Program-made: the position numbers and the translations under genes
The notes under the pieces: model-generated
The model's database searches: none
Seen by the model: only the letters and a program-made list of their open reading frames with translations
What the model was told of the DNA's origin: nothing
Part shown: positions 1 to 64,000 of the stretch, piece by piece
Layout of the letters: each line of letters opens with the position of its first letter
Numbering within the stretch: position 1 is the stretch's first letter
DNA from: Clavibacter sepedonicus
GTDB lineage: Bacteria > Actinomycetota > Actinomycetes > Actinomycetales > Microbacteriaceae
NCBI RefSeq assembly: GCF_000069225.1
Contig: NC_010407.1
Coordinates: 1,984,001 to 2,048,000 of the forward strand
Length of the DNA stretch: 64,000 bases
Direction: 5' to 3'

Positions 1-3000
1 AGATCGCCCGACCCTTGGCCGAACGTGCCTTGATCTTTGTATAACCTTTCTCCTTTGCGACTTCAGCCGCTTCTTTGTCTGTTACCGCGTGCCCCTTGCC
101 AGCATTAGGATTCTTCGGCTTACTGAACGTCTGGCGTATCCAGGGAAATGCGGTCGTCTTGATCCAAGAGCCGATCTGCTGCCCTATCTACCACGCGCCC
201 AGGACTATGGCGGTAGCGAGGACCGCAAGACCGAGGGCAACGACGAGGAGGACAGCGAGGGGGATCAAGAACGCGAATTGCCCGGTCAGGTCGAACGAGT
301 TGACCGGATCGTTCGGATACGCGTAGTCGTCATCCGTCCCACCCAGCACCGGATCCACCTGCAGGAACCGACCCAGCGCCGCGACGTACTGCCTCGCACC
401 CATCTCGATGGTCGCGATGCCACCCAGGTGCTCCGACAGCTTCTGGTGCTGACCCAGCCACCCGTAGTCCGCGTTCCCCTGCTGCGTGTCCAGACCCGAC
501 TGGTTCGCCGCCACCGTGCCCAGCGCACCCGTCTTCGGATCCTCGACCTGACCGAACGGGTCGTACACCGCGAGCCCCGGCGCACGCGTCCCGGCCTGAT
601 CCGCCGTGACGAGGATGTCACCGTGGATGCCCGGGTACGACCACACGGCCGACCCGTTGCGGAACTCCGCCGTCACCCCACCCGGCAGCGGCAGATCCCA
701 CTCGGTCGCCGTGCTCGAGACGTCGAGCACGAAGTCCGGCGCATCGCCGCTCCCCGTGAAGCCGTAGCGCGTGACCGTCGTCACGCCCGCCGCGGTCACC
801 TCCGTCCGCTGCACGATCCGGTCGGTCGCGTCGCGCATGTAGGAGACCGACGCACCGTCGGCCAGCTTGGTGGCCGTGTGCCGGTCCCCGCCGTCGTACG
901 ACAGGGTCTCGTCGGCGAGCTGCACCGTGTTGCCGTGCGCGTCGTAGACGAGCTGCGCCGCGCTCAGCGAGCGGTTCACCGGTGATGCGTCCGCCGGGGC
1001 GTTCGTCACCGTGGTGCCCAGGAGCCGGTCCGCGCCATCGTAGCAGGACGCCACCGTGGTGGGCGTCCCGCCGTCGAGCACGTCGGACGAGGCCGTCCGG
1101 TTGCCGTTCCGACCGGCCGCCGCGACCGCGCCGGCCTGGGTGCACGCCGAGGATCCGGCGAGCGCATCGAACCCGTAGGTCAGACGGTGGTGCGGGATCA
1201 CCGCGGTAACGAGTCGCCCGGCGGCGTCGTACGAGTACGTCGAGACGTTGCTCGTCGTGCCGTCGCTCGTGGTGTCCTGGAGCACGTCGCCCGCCTGCGA
1301 GCGGATGACCCGATCGGTGACGGCGGTCTGCTTCCCGGGGAACGACCAGCCGATCCCGGTCACCGCGCCTGCGCCGTTCCGCGTGATCTCGGAGAGCGAC
1401 GAGTCGTTGCCGGCGCCGTTCGCACCCGACGGGTAGGAGATGCCCGTGAGCTCGCCCTTCGCGTACGTGGGATCGGCGATGACCTTGCCGTCCACGCGCA
1501 TCACGTCGACCCGGGAGTCGATGTCGTACTCGTAGGAGGTGGTGTGCGCGGTGCCGGAGGGCGGCGTCGCGACCGTCGAGGTGACCCGGCCCGCCGCGTC
1601 GTACGACATGGTCGTGACCGTGCCCCAGACGTCGGTGTACTTGACAGCCTGCCCGAGGAGGTTCGCGACCGTCGTGACGGTGCCACCACTCGTGGATCCG
1701 GTGACAGATCCGTCCGAGACCGCTCCGGTGAGCGGATCCCCGCCGACCGCGTAGTCCGTCTTCTCCGTGCGCGCCGCGACCGACCCGAAGGCGGCCGTGG
1801 TGCTCGAGGTGGCGCGCCCGCGGGCGTCGTAGCTCGTGCACGACCAGTCGGCGTCGCCGGAGCGTTTGGATCCGATCGCGCGCCCCATCACGTCGTAGAC
1901 GAACGAGGTGACGATGGCGTCGCCCGATGCGGGCTTCGCTCCGGTGGTGGTCTTCGTCCCCCCGTACTGCGGCGTGGAGGCGTCGACGCCGCAGACCTTG
2001 CCGCTCGCGCCCCACGCGGAGGCGATGGTCTCCGTCGCGCCGTAGTACGCGCTCGTGGTCGCCACGTTCGCCTGTGCGGGGAGCGTGCGGGTGAGGCCGC
2101 GAAGGTACCCGGTGCCGCGCGCCTCGTGCGTGCCGGAGTGCGTGAGGGCCAGGCCCTTGGGATCCACCACCGACGCGGTCGCGATGCCGAGCCACGGCTC
2201 GTCGTACTGCGTGACTGAGGTGGCCGACGAGATCTGCGACGCGCTGATGCCCGCTACTCCCGTCGGAGCCTGGTCGGCGGCCGTCACGCTCGTCTGCAGG
2301 CCGTAGTCAGGCGTGAGCGCGCTGCCCGGCACCACGACCATGGCTCCGCTGCCGATCTGCCACTCCAGCTTGAGCGACGCGGACACCTGGCCCTCGTTGT
2401 ACTGCAGCCGGATGCGCGCGGTCTGGCCCGCGGCGAGGTGCACGGCGTGGTTCGCCCGGATCTCGTTGCCGGGGTTCGCGCCCCACGCGTCGATCAGCGG
2501 GATGTCGTCGATGAACAGCTGCGTGCCGTCGTCCGCCTTGGTGGCGAAGGTGTAGTCGCCATCCTGCGGAGCCGTGACGAGACCCGTGAGCCGCAGCGAG
2601 AAGCCGTCCGACGGGAAGCCGTCGCCGGCCGCGGGCGGGCTGCCGTTCCCCCAGTCCTGATCCACGCTGCCGTCGGCGTTGCCGACGCCCAGCCCGTAGG
2701 CGCGCGGCGCTCCCGCGAGCCGGCCGTTGTCGTACCAGACGGCGTCGAGCCCGTGCAGACCGCTGTCGTACCCGGTCGACGAGTGCGCCGTCGTCGCGGC
2801 GCAGGCCGCCGTGGGCACGCGGTCGGAGCCGAAGCACGACGCGGGCGCCGGGCCGTAGGAGTCCGTCGGCCGGTCCTGCGCGTCGTAGAGCGTGGTGGAC
2901 TTCCGACCCTGCGCGTCGACGGACGCGAGCGGCAGGTCCTTCTGGTTCCACTCGGAGGAGGCGGTGAGCCCCGACGGCCCGGTGATGCTCGTCTGCCGCC

Positions 3001-6000
3001 AGGCGTCGTCGTACGTCACGGTCGACGCGTGCGTGCCCGCGGGCAGGCCGAGCGCCGGCACATCGATCGAGGTCGTGCCGGATCCGTAGACGTACGTCTT
3101 CGTGGGCCGCTTCGCCGCCGTGACGCCGTCGGGCGCCGGGAGCGTGACCGTGGTAGCGCGGCCGGAGGCGTCGTAGGCGATGGTGGTGGCGACGTTCGCG
3201 TCGGCGGTGCGTCGGGCATCCGCCGCGAGCCAGTCGTCCGCGAGCGCGTCGCGGACCGCGGTGAGGCGCCCGCCGTCGTAGGCGAGGTCGGTGACCTCGT
3301 CGCCCGGGTCCGTGATGCGCACGAGGTTGCCGTGCGCGTCTCAGGAGAGGCGCGTGGTGTCCGCTGCTCCCGCGACGTGTCCCGGGTAGACGATGCGGCA
3401 GAGCATGTCGGCGGGAGGCGCGGCGAACCCGGCGGCGACCGGGCAGGCGGATCCCGTGGAGTCCGTGTCCTTCGCGTCGAGCCCCAGGGACGGGGCGGTG
3501 TCGCCGGCGTACGCGAAGCGGACCTCGCGGCCGTACGTCTCGGGCGAGGTGCCGAGCGCGGAGAGCGGATCCGAGATGCGGTCGACGAGGCCCGTGCCGG
3601 GTCGACGGGCTGACAGGGGCGTCGCCCGCTTGAGGGCGTCACCCGGTCCCGTGACGCCCTGCACGCGGCCGGACGGATCGAAGGTGGTGATCGTCCCGTC
3701 GTCGCCGGTCACGACGACCTGTCGCGACTGGTCGAGGGAGACGCGGTCGTGCTCTCCCGTCGGCGCCGTGTAGCCGGTGCCGGATCCGTCGCCCGCGGTG
3801 CGCGTGTAGGTGTGCGCGGTGCCGGAGGCGTCGGTGAGGATGACGGCGGAGTCCGTGACCTGGGCGCGCGACCAGTCGCCGGCGTCGCCCTCGAGCGCGG
3901 TGGTCGACGACCACCCGGCCGGGAGCGTGTCGACGGTGCGGGTGAACCAGTCGGCGGGGACCACGTACTGGGCGCCCGTCGGATCCGTGACCCACAGCGA
4001 GACCCCGGCCTCCCCCGCGTGCTCGAAGTAGTCGACCTCGAGCGGCACGGGCTTGCCCTGCGTCAAGGCGGTCGGGGTCGATCCCGTGGTGTCCTGCGCG
4101 ACGTGGTCGTCGCGCCATCCGGAGTACACGGTGGATCCGTCGACCCGGACGCAGCCGCCGTCATCGCGCGTCATGCCGAACGTGTAGGTGCCCGTGGTGG
4201 GCACGTGCAGGAAGCCCGTCCACTTCGCGGAGAAGTCGTCCACGTCCACCCCAGGAGCCGGGGAACCGTCGCCCCAGTCGAAGGAGATCGACGGATCGGT
4301 GCGGGTGGTCGCGAGCGTGCCGGCGTCGGCGTGGCACGCGTCGCCGTCCCCGAGAGGAGCCGCGCCGTCGTAGTAGCGGCCGAGGAGCCCGCCGGAGCCG
4401 GCTTGCATCGAGTTGTAGCTGAAGCCCAGGCCCATGCTGCCGCCCACGGTCTGCACCGTCGGCGACGCGAAGCGCAGCCCGACGTTGCCGTTCGCGAGGT
4501 TCACGCTGACGGGACCCGCGGTGTCCGTCGGGGCGGGCCCGGCGTCGCCGACCCGGCGGTCGACCCGGATCTTGTCCGTCCACGTCACCGGCGGCTCGTC
4601 GTACCCGTCGGACGCGCGCACCGACCAGGTGTAGCGGCCGCCGTCCTGCAGGGAGTTCGCCGGAACGGTCCACGTCGTGCCCGCCTGCCAGCCGGACGTC
4701 GCGACCGCGCCCGTGGTGCCGTCGGCCCCGGAGGCGATCTGGAAGCGGTACCGAACCGGGTCGCCGTCGGGATCCGCGATGGTCGGCGCCGTCAGGGTCG
4801 GCGTGGTCGTGGTGATGACCGAGCCGTCCGCGGGCGCGGACCCCGCCTGCGCCGTCATCGCCGGAGTGTTCGTGGTGAAGCTCCACGTGGAGGAGATGCC
4901 GAGAGTGGAGGTGCCGTGCACCCCGTCGTACCCGTCCTTGACGTAGCCCTTCCAGTGGTACCTGGTGCCGGGCTTCAACGCGCCGAACGGCACCTTCACC
5001 TGCTGCGCGCCCCAGCCCGACTCCCACACCGGGCCCACCTCGGGATCGTCCCCGGCGCTGATGCGGTAGAAGTACTGCAGCCCGGTGCCCTCCGGGTCCG
5101 TCCCCGAGATCGCGAGCGTGGGCATCACGGGACCGCGGGCTCCGTCGGCGGGCGACGGCGCGATGGCCGGGCCCGCGGTGGGCATGTCCTTATAGGTCAC
5201 GACGAGGGCGACCGCGATCGACTTGTACGTGTAGACGCCGGGCCGCTCGTCGCCGCCGATGATGAGGTACGCGCCGCGCGAGCCGTCGCGCACGTACTTG
5301 GCGATCTCGTCGGTGAGCCGGTCGTCCTGCGCGGATCCGTTGTCGGACATCGCGAACTGGCTCAGGCGGTCGCCGACCCCGTTGTAGGAGAACGAGGTGG
5401 CTGCGCTGATGGATCCGCCGAAGAGCGCCTTGGTCCCGCCGTTGTAGTACGAGCCGTCGATGCGGGCGCTGAGGACCTGCTTGCCGAACAGCTGCTCGTA
5501 GTCGAAGTGCTCGACCGTGCGCCAGTACTTGTCGCCGTGGTCCCGCGCGTTGCCGATGCGGACGGTGCCGTCGGTGAGCCGGGTGCCGTCGGACTTGTAC
5601 TCGTGCTGGTCGTTCGACCAGGACGCGACGGACGACGGGTCCACGTGCACCGGGTAGGCGCGCTCGGGGCTCGCGAGCCACGCCGGATCGGGCGCCATCC
5701 GGATGGTCCAGCCGCGTCCGTCGGCGGTCAGCGTCGTGGCGACGGGCGCGTCGGCGGGCTCCTGCACGTCCGGGATCCCGCTCGAGTCGTACATGCGCGG
5801 CGCGGGGATGCCGAAGACGACGGATCCCGCCTTGTCCGTGAAGAGGATGGAGCCGTCGGCGTCCTGCGCCGCGTGCAGACCGGCTGCGCTGACATGCCAG
5901 GTGTACGAGGGCGCGGCCGGCACCGGCGGCGCCGCGAGGATGAGCTCCTCCTTGACCTGACCGGCCGTCACCGCGTAGTGCAGGTCGGTCCGCGGGAACA

Positions 6001-6652
6001 CGTCCCGGTACTGCACCTCGTCGGCGCTGGGCCGCTCGAGCGGGCTGTCCGCGGCGCCGTCGAGCGTGTACTTCAGGACGTGCCCGTCGTGGTGCAGCGT
6101 GAGGACGCCCGCGTCGGACGCGGAGTCGGCGAAGCGCGGGGCGAGCGGGTGGTCGGGGACGACCCCCGCGCCGGACGACCGGACGGTGATGTCCGTGTTG
6201 ACCGGCACCCAGTCGCCCTTCGTGTCCTGCACGTTGAGGGGCGTCTGCGAGAGCACCGCCGACTCGGTGCCGTCGTCGTTCGCGTAGGTGTCCTGGAACT
6301 GCGACTGGGACACGAGCTGGGCCGAGTCCTGCAGCTGGCTCGCCGATGCCGCCCGCCGGGGTCGGGCGACGGCGGAGGCCGAGAGGGAGGAGGGCGAGAC
6401 GGCCGACTCGTCGGCGGCCGGCGCGCTCGGGTCGGCGGGAGCCTGGGCGTACGCGGGAGCGGGGGCGTCGACCGAGCCGCTGGGGATCGTCGGCGTGGCG
6501 ACGTCGACGTCGTCGGACGTGAGCGCGGGCACGGAGGCGACGGGCCGGGTCGGCGTGGTCGCGGCCTCGGCGGGCAGGGCGACGAAGATCTCCGCGACCA
6601 GGGCCAGGGCGACGATGACGGCGGTGGAGGTGAGACGGCGTGCAGGACGCAT
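1..6652 (-). pseudogene. RHS/YD-repeat polymorphic toxin, two in-frame stops, 3' end beyond window
   Basis: Large secreted RHS-type toxin read leftward from ATG 6652 (AAGGGAG ribosome site 8-10 nt upstream). An N-terminal signal peptide (about 31 residues, ending AEA) is followed by a long secreted N-terminal region, a PA14-like domain (about 3930-4400; GLLGRYYDG start), many YD repeats, a second PA14-like domain (about 2300-2730) and the RHS core end (GRFLQVDP, YAYPNDPVNSFDLTGQ, about 285-375). A hydrophobic stretch follows the core. The frame is open from 6652 except for TGA at 3341-3343 and TAG at 188-190, both in the same frame. The context LS*DAHGNLVRITD suggests TGG (Trp) became TGA. 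Without the stops the product exceeds 2,200 residues and runs off the window. Two nonsense changes make it probably inactive, unless they are sequencing errors or are read through. Confidence 0.88.
2..187 (-). other. In-frame toxin-tip remnant beyond the TAG
   Basis: Reading on in the RHS frame past TAG 188-190 gives 62 sense codons to the window edge, with no further stop. The peptide starts IGQQIGSWIKTTAFPW and includes KGHAVTDKEAAEVAKEKGY then TKIKARSAKGRAI. This is the position of the variable toxin tip of RHS proteins. The lysine-rich AAE-AKxxGY-K pattern recalls, from memory, the start of Ntox21-type toxin domains. GC in positions 1-120 is 64/120 (53%), far below the RHS body, as expected for an exchanged tip. 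An immunity gene would lie left of the window. Confidence 0.6.
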
Positions 6653-6721
6653 CCGAGTGCTCCCTTTCGAGCAGACGGATCAGGCACCCGCATCCGCGAC
6701 CGCCGGGCGCTCGCGAAGCTG

Positions 6722-6727
6722 AGAATA
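6722..6727 (-). promoter_or_regulatory. Possible -10 box for the RHS gene
   Basis: The reverse strand reads TATTCT here, in a locally AT-richer stretch (about 6720-6765) roughly 70 nt upstream of the RHS start. No convincing -35 box is visible, so this is only a candidate. Confidence 0.3.
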
Positions 6728-6818
6728 GGGTTGGAGCTGGAAAAGAATCACTTGCATTCCACAGGCACGTCCGGGGTGGACGATCGGCGCCCGCGCCCCC
6801 GTTGCGGGGGCACGCCCC

Positions 6819-7700
6819 TCACTCCCCGAAGATCACCCCCACCGGCTCGCGCTTCTCCGCCTGGAAGCGGTCCTCGGCGCGGCCGAGCGCCCAGTAGGCG
6901 GAGAGCGAGAGGGCGCGGCGGTCGATGCCCCAGCCGTCCTGGAGGACCGCCCGCAGCTCCTTCATCGCCCCGCGCTCGCCGTGCGCGAAGACCTCCACCT
7001 CGCCGTCGGGACGCTCGAGCGCGCGGGCCGCGGCGACGAGGGGCGCGCCCGGCACGGCGTCGGGCGTGCGCGAGCGGTGGATCCAGCGCACGGCGACGCC
7101 CGAGGGGTGCGCGAGCGGGAGCTCGTCGTCCGGGCCGTCGACCTCGAGGAGCGCGACCCCGGTGGCGTCGGCGGGCATGGCGGCGAGCGCCGCGGCGATG
7201 GCGGGCACGGCGGAGTCGTCGCCGAGGAGGACGCGCGCGATCGCGGCGTCCTCGCTCGGCCGGTACATCCCACCGGGGCCGCTCGCCGCGAGCAGGTCGC
7301 CGGGCTGCGCGGACGCCGCCCAGGGGCCCGCGAGCCCCTCGTCCCCGTGCACGACGAAGTCGATCGCGCAGGTGCCGGCGGCCGGATCCGCGTGCCGCAG
7401 CGTGTAGGTCCGCACCGCCGGCAGCGCCTCGGCCGGCCGCGTCTCGCGGAGGGCGGGCAGGTCGTACGGCGGCGTGAGCCCGGATCCCCGCGGCGGCAGC
7501 ATCAGCTTCACATAGGCGTCGGTCGCGGCGAGCCGCTCGGGGGCGGCCCGCTCCAGCAGCGCCCGCATCCCCTCGCCGCCGAGGTGCACGCGCACGAGGT
7601 GCGGGGTGAGTCGCTCGGCGCGGACCACCTCCAGCACGTGCTGCGTCCGCGCGGCGCGGACGGGACGGTCGGGGACGGCGGGTGCGGAGGAGTCGGTCAT
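6819..7700 (-). CDS. Siderophore-interacting protein (FAD-dependent ferric-siderophore reductase family)
   Basis: About 293 residues. The family reduces ferric siderophores in the cytoplasm so that iron is released. The N-terminal half is the FAD-binding beta-barrel (LTPHLVRVHLGG; YTLRHADPA for the flavin-binding stretch) and the C-terminal half is the SIP NAD(P)H-binding domain ending in the family signature SAYWALGRAEDRFQAEKRE. ATG 7700 is chosen because GGAGG lies 10 nt upstream; a longer frame to 7757 has no ribosome site. It stands alone between the RHS gene and lipB, which diverges from it. No siderophore biosynthesis or uptake genes are nearby, so xenosiderophore use is possible but not shown. 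Confidence 0.9.
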   Translation of the reverse strand: MTDSSAPAVPDRPVRAARTQHVLEVVRAERLTPHLVRVHLGGEGMRALLERAAPERLAATDAYVKLMLPPRGSGLTPPYDLPALRETRPAEALPAVRTYTLRHADPAAGTCAIDFVVHGDEGLAGPWAASAQPGDLLAASGPGGMYRPSEDAAIARVLLGDDSAVPAIAAALAAMPADATGVALLEVDGPDDELPLAHPSGVAVRWIHRSRTPDAVPGAPLVAAARALERPDGEVEVFAHGERGAMKELRAVLQDGWGIDRRALSLSAYWALGRAEDRFQAEKREPVGVIFGE

Positions 7701-7782
7701 CGAGGTCGATCCTCCGCCCCGCGCGCCTCCCCCGCAACGCGACCGGGCCGCGCGCACCCTCGCCCGCCGCGGATCGCCCGCC

Positions 7783-7788
7783 TACACT
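7783..7788 (+). promoter_or_regulatory. Leaderless -10 box of lipB
   Basis: TACACT lies 6 nt before the GTG start of lipB, so transcription should begin at or next to the start codon. No Shine-Dalgarno sequence is present. Confidence 0.55.
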
Positions 7789-7794
7789 GACGGC

Positions 7795-8493
7795 GTGGTC
7801 GACATCGTCGTCACGGGGCTAAGCGCCAACTCCGTGCCGTACATCGAGGCCCTCGAGCGTCAGCGTGCCCTGCATGCCGACGTCGTCGCGGGCCGGGCGC
7901 AGGACACCGTCATCCTCCTCGAGCACCCCAGCGTGTACACCGCGGGGCGACGCACGGAGCCGGACGACAGGCCGCGCGATGGCACGCCGGTCATCGACGT
8001 CGACCGCGGCGGACGCATCACCTGGCACGGGCCGGGACAGCTCGTCGGCTACCCGATCGTCCGGCTGCCGGAGCCCCTCGACGTCGTGGCCCATGTGCGC
8101 CGCCTCGAGGACGCGCTCATCGCCCTCCTCGCCGAGCTCGGCATCGCGTCATGCCGCGTCGACGGCCGCTCCGGCGTCTGGATCCGCGGCACCGCCCCCG
8201 ACGGCACGCCCCGCGACGAGAAGGTCGCCGCCATCGGCGTCCGCGTCGCCGAGCGGGTCACGATGCACGGCTTCGCCCTCAACTGCAGCAACGCGCTCGA
8301 CGCCTACGACCGCATCGTCCCGTGCGGGATCCGCGACGCCGGCGTCACCTCCCTGAGCCGCGTCCTCGGCCGCACGGTGACGCCGGCCGACGTCGTCCCC
8401 CTCCTCCGCCCGCACCTCGTGCGCGCCCTCTCGAACGGATCCGCCATGCCCGCAACGCCCGCCCTCCCCTCCGCCGCCGGGGCCCGCGCATGA
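7795..8493 (+). CDS. lipB: Lipoyl(octanoyl) transferase LipB
   Basis: 232 residues. Transfers octanoate from octanoyl-ACP to the lipoyl domains of 2-oxoacid dehydrogenases and the glycine cleavage H protein, the first step of lipoate assembly. Signatures seen: the [18 protein letters not shown] active-site stretch, the catalytic lysine in [10 protein letters not shown], and the nucleophilic cysteine in RIVPCGI. Start GTG 7795 begins VDIVVTGL and follows a -10 box directly, so the mRNA is probably leaderless. The stop overlaps the lipA start (ATGA), indicating translational coupling of the two lipoate genes. Confidence 0.96.
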
Positions 8494-9479
8494 GCGCCGC
8501 GCCCGAGGGTCGCCGCATGCTCCGCCTCGAGGTCCGCAACGCCGAGACGCCCATCGAGCGGAAGCCGGAGTGGATCAAGACGAAGGCCCGCATGGGGCCG
8601 GAGTACCAGGCCCTCCAGCAGCTCGTGAAGACCGAGGACCTGCACACCGTCTGCCAGGAGGCGGCGTGCCCCAACATCTACGAGTGCTGGGAGGACCGCG
8701 AGGCCACGTTCCTCATCGGCGGATCCCAGTGCACGCGCCGATGCGACTTCTGCCAGATCGACACCGGCAAGCCCGCCGACTACGACACCGACGAGCCGCG
8801 CCGCGTCGCCGACTCGGTGCGCCGGATGGGGCTCCGCTACGCCACCGTCACGGGTGTGGCGCGCGACGACCTCCCCGACGAGGGCGCGTGGCTGCACGCG
8901 GAGACCGTGCGGCGTATCCACGCGGACAACCCCGGCACGGGCGTCGAGATCCTCGCGACCGACTTCTCCGGGAACCCCGACCTCCTCGCCGAGGTCTTCT
9001 CGTCCCGGCCCGAGGTCTTCGCGCACAACGTCGAGACGGTGCCGCGCATCTTCAAGCGGATCCGGCCGGCATTCCGGTACGAGCGCTCCCTCGACGTGAT
9101 CACGCAGGGGCGCGACGCCGACCTCATCACGAAGTCCAACCTCATCCTCGGCATGGGCGAGACGCGCGAGGAGGTGTCCGAGGCCCTTGCCGACCTGCAC
9201 GACGCGGGCTGCGACATCATCACCGTCACGCAGTACCTGCGGCCGTCGCCGCGGCATCTGCCGGTCGCGCGCTGGGTGCGGCCGGAGGAGTTCGTGGAGA
9301 TCAAGGCGGAAGCCGAGGCCATCGGCTTCCTCGGCGTGCTCGCCGGACCGCTCGTGCGCTCGTCGTACCGCGCCGGCCGGCTGTACGCGCAGTCGATGAG
9401 CGCGAAGGGCCGGGAGCTCCCCGCGAGTCTGGCGCACCTCGCGGATCCGGCGAACGGCTTCGCGCAGGCCGTCGGCTGA
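8490..9479 (+). CDS. lipA: Lipoyl synthase LipA
   Basis: 329 residues. Radical-SAM enzyme that inserts two sulfurs into protein-bound octanoyl groups. The auxiliary iron-sulfur cluster cysteines are in [12 protein letters not shown]. The radical-SAM CxxxCxxC is CTRRCDFC. The C-terminal RSSYR that ligates the auxiliary cluster is present ([14 protein letters not shown]). It starts within the lipB stop (ATGA) and completes the de novo lipoylation pathway with it. All key residues are intact and the length is normal. Confidence 0.97.
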
Positions 9480-9607
9480 CGCGTCCCGTCGCTCCCCACC
9501 TCCCGGACCTGTCGGCTCGCTGACGAACGGGCCCCTCCCGGGTCCGCGACCAGGTGCGCGGCCTATCGTCGGGAGGACCGCGCACGTCCCACAGCAAGGA
9601 GCTCGTC

Positions 9608-10189
9608 ATGGCCGCAACGTCCCCGTCCGCAGGATCCGCATTCGGAGACGCCGCCGACGGCGTGTGGCAGGCGATGGAGTCGCTCCGCGCCCGCTTCGAG
9701 AAGCGCGACGGCACAACCGCCGGGCATGACGCCGGTCACGGTGCCGGCCCGCACGATGTGCGCCACGCGGTGCTCGCGCTCCTCGCCGAGGAGCCCATGC
9801 ACGGCTACCGCATCATCCACGAGATCCAGGAGCGCACCGCCGGCGCCTGGACCCCGAACGCCGGATCCGTGTACCCCACGCTCCAGCTCCTCACCGACGA
9901 GGGCCTCATCGCGGCCGAGACCACCGACGGCCGCAAGGTCTACGCGCTGACGGAGTCCGGCCGCGCCACGATCGCCCGCGACGGCATCACCGCGCCGTGG
10001 GCCGACGCGTCCCACGGACACGACGCGCACGACCGCCACGACCGTTCCGCCCTCCCCAAGGCCGGGCTATCGCTCGCCCAGGCCGCGGCCCAGGTGCAGC
10101 GCACGGGCACCCCGGCGCAGGTCGCCGAGGCCGTCACCGAGCTCGACGCGGCCCGCCGCCGCCTCTACGCGATCCTCGCCCGGGAGTGA
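9608..10189 (+). CDS. PadR-family transcriptional regulator
   Basis: 193 residues. A winged-helix DNA-binding domain is visible at about residues 50-125 (VLALLAEEPMHGYRIIHEIQ, then GSVYPTLQLLTDEGLI), the PadR signature. Ahead of it is a Gly/His-rich linker (TTAGHDAGHGAGPHD) and a second His/Asp-rich stretch (DASHGHDAHDRHDR) follows. These might bind metal but could be simple linker. AAGGAG 7 nt before ATG 9608 fixes the start. The last codons overlap the next gene (GTGA), so the two are coupled. Effector and targets cannot be read from sequence. Confidence 0.9.
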   Translation: MAATSPSAGSAFGDAADGVWQAMESLRARFEKRDGTTAGHDAGHGAGPHDVRHAVLALLAEEPMHGYRIIHEIQERTAGAWTPNAGSVYPTLQLLTDEGLIAAETTDGRKVYALTESGRATIARDGITAPWADASHGHDAHDRHDRSALPKAGLSLAQAAAQVQRTGTPAQVAEAVTELDAARRRLYAILARE

Positions 10190-11907
10190 CCGCGGCCACG
10201 GCCGGCACCGCGCCCGGGGCGGATCCCGAGGCCGACGCCCCGGAGACGCGCGCCCGCTACCGCCGCATCCTCCGCTTCGCCGCGTGGAACCTCGCCGTCA
10301 CGTGGTGGTACGAGCTGTTCCTGCCCCGCGTCGGCCTCCGTCGCATCGCCGACCGCACGCGCACGCGGCGCATGAAGCTCTTCGCCCGACGCTTCCGCGT
10401 CCTCGCCGTCGAGCTCGGCGGGCTCATGATCAAGGTCGGCCAGTTCATGTCGTCGCGCCTCGACGTGCTCCCGCCCGAGATCACCGCGGAGCTCGAGGAC
10501 CTGCAGGACGAGGTGCCGGCCGTGCCCTTCCCCGAGATCCGGGCGCTGGCCGAACGCGAGCTCGGCATGCCGCTCGCCGACGCCTTCGCCTGGGTCGACG
10601 AGACGCCCGTCGCCGCCGCGTCGCTCGGCCAGGCGCACCGCGCCGTCCTCGGCCCGATCGACTCCGCCGACACGGGCCTCACGGGTGTCGTCATCAAGGT
10701 GCAGCGGCCGGGCATCGACGACATCGTCCGGATCGACCTGGCCGCCCTCCGCCGCATCGGCGGCTGGCTCACGCACGTCCGCCTCGTGTCCGACCGGGTG
10801 GACGCGCCGGCGCTCGTGGAGGAGTTCGCCGAGACGAGCCTCGAGGAGATCGACTACCTGCACGAGGCCCGCAGCTCTGCGCGCTTCCAGGAGATGTTCG
10901 CCTCGGACGACCGCGTGGCCGTGCCCGAGATCGTCTGGGAGCGCAGCACCCGCCGCGTGCTCACGCTCGAGGACGTGACGGCGATCAAGATCACCGACCA
11001 CGCCGGGCTCCTCGCGGCCGGCATCGACCCGGTCGACGTCGCGCCCGTCTTCGCCGCGGTCATGTTCGACCAGCTCTTCGCCGACGGCTTCTTCCACGCG
11101 GATCCGCACCCCGGCAACGTCTTCGTCACGCCCGTGACGGACGGCTCCGTCGAGCAGGGCTGGACGCTCACGTTCATCGACTTCGGGATGATGGGCGAGG
11201 TCCCGCCGAGCACCCGCCGCGGACTCCGCAAAATGCTCATCGCCGCCGCCTCGCGCGACGGCAAGGGCCTCGTGGACGCGGCGCGCGACATCGGAGTGCT
11301 CCTCCCCTCCGCCGACACCACGCAGCTCGAGCTCGCCATGACCCGGCTCTTCGCCCGCTTCGGCGGCCTGGGCTTCGCGGAGCTGCGCGAGGTGGATCCG
11401 CGGGAGTTCCGCGCCTTCGCCAACGAGTTCCAGGAGGTGGTGCGCACCCTGCCGTTCCAGCTGCCGGACGACTTCCTCCTCATCATCCGCGCCATGTCGC
11501 TGACGTCGGGCGTGTGCAGTGCGCTGGATCCCGCGTTCAACCTGTGGGACTCGGTCGAGCCGTACGCGGCGCGCCTCATTCGCGAGGAGCGCGGCAACGT
11601 CGTGCGCGACATCGGCACGCGCGTCTCCGACACCGCGGGCACGCTCGCCCGCCTCCCCGGCCGCCTCGACGCGCTCCTCACCCGCATCGACGACGGCGCC
11701 CTCCCGATCAGCGACCCGACGCTCGAGCGCCGCGTCGGCGCCCTGGAGCGCACCCTCCGCCGCGCGGTCTCCGCCCTCGTCTTCGGTGGCCTCCTCGCCG
11801 GCGGCGTGCTCCTCCGCCCCGACGACGAGGTGCTCGGCACCGTGCTGATGGTCGTCTCCGTCTTCCCCCTCGCGCAGGCGCTCGTCCCGGGGCGCCGCGG
11901 CCGCTGA
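10186..11907 (+). CDS. ABC1/AarF (UbiB-like) atypical kinase
   Basis: 573 residues from GTG 10186, overlapping the PadR stop. Shows the ABC1 family motifs: VIKVQRPG (lysine), the invariant EEIDYLHEA, FHADPHPGNVFV (catalytic loop) and IDFGMMGE (metal-binding). A hydrophobic C-terminus (two likely membrane helices, VFGGLLAGGVLL and VLMVVSVFPLAQALV) suggests membrane association. Family members support isoprenoid-quinone metabolism in other bacteria; the substrate here is unknown. Coupling to PadR suggests that the regulator controls this gene. Confidence 0.9.
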   Translation: MTAATAGTAPGADPEADAPETRARYRRILRFAAWNLAVTWWYELFLPRVGLRRIADRTRTRRMKLFARRFRVLAVELGGLMIKVGQFMSSRLDVLPPEITAELEDLQDEVPAVPFPEIRALAERELGMPLADAFAWVDETPVAAASLGQAHRAVLGPIDSADTGLTGVVIKVQRPGIDDIVRIDLAALRRIGGWLTHVRLVSDRVDAPALVEEFAETSLEEIDYLHEARSSARFQEMFASDDRVAVPEIVWERSTRRVLTLEDVTAIKITDHAGLLAAGIDPVDVAPVFAAVMFDQLFADGFFHADPHPGNVFVTPVTDGSVEQGWTLTFIDFGMMGEVPPSTRRGLRKMLIAAASRDGKGLVDAARDIGVLLPSADTTQLELAMTRLFARFGGLGFAELREVDPREFRAFANEFQEVVRTLPFQLPDDFLLIIRAMSLTSGVCSALDPAFNLWDSVEPYAARLIREERGNVVRDIGTRVSDTAGTLARLPGRLDALLTRIDDGALPISDPTLERRVGALERTLRRAVSALVFGGLLAGGVLLRPDDEVLGTVLMVVSVFPLAQALVPGRRGR

Positions 11908-11917
11908 GGTCCGCCCG

Positions 11918-12482
11918 CTATTCCGCGAGCAGGTCCATCAGCGCGGCCAGAGCGCGGCGCGCGTCCGCTCCGTCGATGCGATGCGCAGGAGCGCCGTCGC
12001 GCCGCAGGGCGCGCACCCGCGCATCGAGCTCGTCGAGGTGCCTCCGACCGCCCGCCCGTGTCAGGGCCTCGTCCACGACCCGGCTGAGCCGCGGGACGGG
12101 TCGTGACCCGCGGCCCGCGCCTGCAGGCGTCGCCAGCACTCGTCCAGGGGCACGTCGAGCACGACGTGCGTCACACGGCCGCCCGCGCCGCGCGCCTGAG
12201 CAGCCAGACCCGCCAGCTCGTCCTCGTCGTCGAGCAGCTGCGGCACGACGACCGTGCCGCCGTCGCGGACGACGCTCCGCACGATCGCGTGGGCGATGGG
12301 CCGGACGATGCGACCGGCCCGACCGAAGTCGTCCGCCCACCCGCCGATGGAGGTGCGGAGCACGTCGATGTCCAGGAGGAACCACCCGGGGCAGGCGTCC
12401 ACCAGACGCCGGGCGACGTGGGACTTGCCGCTGCCGGGAACGCCGTTGAGGAGGACGACCGCGCCTGCCGTGTGCTCTCCAT
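11918..12482 (-). pseudogene. Broken P-loop kinase (AAA/zeta-like nucleotide kinase)
   Basis: A small kinase coding region spread over three reading frames. ATG 12482 has GGAGG just upstream (MESTRQ). The Walker A motif NGVPGSGKSHVARRL is in a second frame, which continues through LLDIDVLRTSIGGWADDFG and HVVLDVPLDECWRRLQARAAG. The natural C-terminus (LSRVVDEALTRAGGRRHLDEL to ALAALMDLLAE) lies in a third frame. One shift is needed between about 12440 and 12482 and another near 12090-12110 (after RAAGHDP). The complete protein would be about 185 residues. Substrate unknown. The remnant begins about 10 bp beyond the AarF stop, on the opposite strand. Confidence 0.75.
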
Positions 12483-12587
12483 CTCGCCTCCGTCGCGCCG
12501 GCCCCGTCGGAGGCGATCGGGTCCATCCTCGCCGGGGATGCGCGGTCCGCGTGGCGCCGGTCCACCGGACGAGCGTCCGGGAACGCA

Positions 12588-12618
12588 GAAGGCCCGGTCT
12601 CCAGGAGACCGGGCCTTC
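12588..12618. terminator. Hairpin terminator beside tRNA-fMet
   Basis: 15-bp perfect inverted repeat (GAAGGCCCGGTCTCC and its complement, one-base loop) immediately downstream of the tRNA on the minus strand. No long T run. Confidence 0.7.
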
Positions 12619-12624
12619 ATCTTG

Positions 12625-12698
12625 TTGCGGGGGCAGGATTTGAACCTACGACCTCTGGGTTATGAGCCCAGCGAGCTACCGAACTGCTCCACCCCGCG
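12625..12698 (-). tRNA. Initiator tRNA-Met (fMet), anticodon CAT
   Basis: Cloverleaf of about 74 nt. The 5' end is CGCGGGGTGG, the anticodon stem-loop is GGGCTCATAACCC and the T arm is GGTTCAAATCC. The C1:A72 mismatch and the three G:C pairs at the base of the anticodon stem identify the initiator rather than the elongator species. The CCA end is not encoded. Confidence 0.95.
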
Positions 12699-12779
12699 CT
12701 ACGAGGAATACAATACCAGACCTCTGACGTGCTCATGACCACGGCGGAGCGACAGCCCGGATCCACCACCCGCACGACG

Positions 12780-12821
12780 ACGGCCCCGGCAGCACCCGCA
12801 TCGCGGGGCCGCCGGGGCCGT
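12780..12821. terminator. Hairpin downstream of the UPF0182 gene
   Basis: ACGGCCCCGGC and its exact complement flank a 20-nt loop, 20 nt past the stop codon of the minus-strand UPF0182 gene. Likely its terminator. Confidence 0.6.
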
Positions 12822-12840
12822 GATCGTGAGGCGCTGAGCG

Positions 12841-15756
12841 CTACTGCTGCTGGCTCAGCTCGTACGCGCGCTGCACCGCCTCGGTGAACCGCTGGTCCGC
12901 CTGCGCGGCAGCGACGAGGTCGCCGGACGCGTACGCGGCCTGGCGCTCCTGCAGCGCCGTGTTCGCCGCGTCGAGCGCCGCCTGCACGTCCTGCGCGGGA
13001 GCCGCCGGCGATGCGGTCGGCGCGGGCGTGGGCGTGGATCCAGTGCCCCCGTCGGTCGCGCCGTCGGTGGACCCGTCGCCCGCCGCACCGTCCGCGGGCG
13101 TCGTGGGCACGACGTCCTCGTCACCGGCGGTGGCACCCGAGTCGCCCTCGAAGATGCTGTCGAGGGCCGCATCGAGCGTGTCCTCGAACGCGATCTTGTC
13201 GCCGAACGCCACGAGCACCTTGCGGAGCAGCGGGTAGCTCGTATCGCCCGTTGACCGCACGTACACCGGCTGCACGTACAGCAGACCGCCGCCGACGGGG
13301 AGCGTCAGCAGGTTTCCGCGGACCACGCTCGTCCGCCCGCCGCGCTCCAGCAGGTTCAGCTGGTTCGCCACGTTCGTGTCGGAGTTGAAGTTGTTCTGGA
13401 TCTGCGTCGGCGCCGGGATGGTGTCGTCGTTCGGCAGCGTCAGCAGGCGCAGCTTCCCGTAGTCCGCTGCCTTCTCCCCCGCCGTGCTGCCGGCGTCGGA
13501 GTCGACCCCGAGGTAGCCCGTGAGCACGCTCCTCGAGGTGTCCTGCGTGGCAGGTGGGATGAACGTCGAGTAGAGGGAGAACCGCGGGGAGTCCTGACCC
13601 GGCATCTGCATCGTCAGGTAGTACGGCGGCTGGAGGCTCGCCGGCGTGCCCGCCTCGGTGGTGGCGGTGGGGTCGTTCGGCGTGGTCCAGAGGTCCTGGT
13701 TCGAGTAGATCGAGCCGGGGTCGGTCACGTGGTACTTGCCGAGCACCGCGCGCTGCACCTTGAACATGTCGGCCGGGAAGCGCAGGTGGCTCATGAGCTC
13801 GCCCGAGATGTCCGCGATCGGCTTGAGCGTCGACGGGAACACCTTCTGCCACGTCTTGAGGATCGGGTCGTCGGTGTCCCACGCGTAGAGCGTGACCTTG
13901 CCGTCGTACGCGTCGACCGTGGCCTTCACCGAGTTGCGGATGTAGTTGATCCGGTCCGTCGGCACGAGCGGCTGCGTCTGCTGCGAGTACGGGTACTGGT
14001 CGCTCGTCGTGTAGCCGTCGACGATCCAGACCACGCGCCCGTCGACGACGCTGGGGTACGGGTCCTTGTCGACCGTGAGGTACGGCGCGACCTTGCCGAC
14101 GCGCTCCGCCGGGTCGCGGTCGTAGAGGATCTGCGACTGGTCGTTGATCTGGTTGGCCAGGAAGATCTGCTCCGACTGGAACTTGAGGGCGTAGATGAGG
14201 CGCTTGAAGACGTTGTCGACCTTCGGCCCGCCGTCGCCCTGGAACGTCGTGTACGTCTCGTCCGCGCCGTCGACGCCGGACGGGTAGTCGAGTTCGACCT
14301 TGTCGCCCGACTCGGGGCCGCCGACGATGGAGTAGTCGGGCGAGTCCTCGCCGAAGTACACGCGCGGCTCGAAGTCGCCCAGGTCGCCCGAGGCCGGGAT
14401 GCCCGACTCGAGGAACACGGGCTGGCCGTCGGAGGTGCGCTGCGTGCCGTACGCCGCCACGAGCGAGTAGCCGTGCGTGTAGACGAGGTGCTGGTTGACC
14501 CACGACGTGCCCGTGTTGGTGGGGCTCAGCTCGCGGACCGCGACCACCGTGTCCTGCACGCGGCCGTCGATCTGGTACCGGTCGACGTCGAGGTTGTCGC
14601 CGAACTGGTAGTACTGCCGGAACTGCTGCAGCTGGCTGAAGGCGTCGCCCACGACGGCGGGGTCGAGGATGCGGATGTTCGCGGTGGTCGCGGCGTCCTC
14701 GCGGAGCGCGCCCGGCGTGGTGTCCGTGGTCGCGTCGTAGGGGATCTCCTCGATGTCCGCGAGGCCGTACGCCGCTCGGGTCGCCTCGATGTTGCGCTCG
14801 TAGAAGGGCGATTCGAGCGAGCGCTCGTTCGGCTCGACCTGGAAGCGCTGCACGATGGCCGGGTAGGCCGTGCCGATGAGGATGCTGGCCACGATGAGCC
14901 CCGCGGTGCCGATGATGGGCAGGCGCCAGCGGCCGATGGCCGCGGTGATGATGAACATTACGGCGACGACGACGGCGATGCCGGCGAGGATCGTGCGGCC
15001 GGGGATCACGGCGTTCACGTCGGAGAACGCAGCACCGGTGAACAGCCCGCCGTTGGCCGTGTTGACCACGGACGAGTACTGGTCGAGCCAGATGCTCACG
15101 CCCTGGAGCAGGAAGTAGACGCCAGCCGTGATCGCGATCTGGATGCGCGAGCTCTTCGAGATGCGCACCTCGCGGCCCGTGAACCGCACAGCGCCGTAGA
15201 GGTAGCTCGTGGCGAGGACGCCGAGCATGGAGATGATGACGACGGCCGAGGCGAAGCCGACGACCGCGTGGTAGAAGGGCAGCTCGAACAGGTAGAACGA
15301 CGTGTCGAGCCCGAACTGCGGGTCGGTCGTGCCGGAGGGCGTGCGGTTCAGCCACAGCAGCGTGCGCTGCCAGCCGCTCGAGGCCGAGACGCCGGCGAAG
15401 AGGCCGAACACCGCGGGGATCGCGAACATGGCGAGGCGGCGCAGCGGCTCGATGACCTGCTGGTAGCGGTCGAGCTGCGAGTTGAGCTTCGCGTAGACGG
15501 GCCGCGAGCGGTACGCGACCTGGATGCTGACGAACACCGGGATCGCCATGGCAAGGAACCCGATGAAGAACAGCGCGATGCCCGCGCCCCACTGCGTGAG
15601 CAGCACGCCCAGGTAGCCCAGCTGGTCGTACCAGAGCACGTCCGCGTAGAAGCCGGCGAAGATGAAGAACGCGATCACGAGGGCGGCGATGATGGCCGCG
15701 GTGATGGCGAGGGGGGCTCGGCTCCGTCTGGCGGGCCGGGCGGATGTGCTAGTCAC
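12841..15756 (-). CDS. UPF0182 family large membrane protein
   Basis: 971 residues. The N-terminal third holds about seven hydrophobic helices (starting PLAITAAIIAALVIAFFIF). A long extracytoplasmic domain follows, with GTSWVNQHLVYTHGYSLV, PRVYFGEDSPDYSIVGG and VFKRLIYALKF, all typical of UPF0182. The C-terminal 110 residues are low-complexity Asp/Gly/Thr/Pro followed by an Ala/Gln-rich coil. Start GTG 15756 has GAGG about 8 nt upstream. Function unknown; conserved in actinobacteria. The gene head faces the PDZ protease gene in the same direction. Confidence 0.93.
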   Translation of the reverse strand: MTSTSARPARRSRAPLAITAAIIAALVIAFFIFAGFYADVLWYDQLGYLGVLLTQWGAGIALFFIGFLAMAIPVFVSIQVAYRSRPVYAKLNSQLDRYQQVIEPLRRLAMFAIPAVFGLFAGVSASSGWQRTLLWLNRTPSGTTDPQFGLDTSFYLFELPFYHAVVGFASAVVIISMLGVLATSYLYGAVRFTGREVRISKSSRIQIAITAGVYFLLQGVSIWLDQYSSVVNTANGGLFTGAAFSDVNAVIPGRTILAGIAVVVAVMFIITAAIGRWRLPIIGTAGLIVASILIGTAYPAIVQRFQVEPNERSLESPFYERNIEATRAAYGLADIEEIPYDATTDTTPGALREDAATTANIRILDPAVVGDAFSQLQQFRQYYQFGDNLDVDRYQIDGRVQDTVVAVRELSPTNTGTSWVNQHLVYTHGYSLVAAYGTQRTSDGQPVFLESGIPASGDLGDFEPRVYFGEDSPDYSIVGGPESGDKVELDYPSGVDGADETYTTFQGDGGPKVDNVFKRLIYALKFQSEQIFLANQINDQSQILYDRDPAERVGKVAPYLTVDKDPYPSVVDGRVVWIVDGYTTSDQYPYSQQTQPLVPTDRINYIRNSVKATVDAYDGKVTLYAWDTDDPILKTWQKVFPSTLKPIADISGELMSHLRFPADMFKVQRAVLGKYHVTDPGSIYSNQDLWTTPNDPTATTEAGTPASLQPPYYLTMQMPGQDSPRFSLYSTFIPPATQDTSRSVLTGYLGVDSDAGSTAGEKAADYGKLRLLTLPNDDTIPAPTQIQNNFNSDTNVANQLNLLERGGRTSVVRGNLLTLPVGGGLLYVQPVYVRSTGDTSYPLLRKVLVAFGDKIAFEDTLDAALDSIFEGDSGATAGDEDVVPTTPADGAAGDGSTDGATDGGTGSTPTPAPTASPAAPAQDVQAALDAANTALQERQAAYASGDLVAAAQADQRFTEAVQRAYELSQQQ

Positions 15757-15883
15757 AGATGTGCCTCAGAGTCGTAGGACAGCGGAGTCCTCATCCTAGG
15801 CGGGGCGGTTGCCAGGTCCCTGCGAGCGATCAGGGGTTCCCGTCTGGTAAGGCGCACCTCTCGTGCACCGGCCGCCGTCGTCC

Positions 15884-16975
15884 TCAGCAGGTGGGCAGCG
15901 CGTCCAGGTCGCCATCCGTGGAGATGGCCGCGAGCGCCGCGAGCGAGTCGTCGAGCGTCGAGACGGAGAAGACGCGCAGGCCGTCGGGGACGTGCCCGCG
16001 CACCTCGTCGCAGTTGTCGGCGGGCGCGAGGAAGTACTCGGCTCCCGCGCGCTCGGCGCCGTAGAGCTTCTGCCGGATCCCGCCGATGGGGCCGACGTCG
16101 CCGGCCGCGTCGATCGTGCCCGTGCCCGCGATGGCCTTGCCGCCCGTGAGCGAGCCCTCCTCGAGCTTGTCCATGATCCCGAGCGCGAACATCATGCCGG
16201 CGCTCGGCCCGCCGACGTCGTCGAGCTGGATGTCGACCTCGAACGGGAACTCGTAGGAGGTGGAGGTGACGATGCCGATGACGGGGCGGCCGTCGCGCTC
16301 CGCGGGCGTGACCTCGACCGTGCTCTCCTGGCCGTCGCGCGTGATCCCGAAGGACAGCGGCGTGCTCGTGCCGGCGGCGGCGACGCGCGCCTGGAGGTCG
16401 GCGAGGTCGACGACGTCCTGGCCGTCGACCGTGCGGATCGCGTCGCCGGTGCGGAGGGGCCCGGCGGCCGGGGACCCGTCGAGGATGCTCTGCACCTGGA
16501 GGGTGCGCGGCACCTGGATGCCGAGCTCGGTGAGGGCCGCCGCGACCGCGTCCTGCTGCGAGTCGGTCATCTGGACCTGGTTCTGGGCGTCGCGCTCTTC
16601 CGCGGTCTGCTCGGCGGGGAACACGGCCTCCATCGGCACGACGCTCCGGGTCGGGTCGAGCCAGGCGGAGACCACCGAGAACCAGTCCGGGCGCTGCGCG
16701 GGGTTGCCCACGACGCTGACCGTGAGCATGTCGAGCCGACCGTCGGTCGGGTACGTGGTGCGGTCGGGGATGGAGATGAGGGGACGCTCGGTGCCCTCGT
16801 GGTCGCTCGTGCCCAGGGTGTCGAACACGGGACCCGGCTGCTCGATGACGTACGGCGACGGCATGAGGCCGAGGGCGAGGGCGAGCACGGCGCCGGTGCC
16901 GGCCAGCACGCGGCCGACACGACGGCGGCGCGCAGGCCGGGGTGCGCGGGGGGCGTGCTGGGCGAACAGGCTCAT
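15884..16975 (-). CDS. Membrane-anchored PDZ domain, Lon-like serine protease
   Basis: 363 residues. A basic N-terminus and one membrane helix (VLAGTGAVLALALGLMPS) anchor it, with the rest outside. A PDZ domain (VQSILDGSPAAGPLRTGDAI, about residues 180-255) precedes a Lon-type proteolytic domain. The catalytic Ser is in GGPSAGMMFAL and the Lys in GPIGGIRQKLYGA. No ATPase domain is present, as usual for this family (YlbL-like). ATG 16975 has GAGG 8 nt upstream. It lies next to UPF0182 and diverges from the metalloprotease gene. Confidence 0.92.
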   Translation of the reverse strand: MSLFAQHAPRAPRPARRRRVGRVLAGTGAVLALALGLMPSPYVIEQPGPVFDTLGTSDHEGTERPLISIPDRTTYPTDGRLDMLTVSVVGNPAQRPDWFSVVSAWLDPTRSVVPMEAVFPAEQTAEERDAQNQVQMTDSQQDAVAAALTELGIQVPRTLQVQSILDGSPAAGPLRTGDAIRTVDGQDVVDLADLQARVAAAGTSTPLSFGITRDGQESTVEVTPAERDGRPVIGIVTSTSYEFPFEVDIQLDDVGGPSAGMMFALGIMDKLEEGSLTGGKAIAGTGTIDAAGDVGPIGGIRQKLYGAERAGAEYFLAPADNCDEVRGHVPDGLRVFSVSTLDDSLAALAAISTDGDLDALPTC

Positions 16976-17188
16976 CCGGATGTCCTCGGGTTCGGGGGCG
17001 CGTCGGGCCGGGAGGCGGCCGGACGACGGGTGTCGAGGCGGCCCGCTGGCCGCTGTTCGCGGCGGGCGGAAGACGCGAGGGCTCAGCCTAGGCGAATGCG
17101 GATGGGTTTCCCGTGGGCGCGGGCTAGCGTGGATCCACCGGCCGCGGCACCGCGATCCGGACCCCCTCGAACCCCCGGGAGACCCTCC

Positions 17189-18604
17189 ATGGCCGACGAG
17201 CCCACCCCGAATCCCGAGGACGAGTTCCGGCGCATGCTGGAGCGGTTCCTCGGCGCCGACGGGCAGATCGACCCCGACAAGCTCGCCGGTGCGGCAGGCC
17301 TGCCGCAGGACCCGGAGATGGTGCGCCAGCTCCTCGCGCAGCTGCAGGGCGCGCTCGCGAACACCGGCGACGGCGTCGACTGGAAGGTCGCCCGCGAGGG
17401 CGCCCGCCAGCTCGCCGCGAAGGACCAGACGCAGGTCACCGCCGCGGCGTCCGCGCCCCTCGACCAGGCGTTCCAGGTCGCCGCGCTCTGGCTCGACGAG
17501 GTCACCTACGTCAGCCAGCTCACCGTCGCGCCGCGCCTCATCACCCGCGCGCAGTGGACGGAGCTCACGATGCCCGTGTGGACGCAGCTCGCCGAGCCCG
17601 TGGCCCTCAGCATCGCCGACTCGCTCACCGAGGTGCTCCAGCAGAACGCGCCCGAGGAGATGCAGGGCATGGTCGCGGGCGCCGGCCGCATGATGCGGAA
17701 CCTCGGCGGCACGCTCTTCGCCGTGCAGCTCGGCCAGGTGGTCGGGCGGCTGTCCACCGAGGTGGTCTCGGGCGGCGACGTCGGCATCCCGCTCCTCGAC
17801 GACCAGCAGGCCGCGCTCCTCCCGCAGAACGTCCAGGCGTTCGGCTCGGGGCTCGACGTCTCCGACGACCAGGTGCAGATCTACCTCGCGGTGCGCGAGC
17901 TCGCCCACGCGCGCCTGTTCCGCCACGCCCGCTGGCTGCGGCTGCAGCTCATCTCCTCGATCACGGAGTTCGCGAAGGGCGTGCACATCGACACCGAGCG
18001 GCTCGAGTCGCTCGCGGAGGGGTTCGACCCGTCGAACCCGGAGGAGCTCCGCCAGGCGATGGTCGACGGATCCCTCATCCCGCCGAAGACGGAGGCGCAG
18101 CTCGCCGCCCTGGCGCGCCTCGAGACCATGCTCGCGCTCATCGAGGGCTGGGTGGACGTGGTCACGGCGGCTGCGACCGTGCGGCTCCCCCGCGCGTCCG
18201 CCATCGCCGAGACCGTGCGCCGCCGCCGCGCGACGGGCGGTCCCGCCGAGTCCGCGTTCGCGACGCTCGTCGGCCTCGAGCTCCGGCCCCGCCGCCTCCG
18301 CGAAGCCGCGGCCATGTGGCAGGCCGTCTCCGACGGCGTCGGCGCCGAGCAGCGCGACGCGCTCTGGTCTCACCCCGACGTGCTGCCCACCTCCGAGGAC
18401 ATCGACGCGCCGCACGCGCTCGTCGCGCGCCTCACCCAGGACGAGCCCGAGCCCGACGAGGTCGACCAGGCGCTCGAGGACCTGCTAAGCGGATCCGACG
18501 CCGGCCGCCCCCTGGAGGACGGCCAGGGTCGGGCGACCGAGCCGGGCGAGATGCCGGGCGACGGTCCGGACGACGCGCCCGGGACGGATCCGCGTCCCGT
18601 CTGA
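17189..18604 (+). CDS. Zincin-like metalloprotease/hydrolase (zincin_2, TIGR03624 type)
   Basis: 471 residues from ATG 17189 (GGGAGA about 6 nt upstream). Acidic N-terminus (DEFRRMLERFLGADGQ). The family's zincin-like helix is seen as VRELAHARLFRHARWLR, with a second conserved block IEGWVDVVTAAA. The central ELAH resembles, but is not, a classical HExxH, so peptidase activity is an inference from the family name only. The C-terminus is acidic and Pro/Gly-rich. It ends before a strong hairpin. A homologue sits beside the PDZ protease in many actinobacteria. Confidence 0.85.
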   Translation: MADEPTPNPEDEFRRMLERFLGADGQIDPDKLAGAAGLPQDPEMVRQLLAQLQGALANTGDGVDWKVAREGARQLAAKDQTQVTAAASAPLDQAFQVAALWLDEVTYVSQLTVAPRLITRAQWTELTMPVWTQLAEPVALSIADSLTEVLQQNAPEEMQGMVAGAGRMMRNLGGTLFAVQLGQVVGRLSTEVVSGGDVGIPLLDDQQAALLPQNVQAFGSGLDVSDDQVQIYLAVRELAHARLFRHARWLRLQLISSITEFAKGVHIDTERLESLAEGFDPSNPEELRQAMVDGSLIPPKTEAQLAALARLETMLALIEGWVDVVTAAATVRLPRASAIAETVRRRRATGGPAESAFATLVGLELRPRRLREAAAMWQAVSDGVGAEQRDALWSHPDVLPTSEDIDAPHALVARLTQDEPEPDEVDQALEDLLSGSDAGRPLEDGQGRATEPGEMPGDGPDDAPGTDPRPV

Positions 18605-18624
18605 CGTCCGACCCGCACCCTCCG

Positions 18625-18660
18625 GAGAGGCTGGCACCGCGACCGCGGTGCCGGCCTCTC
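18625..18660 (+). terminator. Terminator after the metalloprotease gene
   Basis: 16-bp stem (GAGAGGCTGGCACCGC with one G:T pair) and a GACC loop, 20 nt past the stop. GC-rich without a T tract. Confidence 0.65.
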
Positions 18661-18745
18661 GCACGTCGACCCGGCCCCGCATCCCCGCGTCGGGCCTGTG
18701 GACGCGCTCCCCGCGAGCCGCGCCCGTCGGGCAATCTCCGCGCCC

Positions 18746-19657
18746 ATGGCCATCCGACTCGATCCCCGTCTCCCGCTCGTCTGGCGCACGCCGGACTCCC
18801 TCCAGCTCGGCGTCGACCGCCCGCCCGTGGTGCTGAGCGCCGTGTCGCGGCTCGACGAGCGGCTCCTCGACGCGCTCGTGCACGGCATCAGCCGCGGAGG
18901 CCTCGACATGATCGCGGCGACGGAGGGCGCGGGCCCCGCGCACGTCACGCAGCTGCTCGACCTGGTGCGGCCGGCGCTCCTCCCGCCACGCGACGGGGGA
19001 TCCCCGTCCGGCCTCGATGCCACCACCACCCGCCGGGCGCGGACCGGCCCGGTCGCGGTCGTCGGCGGAGGTGCGACCGCGGATCGCATCGCCGACGCCC
19101 TCGCCCGCGCCGGGCACGACGTCGCACCCCGGCGGATGGCCGACGACGCGGACCCGCGCACCGCCCTCGCCGTGATCGTCGCGCACTTCGCCATCGCGCC
19201 GGCCGTCTACGGGCGCTGGTCCCGGGAGGACGTGCCGCACCTGCCGGTCGTCCTCGGCGACCGGCACGCCGTCGTCGGGCCGCTGGTCGAGCCCGGACGC
19301 ACGGTCTGCTGCTACTGCCTCGACCTCGGGCGACGCGACGCGGATCCCGCCTGGCCCGCCATCGCGACCCAGCTGCTCGGGCGCGACAGCGGATCCGAGG
19401 CGGGGCTCGTGCCGACGGAGCTCGCCGCCCTCGCCGCGCGGCCCGCCGACCGGCTGCTGACGACGGGCGAGAACGCGCTCGCCACCCACCAGGCGGTGCT
19501 CGACGTGCGGTCGGGCCGGATCACGCGCCGCGCTTCGCGCCCCCACCCGCGATGCGGGTGTCGAGCTCTGCCAGGAACCGCGACGGCTCCCGTTGACCCG
19601 ATCGGTGCGGTCCGCTCCGGCTCCAGGACAGCCGGAGCCCGGACCGCGCGCGGGTGA
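18746..19657 (+). CDS. ThiF/E1-like protein, TOMM leader-binding cyclodehydratase-like
   Basis: About 303 residues from ATG 18746 (a GTG at 18698 is an alternative; neither has a clear ribosome site). A Rossmann stretch (VAVVGGGATADRIADAL) is followed by the cysteine motif CCYCLDLGRRDADPAWP, known from bacteriocin cyclodehydratase/TOMM leader-peptide-binding proteins, and a late HPRCGC that may complete a zinc site. No precursor peptide, dehydrogenase or YcaO gene is nearby. This solitary form next to uvrD2 is widespread in actinobacteria, so a housekeeping role is likely. The last 137 bp overlap the 3' end of uvrD2 on the other strand. Confidence 0.75.
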   Translation: MAIRLDPRLPLVWRTPDSLQLGVDRPPVVLSAVSRLDERLLDALVHGISRGGLDMIAATEGAGPAHVTQLLDLVRPALLPPRDGGSPSGLDATTTRRARTGPVAVVGGGATADRIADALARAGHDVAPRRMADDADPRTALAVIVAHFAIAPAVYGRWSREDVPHLPVVLGDRHAVVGPLVEPGRTVCCYCLDLGRRDADPAWPAIATQLLGRDSGSEAGLVPTELAALAARPADRLLTTGENALATHQAVLDVRSGRITRRASRPHPRCGCRALPGTATAPVDPIGAVRSGSRTAGARTARG

Positions 19658-21443
19658 TCCCCACGTAGAGGAGGCGCCGCTCCTCGTCGACCGCCTCGAG
19701 CGTCTGCGCGTAGCTGATGGGCACGAGCCCCTCGCTGAGCCCCATCAGGTAGACGTGCTCCCACTCGAGGCCCTTGGCGGAGTGCAGCGTCGCGAGCGTG
19801 ACCGCGGAGACGGTGGGCTCGTGCTGGCCGGCCTGGCGCTCGAGCAGCTCGTCGGTGAAGGCTCGAAAGGTGCTGCCCGCGGGCATCCGCTCGGCGAGGC
19901 CCATGATCGCGTCGAGGGACTCCCAGCGGTCGCGCACGGCGCCCTGCTGCTCGGGCGGCTGCTGGCTCCAGCCGAGGCCGCGGAGCACGTCGCTCACCGA
20001 CTTGAACAGCGGCTCGCCGGAGATGGAGACGGACGCGCCGCGGAGCGCGAGGAGCGCCTGCTTGATCTCGGGGCGGTCGAAGAAGCGCTGGGATCCGCGC
20101 ACCTGGTAGCTCACGCCCGCGTCACCGAGCGCCTGCTCGAGCACCGCCGACTGGCCGTTCATGCGGTAGAGCACGGCGATGTCCTCCGGCGCGATGCCCG
20201 AGGAGATCTGCTGGGCGATGGCGCCGGCGATGGCCCGGGCCTCGGCGCCGTCCGACGGGAACGCGCTCACCTGCGGCGCGCGGAAGCCCTCGCCGCGGCC
20301 GGGCACCGCGGCGGATCCGCGGCCCTTGGTGGCGCGGGCGGAAGACGCGCCCGTGCCGTCGCCGTCGGGATCCGCGTCCGCCGAGACGAGCGTGAGCGCG
20401 CCGGGCCGCCCGCGCATCAGCCGGTTCGCCGCCTCCGTGATGCCCGAGGTCGACCGGTAGTTCCGCTCCAGCCGCACGACGGTGGCCTCGGGGAAGCGCG
20501 ACGCGAAGTCGAGGAGGTACGCGCTCTTGGCGCCCGCGAACGAGTAGATGGTCTGGCTCGCGTCGCCGACCACGCAGAGGTCGCGGCGGTCGCCCATCCA
20601 GAGGTCGAGGATCGTCTGCTGCAGCGGCGAGACGTCCTGGTACTCGTCGACCACGAAGAAGCGGTACTGCTCGCGCACCTGCTGTGCGACCCAGGGCTCC
20701 GCCTCGATCATGCCCGCGGTGGCGAGCAGCACGTCCTCGAAGTCGAGCTGGCGGCGCTGGTCCTTGATGTCCTCGTAGGCCTGGAGCAGCGCCACGGCCT
20801 GGTCGGCGTCGAGCTGCGGGGGCAGCGTCCGGCTCGTGCGCGCGGCGAGGCCGTACTCCTCGACGGAGATCATCGAGACCTTGCGCCACTCGACCTCGGC
20901 GGCCATGTCGCGGAGGGCGGCGGTGTCGAGGCGGAGGCGGAGGGACTCGGCGGCGTGCCCGAGCATGCGCCCCTTGCTCTCGATGAGACGAGGCATGGTG
21001 CCGCCGACCACCTGCGGCCAGAAGAAGTTGAGCTGCTTGAGGGCCGCGGCGTGGAAGGTGCGGGCCGCGACGGGACCGGCGCCGAGCTCGCGCAGGCGCC
21101 CCCGCAGCTCGGCCGCGGCGCGCGACGTGAAGGTCAGCGCCATCACGCGGTTGGGCGGGTAGACGCCCGCCTGGATCCCGTAGGCGATGCGGTGCGTGAT
21201 GGCCCGCGTCTTGCCGGTGCCGGCGCCCGCGAGGACGACGACGGGGCCGAGGAGCGCCTGCGCGGCGAGGCGCTGCTGGTCGTCGAGGGCCTCGAGCAGG
21301 GACTCCGCGGACGGCGCCTCGACCTCGACCTCGTCCGCGGTCGCGGTAGCGGGGCCGAGGGAGACGGGAGCCGGCAGGGCGCCGGGCGCAGCGGACCCGT
21401 AGGGGTCGCGCCCGGGCGTGCCGGGGACGAGCTGGTCGGTCAC
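19521..21443 (-). CDS. uvrD2: UvrD2-type SF1A DNA helicase
   Basis: 640 residues. Superfamily 1 3'-5' helicase motifs in order: GAGTGKTRAITHR (Walker A), FVVDEYQDVSPLQQ (Walker B), VVGDASQTIYSFAGA (III), RNYRSTSGI (IV), ATLHSAKGLEWEHVYLMG (V) and YVGITRARSGLRLSWS (VI). The protein ends about 35 residues after motif VI, so no HRDC or zinc module is apparent, unlike the mycobacterial UvrD2. Start GTG 21443 lies 10 bp past the nudC stop, so the two are probably cotranscribed. Works in DNA repair. Confidence 0.9.
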   Translation of the reverse strand: MTDQLVPGTPGRDPYGSAAPGALPAPVSLGPATATADEVEVEAPSAESLLEALDDQQRLAAQALLGPVVVLAGAGTGKTRAITHRIAYGIQAGVYPPNRVMALTFTSRAAAELRGRLRELGAGPVAARTFHAAALKQLNFFWPQVVGGTMPRLIESKGRMLGHAAESLRLRLDTAALRDMAAEVEWRKVSMISVEEYGLAARTSRTLPPQLDADQAVALLQAYEDIKDQRRQLDFEDVLLATAGMIEAEPWVAQQVREQYRFFVVDEYQDVSPLQQTILDLWMGDRRDLCVVGDASQTIYSFAGAKSAYLLDFASRFPEATVVRLERNYRSTSGITEAANRLMRGRPGALTLVSADADPDGDGTGASSARATKGRGSAAVPGRGEGFRAPQVSAFPSDGAEARAIAGAIAQQISSGIAPEDIAVLYRMNGQSAVLEQALGDAGVSYQVRGSQRFFDRPEIKQALLALRGASVSISGEPLFKSVSDVLRGLGWSQQPPEQQGAVRDRWESLDAIMGLAERMPAGSTFRAFTDELLERQAGQHEPTVSAVTLATLHSAKGLEWEHVYLMGLSEGLVPISYAQTLEAVDEERRLLYVGITRARSGLRLSWSRSGPHRSGQREPSRFLAELDTRIAGGGAKRGA

Positions 21444-21453
21444 GATCGGCGGA

Positions 21454-22476
21454 TCACCACTCCCGCTCGCCGTCCTCGAGGGGCCCGCCGTACCACTCCT
21501 CGATGATGGCGCGCGCGATGGACGACGGGCCCGGCAGCGCGATCTCGCCGAGCGACGCGCGGAGCTCCTCGCGGCTGAACCAGCGCAGGTCGATGATCTC
21601 GACGCCGTCGGGCGTCGCGGGCCCGCTGGTGGCAGAGACGCGCGCGAGGAAGCCGACCATCACGGACGCGGGGAACGGCCACGGCTGGCTGCCCAGGTAG
21701 TGGGGATCCTCGACGGTGACGCCGGACTCCTCGAGCACCTCGCGCTTCACCGCCGCCTCGAACGACTCCCCCGGCTCGACGAAACCCGCGAGCAGCGAGT
21801 AGCGGTCGCCGCCCCACATGGCGTTGGCGCCGAGGAGCAGGCGGTCGTCCGCATCGACGACGCCCATGATCACCGCGGCGTCGGTCCGCGGGAAGACCTG
21901 CGAGCCGTCGGAGGGCGCGCGCCGCACCCAGCCGCCCTGCTCGACGACGGTCGGCTCGCCCGTCTTCGGCGAGAAGGGGTGGGAGGCGTGCCAGTTCGCC
22001 GTGGCGAGCGCGCCCGTGAACAGGGCGGCATCGCGGTCGTCGAGCTGCGTCGCGGTCGTGCGCAGCTCCAGCCAGCGCTCCTCGGCGGGCGCGAGCTCAG
22101 CCGCCGCGGCGTCCGTGAGGACCGCGGCGACGACGGGCGTGCCGACCGGCTCGCCCTCGTGCGCGATGGTGCTGCGGCCGAGGTAGATGCGCACGGTCGC
22201 GGCGGTGACGCGGTCCACCGGCAGCAGGTCGAGCGCGGCGCGGCCGTCGGCGACGGAGCCCAGCGCGCGGTGTCCGTGCAGGGCGAGGACGCGGGTGGCG
22301 GGATCCGCCCACAGCTCGTCGAAGAGAGCGGGCGAGTCGCGGTGCAGGCCGTCGCGGTCGACGCCCTCGCGGGACAGGGGCAGGCGGGAGAGGAAGCTGT
22401 CGAGCACGGGTGACCAATCGACTTCGGGGGCGGACGGGCCGAAGGGCAGAGACGGCGGTGCCGATGGTCCGCCCAC
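21454..22476 (-). CDS. nudC: NAD(+) diphosphatase NudC
   Basis: 340 residues. Hydrolyses NAD(H) to NMN(H) and AMP and, in other bacteria, removes NAD caps from RNA. The Nudix box is GFVEPGESFEAAVKREVLEE and the NudC-specific SQPWPFPASVMVGF follows it. The zinc ribbon of classical NudC is absent: where paired cysteines are expected the sequence reads HPFSPKTGEPTVVEQGGW. Start GTG 22476 is assigned by frame length. It lies between uvrD2 and the divergent pseudokinase gene. Confidence 0.92.
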   Translation of the reverse strand: MGGPSAPPSLPFGPSAPEVDWSPVLDSFLSRLPLSREGVDRDGLHRDSPALFDELWADPATRVLALHGHRALGSVADGRAALDLLPVDRVTAATVRIYLGRSTIAHEGEPVGTPVVAAVLTDAAAAELAPAEERWLELRTTATQLDDRDAALFTGALATANWHASHPFSPKTGEPTVVEQGGWVRRAPSDGSQVFPRTDAAVIMGVVDADDRLLLGANAMWGGDRYSLLAGFVEPGESFEAAVKREVLEESGVTVEDPHYLGSQPWPFPASVMVGFLARVSATSGPATPDGVEIIDLRWFSREELRASLGEIALPGPSSIARAIIEEWYGGPLEDGEREW

Positions 22477-22534
22477 GGTGCGCGTGTGGGGCCGGAAGCG
22501 CGTGGCGCGGTGAGACGGAGGGCTCCCAGCGACC

Positions 22535-22540
22535 TAACCT
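22535..22540 (+). promoter_or_regulatory. Leaderless -10 box of the pseudokinase gene
   Basis: TAACCT, 7 nt before ATG 22548, in the 71-bp gap shared with nudC. No ribosome site. Confidence 0.5.
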
Positions 22541-22547
22541 GTAAGGC

Positions 22548-23624
22548 ATGGCCAGATCCCACCTCACTCTAGCCGCGTTGGCGACCTCGGCCGTCTCCGG
22601 GCTCGACGTGGTCCGCAGCACCCCCTTCACGGCCGGCGGCGCGGGCGACTTCGACTCCGCGCTCCTCACCACGAAGGACGGCCGCGAGCTCCTCGTGCGC
22701 GTCCCGACCACGCAGGCCGCCGAGTCCGAGCAGTCCGCCGACCTCGTGGCGCTCCGGGCGCTGAGCACCGGGATCCGCTCGCGGCTGCCGTTCCAGGTGC
22801 CGGAGTTCCTGGGGCAGGCGGCCATCAAGCCGACCCGCGGCTTCGTCTACGGGCACGTGCCCGGCCGCGTGATCTCGCTCGACGAGATCCCCGCCGGCGA
22901 CGGCCTCGCGCGCTCCATCGGCGCCGCCGTCTCCGCCGTGCACAGCCTGCCGACCGGCTTCGTCGCCGACGCGGGGCTGCCCGTGCTCTCGGCCGCGGAG
23001 ATCCACAGCCAGACCGCGGCGCTCATCGACCGGGCCGCGGCCACCGCGCTCGTGCCGAGCCTGCTGCTCAGCCGCTGGGAGGAGGCGCTCGACGACCAGT
23101 CGCTCTGGCAGTTCCAGCCCGCGGTCGTCAACGGCGCCGTGCAGGCCTCCTCGTTCCTCGTCGACGGCGACGACGTGACCGGCATGATCGGCTGGTCGGA
23201 GCTCCGCGTGGCCGACCCCGCGCACGACCTGCACTGGGTGCTGGGCGCGCGCGCCGAGCACGTGGCCGAGAGCGTCTTCCGCGCCTACAACCAGGCGCAC
23301 CATGTGACGGTGGACCGCCAGCTCAAGCAGCGCGCGCTCCTCTACGCGGAGCTCGAGATCGCCCGCTGGCTGCTGCACGGGACGGACACGCGCAACCAGG
23401 GCATCATCGACGACGCCGTCAACATGCTCAGCGCACTCGTCGACACGGTGCGCGCCGACGAGGGCCAGCGCATCGCACACGAGACGCTGCCCGTGATGGA
23501 CGTCGACCAGGTCGAGGAGATGCTCGACTCCCGGCCTCAGCCCACCGTCTCCCCCGACGGCGCGCGCGACGCGTCGGGCGTGCGCGCGCCCGACCAGAGC
23601 GCCACGAGGTCCTCCTCGGAGTAG
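22548..23624 (+). CDS. Aminoglycoside-phosphotransferase-fold protein, probable pseudokinase
   Basis: 358 residues. The layout matches the APH/ChoK kinase family: an N-lobe (LLTTKDGRELLVRVPTT with an Arg in place of the usual Lys), then a C-lobe with NGAVQASSFLVDGDDVTGMIGWSELRVADPAHDL. In active members the catalytic loop is HGDxxxxN and the metal site is (I/L)DW. Here they read NGAVQAS and IGW, so both key acidic residues are lost. A catalytically dead, perhaps scaffolding, protein is inferred. The last 88 bp overlap adnB tail-to-tail. Such a gene between nudC and adnB is common in actinobacteria. Confidence 0.75.
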   Translation: MARSHLTLAALATSAVSGLDVVRSTPFTAGGAGDFDSALLTTKDGRELLVRVPTTQAAESEQSADLVALRALSTGIRSRLPFQVPEFLGQAAIKPTRGFVYGHVPGRVISLDEIPAGDGLARSIGAAVSAVHSLPTGFVADAGLPVLSAAEIHSQTAALIDRAAATALVPSLLLSRWEEALDDQSLWQFQPAVVNGAVQASSFLVDGDDVTGMIGWSELRVADPAHDLHWVLGARAEHVAESVFRAYNQAHHVTVDRQLKQRALLYAELEIARWLLHGTDTRNQGIIDDAVNMLSALVDTVRADEGQRIAHETLPVMDVDQVEEMLDSRPQPTVSPDGARDASGVRAPDQSATRSSSE

Positions 23625-26600
23625 AGCCGCTCCGGCTTCAGCGACCGGTCGTCCGCCACGAAGTAGAACTCCGCGTCGATGAGGTCGGGGTCGATGCCCC
23701 GCCACTTCGCGAACGCGAGGCGGTAGAGCGCGAGCTGGAGCTGCTTGAGCTCGAGGTCGGCCGCGTCCTTCGGGGTGCGCCCCGTCTTCCAGTCGACGAC
23801 GCGGTAGCGGCCGTCGATGAGGAACACGGCGTCGATCTTGCAGATGACGACCTGGCCGGCGAGCTCCATGTGGATCTCTACCTCTACCTCCTCGGGCTTC
23901 CGGCTGGCCCACTCGCTGGCCTCGAAGATGGCGCGCAGCCGGTCGAGGTCCTCCTGCTCCACGGGCGGCTCGGTCGGATCCGCGTCGAGCTCGACCCCGG
24001 ACGCGTCGATGACGTCGGACGTGCCCGCGGGCCCGTAGCGCGCCTCGACCCAGCCGTGGAAGAGCGTGCCGAGCCGGGTCTGCCGGTAGGGCCGCTCGGG
24101 CATGGGGCGACGCAGGCGCGCGGCGACGCCCGCCGGGTCGCTCACGAAGTCCTTGAAGCGCGACGCGGGGATGCGCGTGGGCAGGTCGACGAGCTCCGCG
24201 TCGCGGGCGCGGGCGTCGCGCTCGGCGAGGAGCAGGTCGATGTCGCGGGTCCAGACGGTCTCCGCGTCCGGATCCGCGCCGGCCACGGCCCCGGCTGCCG
24301 CGCGCACGCGGGCCTCGCGCGGCCCGAGCGGGGGCAGCGGCCAGGCGACGCGCGCGGATCCGGGCTCGAGCGGGTTCTCCTCGAGCTCGGGCGCCTCGGG
24401 CAGGGCGTCGGGCGCGATGAGGCCCACCTGCTGGATCTCGCGGAGGAACGCCCCCGGCCCGCGCGGCTTCTGCTGCGTCGACCAGAAGGAGCCGCTGAGG
24501 AGCAGATCCGACCGGGTGCGCGTGATCGCGACGTACGCGAGGCGCCGCTGCTCGGCCGCGTTCCGCTCCTCGAGCTCCTCGCCGAACGCCTCCATCGCCT
24601 CGGCGAACTCCTTCTGCGTCTCCACGCCGCGCCAGGCGAGCGACGGCAGCTCGGCGGAGTCGCCGCGGAACTCGAAGGGCAGCGCGCCGAACGCGACCCA
24701 GCCCTTCTTCTCCCGCAGCGTGCCGGGCAGCTCGCCCTCGACCATGCGGGGCACCGCGACGACGTCCCACTCGAGGCCCTTGGAGCCGTGGATGGTGAGG
24801 ATCTGCACGGTGCCGGGCTCCGGCTCCTCGGTGCGCGGCGCGAGGTTGTCGCGCCGCTCGGCCTCCGCGAGCCAGGCGAGGAACGGGCCGAGCGTGCCGG
24901 CGGAGTCGCCCTGGAGGTAGCCGGCCACCTGCTCGGTGAAGGCCTCGAGGCTCGCGCGGCCGAGCGGATCCGTCTCGTTGGCGGCCACCTCGATGTCGAG
25001 CAGCAGCTCCTGCTGGACGACCGTGACGAGGTCCACCAGGTCGAGCCCGACGCGGGACCGCAGCACCTGCAGCTGGCGGCCGGCGGCGCGGAGGCGCGCG
25101 AGGCCCTCGTCGCTGAAGCCGGCGAGCGCCGTGTGGCCGTCGCGGGCGCCGACGACGAAGTCGAGCGCGTCGACGACGGATCCGACCTCGTCGGGCACCA
25201 CGGAGGCCCGCAGGCCGTCGCGCACCTCCTCGGCGAGCGGCTTCTGCGCGTGGTCGCGGGACATGAGCCAGGAGGCGACGCGGGACAGCGCGTGCACGTC
25301 CTTCGTGCCGATGCGCCAGCGCGCGCCGGTGAGGAGGCGCACGAGCTCGCTGCCCGCGGTGGGGTCGTGCAGCACGCGGAGCACGCACACCAGGTCGACC
25401 ACGGCGGGCTGGTCGAGGAGCCCCCCGAGCCCGAGCACGCGGAACGGGACGCCCCGGTCGGCGAGCGCCGTCGTGAACGGCTCGATGGTCTTCAGCGAGC
25501 GGCACAGCATGGCGGCCGAGCGGGGACGGCCGTCGGATCCGGTCTGCCGCAGCAGGTCGGCGAACCACGCGGCGACGCTCGCGGCCTCGTCGGCGATGGT
25601 CTCCTCGTAGGCGACGTCGAGGTGCCCGTCGCCCGCGTCGGGGCGCGGTTCGAGGCGCGCGACGGGGATCCGCGATGCGGCCGTGAGCGGCTCGACGATG
25701 CGGTTCGCGGCGCCGAGCACGGACGCCGGGTTCCGCCAGCTGGTCGAGAGCGCGTACACCGGCACGTCGGCGGCGGATGCACCGGCAGGCGCGAAGTCGG
25801 CGCCGAAGCGCGCGAGGTTCGCCGCGCTCGCGCCGCGCCAGCCGTAGATGGACTGGTGCGGATCCCCCACCGCCATGACGGGCGTGCCGCCGAACAGCGT
25901 CGAGAGGAGCCGGGTCTGCACGACCGAGGTGTCCTGGTACTCATCGAGCAGCACGACGCGGAAGCGCTTCCGGTGCTCGGCGACGACCTGCGGCACGCGC
26001 TCGCAGATCGCGAGCGCGAACGCGACCTGGTCGCTGTACTCCACGAGCCCGCGCCGGGTCTTCTCCTCCTGGAACCGCACGGCGAGGTCGACGAGCGGCG
26101 GCAGCGCGCCCACGGAGGCGACCGCGTCGGCGGCCGGGGCCTTCCTGATGCGGGCGGATCCGAACGGGAGCTCCGCGAGCCCCGTGAACGACCCGGCGAG
26201 GCGCACGACCTCGGCCGGATCCGCGACGTTCTCGCTCATCGCGCGGCTGAGGGAGATGACGGCCTGCGTGATGGGATCCACGCCGCGCCCGAGCTCGAGC
26301 AGCCGCGGGTCGGTGCTGTCGACGACGAGGCGACGCGCCAACTGCCACGCGGACGCCTCCGTGAGGACGACCGACTCCGCCTCGCGGCCGATGAGGGTCG
26401 CGCTGTCGCGGAAGATGCCGTTGGCGAACGCGTTGTAGGTCTGGACGGTGGGCGTGGCGAAGGCATCCGCGGGCACGGCCGCGAGTCCCGCCTGCTGGAG
26501 CTGCTCGATGCGCGCGCGGATCCGCACCCCGAGCTCCCCCGCGGCCTTGCGCGTGAAGGTGAGGCCGAGGATCTCCTCGACCCCGACGTGCCCGTTGGCC

Positions 26601-26797
26601 AGCAGCCAGACGACGCGGCTCGCCATCGTCTCGGTCTTGCCGCTGCCCGCGCCCGCGACGACGAGGCCGGGCTCCAGCGGCGACTCGATGACGCGCCGCT
26701 GCTGCTCGGTGGGGCTCGGCAGGCCGAGCGTCTCCGCGATGCGCTGCGCGCTGATCATGTTGCCGTGAGCCCCACCGGTCGTGCCGACGCCGCTCAC
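23537..26797 (-). CDS. adnB: AdnB-like helicase-nuclease (UvrD motor plus RecB nuclease)
   Basis: About 1,086 residues from GTG 26797, overlapping the adnA stop (GTGA); ATG 26758 is an alternative. Motor motifs are intact: GAGSGKTETMASR, VVLLDEYQDTSVVQTR, AVGDPHQSIYGWRGA, STSWRNPASVL, TIHGSKGLEWDVVAVP and VAITRTRSDLLLSGS. A C-terminal RecB-type nuclease domain has CKIDAVF, VVDWKTGRTPKD and QLQLALYRLAF. With AdnA it forms the actinobacterial double-strand-break resection machine that replaces RecBCD/AddAB. This subunit has the working motor. Confidence 0.9.
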   Translation of the reverse strand: MSGVGTTGGAHGNMISAQRIAETLGLPSPTEQQRRVIESPLEPGLVVAGAGSGKTETMASRVVWLLANGHVGVEEILGLTFTRKAAGELGVRIRARIEQLQQAGLAAVPADAFATPTVQTYNAFANGIFRDSATLIGREAESVVLTEASAWQLARRLVVDSTDPRLLELGRGVDPITQAVISLSRAMSENVADPAEVVRLAGSFTGLAELPFGSARIRKAPAADAVASVGALPPLVDLAVRFQEEKTRRGLVEYSDQVAFALAICERVPQVVAEHRKRFRVVLLDEYQDTSVVQTRLLSTLFGGTPVMAVGDPHQSIYGWRGASAANLARFGADFAPAGASAADVPVYALSTSWRNPASVLGAANRIVEPLTAASRIPVARLEPRPDAGDGHLDVAYEETIADEAASVAAWFADLLRQTGSDGRPRSAAMLCRSLKTIEPFTTALADRGVPFRVLGLGGLLDQPAVVDLVCVLRVLHDPTAGSELVRLLTGARWRIGTKDVHALSRVASWLMSRDHAQKPLAEEVRDGLRASVVPDEVGSVVDALDFVVGARDGHTALAGFSDEGLARLRAAGRQLQVLRSRVGLDLVDLVTVVQQELLLDIEVAANETDPLGRASLEAFTEQVAGYLQGDSAGTLGPFLAWLAEAERRDNLAPRTEEPEPGTVQILTIHGSKGLEWDVVAVPRMVEGELPGTLREKKGWVAFGALPFEFRGDSAELPSLAWRGVETQKEFAEAMEAFGEELEERNAAEQRRLAYVAITRTRSDLLLSGSFWSTQQKPRGPGAFLREIQQVGLIAPDALPEAPELEENPLEPGSARVAWPLPPLGPREARVRAAAGAVAGADPDAETVWTRDIDLLLAERDARARDAELVDLPTRIPASRFKDFVSDPAGVAARLRRPMPERPYRQTRLGTLFHGWVEARYGPAGTSDVIDASGVELDADPTEPPVEQEDLDRLRAIFEASEWASRKPEEVEVEIHMELAGQVVICKIDAVFLIDGRYRVVDWKTGRTPKDAADLELKQLQLALYRLAFAKWRGIDPDLIDAEFYFVADDRSLKPERLYSEEDLVALWSGARTPDASRAPSGETVG

Positions 26798-29700
26798 GCG
26801 GACACCGCCCGGACGAGGTGGATGCGGTACCGCCGGGCCGATCCCGGATCGCGCTCCCCCAGGTCCGGCGTGCCGTCGAAGGTCGCGCCCGCCATGCCCT
26901 CCGCGGCCTCGGCGATGCGCGCGCGGAACCCGTCGAGCTCCTCGCGCGTGAGCGGCTCCTGCGGCAGCTCGCGGTACGGCAGGCCGCGCGTGCCGCCCGA
27001 GACGTACAGCAGCTTCGCGCCGCCCGACGGCGCCTCGGCGGGCACCTGCTCCAGGGAGCCCTCGGTGAAGGCGAGCTGGTAGGAGCCGAGCTGCGCGTGC
27101 GCCGGGATCTCGGCGCGGGTCGGGTAGTGGCGTCCGGTCTTGAGGTCGACGATGACCACCGCACCCTCCTTCGTCAGCTCGATGCGGTCGATCTTCCCGC
27201 GCAGCCGCGCCACGCCCACCTCGAGCTCGAAGCCGCCCTCGGCCGCGAGCATGCGCCCGCCGTCGGCGGCGAAGTCGCGGAGGTAGCCGCTGACGCCCGC
27301 GATCAGCTCGCCCGCCTGCCGCCGCTCGCGCTCGCCCACCCACGGCGACTCGAACGGCAGCTCGCCCCAGCGCGCGTCGAGGCGGGCCTCGAGGGCGGGC
27401 GGACGGAGGTCGGCGTCGGGATCGAGGCTCGCCTCCTCCATGACGGCGTGCACGATGGTGCCGATGCCCATGGCGGTGCTCGTGGATCCGCCGGACGCCT
27501 GGTCGATGAACCAGTTGAGCGGCGACCGCTCGAAGGCCTCGAGCCGCGACGGCGAGACGGGCACGCGGGCCTCGGGGTCGGTCAGGTCGACGACGGGCTC
27601 GGTGGTGGAGGGCTCGCGCAGGCCGTACCACTCGGCCGGATCCGCGCCCGTCACGCCCTCCGCCGCGAGCCGGGCCAGGGCGGACGCGGCGGCGAGACCG
27701 CGCTCGCGGGTCGCGTCGGCCGGCCGCCGTGCCGTCCGGTCGCCGGACACGACGCGCCCGTCGTCGAGGAGCACGGCGTCGCGGTGCACGACCGCCAGCT
27801 CGCGCCGGAGCGCGCCGACGAGCCCGCGGAGCGAGAGCGGGTGGTCCGGCCGGATCCGCAGCGCGGCCGGCGCGTCCTTCGCCACGCGGCCCGCCTCGGC
27901 CCCGGCCTCCGCCTCCGCTTGGCCGGGCGCGGGCGGCACGAGGCGCAGGAACGGCGACGGCGCCTCCTCGTCGTTGGCGGTGGCGCTGAGGACCACGACG
28001 CGGGACGCGCGGGAGACGGCGAGCGCGAGCATCCGCAGCTCGTCGCCGAGGACCTCGGCGCGCTCGTCGACGTCGGCCCCGTCGAGGCCGCGCGCGACGG
28101 CGGAGAGGCGCGGGGGGTGGAGCAGGGATCCGCGCAGCCGCAGGTTCGGCCACACGCACTCCTGGAGCGCGGCGACCGCGACTACCTCGTACCCGGCGCC
28201 GACCACCGCGGACGGCGTGGCGACGAGGACGGTGTCGGCGAGCGGCTGGGGCGACAGCGTGTCCTCGGGCACCTCGGCGCCGAGCAGCTCCTCGACGAAG
28301 TCGGACGCGGGACGGCCCGGGTTCCGCTCGACGAAGCGCCGCGCGGCCGTGAAGAGCGCGACGACGCCGTCGAGGTCGCGGTTCGCCTGGTCGGCGACGA
28401 TCCCCGTCTGCAGCGCCTGCTCGAACCACGGCGTCGCCAGCCCCGAGCCCTCCCACAGGTGCCAGAGCAGCTCCTCGATCGTGCCGTCGGCGGCTGCCAG
28501 CTCGCGGGCCCCCTGCAGCGTGCGGGCGAGCCGTGCGAGGCGACGCGCGGGCGCGAGGTCGAGCGTCTCGAGCCGGCCGGGCGCGGCGAGGGCCTCGACG
28601 AGGAGCTCGTCGCTCGACCGGTGGCCGTCGCCCGCGAGCTCCTCCTGGCGCATCGCGAGCCGGAGCCTGCGGAGCTGGACCCCGTCGAGGCCGCCGAGCG
28701 GACCCGTGGCGAGCTCCGCCGCGATGTCCGGCGTGAGCGGCACGCGACCGAGCACGACGTCGACCGCGCGGATGAGCGCGAGCGCGGCGAGGTCGTCGCG
28801 GAGCGCGCGCCCGGCGACGGCCGTGCGCGTGGGCACCTCGGCGGTCGCGAGGCTGCGGGCGACCTGGGGCACGAGGGATCCGGACCGCACGAGCACGACC
28901 ATGCGCGCCCACGGCACCCCGCCCAGCAGGTGCTCCTCGCGGAGACGCCGCGCGAGGCGGGCGAGCTCGAGGGCGCGCGTCGGCGCCTCGATGACCTGGA
29001 TCGGGTCGGCGTCGTCGACGAGGCCGGGCGCGGATCCCGCCTGCCGCTGCCGACCCGCGCCCGCCGCGCCGATGCGCGCGGTGACGGCCGAGGTGAGTGC
29101 CCGGAGCGCGGGCGGCTGGCGGTGCACCCGGTCGAGCACGAGCGTGCGGAGGCCGGGCAGTCCGAGCACGGTGGAGAGGCGGCCGAGCGCGGACGCCTCC
29201 GCCCCGCGGAAGGTGGCCGCCGCCACGTCCGGGTCGCCGAACGCGATGACGTCCGCGCCGCGCGCCGCGAGCGCCCGGAGGAGGGAGAGGGTCGCGACGG
29301 TCGCCTCGTGCAGGTCGTCGGCGACGACCAGCCGGATCCCCGTAAGCGCCTCCCCGCGCGACACGAGCAGCACGGCCTCGGCGAGCAGCTCCGCGCTGTC
29401 GAGGTGGTCACCGCGGAAGGAGTCGACGACGTCCTCGTACTCGCGGGCGAACTCCGCCGCGGCGATCCACTCGGGCACGTCGTGCGCGCGGCCGAGCTCG
29501 GCGAGGGCATCCGGCCGCACGCCCTCCTCTGTGGCGCGCATGAGCAGCTCGCGGAGCTCCGTGCGGAAGGCGCGGAGCCGCCGCACCTCGACGCCGAGCG
29601 GATCCGGCCACGCGGGCCCCGTGCCCAGCTCCTCGTGCCCAGCGAGGAGGTCGGCGATGATCTGGTCCTGCTCGGCGCCCGTGAGCAGCCGCGGCGGCTC

Positions 29701-30063
29701 GGTGCCCGTCTCGGCGGCGCGGCGCGCGAGCACCTCGAACGCGACGGAGGTGGCGGTGCGCGCGAGCGGCCCGAGCGTGGGCACCCCGACCCGGAGCGCG
29801 AGCTCGTCGCGGAGGCGCGTGGCGGCGGCGCGCGACGGGGCGAGCACCAGCACCTCGGCGGGGTCGAGCCCCTGCGCGAGGATCCGCTCGGCGACGAGCT
29901 CCCGCAGGGTCGTGGTGCGGCCCGAGCCCGGCGCGCCGATGACGGCCGCGCTCACGCCCACCGGCAGCTCGACGACGGCGCGCTGCGAGGGGTCCAGCTC
30001 CACCGCGGGCACCTGGCCGTCGGCGGCGGAGGCGGGCGGCTGGCGGAATCCCCTGATGGTCAC
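26794..30063 (-). CDS. adnA: AdnA-like helicase-nuclease with degenerate motor
   Basis: 1,089 residues. Partner of AdnB, immediately upstream. The motor half is eroded: Walker A reads GAPGSGRTTT (Lys replaced by Arg), Walker B reads VVADDLHEA instead of DEYQD, and motif III reads AFGDPDVAAATFRGAE without the Gln. The C-terminal nuclease domain looks complete (LRGKIDRIEL, IVDLKTGRHYP, QLGSYQLAF), preceded by PVSPSRLEAFERSPLNWF. GTG 30063 follows TAGCGT by 6 nt, so the operon probably starts leaderless. Known mycobacterial work makes AdnB the lead motor, which fits. Confidence 0.87.
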   Translation of the reverse strand: MTIRGFRQPPASAADGQVPAVELDPSQRAVVELPVGVSAAVIGAPGSGRTTTLRELVAERILAQGLDPAEVLVLAPSRAAATRLRDELALRVGVPTLGPLARTATSVAFEVLARRAAETGTEPPRLLTGAEQDQIIADLLAGHEELGTGPAWPDPLGVEVRRLRAFRTELRELLMRATEEGVRPDALAELGRAHDVPEWIAAAEFAREYEDVVDSFRGDHLDSAELLAEAVLLVSRGEALTGIRLVVADDLHEATVATLSLLRALAARGADVIAFGDPDVAAATFRGAEASALGRLSTVLGLPGLRTLVLDRVHRQPPALRALTSAVTARIGAAGAGRQRQAGSAPGLVDDADPIQVIEAPTRALELARLARRLREEHLLGGVPWARMVVLVRSGSLVPQVARSLATAEVPTRTAVAGRALRDDLAALALIRAVDVVLGRVPLTPDIAAELATGPLGGLDGVQLRRLRLAMRQEELAGDGHRSSDELLVEALAAPGRLETLDLAPARRLARLARTLQGARELAAADGTIEELLWHLWEGSGLATPWFEQALQTGIVADQANRDLDGVVALFTAARRFVERNPGRPASDFVEELLGAEVPEDTLSPQPLADTVLVATPSAVVGAGYEVVAVAALQECVWPNLRLRGSLLHPPRLSAVARGLDGADVDERAEVLGDELRMLALAVSRASRVVVLSATANDEEAPSPFLRLVPPAPGQAEAEAGAEAGRVAKDAPAALRIRPDHPLSLRGLVGALRRELAVVHRDAVLLDDGRVVSGDRTARRPADATRERGLAAASALARLAAEGVTGADPAEWYGLREPSTTEPVVDLTDPEARVPVSPSRLEAFERSPLNWFIDQASGGSTSTAMGIGTIVHAVMEEASLDPDADLRPPALEARLDARWGELPFESPWVGERERRQAGELIAGVSGYLRDFAADGGRMLAAEGGFELEVGVARLRGKIDRIELTKEGAVVIVDLKTGRHYPTRAEIPAHAQLGSYQLAFTEGSLEQVPAEAPSGGAKLLYVSGGTRGLPYRELPQEPLTREELDGFRARIAEAAEGMAGATFDGTPDLGERDPGSARRYRIHLVRAVSA

Positions 30064-30069
30064 GCGCCC

Positions 30070-30075
30070 ACGCTA
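30070..30075 (-). promoter_or_regulatory. Leaderless -10 box of the adnA-adnB operon
   Basis: TAGCGT on the reverse strand, 6 nt before GTG 30063. The remaining 30076-30256 is the divergent intergenic region to the DUF3107 gene, where TAGCCT (30210-30215) may be the promoter of that gene. Confidence 0.5.
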
Positions 30076-30256
30076 CCGGCGGCCCCCGACGGCGGCGGAT
30101 CCGCGGATCGGCATCCGACGCGCGTGCACCCCGCGTCCGCCGCGAGCCCGCCGCACGCCCGCCCGTCCGCCCTCAGTGAACGCCGCCGGGCCGCGCATGC
30201 GGGTGCCCTAGCCTGAGGGGGCACCGTCGCATCCGACGCATCGAAAGGCACCTCCC

Positions 30257-30481
30257 GTGGAAATCCGTATCGGCCTCGTCAACACCGCCCGCGAGCTCTC
30301 CTTCAGCACCAAGCAGACGCCCGAGGAGGTCCAGCGGACCGTCACGGACGCCGTCCGCGACTCCTCCCCCTTCATCTCCTTCACCGACGACAAGGGCGCC
30401 ACGCACCTCGCCGTCACCGCCCACCTCGCCTACGTGGAGCTCGGCAGCGCCGACGCCCCGCGCATCGGCTTCGTCCGCTAA
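30257..30481 (+). CDS. DUF3107 family small protein
   Basis: 74 residues. Starts MEIRIGLVNTARELSF and ends DAPRIGFVR, matching the short DUF3107 family found in nearly all actinobacteria. Function unknown. GAAAGG about 10 nt before GTG 30257 gives the start. The stop is 11 bp before the next small gene, so they probably share a message. Consistently found near adnAB and the rhlE-like helicase. Confidence 0.88.
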   Translation: MEIRIGLVNTARELSFSTKQTPEEVQRTVTDAVRDSSPFISFTDDKGATHLAVTAHLAYVELGSADAPRIGFVR

Positions 30482-30492
30482 GCCCGACTCCC

Positions 30493-30780
30493 GTGGAGCT
30501 CCTGTTCGTCGCACTCTTCGGCGCCCTCATCGGGCTCGTGGCGCGCTACGCGCTCCCCCACCGCGCCACGCACGGAGCGCTGCTCGTCCCCGCCGTCGGC
30601 ACCATCGCGGCCATGGTCGCGTGGGTGGCCCTCACCTGGGCCGGTCTCCGCTGGGACCAGGGCGTCATCTGGATCGCGACGCTCGCTATCTCAGCGCTGG
30701 TCGCCGCGGGCGTCGACATCGTGGTCGGGCGCCGGCGGTCCTCCGCGGACGCCCGCGACCTGGCCGCCATCGGCGGCTGA
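30493..30780 (+). CDS. Small membrane protein of unknown function
   Basis: 95 residues from GTG 30493. Three hydrophobic segments: VALFGALIGLVARYA, LLVPAVGTIAAMVAWVALTW and VIWIATLAISALVAAGVDIV. A basic tail (GRRRSSADARD) should lie in the cytoplasm. No family recognised. It follows DUF3107 by 11 bp and is closed by a strong hairpin. Confidence 0.75.
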   Translation: MELLFVALFGALIGLVARYALPHRATHGALLVPAVGTIAAMVAWVALTWAGLRWDQGVIWIATLAISALVAAGVDIVVGRRRSSADARDLAAIGG

Positions 30781-30795
30781 GCGCACCCGCATAAC

Positions 30796-30830
30796 ACGAC
30801 GCCCGGTCCCGTCGAGGGGCCGGGCGTCGT
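30796..30830. terminator. Bidirectional terminator hairpin
   Basis: 11-bp inverted repeat (ACGACGCCCGG / CCGGGCGTCGT) between two convergent genes. Confidence 0.75.
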
Positions 30831-30856
30831 GCGCCGGCCGGAGACGGCGGCGGGCG

Positions 30857-31585
30857 TCAGGCCGTGAGCCCGAGCGCGTCCATCCGCCGGGTGTGCGCCG
30901 TGATGATTCCCGCGAACACGGGCTCCAGGTGCACGCGCGCGTCGTCGGGGTCGGCGAGGGACGCGCGCATCGCCGTCCCCGCGACCAGGAGCGTGTCGCC
31001 GACGAGCCGGCGACCCCACATGGCGAGGCGCGATGCGAGGCGCGGGTCGCGGCGGATCCCGGCGCGCACCGCGTCGACGATGCCCTGCTGCCCCACGCCC
31101 GACGACAGGAGCACGACGACGCGCTGGCGCTGGTCCGACGGGAGCCCCGAGGCGAGGCGCACGAAGAAGTCGTCGAGGAGCCCCGTGGTGATGTAGGCGG
31201 AGAGCAGGCACTCGTACCAGTCGGCGCCCGCGACGGTGGCGGTGAACCGGTCGAACGCGGCGCGGTGCGGCTCCATGACGACGCTCGGGTCGCCGTCCTG
31301 CCGCTTGATCTCGGCGGCGAGCGCCTGGTGCTTGCCGAGCGCGATGCCGGCGGCCGTGGAGACGGCCTCCTTGCCGGCGAGGTCGGGCGCCTCGGTGACC
31401 GCACGCGACAGCGTCTCGAAGACGGTGAGCTGCAGGTACGCGACGGCGCCGAGGAAGCGGAGGGTGTCGGGCGAGAAGTCGTCCACGCTGACGGTCGTCG
31501 CCTGCGATCGACGCTTCGACTCGCCGCGGGACCTGACCCGGGGCGCCTCGATCGTCGTCGACCGGCGTCCGAACATCTTGAGCAC
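30857..31585 (-). CDS. Ferritin-like fold protein (MiaE-like)
   Basis: About 242 residues. All-helical, with FLGAVAYLQLTVFETLSRA and the late VFAGIITAHTRRMDALGL typical of the ferritin-like MiaE_2 group annotated as tRNA hydroxylase-like. The metal-ligand pattern is not clear enough to assign a reaction. GTG 31585 is chosen because TACACT (31592-31597, reverse strand) lies 6 nt upstream, the leaderless layout used elsewhere in this window; ATG 31576 three codons later is the alternative. Divergent from the DEAD-box helicase gene. Confidence 0.8.
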   Translation of the reverse strand: MLKMFGRRSTTIEAPRVRSRGESKRRSQATTVSVDDFSPDTLRFLGAVAYLQLTVFETLSRAVTEAPDLAGKEAVSTAAGIALGKHQALAAEIKRQDGDPSVVMEPHRAAFDRFTATVAGADWYECLLSAYITTGLLDDFFVRLASGLPSDQRQRVVVLLSSGVGQQGIVDAVRAGIRRDPRLASRLAMWGRRLVGDTLLVAGTAMRASLADPDDARVHLEPVFAGIITAHTRRMDALGLTA

Positions 31586-31725
31586 GTGGCCAGTGTAAAG
31601 GGCGGCGGAGGGGGTCTTCGGGCCCCGGCCCGCTAAACTCCCCCGTGGTCCCTCAACGGAAGGGCCCCATCGCGCCCGCAAAGAAGCAGTCCGGGCGTGG
31701 ACCGCACCGCTAGACAGGGCACAAC

Positions 31726-33288
31726 GTGACTTTCACCGAACTGAACATCGACGAGGACATGGTGCAGGCGCTGGCCGACCACGGCATCCTCGAACCCTTC
31801 CCCATCCAGGAGCAGACCATCCCCCTGGCGCTCTCCGGCCAGGACATCATCGGCCAGGCCAAGACGGGCACCGGCAAGACCTTCGGCTTCGGCCTCCCGC
31901 TCATCCAGCGGCTCGGCCTCACCCCCGAGCCCGGCGTGCAGGCCCTCGTGGTCGTGCCGACGCGCGAGCTCGCCGTGCAGGTCACCGAGGACCTGCAGAT
32001 CGCCACCAAGCACCGCGCCACCACGGTCGTCTCCATCTACGGCGGCAAGGCGTACGAGGGACAGATCGAGCAGCTCAAGGCCGGCGCGCAGATCGTCGTC
32101 GGCACGCCGGGCCGTCTCCTCGACCTCGTGGGCCAGCGCCTGCTCTCGCTCAAGTACGTGCGCGAGATGGTGCTCGACGAGGCTGACAAGATGCTCGACC
32201 TCGGCTTCCTCTCCGACATCGAGAAGCTCTTCGCGCAGACCCCGGCCGTGCGCCACACGATGCTGTTCTCGGCCACCATGCCGGGCCCGATCGTCGCGCT
32301 CGCCCGCCGCTTCATGACGAAGCCGATCCACATCCGGGCCACGGACCCCGACGAGGGCCTCATGCAGGCGAACATCCGCCACCTCGTCTACCGCGCGCAC
32401 AACATGGACAAGGACGAGGTCATCGGCCGCATCCTCCAGGCCGAGGGCCGCGGCAAGACCGTGATCTTCACGCGCACCAAGCGCGCCGCCGCCCGGCTCG
32501 TCGAGGAGCTCAACGACCGCGGCTTCAACGCCGCCGCCGTGCACGGCGACCTCAACCAGGAGCAGCGCGAGCGCGCCATGGCTGCGTTCAAGGCGGGCAA
32601 GAAGGACATCCTCATCGCCACCGACGTGGCGGCGCGCGGCATCGACGTGCTCGACGTCACCCACGTCATCAACCACACCATCCCCGAGGACGACAAGGCG
32701 TACCTGCACCGCGTCGGGCGCACCGGCCGCGCGGGCAAGACGGGCATCGCCGTCACGTTCGTCGACTGGGACGACCTGCACAAGTGGGCGCTCATCAACC
32801 GCGCCCTCGAGTTCGGCCAGCCGGAGCCCACCGAGACGTACTCGTCCTCGCCGCACCTGTTCACCGACCTCGACATCCCGGCCGGATCCAAGGGCCGCCT
32901 CCGCGCGACCCCCACGGTCAACCCCGACGGCACGCCGCGCGAGCGCCCGGGCAGCCGCGGCGGCGACTCGGGTCGCGACGGCGGCCGCGGCGGAAGCCGT
33001 GACGGCGGACGCGGCGGCGACCGGGGCGGGGACCGCTCGGGCGGACGCTCGTCGTCGTCCTCCTCCACCTCCACCTCCTCCGGGGGCGGCGACCGCGACC
33101 GCTCGCGCAGCCGCAGCACGTCGACCGCCTCGGCCACCGCACCCGCGGACGCGACCGCGACGATCGGCAGCGAGCAGCCGAACACGGCGGGCGGCCACGA
33201 CGCGCCCCACGCCGACGGCCAGACCCGCCCGCGCTCGCGCAACCGCCGTCGCCGCTCGGGCGGCGATCGCCCGACCGCGACGTCCTAG
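31726..33288 (+). CDS. DEAD-box RNA helicase (RhlE-like)
   Basis: 520 residues. Motifs: GILEPFPIQEQTIPLAL (Q), AKTGTGKTFGFGLP (I), PTRELAVQV (Ia), VLDEADKMLDLGF (II), FSATMPG (III), ATDVAARGIDVL (V) and YLHRVGRTGRAGK (VI). The C-terminal 130 residues form a low-complexity Gly/Arg/Ser tail, as in cold-shock or ribosome-assembly helicases. GTG 31726 has AGGG 7 nt upstream. TAAACT at 31634-31639 may be the promoter, giving a leader of about 80 nt. The TAG stop is part of the IS copy A target site and was preserved by the duplication. Confidence 0.95.
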   Translation: MTFTELNIDEDMVQALADHGILEPFPIQEQTIPLALSGQDIIGQAKTGTGKTFGFGLPLIQRLGLTPEPGVQALVVVPTRELAVQVTEDLQIATKHRATTVVSIYGGKAYEGQIEQLKAGAQIVVGTPGRLLDLVGQRLLSLKYVREMVLDEADKMLDLGFLSDIEKLFAQTPAVRHTMLFSATMPGPIVALARRFMTKPIHIRATDPDEGLMQANIRHLVYRAHNMDKDEVIGRILQAEGRGKTVIFTRTKRAAARLVEELNDRGFNAAAVHGDLNQEQRERAMAAFKAGKKDILIATDVAARGIDVLDVTHVINHTIPEDDKAYLHRVGRTGRAGKTGIAVTFVDWDDLHKWALINRALEFGQPEPTETYSSSPHLFTDLDIPAGSKGRLRATPTVNPDGTPRERPGSRGGDSGRDGGRGGSRDGGRGGDRGGDRSGGRSSSSSSTSTSSGGGDRDRSRSRSTSTASATAPADATATIGSEQPNTAGGHDAPHADGQTRPRSRNRRRRSGGDRPTATS

Positions 33289-33289
33289 C
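33284..33289 (+). repeat. Left target-site duplication of IS copy A (CCTAGC)
   Basis: CCTAGC directly precedes the left inverted repeat and is repeated exactly at 34358-34363. It contains the helicase stop codon TAG (33286-33288). Confidence 0.9.
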
Positions 33290-33331
33290 TGTACTCGGCC
33301 ATGACGTTGGTGACACTTCGGGGCGTGTGAA

Positions 33332-33384
33332 GAGGCCTCCTGGCTTGATGGAGCTGTTCAGTTCAACCATCGCCAGGAGGCCTC
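33332..33384 (+). promoter_or_regulatory. SD-masking hairpin upstream of transposase A
   Basis: GAGGCCTCCTGGC (33332-33344) is the exact complement of GCCAGGAGGCCTC (33372-33384), extended by GATGG/CCATC inside. The right arm contains the AGGAGG ribosome site of the transposase (ATG 33386), so read-through transcripts would hide it. Confidence 0.7.
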
Positions 33385-33385
33385 G

Positions 33386-34348
33386 ATGTCCCACGGTAAT
33401 GCTCGTCTGACGGTTCACGGGAGGGTTCTCCTCGTGCGGCGGGTGGTGGAGGATCGTCGGCCGGTCGCGCACGTCGCGCGGGAGCTGGGGGTGTCGCGGC
33501 AGTGCGCGCATCGATGGGTGAACCGGTTCCGTGCCGAGGGGCTGCGAGGGCTGACGGATCGGTCATCGCGGCCCCGGTCAGTACCGAGGCGAACGAGCCC
33601 GGAGCGGGAACGGGCCGTGCTGGAAGCGCGGGCCCAGTTGCGGGCGGGTCCTGCGCGGCTGGCGCCGGTGACAGGTGTTCCATCCCGTACGATCTCCCGC
33701 ATCCTGCGCCGGCACGGGGCGCCGCCGTTGGCATGGTTGGACCCCGTCACCGGGGCCGTGATCCGGGCATCCCGGTCAACGGCGCACCGGTATGAGCACG
33801 AGCATCCGGGTGATCTGATCCACGTGGACGTGAAGAAGCTCGGGAGGATCCCGGACGGAGGCGGCTGGCGGGTCCACGGGCGCAGCGAGCAGGTCCGCGG
33901 CCGCGGGATCGGGTTCGATTACGTCCATGCCGCGGTCGATGACCACACCCGTCTCGCCTACGCGGAGATCCATCCCGATGAGAAAGGCGCGACCGCGGCC
34001 GGGTTCCTGACCCGCGCAGCGGCGTACTTCGCCGGGCATGGGATCACCCGGATCGAGCGGGTCATCACGGACAACGCGTTCGCCTACCGGCACTCGACCG
34101 CGTTCAAGAACGCCGTCCAGGACCTGGGCGCGCGGCAGAAGTTCATCCGCCCGCACTGCCCCTGGCAGAACGGCAAGGTCGAGCGCTTCAACCGGACCCT
34201 CGCGACCGAGTGGGCCTACCGGCAACCCTTCACCAGCAACCAACACCGCGCCGACGCGCTTGACCCCTTCATCGAGCACTACAACACTGAACGAATCCAC
34301 TCAAGCCACGGGCTCACGCCCGCGGCCCGAGTGTCACCAACGTCATGA
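33386..34348 (+). CDS. IS481-family DDE transposase (copy A)
   Basis: 320 residues. N-terminal helix-turn-helix (VARELGVSRQCAHRWVNRF), then an rve-type DDE catalytic core: Asp in LIHVDVKKLGRIPDGGG, Asp in VITDNAFAYRHS and Glu in WQNGKVERFNRTLATEW. AGGAGG lies 5 nt before ATG 33386. The gene is intact, so the copy may still move. Its TGA stop lies inside the right inverted repeat (VSPTS*). Confidence 0.96.
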   Translation: MSHGNARLTVHGRVLLVRRVVEDRRPVAHVARELGVSRQCAHRWVNRFRAEGLRGLTDRSSRPRSVPRRTSPERERAVLEARAQLRAGPARLAPVTGVPSRTISRILRRHGAPPLAWLDPVTGAVIRASRSTAHRYEHEHPGDLIHVDVKKLGRIPDGGGWRVHGRSEQVRGRGIGFDYVHAAVDDHTRLAYAEIHPDEKGATAAGFLTRAAAYFAGHGITRIERVITDNAFAYRHSTAFKNAVQDLGARQKFIRPHCPWQNGKVERFNRTLATEWAYRQPFTSNQHRADALDPFIEHYNTERIHSSHGLTPAARVSPTS

Positions 34349-34357
34349 CCCAGTACA

Positions 34358-34363
34358 CCTAGC
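34358..34363 (+). repeat. Right target-site duplication of IS copy A (CCTAGC)
   Basis: Exact copy of 33284-33289, directly after the right end of the IS. Confidence 0.9.
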
Positions 34364-34388
34364 GCCGCGCCGCACGGATCACATCGCA

Positions 34389-34419
34389 GAGGGGCCGCAT
34401 CCACCGGATGCGGCCCCTC
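34389..34419. terminator. Terminator hairpin (rhlE-like gene / PHP gene)
   Basis: 14-bp perfect stem (GAGGGGCCGCATCC) with a 3-nt loop. Before IS A inserted it would have lain about 30 bp after the helicase stop; it also follows the PHP gene on the other strand. Confidence 0.8.
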
Positions 34420-34455
34420 CGTCACGCCCGGCTCCTGCTCCGGCCGGGTCGCGCG

Positions 34456-35331
34456 TCAGACGGCCGGCACGGGCACGACGGGTGCCCAGCCGGTGGCGCG
34501 CTCGACGATGCGCGCGAGCACCGCGGGCTCCGTGGTGTTCTCCGCGAGCCGGTTGGGCTTGCCCGCACCGTGGTAGTCGCTGGATCCGGTCACCTCGAGC
34601 CCGAACCGCTCCGCCAGCTCCGTGAGGCGCACGCGCGATGCGGGCGGGTTGTCCCGGTGCCGCACCTCGAGCCCGAAGAGCCCGGCCGCGACGAGCGCGG
34701 TCATGCGCGAGTCCGACAGCACGCGCTCGGGCCCGCGGGCGCCCGGGTGCGCCAGGACGGCCAGGCCGCCCGCCGCCGTGATCAGCTCGACGCCGAGGAT
34801 CGGGTCCGGCGCGTAGTGCGGCCGGTAGTAGCCGCCCTGCCAGTGCAGGATGCACTCGAACGCGGCCGTGCGCGTGGGCACGTGCCCGCGCGCGACGAGC
34901 GCGTCGGCGATGTGGGGCCTGCCGATGGTGCTCCCGGGCGTGGTCTGCGCGAGCACGTCCGCCCAGGTGAGGTCGTAGTCGCGGGAGATGCGGCCGACCA
35001 TGGCCTCGGCGCGGGTCATGCGCTCGGAGCGGACGCGCGCGGTCATCGCGGCGAGGTCGGCGTCCTCGGGATCGAAGAGGTACGCGAGCACGTGCACGCT
35101 CGCGTACTCGAGCTGCGTGCTCATCTCCATGCCCGGGACGAGCGTGATGCCGTGCGCGAGGGCTGCGTCCGAGGCGTCGGCCCAGCCCGCGGTGGAGTCA
35201 TGGTCGGTGAGCGCCACAGCGGACAGGCCCTGCGCGGCGGCCTGCGCCGCGAGCTCGACGGGGGTCTCGGTGCCGTCCGACACGGAGCTGTGCGTGTGCA
35301 GGTCGATGGGACCCTGCTGCTCCTCCGGCAT
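34456..35331 (-). CDS. PHP-domain phosphoesterase (TrpH/RNase AM-like)
   Basis: 291 residues. Metal-binding PHP motifs: DLHTHSSVSDGT, ALTDHDSTAGW, PGMEMST, GRPHIADALV, VLAHPGA and SSDYHGAGKPN. Family members act on nucleotide 3',5'-bisphosphates or short RNA 5' ends; the substrate here is not determinable. Start ATG 35331, preceded by TAGGAT (35338-35343, reverse strand) with a 6-nt gap, so probably leaderless. It lies divergent from the broken EEP gene. Confidence 0.88.
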   Translation of the reverse strand: MPEEQQGPIDLHTHSSVSDGTETPVELAAQAAAQGLSAVALTDHDSTAGWADASDAALAHGITLVPGMEMSTQLEYASVHVLAYLFDPEDADLAAMTARVRSERMTRAEAMVGRISRDYDLTWADVLAQTTPGSTIGRPHIADALVARGHVPTRTAAFECILHWQGGYYRPHYAPDPILGVELITAAGGLAVLAHPGARGPERVLSDSRMTALVAAGLFGLEVRHRDNPPASRVRLTELAERFGLEVTGSSDYHGAGKPNRLAENTTEPAVLARIVERATGWAPVVPVPAV

Positions 35332-35424
35332 CCCGCCATCCTACGCGGCGGTCCCCGGGGCCCCGGCCCGCCGGGCGCCCGCGGCGGCGCTCTCCCAGAG
35401 AGCCGCCATAGTGTGGTGGACGTC

Positions 35425-36451
35425 ATGGGTCGGGTCGTCGGAGCAGCAGTCATCCTCATCACCGCGGCCTCCCTCCTCGTCATCACCTGGCCGCAGCTGC
35501 TGGGCCTGGAGCAGACGTACCTCGTCGCCCACGCCGTCGCCATCCGCGGGGGCCTCATCGCCGCGGCCGCCGCCGTGCTGGTGCTGACCCTCGTCCTCTG
35601 CCTCGCGATCCGCCCCGGCCGCCGTCTCCTCGGCAGCATCGCCGTGCTGCTCGTGGTCTTCATCGGCGCGAACTCGGCCGTGCTCGCCACGCGCGGACTC
35701 GGCGACACGGCGTTCCAGGAGGCGCAGGACGACGACGTCACCGTGCTCACGTGGAACACGCTCGGCGGCGCGACGGGCGCGCGCGCCGTCGCCGACCTCG
35801 CGATCGAGTCGGGCGCCGACGTCATCACGCTCCCCGAGACGCGCGAGGAGACCGGCGCGGAGATCGCAGTGCTCATGCGCGACGCGGGGCGTCCGATGCG
35901 GGTCCGCACCGCGGCCTTCGACGACGTGGCCGCGGCCCGCTCCACCACCATCCTCATCAGCGCGGCCTACGGCGACTACCGGCTCGACGAGTCGCGCGGC
36001 ACCACGAGCGTCCTCCCCACGGTCATCATGGAGCCGGTCGACGGGAACGGCCCCGTGATCATGGCCGTGCACCCGGTCTCCCCCCATCCCCGAGCAGATG
36101 GACAACTGGCGCGCCGACCTCGCCTGGCTCGGCCAGCGCTGCGACGAGGGCAACGTGATCATCGCGGGCGACTTCAACGCGACGCTCGACCACATGAGCC
36201 GCTACGGCGGCACCCCCACCGAGCGCGGCCAGGTCACCGACCTCGGGCAGTGCGTGGACGCCGCGCGCGCCTCGGGCAACGGCGCCGTCGGCACCTGGCC
36301 CACGGGGGTCCCCGCGCTGCTCGGCACGCCGATCGACCACATCATGGCCACGCCCGGCTGGGCGGTCACGGGCTTGCGCGTCGTCGAGGACCGCGACGGC
36401 GCCGGCAGCGACCACCGGCCGGTGATCGCGCAGCTGACGCCGCTCCGCTGA
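35425..36451 (+). pseudogene. Endonuclease/exonuclease/phosphatase membrane protein, frameshifted
   Basis: ATG 35425 opens a protein with three N-terminal membrane helices (VVGAAVILITAASLLVITWP onward) and an EEP hydrolase domain: VLTWNTLGG and ITLPETREE in the first frame. After a run of six C (36080-36085) the sequence continues in another frame with QMDNWRADLAWLGQR, IIAGDFNATLDH, TPIDHIMATPGW and GSDHRPVIAQL. Removing one C restores HPVSPIPEQMDNW, giving an uninterrupted protein of about 341 residues. The catalytic site is split, so the gene is inactive as written unless the extra C is a sequencing error or slippage corrects it. Confidence 0.82.
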
Positions 36452-36531
36452 CCTTGCTCGGTCGACCCCGCTCCGCTGACCCGGCCCGTCCCACCCGGGT
36501 CCGTGCCGCGCGCAGGTGGGATGATCGTCGG

Positions 36532-38151
36532 ATGGCCGAGAACACCGACACCGCGTCCGAGATCGCCCCCGCCGAGATCGCCGCCGATCCGGCAGCGCCC
36601 CTGGCGACGACCGAGACCGCGGCCCCCGTGGTCTCCGCTCCCGGATCCGGCGACGCGCCCGTCCCCCGCGCCACCTCCAACCGCAGCACCACTCCCGCGA
36701 GCACGGCCTTCAGCGACTTCGTGTCCACGAACTGGGCCGAGCGCGAGGAGGTCGACCCGCCGGCCCGCGAGCAGGCGCCCTTCGCCGCCGACCGCCGCCG
36801 CCGCCTCTCCGCCCTCCACGTCGGCACGCGCCTCGTGATCCCCGCCGGCCGCCTCAAGCAGCGCAGCAACGACACCGACTACCCGTTCCGCGCCCACTCG
36901 GCGTTCGCGCACCTGACCGGCTGGGGCGCCGACAGCGAGCCCGGCGCCGTGCTCGTCCTCGAGCCCGTGGCCGAGGGATCCGCCGCCGACGGATCCGCGC
37001 ACGACGCCACCCTCTACTTCCGCGAGCGCGCCGGCCGCGACAGCGACGAGTTCTACGCCAACGCCGAGATCGGCGAGTTCTGGATCGGCCCGCGCCCCTC
37101 GCTCCGCCAGGTCGCGGCCGACCTGGGGATCGCGACCGCGCCCCTCGCCGACGTCGACGCCGCCATCGCCGCAGCAGGTCCCGTGCGCGTGATCCGCGAG
37201 GCCGACCCGGCCCTCGCCGCACGCGTCGACGAGGCCCGCGCGGGCGCCTCCTCCGGCTCCGACGGCGACGCGTCCGATCCCGCCGACGGCGACGCCCTCC
37301 TCGCCCGCGACACCTCCGAACTCCGCCTCATCAAGGACGAGTACGAGATCCGCCAGATGCGCGAGGCGGTCGACACCACCGGCCGCGGCTTCTCCGACGT
37401 GATCGCCGACATGCCGGCCGTCCTCGCGCACGCGCGCGGCGAGCGCGTCGTCGAGGGCGTCTTCAACGCGCGCGCCCGCGCCGACGGGAACGCGGTCGGC
37501 TACGACACCATCGCCGCCTCCGGCCCGCACGCCTGCATCCTGCACTGGACCCGCAACGACGGCCGCGTGGTGCCCGGCGACCTGATCCTCATCGACGCGG
37601 GCGTCGAGCTCGACAGCCTCTACACCGCCGACATCACCCGCACGCTCCCCGTCTCGGGCACGTTCACCGACGTGCAGCGCGAGGTCTACGAGGCCGTGCG
37701 CGAGGCCGCCGACGCCGCGCTGGCGATCGTGCGCCCCGGCATCCGCTTCCGCGAGGTGCACGCCGCCGCGATGGAGGTCATCGCGCGGAAGGCCGCCGAC
37801 TGGGGCATGCTCCCCGTCACCGCGGAGGAGGCGCTCGAGGCCGACAACCAGCACCACCGCCGCTACATGGTCCACGGCACGAGCCACCACCTCGGCCTCG
37901 ACGTGCACGACTGCGCGCAGGCCCGCCGCGACATGTACATCGACGGGATCGTCGAGGCCGGCATGGTCTTCACGATCGAGCCGGGCCTGTACTTCCAGCC
38001 CGACGACCTCACGGTGCCGGAGCGCTTCCGCGGCATCGGGGTGCGCATCGAGGACGACATCCTCGTCACGCGCGACGGGGCCGAGAACCTGTCGGCGGGC
38101 ATCCCCCGCACGGCCGACGAGGTCGAGGCGTGGATGGCCGGACGGGCCTAG
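36532..38151 (+). CDS. Xaa-Pro aminopeptidase (aminopeptidase P family)
   Basis: 539 residues. The first 70 residues are Ala/Thr/Pro-rich and likely flexible. The AMP_N domain follows (DTDYPFRAHSAFAHLTGW). The pita-bread M24 domain carries the metal ligands: IDAGVELDSLYTADITRT (two Asp), MVHGTSHHLGLDVHD (His), FTIEPGLYF (Glu) and GIGVRIEDDILVT (Glu). Removes N-terminal residues before proline. GATGAT 6 nt before ATG 36532 suggests a leaderless start. Confidence 0.93.
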   Translation: MAENTDTASEIAPAEIAADPAAPLATTETAAPVVSAPGSGDAPVPRATSNRSTTPASTAFSDFVSTNWAEREEVDPPAREQAPFAADRRRRLSALHVGTRLVIPAGRLKQRSNDTDYPFRAHSAFAHLTGWGADSEPGAVLVLEPVAEGSAADGSAHDATLYFRERAGRDSDEFYANAEIGEFWIGPRPSLRQVAADLGIATAPLADVDAAIAAAGPVRVIREADPALAARVDEARAGASSGSDGDASDPADGDALLARDTSELRLIKDEYEIRQMREAVDTTGRGFSDVIADMPAVLAHARGERVVEGVFNARARADGNAVGYDTIAASGPHACILHWTRNDGRVVPGDLILIDAGVELDSLYTADITRTLPVSGTFTDVQREVYEAVREAADAALAIVRPGIRFREVHAAAMEVIARKAADWGMLPVTAEEALEADNQHHRRYMVHGTSHHLGLDVHDCAQARRDMYIDGIVEAGMVFTIEPGLYFQPDDLTVPERFRGIGVRIEDDILVTRDGAENLSAGIPRTADEVEAWMAGRA

Positions 38152-38157
38152 CCGCGG

Positions 38158-38183
38158 GGTGGATCCGGCGCGGCGGATCCACC
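38158..38183. terminator. Hairpin between aminopeptidase and stress-protein genes
   Basis: GGTGGATCC / GGATCCACC, 8-nt loop, between two convergent genes. Confidence 0.6.
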
Positions 38184-38208
38184 GCGCGGCGGGCGCGACG
38201 CCCGGGGC

Positions 38209-38874
38209 TCAGGCCCCGGTCGCGCCCTGCTCGCCCACGGGCCGGTCGGTCGACGTCGGCGGCGCGGTCGGCTCGGGGGCGTCGGATCCGCCCGCCTCGG
38301 GCACGCGCTCCCCGTACGGGCCTACCGGTCGCGAGACGGGCGGCGCGGCCGGCGGCGTGACGACGGGCTCGCCGTAGACCGACGTGCCGACTCCCCCGAT
38401 GCCGAGCACGTTCCGCGCGCGGTGCAGCGAGTCCGGATCCACGACCACCGAGTAGCTCGTGGCGGTGACCTGCATCACCGACGTGAAGTCACGGCGGCGG
38501 CGCGTGATGCTGTAGCTGACGATCCCGTAGATGGCGCCGAACCCCACGCCGATGATGACGGCGCCGACGACGAACGAGATGTTCGGCACGGGCGAGAAGA
38601 GGAACGTCACGAGGCCGAGGAAGAGTCCAAGCCACGCGCCGCTCGCCGCTCCCGCGACCGCGGCCCGGGCGGAGGTGAGCTTGCCCGTGACGCGCTCGAC
38701 GCTCGTCAGCTCGTTGCCGACGATGCTCACCTGCGTCACCGGGAAGTCCGCCTCGGCGAGGGTGACCACCGCCTTCTGCGCCTCGTCGTAGGTCTCGTAC
38801 GTGGCGACGGGCTCCCCCTTCGGCAGCTTCGGCATGTTGGCACGGGACGGGCGTCCGAGGAGGGGGTTGGTCAC
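38209..38874 (-). CDS. General stress protein-like membrane protein
   Basis: 221 residues. N-terminal domain of the YflT/general-stress-protein type (PVATYETYDEAQKAVVTLAE, VTQVSIVGNEL), a Gly-rich membrane hairpin (AAVAGAASGAWLGLFLGLV and VVGAVIIGVGFGAIYGIVSY), and a disordered Pro-rich tail. Role not known beyond stress association in the family. Start GTG 38874, with AACACT (38881-38886, reverse strand) 6 nt upstream, so probably leaderless. Divergent from the MgtE-like gene. Confidence 0.8.
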   Translation of the reverse strand: MTNPLLGRPSRANMPKLPKGEPVATYETYDEAQKAVVTLAEADFPVTQVSIVGNELTSVERVTGKLTSARAAVAGAASGAWLGLFLGLVTFLFSPVPNISFVVGAVIIGVGFGAIYGIVSYSITRRRRDFTSVMQVTATSYSVVVDPDSLHRARNVLGIGGVGTSVYGEPVVTPPAAPPVSRPVGPYGERVPEAGGSDAPEPTAPPTSTDRPVGEQGATGA

Positions 38875-38933
38875 CGGTCCAGTGTTCCACGCCGGTGCCG
38901 GGCGGGCGCTGGGCGAGCGACTAGATTGACTCT

Positions 38934-40280
38934 GTGAGCGCCTCCCGAGTCTTCGTCGCCCGGCTCGCCGGGTGCAGCGTGTTCGACCCCGCAGGAGACC
39001 GCGTCGGACGCGTCCGCGACGTGCTCGTCGTCTACCGCAAGGACGATCCGCCGCGCGTCGTCGGCCTCATCGTCGAGATCCCCGGCAAGCGCCGCGTGTT
39101 CCTCTCCATCGGCCGCGTCACGAGCATCGGGTCGGGTCAGATCATCACCACCGGCCTCATCAACCTGCGCCGCTTCGAGCAACGCGGCGGCGAGGTGCGC
39201 GTCATCGCCGAGATCCTCGGTCGGCGCGTGAGCATGCGCGACGGATCCGGCACCGCCGTCATCGAGGACGTCGCGATCGAGGAGTCCGGCCAGGCCGAGT
39301 GGGAGGTCTCGCAGCTCTTCTGCCGCCGCCCGCGCACGAGCCCCTCCCCCTTCGCCAAGGGCGCGACCATCTTCGCCACGTGGGAGGAGGTCGCCGAGCT
39401 CCAGGACGACGGCGTCGCCCAGTCCGCCTCCCAGTTCCTCGCCGCCTACTCCGACCTGCTGCCCGCCGACCTCGCCAACACCCTGCTCGACCTGCCGCAG
39501 GCGCGCCGCCTGGAGGTCGCCGAGGAGCTGCCGGACGCCCGCCTCGCCGACGTGCTCGAGGAGATGCCGGAGTCGCAGCAGGTGGAGATCATGGCCACGC
39601 TCGACGACGACCGCGCGGCCGACGTGCTCGACCAGATGCAGCCGGACGACGCGGCCGACCTCATCGCGCAGCTCTCCGAGGAGCGCGGGGAGGCCCTGCT
39701 CGAGCTCATGCAGCCGGAGGAGGCCGACGACGTCCGCATGCTCCTCAGCTACGCGCCGGACACCGCGGGCGGCCTCATGACGACGGACCCCGTCATCGTC
39801 TCGGGCGATGCCACCGTCGCGGAGGGCCTCGCGCTCATCCGCCGCCACGAGCTCGCGCCCACGCTCGGCGCCGCGGTGTGCGTCACGCTGCCCCCGTACG
39901 AGCCGCCCACCGGCCGCTTCCTGGGCATGGTGCACTTCCAGCGGATGCTGCGCTACCCGCCGCACGAGCGCCTCGGGACGCTGCTCGACCAGGGCCTGGA
40001 ACCCGTGCGCGCGGACACGAGCGCGGCCGAGGTGTCGCGCATCATGGCGAGCTACAACCTCGTCTCGGTGCCCGTGGTGGACGAGAACCACCGGCTGGTC
40101 GGCGTGGTCACCATCGACGACGTGCTCGACCACCTGCTGCCGGACGACTGGCGCAGCGCCGACGCGGAGCGCGAGACCCGCAAGCGCGCGACCGCCCGCT
40201 TCCACGGCACGGCCACGGCCGCCATCCCCACCGCAGGACCCGCACGAGGACGGAGGATCCCCCGTGGCACGGCAGAGTAA
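38934..40280 (+). CDS. MgtE N-terminal/CBS domain protein without transporter domain
   Basis: 448 residues. PRC-barrel-like N-terminus (VFDPAGDRVGRVRDVLVVYR), then MgtE intracellular superhelix repeats (LEEMPESQQVEIMATLDDDR; LDQMQPDDAADLIAQLSEER) and two CBS domains (GGLMTTDPVIVSGDATVAEG; ASYNLVSVPVVDENHRLVGV). The membrane channel of MgtE is missing, so this is a cytosolic Mg2+-sensor-like regulator rather than a transporter. GTG 38934 follows TAGATT by 6 nt (leaderless). The tail overlaps the DUF1003 gene by 17 bp, suggesting that they act together. Confidence 0.87.
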   Translation: MSASRVFVARLAGCSVFDPAGDRVGRVRDVLVVYRKDDPPRVVGLIVEIPGKRRVFLSIGRVTSIGSGQIITTGLINLRRFEQRGGEVRVIAEILGRRVSMRDGSGTAVIEDVAIEESGQAEWEVSQLFCRRPRTSPSPFAKGATIFATWEEVAELQDDGVAQSASQFLAAYSDLLPADLANTLLDLPQARRLEVAEELPDARLADVLEEMPESQQVEIMATLDDDRAADVLDQMQPDDAADLIAQLSEERGEALLELMQPEEADDVRMLLSYAPDTAGGLMTTDPVIVSGDATVAEGLALIRRHELAPTLGAAVCVTLPPYEPPTGRFLGMVHFQRMLRYPPHERLGTLLDQGLEPVRADTSAAEVSRIMASYNLVSVPVVDENHRLVGVVTIDDVLDHLLPDDWRSADAERETRKRATARFHGTATAAIPTAGPARGRRIPRGTAE

Positions 40281-40815
40281 CCGCGACGTCCGCCTGGACG
40301 CGCCCAAGGGCCTCCGCACGACGGTCCTCCCGATGCGCAACCGCGCGAGCCGCGACCGGTTCGGCCGCTTCACCGAGTCCATCGCCCGCGGCATGGGCAC
40401 GCCGTGGTTCCTGGTGGGCCTCACGCTCTTCTGCGTGGCGTGGATCGGCTACAACACCTACGGGCCGGAATCCGCGCGCTTCGACTCGGCGGCGCTCGGC
40501 TTCACGGCGCTCACGCTGATCCTGTCGCTGCAGGCCTCGTACGCGGCACCGCTCATCCTGCTGGCGCAGAACCGGCAGGACGACCGCGACCGCGTGCAGA
40601 TCGAGCAGGACCGCCAGCGGGCCGAGCGCAACGTGGCCGACGTCGAGTACCTCGCCCGCGAGGTCGTGTCGCTCCGCCTGCAGATGAAGGACGTCGCCTC
40701 GAAGGACTTCATCCGCGCGGAGCTGCGCCAGCTCCTCGAGGAGCTCGACCGGCGCGACGACCCCGAGGCGGACGACGCGGAGGGCGCGGGCAGCCGACGC
40801 ACGCATGGCCGCTGA
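40264..40815 (+). CDS. DUF1003 membrane protein
   Basis: 183 residues from GTG 40264, inside the end of the MgtE-like gene. Two membrane helices (GTPWFLVGLTLFCVAWIGYN and FTALTLILSLQASYAAPLIL) and the family motif APLILLAQNRQDDRDR, followed by a charged coiled region (VADVEYLAREVVSLRLQ). Function unknown. MgtE-like and DUF1003 genes often pair in actinobacteria, and here they overlap and are followed by mrp with an 11-bp overlap. Confidence 0.88.
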   Translation: MARQSNRDVRLDAPKGLRTTVLPMRNRASRDRFGRFTESIARGMGTPWFLVGLTLFCVAWIGYNTYGPESARFDSAALGFTALTLILSLQASYAAPLILLAQNRQDDRDRVQIEQDRQRAERNVADVEYLAREVVSLRLQMKDVASKDFIRAELRQLLEELDRRDDPEADDAEGAGSRRTHGR

Positions 40816-41980
40816 GGTCCCCGGGGCGGAGGCGCTGACGACGGAGGCGATCCGGCGGGCGCTCGCCCGCGTGGTGGATCCCGAGATCCGCCACCCCATC
40901 ATCGAGCTCGACATGGTCTCCAACGTCCGCGTCGAGGACGGCGGCGTGGCCCACGTGGACATCGCCCTGACGATCGTGGGCTGCCCGGCTGCGACCTCCA
41001 TCGAGCGCGACGTGCGCGAGACGGTCGAGGCCGTGCCCGGGGTCGCGCGCCTCGAGCTCACGGTCGGCGTCATGAGCCCGGAGCGGCGCCGCGCGCTCAC
41101 CGAGCGCCTCCGCGGGCCGGCTGCCCAGCGCGGCGTCCCGTTCGGCCCGGACAGCCTCACGCGCGTCTACGCGGTGACGAGCGGCAAGGGCGGCGTCGGC
41201 AAGTCCACGCTCACCGCCAACCTCGCGGTCGCGCTCGCGGCGAAGGGCCTCGCGGTGGGCCTCGTCGACGCGGACGTGCACGGCTTCTCGATCCCGGGGA
41301 TCCTCGGCCTGGTCGACGCGGACGGACGCACGGCCCAGCCCACGCGCGTCGGCGACATGATCCTGCCGCCCGTCGCCCACGGCGTGAAGGTCATCTCGAT
41401 CGGCATGTTCCTCGATCCCGACGCCACCGGCGGCACGGCCGTCTCCTGGCGCGGGCCGATGCTGCACCGCACGATCCAGCAGTTCCTCACCGACGTCTTC
41501 TTCGGCGACCTCGACGTGCTCCTGCTCGACCTGCCGCCCGGCACCGGGGACGTCGCCATCACGGTGGGCCAGCTCCTGCCGCACGCGGAGGTGCTCGTCG
41601 TCACCACGCCGCAGCCCGCGGCGGCCGACGTGGCCGAGCGCAGCGGCCTGGTCGCCCGGCAGACCGGCCAGCGCGTGGCCGGCGTGGTCGAGAACATGGC
41701 CGGGTTCGCCCAGGCCGACGGATCCGTGCTCGAGCTCTTCGGCGCGGGCGGCGGCGAGGAGGTCGCGCGCCGGCTCTCCGCCGGGCAGGAGGCGAGCGTG
41801 CCGCTCCTCGCGAGCGTGCCGCTCAGCATGGCGCTGCGCCAGGGCGGCGACACGGGCGCGCCGCTCGTGCTGGCCGCGCCGACGGATCCCGCCGCGGTGC
41901 AGATCCTCCGCGTCGCGGACCACCTCGCCACGCGCGGCCGCGGCCTCGCGGGCCGACGGCTCGGCCTGTCCGTCTCCTAG
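40805..41980 (+). CDS. Mrp/ApbC P-loop iron-sulfur carrier protein
   Basis: 391 residues. N-terminal MIP18/DUF59 domain (RVVDPEIRHPIIELDMV; LTIVGCPAATSIERDV), then a deviant Walker A P-loop (VTSGKGGVGKSTLTANLAV), LVDADVHGFSIPGILG and LLLDLPPGTGDVAI. Family role is assembly or transfer of iron-sulfur clusters. The usual C-terminal CxxC that holds the cluster is absent (ENMAGFAQADGSVLELFG). Last gene of the MgtE-like, DUF1003, mrp overlapping run. Confidence 0.92.
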   Translation: MAAEVPGAEALTTEAIRRALARVVDPEIRHPIIELDMVSNVRVEDGGVAHVDIALTIVGCPAATSIERDVRETVEAVPGVARLELTVGVMSPERRRALTERLRGPAAQRGVPFGPDSLTRVYAVTSGKGGVGKSTLTANLAVALAAKGLAVGLVDADVHGFSIPGILGLVDADGRTAQPTRVGDMILPPVAHGVKVISIGMFLDPDATGGTAVSWRGPMLHRTIQQFLTDVFFGDLDVLLLDLPPGTGDVAITVGQLLPHAEVLVVTTPQPAAADVAERSGLVARQTGQRVAGVVENMAGFAQADGSVLELFGAGGGEEVARRLSAGQEASVPLLASVPLSMALRQGGDTGAPLVLAAPTDPAAVQILRVADHLATRGRGLAGRRLGLSVS

Positions 41981-42017
41981 GCGCGCCGCCGCTCCGACTC
42001 CTGTCGACGCCCCGGTG

Positions 42018-42065
42018 ACGCACGAGGAGGACGGCAGCCCGCGGGCTGCCGTCCTCCTGGTGCGT
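42018..42065. terminator. Strong bidirectional terminator
   Basis: 16-bp perfect stem (42025-42040 with 42043-42058) and a 2-nt loop, extended by 6 bp after one G/G mismatch. Lies between mrp and the convergent small membrane gene. Confidence 0.85.
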
Positions 42066-42079
42066 GCTGCGCGTGCTGC

Positions 42080-42202
42080 CTAGACGTGGCTGCGGTGCGT
42101 GCGCGTGGGCATCGCGCGGTATCCGTCGCGCGCGGTGACGACGACGGTGCCGGCGATGGCGGAGACGGAGAGGGCGGCGATGGCGATGAGGAAGACGGTC
42201 AT
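42080..42202 (-). CDS. 40-residue single-pass membrane peptide
   Basis: Begins MTVFLIAIAALSVSAIAG and ends RAMPTRTHRSHV: one hydrophobic helix followed by a basic tail. AGGAG 7 nt before ATG 42202 is an excellent ribosome site, and a terminator follows the stop, so it is likely a real small gene. Transcribed divergently from the LysR regulator with 115 bp between them, so it may be a LysR target. No known family recognised. Confidence 0.6.
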   Translation of the reverse strand: MTVFLIAIAALSVSAIAGTVVVTARDGYRAMPTRTHRSHV

Positions 42203-42305
42203 GGTGGTGCTCCTGCGGGAAGGCGGATGGCGGCGCATTCCGCCGCACCTCCATGGGACCATCGCAGAACGTTCAGGACAAGCTCATAGTCCTTGCCTGG
42301 TTGTG

Positions 42306-42311
42306 TAGCCT
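42306..42311 (+). promoter_or_regulatory. Leaderless -10 box of the LysR gene
   Basis: TAGCCT, 6 nt before ATG 42318. No ribosome site. Confidence 0.5.
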
Positions 42312-42317
42312 GCCTAC

Positions 42318-43235
42318 ATGGACATCCGCCGCCTCGAGCTCCTCCGCGAGCTCGCCGACCGCGGCAGCGTGGGAGCCGTCGCGCGCGCGGCGGGGCGCAC
42401 CCCGTCCGCGGTCTCGCAGCAGCTCAAGGTGCTCGAGCGCGAGGCCGGCGTGCCGCTCACCGAGCGCTCGGGCCGCGGGATCGTGCTGACCGACGCCGGC
42501 CGGGCCCTCGCCCGCACGGCGACCGACATCGCCGTCGCCGTGGCGCGCGCAGAGGCCCTCTGGGAGGACTTCCGGCACCAGCCGTCCGGCGAGGTGACGC
42601 TCGCGACCTTCCCCACCGCGGCGCAGATGCTGCTGCCCGGCCTCCTCGACCGCGTCGCCGGGATCCCGGACCTCACGCTGCGGGCCAGCGACCGGGATCC
42701 GGCGTCCCGCGCCTTCGCCGACCTCACGGCCGACTTCGACGTGGTCATCGCCCACTCGCTCGCCGGCGCGGGCACCTGGCGCGGTCTCGGCCTCGTCATC
42801 GTGCCGCTCATGGTGGAGCCGCTCGACGTCGCGATGCCCGCGGACCACCGCCTCGCCGCCCGGGCGTCGGTGAGCCCGGCGGACCTCAGCGGAGAGCCGT
42901 GGATCGGCGTGCCGCAGGGCCTCCCCTTCGACCGGATCCTCCTCGACATCGAGCAGGCCGTCGGCGCACCCGCGCGCGTGGTGCAGCGGTTCAGCGACAC
43001 CCGGATCACGGAGTCGCTCGTGGCGTCCGGGCACGGGATCGCGCTGCTGCCGCGGTACACCGCCGGCTCGTACGAGGGCGTGGTGGTCAAGCGGCTGTCG
43101 GGCGTGGCGTCGAAGCGGCACCTGCACGTGCTGCTGCGTCCGGACCGCGCCGAGCGGCCCTCGGTGCGCGCCGTCGTGGACGCCCTCCGCGAGGAGGCGA
43201 AGGCGGTGGACGCGCGCTTCAGCGGGAACGGCTGA
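42318..43235 (+). CDS. LysR-family transcriptional regulator
   Basis: 305 residues. N-terminal winged HTH (LRELADRGSVGAVARAAGRT, PSAVSQQLKVLEREAGVPL) and a periplasmic-binding-like effector domain (GEVTLATFPTAAQMLLPGLL; SLVASGHGIALLPRYTAG). Effector unknown. The divergent 40-residue membrane peptide gene is the natural candidate target. Confidence 0.93.
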   Translation: MDIRRLELLRELADRGSVGAVARAAGRTPSAVSQQLKVLEREAGVPLTERSGRGIVLTDAGRALARTATDIAVAVARAEALWEDFRHQPSGEVTLATFPTAAQMLLPGLLDRVAGIPDLTLRASDRDPASRAFADLTADFDVVIAHSLAGAGTWRGLGLVIVPLMVEPLDVAMPADHRLAARASVSPADLSGEPWIGVPQGLPFDRILLDIEQAVGAPARVVQRFSDTRITESLVASGHGIALLPRYTAGSYEGVVVKRLSGVASKRHLHVLLRPDRAERPSVRAVVDALREEAKAVDARFSGNG

Positions 43236-43273
43236 GGATCGCTCGGGAGCCCGAACCGATCAGGCGATGCGGG

Positions 43274-43648
43274 TCAGGTCGCCTCGGCGTCGAACGGGGC
43301 CGGCTGGGCCGACGCGGCGGCCGCCTCGCGCTCCAGGCGCTGGCGGCGCGCGATGGTGGTCTCGACGGGGACGCGCGGCTTCGTGACGACGGGCTCGTCC
43401 TCGAACAGCGCCTCCTTGATGATGCGGCGCGGGTCGTACTGGCGAGGGTCGAGCTTCTTCCAGTCGACCTCGTCGAACTCCGGGCCGAGCTCGTCGCGCA
43501 TGCGCTCCCGGGCGCCGGTGGCCATGCGCCGCGCGGCCTTCACCAGGTCCGCGAGCTTCTGGGTGTAGATCGGCAGCCGCTCGGGGCCGAGCAGGAACAC
43601 GGCGATGATGCCGATGAGCATCAGCTTCTCGAACGTCAGGCCGAACAT
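43274..43648 (-). CDS. tatB: Sec-independent protein translocase TatB
   Basis: 124 residues. The N-terminus MFGLTFEKLMLIGIIAVFLL with GPERLP is the TatB membrane anchor and hinge, followed by an amphipathic helix (QKLADLVKAARRM) and a charged tail (FDEVDWKKLDPRQYDPRR). Part of the twin-arginine export complex. ATG 43648 is chosen because TAGCCT (43655-43660, reverse strand) lies 6 nt upstream and TatB proteins begin MFG; GTG 43654 is also in frame. Divergent from the O-methyltransferase gene, an arrangement found in other actinobacteria. Confidence 0.93.
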   Translation of the reverse strand: MFGLTFEKLMLIGIIAVFLLGPERLPIYTQKLADLVKAARRMATGARERMRDELGPEFDEVDWKKLDPRQYDPRRIIKEALFEDEPVVTKPRVPVETTIARRQRLEREAAAASAQPAPFDAEAT

Positions 43649-43799
43649 GATCACAGGCTAGTCGGTCGATGCCGGTCGTACGCCCGTCCGCGGGGTCCGG
43701 TCAGCGGACAGGGGGCATCGGATCCGCACCGGACACCCGGCCGGTCGGGCGTGCGCCGCCGGGCCGATACCCTGGGGACCCGGAAGAGGGAGGTGCCGC

Positions 43800-44432
43800 G
43801 TGTCCGACCAGGAGACCGGGTGGAAGTTCGCCGAGGACGTCGTCGTCGAGGACGAGCACATCGCCCTGGCGCGCCAGCACTCCCGTGAGCTCGGCATCGA
43901 GGCCGTCTCCCCCGCCGTCGGCGCGCAGCTCTCGCTCCTCGCCGCGGCCACGCGCGCCACCAGCGTCATCGAGATCGGCACCGGTGCCGGCGTCTCCGGC
44001 CTCTGCATCTTCCGCGGCGCACCGCGAGCGGTGCTCACCAGCATCGACGTCGAGTTCGACCACCAGCAGGCCGCGCGCGAGATCCTCGCGGACGCCGAGG
44101 TGCCCGCCAACCGCGTGCGCCTCATCACGGGCCGGGCGCTCGACGTGCTGCCGCGCATGAGCGACGCGAGCTACGACCTCGTGCTCGTGGACGCGGATCC
44201 GGGTCAGGTCATCGAGTACGTCGAGCACGGGCTGCGCCTCGCGCGCACGGGCGGGCTCGTGCTCGTGCCCCACGCCCTCTGGCGCGGCCGCGTGCAGAAC
44301 CCGGCGGCGCGCGACGCCCAGACCGCGGCGTTCCGCACGCTCGTGCAGGAGACGGCGGGCTCGGGCGCGGTGGTCGCGTCGCTCTCGCCCGCGGGCGACG
44401 GCCTGCTGCAGATCGCCAAGACCGGGCGCTGA
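43800..44432 (+). CDS. SAM-dependent O-methyltransferase family protein
   Basis: 210 residues. SAM-binding motif VIEIGTGAGVSGLCIF, followed by LTSIDVEFDHQQAAREI and DLVLVDADPGQVIEYVEHGL, as in the catechol-O-methyltransferase-like family 3. GGGAGG 6 nt before GTG 43800 sets the start. Substrate unknown. The actinobacterial gene is regularly found near tatB, as here. Closed by a 20-bp hairpin. Confidence 0.9.
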   Translation: MSDQETGWKFAEDVVVEDEHIALARQHSRELGIEAVSPAVGAQLSLLAAATRATSVIEIGTGAGVSGLCIFRGAPRAVLTSIDVEFDHQQAAREILADAEVPANRVRLITGRALDVLPRMSDASYDLVLVDADPGQVIEYVEHGLRLARTGGLVLVPHALWRGRVQNPAARDAQTAAFRTLVQETAGSGAVVASLSPAGDGLLQIAKTGR

Positions 44433-44483
44433 CCTCCGCGGTCCCCCGCTCGCACGACCGCTATCGCCCAGTTACCCGCACAT

Positions 44484-44526
44484 ACGACACCGCCCGCCCC
44501 GTCGTCGACGGGGCGGGCGGTGTCGT
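44484..44526 (+). terminator. Terminator after the O-methyltransferase gene
   Basis: 20-bp perfect stem with GTC loop, about 50 nt past the stop. Confidence 0.85.
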
Positions 44527-44540
44527 GTGGTGCGGTCTCG

Positions 44541-44546
44541 ACTAGC
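44541..44546 (+). repeat. Left target flank of IS copy C (ACTAGC)
   Basis: ACTAGC on the left and CCTAGC (45600-45605) on the right share CTAGC. This is a 5-bp duplication or a 6-bp one with one change. The CTA on this strand gives the TAG that ends the IS C transposase. Confidence 0.75.
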
Positions 44547-45504
44547 TGTAGTTCCCAGTGAGGTTGTGAACGCGTTCGGCGGGCGTGAGTCCGCCGATGC
44601 CGGTGTGGGGGCGGTGGTGGTTGTAGTGATGCAGCCAGGCAGGGTAGGTCGCGGCGCGGGCCTCGTCGGTGCGATAGGGATGGGCGTAGGCCCATTCCGT
44701 GGCGAGGGTGCGGTTGAAGCGCTCGACCTTCCCGTTGGTCTGGGGCCGGTAGGGGCGGGTGCGTTTGTGCGTGATCGATCCGAGCGCCTCGGTGAAGGCG
44801 TGGGAGCGGTAGCAGGAGCCGTTGTCCGTCAGGACACGGATCACGGTGATGCCCGCGGTGGTGAAGAACGCGTTCGCGCGGGCCCAGAACGCGGCAGCGG
44901 TCTCCTTGCGCTCGTCGGTGAGGATCTCGGAGTACGCCAGTCGGGAGTGGTCATCCACGGCGTGGTGCAGGAACGCGTACCCCCGCCCGGTCCGGGGAGT
45001 GTTCCTCCGGCCGGCCGCTCTGCCGAGGACTCGGTGCCCGCCGCCGTCCGGGATGCGGCCGAGCTTCTTGATGTCGACGTGGACCAGATCTCCCGGCGAG
45101 GAGTGCTCGTAACGTCGCGCGGGCGAGCGTCGGACGGGGAGTCCCGTCGCGGAATCCAGGTGCGTGAGCAACGGCATCCGGTAGCGACGGAGGACCCGCT
45201 CGACCGTGGAACGGGGGATACGCAGGTGGTAGCTGATGCGGTGCGGGCCCCACCGGCGAGTGAATCTCAGCGCGACGATCCGCCGCTCCCGACGCCGACT
45301 CGTGCGCCCGGGCTGACGGTGCGGACGGGATGAGCGATCTGTCATCGGCAACCCGGCCCGATACCGGCGAGCCCATCTCGACGCCGTCGCCGGCGAGCAC
45401 TGGAACCTCTCCGCCGCACGCCGGACCGGCCACCCGTCCTCAACGATCAACCGAGCAAGCCGAACCCTGCCCACGGGAGCGAACGGGGCATTAGCGTGAG
45501 TCAC
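44542..45504 (-). CDS. IS481-family DDE transposase (copy C)
   Basis: 320 residues including GTG 45504 (MTHANAPFAPVG). HTH (AAERFQCSPATASRWARRY), DDE residues in LVHVDIKKLGRIPDGGG, RVLTDNGSCYRS and TNGKVERFNRTLATEW. Related to, but distinct from, transposases A and B. The element itself has no stop codon: the frame reads through the terminal repeat (LTGNYS) and stops at TAG 44544-44542, which belongs to the target duplication. Confidence 0.94.
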   Translation of the reverse strand: MTHANAPFAPVGRVRLARLIVEDGWPVRRAAERFQCSPATASRWARRYRAGLPMTDRSSRPHRQPGRTSRRRERRIVALRFTRRWGPHRISYHLRIPRSTVERVLRRYRMPLLTHLDSATGLPVRRSPARRYEHSSPGDLVHVDIKKLGRIPDGGGHRVLGRAAGRRNTPRTGRGYAFLHHAVDDHSRLAYSEILTDERKETAAAFWARANAFFTTAGITVIRVLTDNGSCYRSHAFTEALGSITHKRTRPYRPQTNGKVERFNRTLATEWAYAHPYRTDEARAATYPAWLHHYNHHRPHTGIGGLTPAERVHNLTGNYS

Positions 45505-45599
45505 GAAGACCTCCGGTGATGACGTGTGCTTGGTAACTCACATCGTCCCGGAGGTCTTCGCTATCCGCTCACGCGTTCACAACCTCCCGAGGAACTACA
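44547..45599 (-). mobile_element. IS481-family insertion sequence, copy C (second type)
   Basis: 1,053 bp. Ends TGTAGTTCC...GAGGTTGTGAACGCG on both sides (imperfect terminal inverted repeats of about 28 bp). Transposase on the minus strand. Inserted at CTAG between the O-methyltransferase gene and the DUF3117 gene. Confidence 0.93.
45504..45560 (-). promoter_or_regulatory. SD-masking hairpin upstream of transposase C
   Basis: CGAAGACCTCCGG (45504-45516) and its exact complement (45548-45560) flank the start region of the transposase. GGAGG, the only candidate ribosome site, is inside the stem. Same design as in copies A and B. Confidence 0.65.
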
Positions 45600-45600
45600 C

Positions 45601-45774
45601 CTAGCCCGCGCTGGTCACCGCGGCGAGGGCGTCGTGAAGCTCCTTCGCTTCGGCGTCGTTGACGGAGACGACGAGTCGTCCGCCTCCCTCCAAGGGCACG
45701 CGCACGATGATGAGCCTGCCCTCCTTCACGGCCTCCATCGGTCCGTCGCCGGTCCTGGGCTTCATGGCTGCCAT
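45601..45774 (-). CDS. DUF3117 family small protein
   Basis: 57 residues starting MAAMKPRTGDGPMEAVKEGR, the hallmark of the DUF3117 family of actinobacteria, then IIVRVPLEGGGRLVVSVND. Function unknown. GGGGAG 6 nt before ATG 45774. The TAG stop (45603-45601) is the CTAG target of IS copy C, so the IS sits directly at the 3' end of the gene without changing the protein. Confidence 0.9.
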   Translation of the reverse strand: MAAMKPRTGDGPMEAVKEGRLIIVRVPLEGGGRLVVSVNDAEAKELHDALAAVTSAG

Positions 45775-45858
45775 TCGGCTCCCCTTTCGTGGATGTGCAT
45801 CCATTATCCCGCATGGACACGCCCCCCGATGAACGCGCGGCTCCGTGCTACGGCCGAC

Positions 45859-45887
45859 GCGCCCCCGTCCGGGGGTGGAGGGGGCGC
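45859..45887 (-). terminator. Hairpin downstream of the PIG-V-like gene
   Basis: GCGCCCCC / GGGGGCGC (45859-45866, 45880-45887), 35 nt past the stop on the minus strand. Confidence 0.55.
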
Positions 45888-45921
45888 GGCGGGGCCGCCC
45901 GGAGGCGTCGCGGGTGCCGGA

Positions 45922-47154
45922 TCACGGCGGCGTCCAATCGCCCGCGGTGGCGCGCCAGAACACGTCGATCCAGATCCACTGGCCGACGACCATGGCGACG
46001 ACGACGGCGACCCGGTAGGCGCGCGCTCGCGGCACGGCGAGCGCCCCGGCCAGCGGGATCATGGGCAGCAGGAGGCGGAAGACGCTCGACTGCGGGAAGA
46101 AGACCGCGAAGAGGTACAGGCCGTAGGACGCGATCCAGATGCGGAGGTCGGGCCCGAGGGCGCGCACGGAGGGGCGCAGGAGGACCAGGACGAAGGCCGC
46201 CACGGCGAGCAGGACGGCGACGGTCCCGGCGATACCGCCGATCCAGACGTCGCCGGCGTCGAACCACGCCTCGAAGGGCACGAGGTGGCGGTAGCCGACG
46301 TAGGCCGCGCGCCAGGAGAGCTCCGTGTCGGTGTACGCCGTGAACGAGCCCGTGCGGATCCAGGCGATCACCGGCCAGGCGGCCCCTGAGGCGACGGCGG
46401 CGGTCGTGGCCAGCACGAGCCGGGCGCGCTCCGCGGGAGGGAACGGATCGCGACGGGCCGTGGCGATGCGATGCGCGCCGTGCAGCACCAGCGCCAGGGC
46501 GAAGGCGAGACCGAGGGGGCGGGTGAACGCCATGACGACCACGACGGGCGCGAGGAGCACGTAGCGCCGCTCGACCAGGAGCAGCAGGGCGGTGACGAGC
46601 AGGAGCGTCTGCAGGCTCTCCGCGTACGCGATCTGGAAGAGCGGCGAGACCGGGGCGACGCAGACGATGACGACCGCGGTGAGGGTCGACGACGGCGAGA
46701 GGAAGCGCGACAGCAGGCGGTGCAGCACGAGCACGGCACCGCCTCCCGCGATCACGGAGACCGCGACGGCGGCCACGTCGAAGGGTGCGCCCGTGGCGTC
46801 CTGGATGGCGCGCACGATGGCCGGGTAGACGGGCAGGAACGCCCACGGGTTCGACTGCACGTGGCCGGCGGCGTCGACGGGGAGCACGGTCGGGTAGCCG
46901 AAGGTCGCGATGTCGCGATACCAGCCGGCGTCCCAGAAGGTCGCGTACTGCAGGTAGGACGGCGACGCGGAGGCCCACGGGGTGCGGATCTGGCTGCGGG
47001 CCGAGATGAGCATCAGCACGGTCGTGAGGACGCGGCTGAGCGCGTAGACGCCGAGGACCGCCGCCCACCAGGGCAGGCGCCCCGCGGGTCGGGCGTCCGG
47101 GAGGTCGAGCGGCGCCGGGCGCCCGACCGGCCGGGTCAGCGCGCCGTCAGCCAC
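45922..47154 (-). CDS. PIG-V-like mannosyltransferase, GT-C membrane protein
   Basis: About 410 residues with at least nine hydrophobic segments (for example WWAAVLGVYALSRVLTTVLM and LYLFAVFFPQSSVFRLLLPM). The first extracytoplasmic loop has the GT-C acidic motif FWDAGWYRDIATFGYP, and NPWAFLPVYPAIVRA fits the PIG-V/mannosyltransferase family. It probably uses polyprenyl-phosphate mannose to build cell-envelope glycans. GTG 47154 overlaps the dapE end; GTG 47175 is also in frame. Confidence 0.8.
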   Translation of the reverse strand: MADGALTRPVGRPAPLDLPDARPAGRLPWWAAVLGVYALSRVLTTVLMLISARSQIRTPWASASPSYLQYATFWDAGWYRDIATFGYPTVLPVDAAGHVQSNPWAFLPVYPAIVRAIQDATGAPFDVAAVAVSVIAGGGAVLVLHRLLSRFLSPSSTLTAVVIVCVAPVSPLFQIAYAESLQTLLLVTALLLLVERRYVLLAPVVVVMAFTRPLGLAFALALVLHGAHRIATARRDPFPPAERARLVLATTAAVASGAAWPVIAWIRTGSFTAYTDTELSWRAAYVGYRHLVPFEAWFDAGDVWIGGIAGTVAVLLAVAAFVLVLLRPSVRALGPDLRIWIASYGLYLFAVFFPQSSVFRLLLPMIPLAGALAVPRARAYRVAVVVAMVVGQWIWIDVFWRATAGDWTPP

Positions 47155-48233
47155 GCCCGGAGGCCGCGCTCGCACGACACGATCTGGGTGACGTCGACGC
47201 GCTCGTCGTCGTGGTGGGCGAGGAGCGGGTCCCCGGGGCCGTAGTTCACAGCGGGGATGCCGAGGGCGCTGAACCGGGCGACGTCGGTCCAGCCGTACTT
47301 CGGGCGCGCCTCCCCGCCGACCGCTGCGAGGAACGGCTGCGCGATCTCGGCGTCGAGCCCCGGGCGGGCGCCCTCCGCGAGGTCGACGACCGTGACCTCG
47401 AAGCCGGGGAACAGGCCCCGGACGTGCTCGACGGCCTCGGCGCCGGATCGGCTCGGGGCGAAGCGGTAGTTGACGTGCACCATGGCCTCGTCCGGGATGA
47501 CGTTGCCCGCGATGCCGCCCGAGACGCCGACGGCGTTGAGGCCCTCGCGGTAGACGAGGCCGTCGACCTCCACCTCGCGCGCCTCGTACGCGGCGAGCAC
47601 GTCGAGCACGGGCGCGATCCGGTGGATGGCGTTCTCGCCGACCCAGGAGCGGGCCGAGTGCGAGCGCTTCCCGAAGGCGCGGACCTCGACGCGCAGGTTG
47701 CCGTTGCAGCCGCCCTCGATCTCCGCCCGGGTCGGCTCGCCGAGGATCGCGAAGTCGCCCTCGAGGAGCTCGGGGCGGGTGCGGGCCAGGCGGCCGAGGC
47801 CGTTGAGGCTGTCCGAGACCTCCTCGTGGTCGTACCAGATCCAGGTGATGTCGTAGGCGGGATCCGCGAGCTCGGCCGCGAGCACCAGCTGCACGGCGAC
47901 GCCGGCCTTCATGTCGACCGTGCCGCGTCCCCAGAGGAACTCGACGCCGTCGTCGTGCTCGGTGCGCGTGGGCAGGTTGCGGTTGAGGGGCACGGTGTCG
48001 ATGTGGCCGGCGATGACCACGCGGCGGTCGCGGCCGAGGCGCGTGCGCGCGACGACCGCGTCGCCGTCGCGCTCCAGCTCGAGGTGCGCGCAGCCGGCGA
48101 GGGCCCGCTCGATGGCGTCGGCGAGCGTCGCCTCGTCGCCGGAGACGGACTCGATGTCGCAGATCGCGCGCGTGACCTCGACGCTCCCCGCGGTGAGGTC
48201 CAGCTCGGGCACGGGCGGCGTCTCGGTCGGCAT
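47136..48233 (-). CDS. dapE: Succinyl-diaminopimelate desuccinylase DapE
   Basis: 365 residues. Zn-dependent M20 peptidase fold: VIAGHIDTVPLNRN (metal His and catalytic Asp), LWGRGTVDMKAGVAVQ (bridging Asp), WIWYDHEEVSDS (catalytic Glu-Glu) and the dimer-domain GKRSHSARSW. Removes succinate to give LL-diaminopimelate for lysine and peptidoglycan. ATG 48233 follows TAGGAT (48241-48246, reverse strand) by 7 nt, so leaderless. Divergent from dapD, which makes its pathway precursor. Confidence 0.94.
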   Translation of the reverse strand: MPTETPPVPELDLTAGSVEVTRAICDIESVSGDEATLADAIERALAGCAHLELERDGDAVVARTRLGRDRRVVIAGHIDTVPLNRNLPTRTEHDDGVEFLWGRGTVDMKAGVAVQLVLAAELADPAYDITWIWYDHEEVSDSLNGLGRLARTRPELLEGDFAILGEPTRAEIEGGCNGNLRVEVRAFGKRSHSARSWVGENAIHRIAPVLDVLAAYEAREVEVDGLVYREGLNAVGVSGGIAGNVIPDEAMVHVNYRFAPSRSGAEAVEHVRGLFPGFEVTVVDLAEGARPGLDAEIAQPFLAAVGGEARPKYGWTDVARFSALGIPAVNYGPGDPLLAHHDDERVDVTQIVSCERGLRAWLTAR

Positions 48234-48240
48234 GCGGATC

Positions 48241-48307
48241 ATCCTAGGTCGGCAGCGGGACGCGGTCCTGGGGAGGACCCGGGACGGCCCGCGGCGATCG
48301 GTACGCT
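48241..48307. promoter_or_regulatory. Divergent dapE/dapD promoter region
   Basis: TAGGAT on the reverse strand (48241-48246) faces dapE with a 7-nt gap, and TACGCT (48302-48307) precedes the dapD ATG by 6 nt. Both genes look leaderless, and the 80-bp gap leaves their -35 regions close together. Confidence 0.55.
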
Positions 48308-48313
48308 GGCCGC

Positions 48314-49312
48314 ATGGCCTCCCCCGCTTCGCCCTCGTCCGCCGCGCCCGCCTCCGCTCCCGCCTCCGGATCCGCATGGGGATACGGCCTCGCGACCGTC
48401 GCCTCCGACGGCACCGTGCTCGACACCTGGTTCCCGGCGCCCGAGCTCAGGTCGCTGCCCGCGGGCCGCGACCGCTGGATCGCGCCGGCGTGGATCGAGG
48501 AGCTCGCGGTGGCCGACCCGCGCCGCGGCGTGACGATCGACATCGTCACGGTCGAGATCGACCTGCAGACGCCCCCCACGTCGACGCCCGACGCGTACCT
48601 GCGCCTGCACCTGCTGAGCCACCTGCTCGTGGCGCCGAACACCATCGCGCTCGACGGGATCTTCGGCCACCTCCCCATCGTCGTGTGGACGAACGCGGGC
48701 CCCGTGCACCCCGACGACTTCGACCGGCTCCGGCCGGCGCTCCAGCGGGCCGGCATCGCCGCGCACGGCATCGACAAGTTCCCGCGCCTCCTCGACTACG
48801 TCACGCCCGACCGCGTCCGCATCGCCGACGCCTCCCGCGTCCGGCTCGGCGCGCACCTGGCGCCCGGCACCACCGTCATGCACGAGGGCTTCGTGAACTT
48901 CAACGCCGGCACGCTCGGCTCCTCCATGGTCGAGGGGCGGATCACCCAGGGCGTCGTCGTCGGCGACGGCTCGGACATCGGCGGCGGCGCGTCCATCATG
49001 GGCACGCTCTCGGGCGGCGGGACGCAGCGCGTCGTCATCGGCGAACGGGCGCTCCTCGGCGCCAACTCGGGCGTCGGCATCTCCATCGGCGACGACAGCG
49101 TCGTGGAGGCCGGCCTCTACGTGACCGCGGGCACCAAGGTCCGGCTCGCGGGCGAGGCGCCCGGGCCGGACGGCACGGTGCCGCAGGTGAAGGCCGTCGA
49201 GCTGTCGGGGCGGCCCGGGATCCTGTTCCGCCGCAACTCGCTCACGGGTGCCGTCGAGGCGGTCCCGCGGCGCGTCGGCGGGTCGATCCTCAACGAGGCG
49301 CTGCACGCGTAG
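48314..49312 (+). CDS. dapD: Tetrahydrodipicolinate N-succinyltransferase DapD
   Basis: 332 residues. Left-handed beta-helix acyltransferase of the actinobacterial type: [54 protein letters not shown] and [20 protein letters not shown]. Uses succinyl-CoA to acylate tetrahydrodipicolinate; DapE acts two steps later. The first 20 residues are low-complexity Ala/Ser/Pro. Ends at an 18-bp palindrome. Confidence 0.95.
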
Positions 49313-49330
49313 CGCGAGCCGGGCGATCCG

Positions 49331-49348
49331 GCGGGACCCGGGTCCCGC
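49331..49348. terminator. Palindromic terminator between dapD and PP2C genes
   Basis: Perfect 18-bp palindrome GCGGGACCCGGGTCCCGC between two convergent genes, directly before the PP2C stop. Confidence 0.6.
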
Positions 49349-50185
49349 TCAGCGCCGCAGCCCGCGACGACGCGGAACAGCGGGTGCGTCGGCGGGCGGG
49401 TCGATCCGCAGCACGTCGACCACGATCGCCGTCACGTTGTCGCGCCCGCCGTTCTCCAGCGCGTGCACGACGAGGTCGCGCACGGCCGTCGCCGCGTCGT
49501 CGGCGCGCAGCAGGTGCCCGCGGATCTCCGCGTCGGCCAGCTCCTTGGTCAGCCCGTCGGAGCAGACCAGCAGCCGCAGCCGCGCGGTGACGGGCAGCAG
49601 CCAGTAGTCCGCCTCGGCGGCGTCGCCCACGCCGACGGCCCGGGTGATGATGTTGCCGTCCGGGTGCCGGTCGGCCTGCGCGCGCGTGATGCGGCCGGCG
49701 TCCACCATCTCCTGCACGACGGAGTGGTCGACCGTGACCTGCTCGAGCACGTCGCCGCGGAGCTGGTACACCCGCGAGTCGCCGACGTTGAAGACGGCCC
49801 AGTACGGGCGATCCGACACGAGCGTGAGGCACGCTCCCGTGACGGTCGTGCCGGCGTGCAGCTCGAGGTCCCCGGTCTCCTCGCGGATGTCGCCGACGGC
49901 CAGGTCGAGCGCGGGCTCCACGCCCTCGGGATCCGCGAACCCGGAGTCGGCGAGCTCCTGCTCCTCGGCGAGGCGGCGGATGACGGCGTCGCTCGCCACG
50001 TCGCCCGCGGCGTGCCCGCCCATGCCGTCCGCCACCGCGAAGTACGGCACGGCGGCGAGCACGCTGTCCTCGTTGTGGTCGCGGCGGAGGCCGCGGTCGG
50101 TCATGGACGCCCAGCCGAGCACGAGCGTGCGGCCGTCGGGCAGGGCGAGGGCCGTCTCCGGGACGTCCGCTCCGATGGCGGTCAT
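49349..50185 (-). CDS. PP2C-family Ser/Thr protein phosphatase
   Basis: 278 residues. PP2C motifs: SMTDRGLRRDHNEDSV, FAVADGMGGHAAGDVAS, FNVGDSRVYQLRGD, HSVVQEMVDAGRIT, LLVCSDGLTKEL and GGRDNVTAIVVDV, with all metal-binding Asp residues present. Cytosolic, no membrane helix. Translationally coupled to the FHA gene upstream (ATGA), so the two act in one phospho-signalling pathway; no kinase gene is seen in the window. Confidence 0.94.
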   Translation of the reverse strand: MTAIGADVPETALALPDGRTLVLGWASMTDRGLRRDHNEDSVLAAVPYFAVADGMGGHAAGDVASDAVIRRLAEEQELADSGFADPEGVEPALDLAVGDIREETGDLELHAGTTVTGACLTLVSDRPYWAVFNVGDSRVYQLRGDVLEQVTVDHSVVQEMVDAGRITRAQADRHPDGNIITRAVGVGDAAEADYWLLPVTARLRLLVCSDGLTKELADAEIRGHLLRADDAATAVRDLVVHALENGGRDNVTAIVVDVLRIDPPADAPAVPRRRGLRR

Positions 50186-51246
50186 CGGGCGGACAGGATC
50201 TCGAGGACGACGCCGTCGCCGATGTCGATGCGCGTGCCGGGCACGACCACGAGCGACTCCCCCGGACGGAGCGCGAGGCGCTCGGCGCCGGGGGCGAGCA
50301 CCACGGTGCCGTTGGTGGAGTCGAGGTCGGTCACGACGACGACGCCGGAGTCCTGCCGGATCCCGAGGTGCGTGCCGGAGATCTCACCGAGCGGGGAGGG
50401 CACGGCGACCAGCCGCGGTGCGGCGCCCCGGATGACGCGCGGCGGACGCGGGCGGCGGCCGACGACGGCGGGGACGTCGAGCGGGATCCTGTCGGGGACG
50501 TCGGCGTCCCCGTGCGGCACGCCGTCGTGCAGGACGCGGAAGGCGGGGACGACGCGCGGGGCGTCGGCGTCGGCGTCCTCGTGCGTCGCGGGCGCGGTGG
50601 GCATCGCGACGGTGGGGACGCCGGCGGATCCGGCGCGGGCGGCGGCATCGCGGGCGTCCGGTGCTCCCGTTCGCCCGACCGGATCCGCCGGCCCGTCGAG
50701 CACGGTGGCGACGAGACCGGGATCCACTGTCGGCACGGCGGCGCAGCGACCGGAGGGCGGGGCGTCACGGCGGTCGGCGGGACGTGCCGGCTCGCCGGAG
50801 CGCGCGTCGCTCGGTCGCGGATCGCCGAGGCGCCAGTGCACGGCGTCCGCGGCGACGGCGCCCGCGATGAGCGGGAGGCCTCCCGTCCGGTCCGCGGAGG
50901 CGTCCGCCTCGACGTCGGCCCGGCCGGCCCGGTAGGCCCGGTAGGCCCGCACCCGGTCGAGCGTCGCGAGGTAGAAGGGCTGGGCGCGCCGCGCATCGAC
51001 CCGGCGGGGATCCGCGGCCCCGTCGACGTCGGCGTCCACGACCGCGTCGCCCCGGAGCACCACCTGCAGGCGCGCGCCCTCCGGACCGGCCGCCTCGTGC
51101 ACGATCACGGCGAACGACGCGACCTCGTCGGCGCCCCGCAGAGGCAGCGCCGCGACGATCGCCTCGGCGGTGGCAGCCGGATCGGCGACGATGCGCCAGA
51201 GGTCGTCAACGATGCCCGCCGGCGCGCCCGCGGGCAGGAGCACCAC
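50182..51246 (-). CDS. FHA-domain protein, 5' end uncertain (G8 tract)
   Basis: 354 residues from GTG 51246. C-terminal forkhead-associated domain binding phosphothreonine: EISGTHLGIRQDSGVVVVTD and LDSTNGTVVLAPGAERLAL. The middle is disordered Ala/Pro/Asp. GTG 51246 has no ribosome site. A GTG at 51323 has GGAG about 8 nt upstream but is out of frame by a run of eight G (51280-51287, C on the plus strand); nine or six G would join MSEGSHRSSPAAG to SAGIAVVTPRAVVLL. So the true gene may begin at 51323 and be frameshifted here. Confidence 0.8.
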   Translation of the reverse strand: MVLLPAGAPAGIVDDLWRIVADPAATAEAIVAALPLRGADEVASFAVIVHEAAGPEGARLQVVLRGDAVVDADVDGAADPRRVDARRAQPFYLATLDRVRAYRAYRAGRADVEADASADRTGGLPLIAGAVAADAVHWRLGDPRPSDARSGEPARPADRRDAPPSGRCAAVPTVDPGLVATVLDGPADPVGRTGAPDARDAAARAGSAGVPTVAMPTAPATHEDADADAPRVVPAFRVLHDGVPHGDADVPDRIPLDVPAVVGRRPRPPRVIRGAAPRLVAVPSPLGEISGTHLGIRQDSGVVVVTDLDSTNGTVVLAPGAERLALRPGESLVVVPGTRIDIGDGVVLEILSAR

Positions 51247-51552
51247 GGCGCGGGGCGTGACGACCGCGATGCCGGCCGACCCCCCCCGGCGGCGGGAGAG
51301 GAACGGTGGGAGCCCTCGCTCACGTCATCGGCTCCATCGAGGATCGGCGCCCGGTCGGGCGGTCGGCGACGGGCCTCGGGCGGCCGGACGCGCTGACACG
51401 GATCCTACCGCGCGGGCAAGCTCCGGCAGAGGGGTGCGCCGGCCACCGGACAGCGTCCAGGTGCGGCGACGGGAGGGGCATCCGGGCTGTCGCGGTGGCC
51501 GGTCGCCGCGGATCCGGTTGCCCGGCCCCCGCCGGACTGCCATGCTCGGACG

Positions 51553-52032
51553 ATGAGCACGCCGCAGCGCCCCTCCGCCCGCGGGCTCCCCATCGACGCG
51601 ATCTCCCGCTCCATCGTCGACCAGCTGCGGGAGGACGGTCGCCGGTCGTACGCCGAGATCGGCAAGGCGGTGGGACTCAGCGAGGCCGCCGTCCGCCAGC
51701 GCGTGCAGAAGCTCACCGACGCGGGCGTGATCCGCATCGTCGCGCTCACCGATCCGCAGCAGCTCGGGCTCACTCGCCAGGCCATGATCGGGGTCACCGT
51801 GAGCGGCGACGTGCGCGTGGTCGCGGACGCCCTCGCGGCCATCCCGGCGGTCGACTACGTGGTCATGACGGCGGGCACGTTCGACCTCCTCGCCGAGGTG
51901 GTCTGCGAGGACGACGACGAGCTCGTCGAGCTGCTGAACGCCCGCATCCGCGGCCTGGAGGGAGTCGTGAGCACGGAGACGTTCGTCTACCCCAAGGTGC
52001 ACACGCAGGACGGCCACGGGCGCTCCCGGTGA
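51553..52032 (+). CDS. Lrp/AsnC-family transcriptional regulator
   Basis: 159 residues. N-terminal HTH (DAISRSIVDQLREDGRRSYA, EIGKAVGLSEAAVRQRVQKL) and a C-terminal RAM effector/oligomer domain (ALAAIPAVDYVVMTAGTFDL; LNARIRGLEGVVSTETFVYP). Probably senses an amino acid. CATGCT 6 nt before ATG 51553 suggests a leaderless mRNA. The 51247-51552 gap otherwise holds only the FHA 5' region. Confidence 0.92.
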   Translation: MSTPQRPSARGLPIDAISRSIVDQLREDGRRSYAEIGKAVGLSEAAVRQRVQKLTDAGVIRIVALTDPQQLGLTRQAMIGVTVSGDVRVVADALAAIPAVDYVVMTAGTFDLLAEVVCEDDDELVELLNARIRGLEGVVSTETFVYPKVHTQDGHGRSR

Positions 52033-52138
52033 CGGCGGAGCGCGTCTCCGCCTCCTCCCCCGACGGCAGCCGGCGCCGTCCCTCCCCCGACCGGGCGGTG
52101 GCCCCGCTGATCCGCACGGCCCGTCGTACGTTCGCCGC

Positions 52139-52759
52139 ATGACCCCCTCCTCCGCTCCCGCCGTCGCCCCCGCGCGGCGGCCGGCATCCCCGCCTCGCGA
52201 TGGCCGACCCGCGCCCGCCGCTCCCGACGCCGACCCGGGCTGCGCGCTGGCCCCCGCCGCCGGGACCCTCCCCCACGGCGCCGCGCTGCTCCGGGTGCCC
52301 TCCCCCGTCGGCCGCCTGGAGCTCGTGGCCGAGGGCGACCGCGTCGTCGCCCTCTCGATCGCCACAGTGGGCGTCCTGCCGCTCGACCATCTGGACGACC
52401 GGCCGACCCCCGTGCTCGCGGAGACGGCGCGGCAGCTGGACGAGTACTTCGCCGGCCGCCGCACGTCCTTCGAGGTACCGGTGCGGCTGACGGGGACCCC
52501 GTTCCAGGTCGCGGTCTGGGAGGCGCTCGCGCGCGTCCCGCACGGCGGCGTCACGACGTACGGCGCCCTCGCTCAGGCCGCCGGTCGGCCCAGCGGGGCC
52601 CGCGCGGTGGGCGGGGCCGTCGGCGCGAACCGGCTCTGCATCCTGGTCCCCTGCCATCGCGTGCTCGGCTCCGACGGGCGCGTCACCGGCTTCAGCGCCG
52701 GCGACGGGGTCGCCACGAAGGTCGGGCTTCTCGCGCTCGAGGGCTCGGTGCTGTCATGA
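52139..52759 (+). CDS. ogt: Methylated-DNA-protein cysteine methyltransferase
   Basis: 206 residues. Active-site motif ILVPCHRVLG (acceptor Cys) with GTPFQVAVWEALARVPHGG and ARAVGGAVGANR forming the DNA-binding wing. Repairs O6-alkylguanine by suicide transfer. The first 45 residues are Ala/Pro-rich. TACGTT lies 6 nt before ATG 52139 (leaderless). Overlaps the glycosylase gene (ATGA), so the pair forms an alkylation-repair operon. Confidence 0.92.
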   Translation: MTPSSAPAVAPARRPASPPRDGRPAPAAPDADPGCALAPAAGTLPHGAALLRVPSPVGRLELVAEGDRVVALSIATVGVLPLDHLDDRPTPVLAETARQLDEYFAGRRTSFEVPVRLTGTPFQVAVWEALARVPHGGVTTYGALAQAAGRPSGARAVGGAVGANRLCILVPCHRVLGSDGRVTGFSAGDGVATKVGLLALEGSVLS

Positions 52760-53349
52760 CGCGCCCATCGCTCGTGCTCGGCGACGACGGCGTCGCGCGC
52801 TGCGCCTGGTCCGCCGGCGACACGGAGTACCGCAGATACCACGACGAGGAGTGGGGCCGTCCGCTGCACGGAGACCGGCCGCTGTTCGAGAAGCTCTGCC
52901 TCGAGGGCTTCCAGGCGGGGCTGTCGTGGATCTCCATCCTCCGCAAGCGCCCGCACTTCCGCGAGGTCTTCCACGGCTTCGACGTCGACGCGGTCGCCGC
53001 CATGGACGACGGCGACGTCGAGCGGCTGATGGGCGACGCCGGGATCATCCGCAACCGCGCCAAGATCCTCGCGGCCGCCGGCAACGCACGCGCGGTGCGG
53101 GCCCTCGTCGACGAGCACGGGGACGGTGCCCTCGACCGCATGATCTGGGCGCATGCCCCCGATCCCCTGACCCGCTCCCGTCCGGCCACAGCCGACGAGA
53201 TCCCCGCCGTCACGCCGGAGTCCACGGCCCTCAGCCGCGAGCTCAAGGCGCACGGACTCCGGTTCGTGGGCCCCACCACCGTCTACGCGCTCATGCAGTC
53301 ATCGGGTCTCGTCGACGACCACGTCGTCGGCTGCCATCGGGCCGCCTGA
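52756..53349 (+). CDS. tag: DNA-3-methyladenine glycosylase I
   Basis: 197 residues. TagI signatures: VARCAWSAGDTEYRRYHDEE (N-terminal zinc Cys and His), GRPLHGDRPLFEKLCLEGFQ, AGLSWISILRKRPHFREVF and the late VDDHVVGCHR that supplies the remaining zinc ligands. Excises 3-methyladenine. Start ATG 52756 overlaps the ogt stop, so the two repair enzymes are cotranslated. Confidence 0.94.
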   Translation: MTRPSLVLGDDGVARCAWSAGDTEYRRYHDEEWGRPLHGDRPLFEKLCLEGFQAGLSWISILRKRPHFREVFHGFDVDAVAAMDDGDVERLMGDAGIIRNRAKILAAAGNARAVRALVDEHGDGALDRMIWAHAPDPLTRSRPATADEIPAVTPESTALSRELKAHGLRFVGPTTVYALMQSSGLVDDHVVGCHRAA

Positions 53350-53360
53350 CCCCGGCGGCG

Positions 53361-54116
53361 TCAATGCGGCGCGGCGACCAGGACGAGCTCGCCGGTGTCA
53401 CCGCGCGACAGCTCGATGCCGGTGCCCGCGGCCCAGTCGAGCAGCTCCGCCACGGATCCGAGATCGCGACCGGCGAGGATCAGATCGCGCACGAGCTCGC
53501 CCTTCGCCTTCTTGTTGAAGTGGTTGAGCGCCCGCACCGTGCCGTCCGCGCCGCGGGCGACCACCCGCACCACGGCGGAGTCCTCGTGACCGGGACGCGG
53601 TCCGAGGGCGGCGTACCCCTCGGAGCGCAGGTCGAGCACGAGACCCGGGATCCCCTCGAGCACGCGACGGACCGAGGCGACCCAGTGCGCCTTCATCCTC
53701 AGGCCCGGCACGCGGCTGTCGTGCGAGAGCCGGTAGGCCGGGATCGGGTCGGTCGCCCGGACGGGCCCGAGCAGGGCGGAGTGCACGGCGACGTGCCGAC
53801 CGGCGAACGCGAGTTGCGCGGGATCCAGGGAGTCGGCGCCGATGGGGTCGTAGAGGACGCCCGTGTAGCGGCGGAGAGCCGGCATGGTCGGCGAGGTCTC
53901 GAGCACGCGGTTCCGCTCCACCTCTGCGGCCTGGCGCGGGCCGAGCTTGAGGGCGCGCGCCGCCGCCTCGGGATCCCGGGCGAGGTCGGCGACGGCCCGC
54001 ACGACCGTTCGGCGCTCCTCCGTCAGCTCGGGGAAGGCGAGGAGGTCGAGGTCCAGGTGCGATCCCTCCGTCCCGCCGTCGCGCTTGGTCTCGGACGGGG
54101 GCAGCAGGACGAGCAC
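53361..54116 (-). CDS. yaaA: YaaA/UPF0246 peroxide-stress protein
   Basis: 251 residues. Begins MLVLLPPSETKRDGG, the YaaA signature, with RYTGVLYDPIGADSLD, GPVRATDPIPAYRLSHDSRV and ALNHFNKKAKGELVRDL. In E. coli the family limits DNA damage by lowering free iron during peroxide stress; the fold binds DNA. GGAGG about 6 nt before GTG 54116. Convergent with tag, fitting the local DNA-damage theme. Confidence 0.93.
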   Translation of the reverse strand: MLVLLPPSETKRDGGTEGSHLDLDLLAFPELTEERRTVVRAVADLARDPEAAARALKLGPRQAAEVERNRVLETSPTMPALRRYTGVLYDPIGADSLDPAQLAFAGRHVAVHSALLGPVRATDPIPAYRLSHDSRVPGLRMKAHWVASVRRVLEGIPGLVLDLRSEGYAALGPRPGHEDSAVVRVVARGADGTVRALNHFNKKAKGELVRDLILAGRDLGSVAELLDWAAGTGIELSRGDTGELVLVAAPH

Positions 54117-54180
54117 GGGGCCTCCGGGATCGGGTGGCGGGACGGGATGGACGGGCGGAACGCGCGCCCGGACGCACGAA

Positions 54181-54210
54181 GGCGGACGGCCCCCGAGGGG
54201 ACCGCCCGCC
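54181..54210 (-). terminator. ATP synthase operon terminator
   Basis: 13-position stem with two mismatches and a CGA loop, 18 nt past the atpC stop on the minus strand. Confidence 0.65.
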
Positions 54211-54227
54211 GTCGGACGGACGTGATG

Positions 54228-54497
54228 CTACGCGACCAGTGCGGCCTTGCGCGCGACCACGGTCACGTTGTCGTTCTCCACCGAGAGGAAGCCCTCGTCG
54301 GCGTCGGCCGTGATCACGGCGCCGCCGTCCTGCGTGATGCGGACGTTGCCGGTCGCGAGGATCGCCAGCAGGGGCTCGTGACCGGCCAGGATGCCGATCT
54401 CGCCCTCGCTGGTGCGCGCGACGACCATGGACGCCTGGCCCGACCAGACCTGCTGGTCGGCCGAGACCACGGTCACCGTGAGATCAGCGCGGGCCAT
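54228..54497 (-). CDS. atpC: ATP synthase F1 epsilon subunit
   Basis: 89 residues. Only the N-terminal beta-sandwich (LTVTVVSADQQVWSG; GEIGILAGHEPLLAIL; VENDNVTVVA) is present. The C-terminal helical hairpin of longer epsilon subunits is missing, which is common in actinobacteria. Start ATG 54497 is 1 nt after the atpD stop. Last gene of the operon. Confidence 0.94.
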   Translation of the reverse strand: MARADLTVTVVSADQQVWSGQASMVVARTSEGEIGILAGHEPLLAILATGNVRITQDGGAVITADADEGFLSVENDNVTVVARKAALVA

Positions 54498-54498
54498 G

Positions 54499-55974
<1,476 letters not shown>

Positions 55975-55994
55975 TCATTCGTGGAGCAGGAGTG

Positions 55995-56894
55995 TTACTT
56001 GCTGGAGGCGAGCGCGTCCGCGCCGCCGACGATCTCGGAGATCTGCTGCGTGATCTCGGTCTGGCGCGCGTTGTTCCGCAGCCGCGTGTAGGTGGTCACG
56101 AGCTTGTCAGCGTTGTCGCTCGCCGACTTCATGGCCTTCTGGCGCGCGGCGTGCTCGGAGGCGGCCGACTGCAGCATCGCGTTGAAGATGCGGCTCTCGA
56201 TGTAGACGGGGAGCAGCGCGTCGAGAACGTCGCCCACCTCGGGCTCGAACTCGTAGAGCGGCAGGACGGCACCCTCGACGGGCGCCTCCACCCCCTCGAC
56301 GACCTCGAGCGGCAGCAGGCGGACGACCTCCGGCTTCTGCGTGGCGATCGACACGAAGCGGTTGAAGACGATGTGGATCTCGTCCACGCCGCCCTCGGAC
56401 GCCGGCGTCACGAACTTCTCCACGAGCGCGTCGCCGATCGACTTCGCGGTCTCGAACTCGGGCTTCTCCGTGCTGCCGGTCCAGATGCGCTCCGAATCCC
56501 GCTTGCGGAACTTGAAGTACCCGACGGCCTTGCGGCCCACCAGGTAGTAGACGATCTCCTTGCCCTGCGAACGGAGGAGCTCGGCGAGCTGCTCCGACTC
56601 CTTCAGGACGCTGGAGCTGAACGCGCCGGCGAGGCCGCGGTCGGAGGCGAAGATGACGATCGCCGCCCGCTCCACCTTCTCGGGCTCGGTCGTGAGGATG
56701 TGGTCGACGTTGGAGAACGTCGCCACCGCCGAGACCGCGCGCGTGACGGCGCGGGAGTACGGCGCGGACGCCGCCATCCGCTGCTGCGCCTTCTGGATGC
56801 GCGACGCGGAGATCAGCTCCATCGCGCGGGTGATCTTCTTCGTCGTCTGCGCGGACTTGATCTTCTGCGTGTAGACCCGGAGTTGCGCTCCCAT
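55995..56894 (-). CDS. atpG: ATP synthase F1 gamma subunit
   Basis: 299 residues. Central rotor stalk: N-terminal helix [20 protein letters not shown], Rossmann middle ([20 protein letters not shown]) and C-terminal helix ([38 protein letters not shown]). Between atpA and atpD as usual. Confidence 0.96.
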
Positions 56895-56943
56895 TGGTCT
56901 CCCTATCGGTCTCGGTCGGTGGCGGATCGGTGGGACAAGCGCG

Positions 56944-58581
56944 TCAGCGCTTGCCCTTGACGATCTGCTCCTGGTTGACGTCCTCGGCCTTGGCGGGCTC
57001 GAACTTCTCGGATCCGACGGAGGCGAGCGGCTTGCCCTCGCCCGTCTGGAACTCGAGCTTGAACCGGTCCACGGCCTTGTCCATCGCGTCGATGATGTCG
57101 TCGGTGAGGACGTTCTTCTCCTTGAGCTGCGACAGCACCTCCGTGTTGCGGTGGAGGTGGTCGAGCAGCTCGCGCTCGAAGCGGAGGATGTCCTCGACGG
57201 GCACCTCGTCGAGCTTGCCCTTCGTGCCCGCCCAGATCGAGACGACCTGCTCCTCGATGGGGAACGGCGAGTACTGGGGCTGCTTGAGCAGCTCCGTCAG
57301 GCGCGCGCCACGGGCGAGCTGGCGACGGCTGGCCGCGTCGAGGTCGGACGCGAAGATCGCGAACGCCTCGAGGGAGCGGTACTGCGCGAGCTCGAGCTTG
57401 AGCGTGCCGGAGACCTTCTTGATGCTCTTCACCTGCGCGTCGCCGCCGACGCGGGACACCGAGATGCCGACGTCGACCGCGGGACGCTGGTTGGCGTTGA
57501 AGAGGTCGGACTGCAGGAAGATCTGGCCGTCGGTGATCGAGATCACGTTGGTCGGGATGTACGCCGAGACGTCGTTCGCCTTCGTCTCGATGATGGGCAG
57601 GCCCGTCATCGATCCGGCGCCCAGCTCGTCCGAGAGCTTGGCGCAGCGCTCGAGCAGGCGGGAGTGCAGGTAGAAGACGTCGCCGGGGTACGCCTCGCGT
57701 CCCGGCGGACGACGCAGAAGGAGCGAGACAGCGCGGTAGGCCTCGGCCTGCTTGGACAGGTCGTCGAAGATGATGAGGACGTGCTTGCCGCCGTACATCC
57801 AGTGCTGGCCGATGGCCGAGCCGGTGTAGGGAGCGAGGTACTTGAAGCCGGCGGGGTCGGACGCGGGGGACGCGACGATGGTCGTGTACTCCATGGCGCC
57901 GGCCTCCTCGAGGGCGCCGCGCACCGAGGCGATGGTGGAGCCCTTCTGGCCGATGGCGACGTAGATGCAGCGGACCTGCTTGTTCGTGTCGCCCGACTCC
58001 CAGTTGGCCTTCTGGTTGATGATCGTGTCGATCGCGATGGCCGTCTTGCCGGTCTGGCGGTCGCCGATGATGAGCTGGCGCTGGCCGCGGCCGATCGGGA
58101 TCATGGCGTCGATGGCCTTGATGCCGGTCTGCATGGGCTCGTGCACGCTCTTGCGCTGCATGACGCCGGGTGCCTGGAGCTCGAGGGCGCGGCGGCCCTC
58201 GTTCGCGATCTCGCCCTGGCCGTCGATGGGGTTGCCCAGCGGGTCCACGACGCGGCCGAGGTAGCCGTCGCCGACGGGGACGGAGAGCACCTCGCCGGTG
58301 CGGCGCACCTCCATGCCCTCCTCGATGCCGGCGAACTCGCCGAGCACGATGACGCCGATCTCGCTCTCCTCCAGGTTCTGGGCGAGGCCCAGGGTCCCGT
58401 CGGCGAACGTGATGAGCTCGTTGGCCATGACGCCGGGCAGGCCCTGCACGTGGGCGATTCCGTCGCCCGCGTCGAGCACGTAGCCGACCTCGGTGGTCGA
58501 GGCCTTGCCGGGCTCGTAGGACTGCACGAAGTCCTTGAGCGCGTCCCGGATCTCGTCGGGGCTGATCGAAAGTTCTGCCAT
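56944..58581 (-). CDS. atpA: ATP synthase F1 alpha subunit
   Basis: 545 residues from ATG 58581 (AAAGGGA about 6 nt upstream; an ATG at 58602 is in frame but worse). P-loop [37 protein letters not shown] and the signature [14 protein letters not shown]. Non-catalytic nucleotide-binding subunit. Confidence 0.97.
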
Positions 58582-58636
58582 CTTCTTTCCCTTTGCATTC
58601 ACGGGAGCCTGCGGCCCCCGAGGTGACGCCCGCCGG

Positions 58637-59428
58637 TCAGGCGAACTGGAGTCTCAAATCGTTGATCCTGGTGGCGACGCTGCCGTCGATGACGTCGTCG
58701 CCGATCTGGACGCGGAGGCCGCCGACGAGATCGCGGTCCACGACCTGGTTCAGCTCGATCCGCCGGGAGTACCGGCGGCTCAGCGCCTGCGCCAGGCGCT
58801 CCGACTGCTCGGGCGACAGGGGCGAGGCGACGCTGACCGTGGCGATGGTGAGGCCCGCCTGGTCGGCGACGAGGGTGGCGGCGTGACGGACGAGCTCCCC
58901 GATGCGGCGGCCGCGGGGCTGCTGCACGAGCTGCTCGACGATGACGACCGTCTGCTCCGATGCCCGGCCGTCGAGGAGACGGTGGACGAGCGTCGACTTG
59001 GCCTCGGGGTCGCCCAGCTTGTCCCCGAACGCCAGCTCGAGGCCGTCGTCGGTGGACACGGCGCGGCCGAACGTGAACAGCTCGGACTCGACGGGCGTGC
59101 CCTCGGGCGCCGAGATCGCCACGGCGCGGATGCCGAGCTCCTCGATGCCCGCCAGCAGCTCGTCGTGCGACGACCAGCGGCCGTCGACGACCGCGCGGAG
59201 GACGCGGAGCGTCGGCTCCTGCACGGTGGCGCCGAAGACCCGGTCCACGATGCTGTGCTTGACCTCCGGCGCGATGCCGGTGTCCGCCAGCGCGGAGAGC
59301 AGGTGCGTGGATCCGCCGATGGCGCGGCCGGCTCCGAGGAGCTGACCGGCCGTCGACAGGTCGACGCCCCCGAGCTCCGCGAGGACGCGGCGTGCCGAGT
59401 CCAGCGATGCGCGCGATGCACTGCCCAT
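58637..59428 (-). CDS. atpH: ATP synthase F1 delta subunit
   Basis: 263 residues, long for a delta subunit, with an N-terminal helical domain ([20 protein letters not shown]) and the conserved C-terminal [20 protein letters not shown]. Connects F1 to the peripheral stalk. ATG 59428 overlaps the atpF stop by one base (TGATG). Confidence 0.94.
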
Positions 59429-59994
59429 CAGCTGGCGGATCCCGTCCTGCCGGCGGTCTCGCTGGCCTCCAGGTCGGCGAGGAACCGGTCGACGAGCGCG
59501 GTGGAGCGCTGGTCGTCCGCGAGGCTCTGGCCGATGACGCCCGACGCGAGGTCGATCGCGAGCGATCCAACCTCGGAGCGGAGCGAGACGACCGCCTGCT
59601 GGCGCTCCGCCTCGATCTGCTGCGTGCCGCTCGCGGTGATCCGGGCGGCGTCGGCCGTGGCCTGCTCCTTGATCTCCGCGGCGATCACCGAGGCGTCGAC
59701 ACGGGCCTGCTCGCGGATGCGACCGGCCTCCGCGCGTGCCTCGACGAGCTGCGCGGTGAGCTCGGCCTTCGCGGCGTCGGCTTCCGCCTGCGCGCGCTCG
59801 GCCTTCTCGATGCCGCCGGCGATCGCCTCGGTGCGGCCGTCGAGCATGGCGTAGACGCGCGGGAGCGCGTACTTCCAGATGACGACCAGGAGGACGACGA
59901 ACACGACCGCCGACCACACGATGTCGTAGACCGCGGGTAGGAGGATGCTCGGCGCTTCTTCACCTGCCGCCATCACGTTGTGGGGCGTGAGCAT
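59428..59994 (-). CDS. atpF: ATP synthase Fo b subunit
   Basis: 188 residues. One membrane helix ([20 protein letters not shown]) then a long charged coiled coil ([20 protein letters not shown] onward) forming the peripheral stalk. GGGGAG 7 nt before ATG 59994. Confidence 0.96.
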
Positions 59995-60005
59995 GTGCGT
60001 CTCCC

Positions 60006-61104
<1,099 letters not shown>

Positions 61105-61223
61105 CGCTATCTCCTGTTTCGGGGCGTGGAGCGCGAACTCTCGCGGCGACGAACGGATGGGGTGAGAAGACGCCGGCGTGAGGTGGAACTGGGCACGGCC
61201 CGACGGGAATCGTCACGAAAGAG

Positions 61224-61252
61224 ACTATCAACAATGAGGGTGCCCTGACTAA
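61224..61252 (-). promoter_or_regulatory. Candidate atp operon promoter
   Basis: On the reverse strand TTAGTC (61247-61252), 17 nt, GATAGT (61224-61229), in the only AT-rich stretch upstream of atpB. It leaves a leader of about 110 nt. IS copy B ends 40 bp upstream of the -35 box. No atpI gene is seen between the promoter and the IS. Confidence 0.45.
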
Positions 61253-61301
61253 TCGCGTCCCCTCTTCCGGCGCCCGAGGGCGCGCGGCTAGCTGTACTGG
61301 G

Positions 61302-62264
61302 TCATGACGTTGGTGACACTCGGGCCGCGGGCGTGAGCCCGTGGCTCGAGTGGATCCGTTCAGTGTTGTAGTGCTCGATGAAGGGGTCAAGCGCGTCGGC
61401 CCGGTGTTGGTTGCCGGTGAAGGGTTGCCGGTAGGCCCACTCGGTCGCGAGGGTCCGGTTGAAGCGCTCGACCTTGCCGTTCTGCCAGGGGCAGTGCGGG
61501 CGGATGAACTTCTGCCGCGCGCCCAGGTCCTGGACGGCGTTCTTGAACGCGGTCGAGTGCCGGTAGGCGAACGCGTTGTCCGTGATGACCCGCTCGATCC
61601 GGGTGATCCCATGCCCGGCGAAGTACGCCGCTGCGCGGGTCAGGAACCCGGCCGCGGTCGCGCCTTTCTCATCGGGATGGATCTCCGCGTAGGCGAGACG
61701 GGTGTGGTCATCGACCGCGGCATGGACGTAATCGAACCCGATCCCGCGGCCGCGGACCTGCTCGCTGCGCCCGTGGACCCGCCAGCCGCCTCCGTCCGGG
61801 ATCCTCCCGAGCTTCTTCACGTCCACGTGGATCAGATCACCCGGATGCTCGTGCTCATACCGGTGCGCCGTTGACCGGGATGCCCGGATCACGGCCCCGG
61901 TGACGGGGTCCAACCATGCCAACGGCGGCGCCCCGTGCCGGCGCAGGATGCGGGAGATCGTACGGGATGGAACACCTGTCACCGGCGCCAGCCGCGCAGG
62001 ACCCGCCCGCAACTGGGCCCGCGCTTCCAGCACGGCCCGTTCCCGCTCCGGGCTCGTTCGCCTCGGTACTGACCGGGGCCGCGATGACCGATCCGTCAGC
62101 CCTCGCAGCCCCTCGGCACGGAACCGGTTCACCCATCGATGCGCGCACTGCCGCGACACCCCCAGCTCCCGCGCGACGTGCGCGACCGGCCGACGATCCT
62201 CCACCACCCGCCGCACGAGGAGAACCCTCCCGTGAACCGTCAGACGAGCATTACCGTGGGACAT
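61302..62264 (-). CDS. IS481-family DDE transposase (copy B)
   Basis: 320 residues, identical to the copy A transposase except Gly for Ser in FTGNQHRADALDPF. All catalytic residues are present, so it is potentially active. AGGAGG lies 5 nt before ATG 62264. Confidence 0.96.
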   Translation of the reverse strand: MSHGNARLTVHGRVLLVRRVVEDRRPVAHVARELGVSRQCAHRWVNRFRAEGLRGLTDRSSRPRSVPRRTSPERERAVLEARAQLRAGPARLAPVTGVPSRTISRILRRHGAPPLAWLDPVTGAVIRASRSTAHRYEHEHPGDLIHVDVKKLGRIPDGGGWRVHGRSEQVRGRGIGFDYVHAAVDDHTRLAYAEIHPDEKGATAAGFLTRAAAYFAGHGITRIERVITDNAFAYRHSTAFKNAVQDLGARQKFIRPHCPWQNGKVERFNRTLATEWAYRQPFTGNQHRADALDPFIEHYNTERIHSSHGLTPAARVSPTS

Positions 62265-62265
62265 C

Positions 62266-62318
62266 GAGGCCTCCTGGCGATGGTTGAACTGAACAGCTCC
62301 ATCAAGCCAGGAGGCCTC
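62266..62318 (-). promoter_or_regulatory. SD-masking hairpin upstream of transposase B
   Basis: Same 13-bp inverted repeat as in copy A (62266-62278 with 62306-62318), covering the transposase ribosome site. Confidence 0.7.
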
Positions 62319-62401
62319 TTCACACGCCCCGAAGTGTCACCAACGTCATGGCCGAGTACACCAGGCCGGGAGCACCGGCCCGGTAGGCGAGGATGGACAC
62401 C

Positions 62402-63496
62402 GTGACCGACGCCGCCTCCCCCGTCTCCCCCCTCCGCCTCCACGACACCGCCGCCCGCGGGTTCGCCTCCGACAACTACTCCGGGATCCACCCCGAGGTG
62501 CTCGCGGCCATCGCGGCCGCGAACGACGGGCACCAGGTCGCGTACGGTGGCGACGCCTACACGGCCCGCCTGCAGGAGGTCGTCGGCGAGCACTTCGGCC
62601 GCGGCGCCGAGGCGTTCCCCGTCTTCAACGGCACGGGCGCGAACGTCACCGGACTCTTGTCGATGCTGCCGCGCTGGGGTGCCGTGATCTGCGCGACCAC
62701 GGCCCACATCAACACCGACGAGGGCGGCGCCCCCGAGCGCGTCGCCGGCATCAAGCTCCTCCAGGTGCCCACCGAGGACGGCAAGCTGACGCCCGAGCTC
62801 ATCGACCGCGAGGCGTGGGGCTGGGGGGACGAGCACCGCGCGCAGCCGCTCGCCGTGAGCATCACGCAGACCACCGAGCTCGGCACCGTCTACACGCCGG
62901 CCGAGGTGCGGGCGATCGCCGACCATGCGCACGAGCGCGGCATGCGCCTGCACATGGACGGTGCGCGCCTGTCGAACGCCGCCGCCACGCTGGACGCACC
63001 CTTCCGCGCGTTCACGTCGGACGCGGGCGTCGACGTCGTCAGCTTCGGCGGCACCAAGAACGGCCTGCTCTACGGCGAGGCGATCGTGGTGCTCGACCCC
63101 GAGGCGTCCGAGGGACTCACCTACCTGCGCAAGCTCAACATGCAGCTCGCGTCGAAGATGCGGTTCGTGAGCGCGCAGCTGCTGGCGCTGCTCGGATCCG
63201 AGGTCGACGGCGTGCCGCTGTACCTCCGCTCCGCGCGCCACGCGAACGGCATGGCCGCGCGCCTCCGGGCCGCGCTCGAGGGCGTCGACGGCGTGGAGTT
63301 CACGCAGGAGACGCAAGCGAACGGCCTGTTCGCGATCCTCCCCGAGGGCGTCGCCGACCGCCTCCGCGGCGAGTTCCGCTTCTACGACTGGGATCCGGCC
63401 CGCCGCGAGGTGCGCTGGATGTGCTCCTTCGACACCACCGAGGACGACATCGACCGCTTCGCCACGGCGATCCGCCGGGAGGTCGGGGCGGGGTAG
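62402..63496 (+). CDS. Low-specificity L-threonine aldolase (beta-eliminating lyase family)
   Basis: 364 residues from GTG 62402. PLP fold type I: NYSGIHPEVLAAIAAANDGH, VAYGGDAYTARLQE, FPVFNGTGANVTGL, LHMDGARLSNAA and the PLP lysine in SFGGTKNGLLYGE. Cleaves L-threonine and allo-threonine to glycine and acetaldehyde. GAGGAT lies 7 nt before the GTG, the leaderless layout; ATG 62393, three codons earlier, is the alternative. IS copy B ends only 41 bp upstream, so the native -35 region may have been replaced by IS sequence. Confidence 0.9.
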   Translation: MTDAASPVSPLRLHDTAARGFASDNYSGIHPEVLAAIAAANDGHQVAYGGDAYTARLQEVVGEHFGRGAEAFPVFNGTGANVTGLLSMLPRWGAVICATTAHINTDEGGAPERVAGIKLLQVPTEDGKLTPELIDREAWGWGDEHRAQPLAVSITQTTELGTVYTPAEVRAIADHAHERGMRLHMDGARLSNAAATLDAPFRAFTSDAGVDVVSFGGTKNGLLYGEAIVVLDPEASEGLTYLRKLNMQLASKMRFVSAQLLALLGSEVDGVPLYLRSARHANGMAARLRAALEGVDGVEFTQETQANGLFAILPEGVADRLRGEFRFYDWDPARREVRWMCSFDTTEDDIDRFATAIRREVGAG

Positions 63497-63497
63497 C

Positions 63498-63519
63498 GTC
63501 CCGTCGACGTCGACGGGAC
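63498..63519 (+). terminator. Palindrome after threonine aldolase
   Basis: Perfect 22-bp palindrome (GTCCCGTCGAC and its complement) one base past the stop. Confidence 0.65.
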
Positions 63520-63753
63520 CCGAGGCCATAGCGGCGACCTTCGGCATCATCTGCGCGGTCTGGAGCGGTTTCGTCGAAGCAACGTCTGGTGACGGATCAC
63601 CGCCTGCGCACAAGGTCGTCAGGAACGAAGCCCTGCAGCACGAACGCCCTGGCGGCTGAGCATCGGGGCCATCATCGCATCTGAACGAGGATCCCCTATC
63701 GGAACTTGACCATGACATGGCGATCCGTTCGGGGGGCGGGGCCCAATATGTAG
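63520..63753. other. Gene-free stretch, lower GC
   Basis: No convincing gene. A short frame reads AIAATFGIICAVWSGFVEA then stops, with no start or ribosome site, and resembles nothing I recognise. Base composition is visibly less GC-rich than the flanking genes, so this may be debris at the left edge of the acquired Abi locus. Confidence 0.4.
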
Positions 63754-63759
63754 TAGAGT
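63754..63759 (+). promoter_or_regulatory. Possible -10 box of the Abi locus
   Basis: TAGAGT in the AT-rich AATATGTAGTAGAGTCAAC, placing a start near 63766 just before the hairpin RNA. No recognisable -35 box. Confidence 0.4.
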
Positions 63760-63811
63760 CAACCCATCACGATCGGCCCGCTCGCCTTACGGCTCGGGCC
63801 GATTTTCTTTT
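63760..63811 (+). ncRNA. Candidate small hairpin RNA upstream of the Abi gene
   Basis: A single-stranded CAACCCATCACG is followed by a stem of 9 bp (ATCGGCCCG, 63772-63780, with 63795-63803), a small internal loop, 3 bp (GCC/GGC), a TTAC loop and a T-rich tail (TTTTCTTTT). This is a complete terminator, so most transcripts from the upstream promoter should end as an RNA of about 45-50 nt before the Abi gene. AbiF-type genes are known to be preceded by a conserved structured RNA (abiF RNA). The match is inferred from position and shape. Confidence 0.5.
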
Positions 63812-63825
63812 CCCGGGAGCGCCCA

Positions 63826-64000
63826 ATGGAGTATGCCAAGCCGTGGCTATCGATCGAGGACCAGATCGAGGGGCTCTCCCGTCGAGGCCTGGAGGTAGGG
63901 GACCGGCGCGAGGCTGGCGCCATCCTCCGGAACGTCGGGTACTACCGCTTGACCGGGTACCTCTACCCCTTCCGCCAGTCCGAGCGCTACGTCGATGACG
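63826..64000 (+). CDS. Abi-family protein (AbiD/AbiF, Abi_2), 3' end beyond window
   Basis: The first 58 residues are visible: MEYAKPWLSIEDQIEGLSRR, then EAGAILRNVGYYRLTGYLYP and FRQSERYVDD. The KPWLSIEDQIE opening and LRNVGYYRLTGYLYPFR are the Abi_2 signature. GGGAG 6 nt before ATG 63826. Family members are abortive-infection or toxin-like proteins, many with an HEPN-type RxxxxH further on, outside this window. Together with the upstream hairpin RNA it may form an RNA-antagonised toxin system. Likely a horizontally acquired defence gene. Confidence 0.82.
   Translation, partial: MEYAKPWLSIEDQIEGLSRRGLEVGDRREAGAILRNVGYYRLTGYLYPFRQSERYVDD

Follow-up and report, generated by a model that had tools for sequence, protein, structure and literature searches.

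The right edge of the window, by which we mean the whole 64,000-nucleotide stretch of DNA that was analysed (positions 1984001–2048000 of its contig, in a source genome of 3.4 Mb), carries on the + strand, in this order, a −10 promoter element (63754–63759), a predicted RNA of about 47 nt (63766–63812) and an AbiD/F (Abi_2) gene starting at 63826. The window ends within this gene, and the continuation of the locus was fetched as record L002 (window coordinate = L002 coordinate + 56000). We refer to the RNA and its closest counterparts as class A, and to the covariance model of the class A RNA, built from 37 distinct sequences, as R1. The features are listed below, with the evidence for each in brackets.

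63497..64000, no strand: left part of an insertion of about 3.1 kb that runs on to window-equivalent ~66627 (flank alignments and GC content)
63754..63759, + strand: −10 promoter element TAGAGT (TANNNT) (position conserved in class A loci)
63766..63812, + strand: predicted small RNA of about 47 nt, class A AbiD/F-associated, with an unpaired AUCAC leader, a hairpin and a U-tract (R1 match, fold, conservation limits)
63771..63780, + strand: 5′ arm of the 10-bp stem, GAUCGGCCCG (fold and pair count)
63784..63793, + strand: inner 3-bp helix GCC/GGC closing a UUAC tetraloop (fold and pair count; absent from the RNAalifold prediction on the alignment)
63795..63804, + strand: 3′ arm of the stem, CGGGCCGAUU (fold and pair count)
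63803..63811, + strand: U-tract UUUUCUUUU, an intrinsic-terminator-like tail that overlaps the stem end (class A core alignment)
63815..63819, + strand: Shine-Dalgarno-like GGGAG (by inspection)
63826..64000, + strand: 5′ part of the AbiD/F (Abi_2) gene for a HEPN RNase-like toxin (Pfam, PADLOC and PDB matches)

An earlier note on this DNA had described a promoter-like element, a hairpin with a U-tail, a ribosome site and a gene start, and we confirmed all of them at the positions that it gave.

The AbiD/F protein and its genomic surroundings

When completed, the abi gene ran from the ATG at 63826 to window-equivalent position 64815 (L002:7826–8815), encoding a protein of 329 amino acids (P0001). 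The protein matched the Pfam family Abi_2 (PF07751) over the whole profile (E 3.3e-49; 168.1 bits against a curated cut-off of 25.6) and PADLOC AbiD (E 2.2e-56); NCBIfam yielded no family for it, nor for the trypsin-like ORF described below. One PDB sequence, 8vz6 ‘Abi family protein’, was matched over nearly the full length (E 1.5e-29). The same entry, ‘PbAbiF dimer bound to ncRNA’, was the sole PDB match at E < 0.001 in a Foldseek search with an AlphaFold2 model of moderate confidence (pLDDT 76), with an E value of 4.4e-11 for 8vz6_A, TM scores of 0.62/0.68, an rmsd of 11.3 and about 25% identity in the structural alignment.

The completed gene also contains the HEPN motif RxxxxH, which the earlier note had named as the feature to look for. 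This motif (R-polar-xxx-H) is present as RNVAAH at residues 228–233 and aligns with RNSCCH of 8vz6, R228 and H233 falling on the catalytic R210 and H215. R228, N229, A232 and H233 were invariant in 24/24 aligned sequences, comprising the protein itself and 23 homologues of 59–81% identity that were hand-picked among 120 listed of 702. The named closest relatives, among the matches listed, come from Rathayibacter, Curtobacterium and Agromyces, which we take to be Microbacteriaceae. The joint change of R210 and H215 is reported to inactivate PbAbiF (PMC12373285). P0001 is probably an RNA-cutting defence toxin of the AbiD/AbiF type.

Besides the RNA and the abi gene, the insertion contains a trypsin-like ORF. 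Its two flanks, the aldolase-type gene end (the gene lies at 62393–63496 here, just left of the insertion) and the ppc side (a name taken from ORF inspection, not from a family search), are ~3.1 kb apart here but align at a distance of 3–27 bp in 5/17 genomes of the same genus; ~0.8–0.9 kb separates them in 2/17, and in 10/17 the 1.5 kb covered did not extend to the second flank. The GC content of 57–64% inside the insertion, as compared with 69–77% in the 500-base blocks on either side, bears out the locally lower-GC island of the earlier note. The trypsin-like protease ORF (PF13365; PADLOC PDC-S45) lies just downstream of abi (L002:9111–9944, window-equivalent 65111–65944) and looks broken, as its match ends prematurely and the remainder seems to lie in a different reading frame. 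The note had also placed the locus next to an insertion sequence. An IS481-type transposase gene is indeed nearby (61302–62264, minus strand), between ATP synthase genes and the aldolase-type gene, but the latter stands between it and the island. This insertion sequence seems private to the present genome at this place, because the loci of the 17 relatives show BLAST matches only past it, and the link of the cassette to it looks incidental.

Fold, conservation and gene linkage of the class A RNA

The 47-nt RNA (63766–63812) folded at −23.2 kcal/mol, as compared with −10.9 (sd 2.2) for 200 shuffled sequences, none of which was as good (z −5.5). A larger leader stretch of 101 nt proved ordinary (z −0.7), so that the signal resides in the short hairpin itself. 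In the predicted structure, a stem of 10 bp leads through a 3/1 internal loop to a 3-bp helix, which is capped by a tetraloop. R1 matched positions 63765–63810 with 70 bits, the locus being part of its own training set. The hairpin-and-U-tract RNA of about 50 nt that the earlier note had envisaged is conserved, with a size of ~47 nt that is a prediction and not that of an observed transcript.

The covariation across homologous loci on which that proposal had been made to depend was found as well. Among the 37 distinct sequences, 5 pairs had changed on both sides; 14 cells were changed in this way, against 2.3 in shuffles (0/500 as high), and 97.3% of the pair cells were paired, against 94.9% in shuffles. 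Sliding the pair partners strongly lowered these counts. The number of further pair types (9, against 8.3 in shuffles, with 188/500 as high) was not above chance, which counts against our main reading, and the four outer stem pairs never vary and are uninformative either way. RNAalifold applied to the alignment returned the 10-bp stem only; the inner 3-bp helix had one pair with compensatory changes and was broken in several alignment rows.

Conservation starts at 63765/63766, one base ahead of AUCA, and fades past the U-tract. More is conserved in the stem and in the unpaired leader AUCAY than pairing requires, although a part of this conservation arises by construction, the extraction pattern having required the leader, GATC and GATTTTC but not the rest of the stem. 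GATTTTC accordingly occurs in every distinct class A core, and the next T in 97%.

TANNNT ended 6–7 nt ahead of the RNA leader in 71/71 distinct class A loci (shuffled mean 2.1, maximum 7), and TGNTANNNT was present in 62/71, the locus described here being without it; no −35 box was conserved across the class A loci. A purine-rich, Shine-Dalgarno-like word occurred in the final 22 nt upstream of the gene in 66/71. At the locus itself, scans with the sigma-70 and terminator consensus found nothing, and the stem has an internal loop; the comparative evidence, namely the same RNA before homologous genes, the position of TANNNT and the covariation, stands in for these negative scans. The U-tract ends 14 nt before the abi start codon. 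The architecture and the conserved −10 element fit, as a prediction from sequence, an RNA located upstream of a toxin gene, with a shared promoter and a terminator between the two.

The RNA accompanies the gene among relatives. A protein-alignment scan returned 91 relatives, the best 80 of which gave 79 loci, 68 of them at ≥48% identity. R1 matched 66 of these 68 public loci, partly by construction because many had trained R1 or equal a training sequence. The two misses were L090, which begins inside the gene, and L098, which has masked bases at the spot of the RNA. In 64/66 the RNA lay at the normal distance before the gene, the gene match being incomplete in L104 and L110, and L105 (38% identity) was also positive, at its abi gene. 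Elsewhere in the 939 kb searched, no full-length match was obtained up to E 1; the weak matches on the reverse strand are the same hairpins. The organisms named for the 66 R1-positive loci are presumably all actinobacteria. The closest homologues (E ≤ 1e-100) in 398 genomes of the family, 76 of which had an Abi_2 match (73 over the cut-off), were accompanied by the class A RNA in 13/13 cases.

R1 also located the RNA directly before the gene in three records outside the training set, a Rhodococcus plasmid, a Cellulosimicrobium plasmid and a faecal phage record, although these RNAs may equal training sequences, the Rhodococcus one scoring as the same-species training locus L047. As its upstream neighbour, the Rhodococcus plasmid has a Fic gene and the Cellulosimicrobium plasmid an opposite-strand GNAT gene. 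Abi relatives of any RNA class occurred in 370 plasmid records (177 called conjugative) and 65 phage records, and the one phage record examined of these 65, at 59% identity, had the class A RNA. Occurrence on plasmids and phages is as expected for a mobile defence gene.

R1 also detected the RNA apart from a usable gene. Its matches in the 398 genomes numbered 28, a lower bound owing to strict filters: 16 before an abi gene or a clear fragment, 5 before a short N-terminal remnant (by eye), 5 without a recognisable gene within 1.5 kb, and 2 low-scoring and terminator-like. Thus, 10/26 credible matches had no usable abi gene within 1.5 kb, which counts against our main reading. The RNA can outlive the gene, which is compatible with decay or solitary RNAs no less than with function. 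Four of the 5 gene-less copies (L130, L131, L132 and L140) have kept the −10 box, the stem and the U-tract, by eye, and such copies may be relics or solitary antitoxin RNAs. The orphan RNAs of L130 and L131, which come from sister genomes, are identical in 45/45 positions, against 94/100 in the adjoining upstream and 81/100 in the adjoining downstream sequence; in our judgement, this does not suffice for a claim of selection on a solitary RNA. A pattern search of viral contigs gave one record with a class A RNA, at the contig end (L177:14–59). Its neighbouring ORFs include no abi gene, by eye, and it resembles the orphan RNA of genome G374.

Distinctness from the Rfam abiF RNA and tracking with the protein tree

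A covariance search with the Rfam abiF RNA model (RF03085), which the earlier note had suggested as a check, gave no match at the locus, in the genome or in 13 class A loci. An Rfam scan of 62500–64000 up to E 5 gave no abiF match and only a chance-level microRNA match. The abiF model was likewise silent in the whole genome, a result that alone proves little because the same search was silent in every control genome. In the 13 class A loci, no match was obtained up to E 2 (gathering score, 37 bits). The model did match at L006–L008, three class B loci from the same genus whose Abi_2 genes are more distant; the scores, 47–48 bits, exceed gathering and show that the model works on this kind of DNA. 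The lack of abiF matches at the class A RNA therefore points to a distinct RNA class. Downstream of the same Abi_2 genes of L006–L008 is a TPP riboswitch. Among five non-actinobacterial loci scanned with abiF, 2 had sub-cut-off matches at the expected place and 3 had none; we take the former two to be from Bacteroidota.

Could the class A RNA nevertheless be a diverged abiF RNA rather than a separate class? It shares the position, the size range, the hairpin-plus-U-tract form and the toxin family with the abiF RNA, and R1 gave weak full-length matches (16–24 bits, E 0.007–0.7) at some hairpins of classes D, Dp and C, a possible sign that several classes share an ancestor. A remote common origin of several RNA classes is indeed possible. 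However, the abiF model recognised class B of the same genus while leaving all 13 class A loci unmatched, and R1 in turn was silent, up to E 1, at the class B loci searched (L006–L008, L109, L111–L114, L116, L117 and L119). The structures differ as well: in the abiF consensus, the outer stem measures 6 bp, the internal loop is 1/6 and GCCUCU...GCUCA is present, whereas the class A stem measures 10 bp, its internal loop is 3/1 or 2/1 and nothing of that abiF sequence occurs. We therefore consider it unlikely that the class A RNA is a diverged abiF RNA.

A hairpin occupied the same slot, by eye, in 41/42 distinct upstream stretches of distant homologues (<45% identity), L031 having none there by eye. 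In 23 folded representatives, a TANNNT box lay 10–13 nt before the stem in 18, the automatic choice of the hairpin having run into the leader or left the gap unreadable in the other 5, and the stem end was 9–55 nt from the gene. We sorted the hairpins by eye and with regular expressions into classes A, Ap, B (Rfam-like), C, D, Dp, E and F, labels of our own that were set before the tree was made. When the abiF model was tried on classes A, B, C, D, Dp, E and F (Ap excluded), class B alone was matched at the hairpin. A weak abiF match (L039:1344–1379; 28.8 bits, sub-gathering) upstream of a class F hairpin is probably due to chance. In small alignments, compensatory changes were seen in 3 pairs for class E (6 rows), 5 pairs for class D (5 rows) and 1 pair for class F (5 rows).

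Placed on a tree of 101 proteins, built by a quick maximum-likelihood method, the eight RNA classes needed 7 changes, the minimum, as compared with a shuffled mean of 36.9 (0/200 as low). Class A formed one side of a branch with an SH-aLRT of 99, and seven classes each formed one side of a branch; the two Dp rows did not, and both are long-branched and unsure in placement. As the labels were made by us and relatives inherit both parts, this tracking shows co-inheritance and not binding. A further hairpin form, AAGGCUAGAGCC..., precedes Abi_2 genes in L009–L011 of the same genus; it was left out of the tree and had no Rfam abiF match up to E 2.

Some genomes have several pairs. In G224, for which contamination is estimated at 9%, a class A gene that contains one internal stop shares a contig with a class F gene, and both have hairpins of their own; G007 and G012 each have a class C gene and a gene of the L009–L011 type. 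Such coexistence is as expected if the pairs are mutually specific. It is conceivable, and we offer it tentatively and at somewhat below even odds, that the AbiD/F clades are each locked to their own hairpin (at least 8 classes, of which Rfam abiF sees one of the seven scanned), that the pairs are mutually specific so that several can reside in a cell without cross-talk, and that some hairpin RNAs outlast their toxin as solitary RNAs and may act against addiction by incoming copies.

A proposed RNA antitoxin and its known counterparts

We propose that the class A RNA acts as an antitoxin/attenuator of a type III-like kind and that its partner, the AbiD/F protein, is a HEPN RNase toxin. We consider this reading quite probable; the RNA most likely keeps the toxin silent. 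The proposal starts from the gene with its domain and HEPN motif, the conserved and covarying RNA, the promoter position and the tracking of RNA class with protein clade. Its steps of transcription, termination, read-through, binding, neutralisation and triggering are modelled on AbiFCd/RCd22 and PbAbiF. A single promoter (63754–63759) would start the transcript at ~63766, and most transcripts would end at the hairpin and U-tract, yielding the ~47-nt RNA. Rare read-through would supply the mRNA of the AbiD/F HEPN RNase; we propose read-through because the 14 nt between the U-tract and the start codon hardly fit a second promoter. The abundant RNA would then bind the HEPN dimer through the clade-specific hairpin and the unpaired AUCAY leader, blocking the RNase, and phage infection or loss of the locus would lower the RNA, free the RNase and stop growth.

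The hairpin might instead be a cis-acting attenuator only, which lowers abi mRNA by premature termination and releases an RNA without function. Its terminator form, with a U-tract ending 14 nt before the start codon, is what such a device would have, and a terminator alone explains the stem and the U-tract. It does not need the leader and much of the stem to be nearly invariant, as they are down to ~50% protein identity, and each protein clade tends to go with a hairpin sequence of its own; attenuation as the sole role thus seems improbable to us. That the hairpin is the terminator of the upstream gene, near abi by chance, is very improbable despite its position between two same-strand genes, since it lies inside the insertion and is missing where the flanks join (5/17 relatives), accompanies abi beside unrelated upstream genes (Fic, opposite-strand GNAT) and has its own −10 element.

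The proposed antitoxin RNA can be compared with several known systems. In type III toxin-antitoxin systems such as ToxIN, an RNA antitoxin is encoded upstream of an RNase toxin, with a terminator in between, and the RNA consists of tandem repeats. The present locus resembles them in having a predicted RNA upstream of an RNase-like toxin gene and a terminator-like element between the two. Unlike the ToxIN type, the class A RNA contains no tandem repeats but one hairpin only, and the toxin is, as we take it, a HEPN protein and not of the ToxN fold. Both the Rfam abiF RNA and the class A RNA are small hairpin RNAs just upstream of an Abi_2 gene; the stem, the loop and the conserved letters are different, and RF03085 leaves the class A RNA unmatched. 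A search by the Rfam model alone therefore misses such loci (0/13 class A loci matched), and we found no description of the class A hairpin in the open-licence literature searched. Judged by its sequence, the locus belongs to the AbiD/F modules of actinobacteria and has an RNA of a new class.

The closest parallel in layout comes from Clostridioides difficile prophages, whose phage homologues are ~26% identical to the protein described here. PMC12373285 places RCd22 upstream of abiFCd and under a common promoter, with a terminator at its end that is read through; RCd22 limits abiFCd by termination and neutralises the toxin in trans by direct binding. AbiFCd/RCd22 and the present locus have in common an Abi_2 HEPN protein, an RNA directly upstream, one promoter, a terminator between and a read-through mRNA, the arrangement here being deduced from sequence. 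They differ in that RCd22 is 88–132 nt long and has two Rfam abiF motifs, whereas a single ~47-nt hairpin RNA without a motif match is predicted here. PbAbiF with its ncRNA (8vz6) is a relative of the protein over nearly its full length, with aligned catalytic residues, at ~25% identity in the structural alignment; this likeness concerns the protein alone.

In a review (PMC12737573), AbiF is described as cutting single-stranded RNA, with bulge nucleotides of its RNA acting as the inhibitor. AbiF and its RNA have been proposed as the starting point of Cas13 (PMC12373285, PMC12737573). The earlier note had suggested an actinobacterial example of the system so linked to Cas13 ancestry, and an AbiD/F gene with a conserved RNA is what the locus contains. 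If each AbiD/F clade has its own hairpin, these loci would provide a natural series on how a protein changes its RNA partner, and such a change of partner is a step needed toward a guide RNA.
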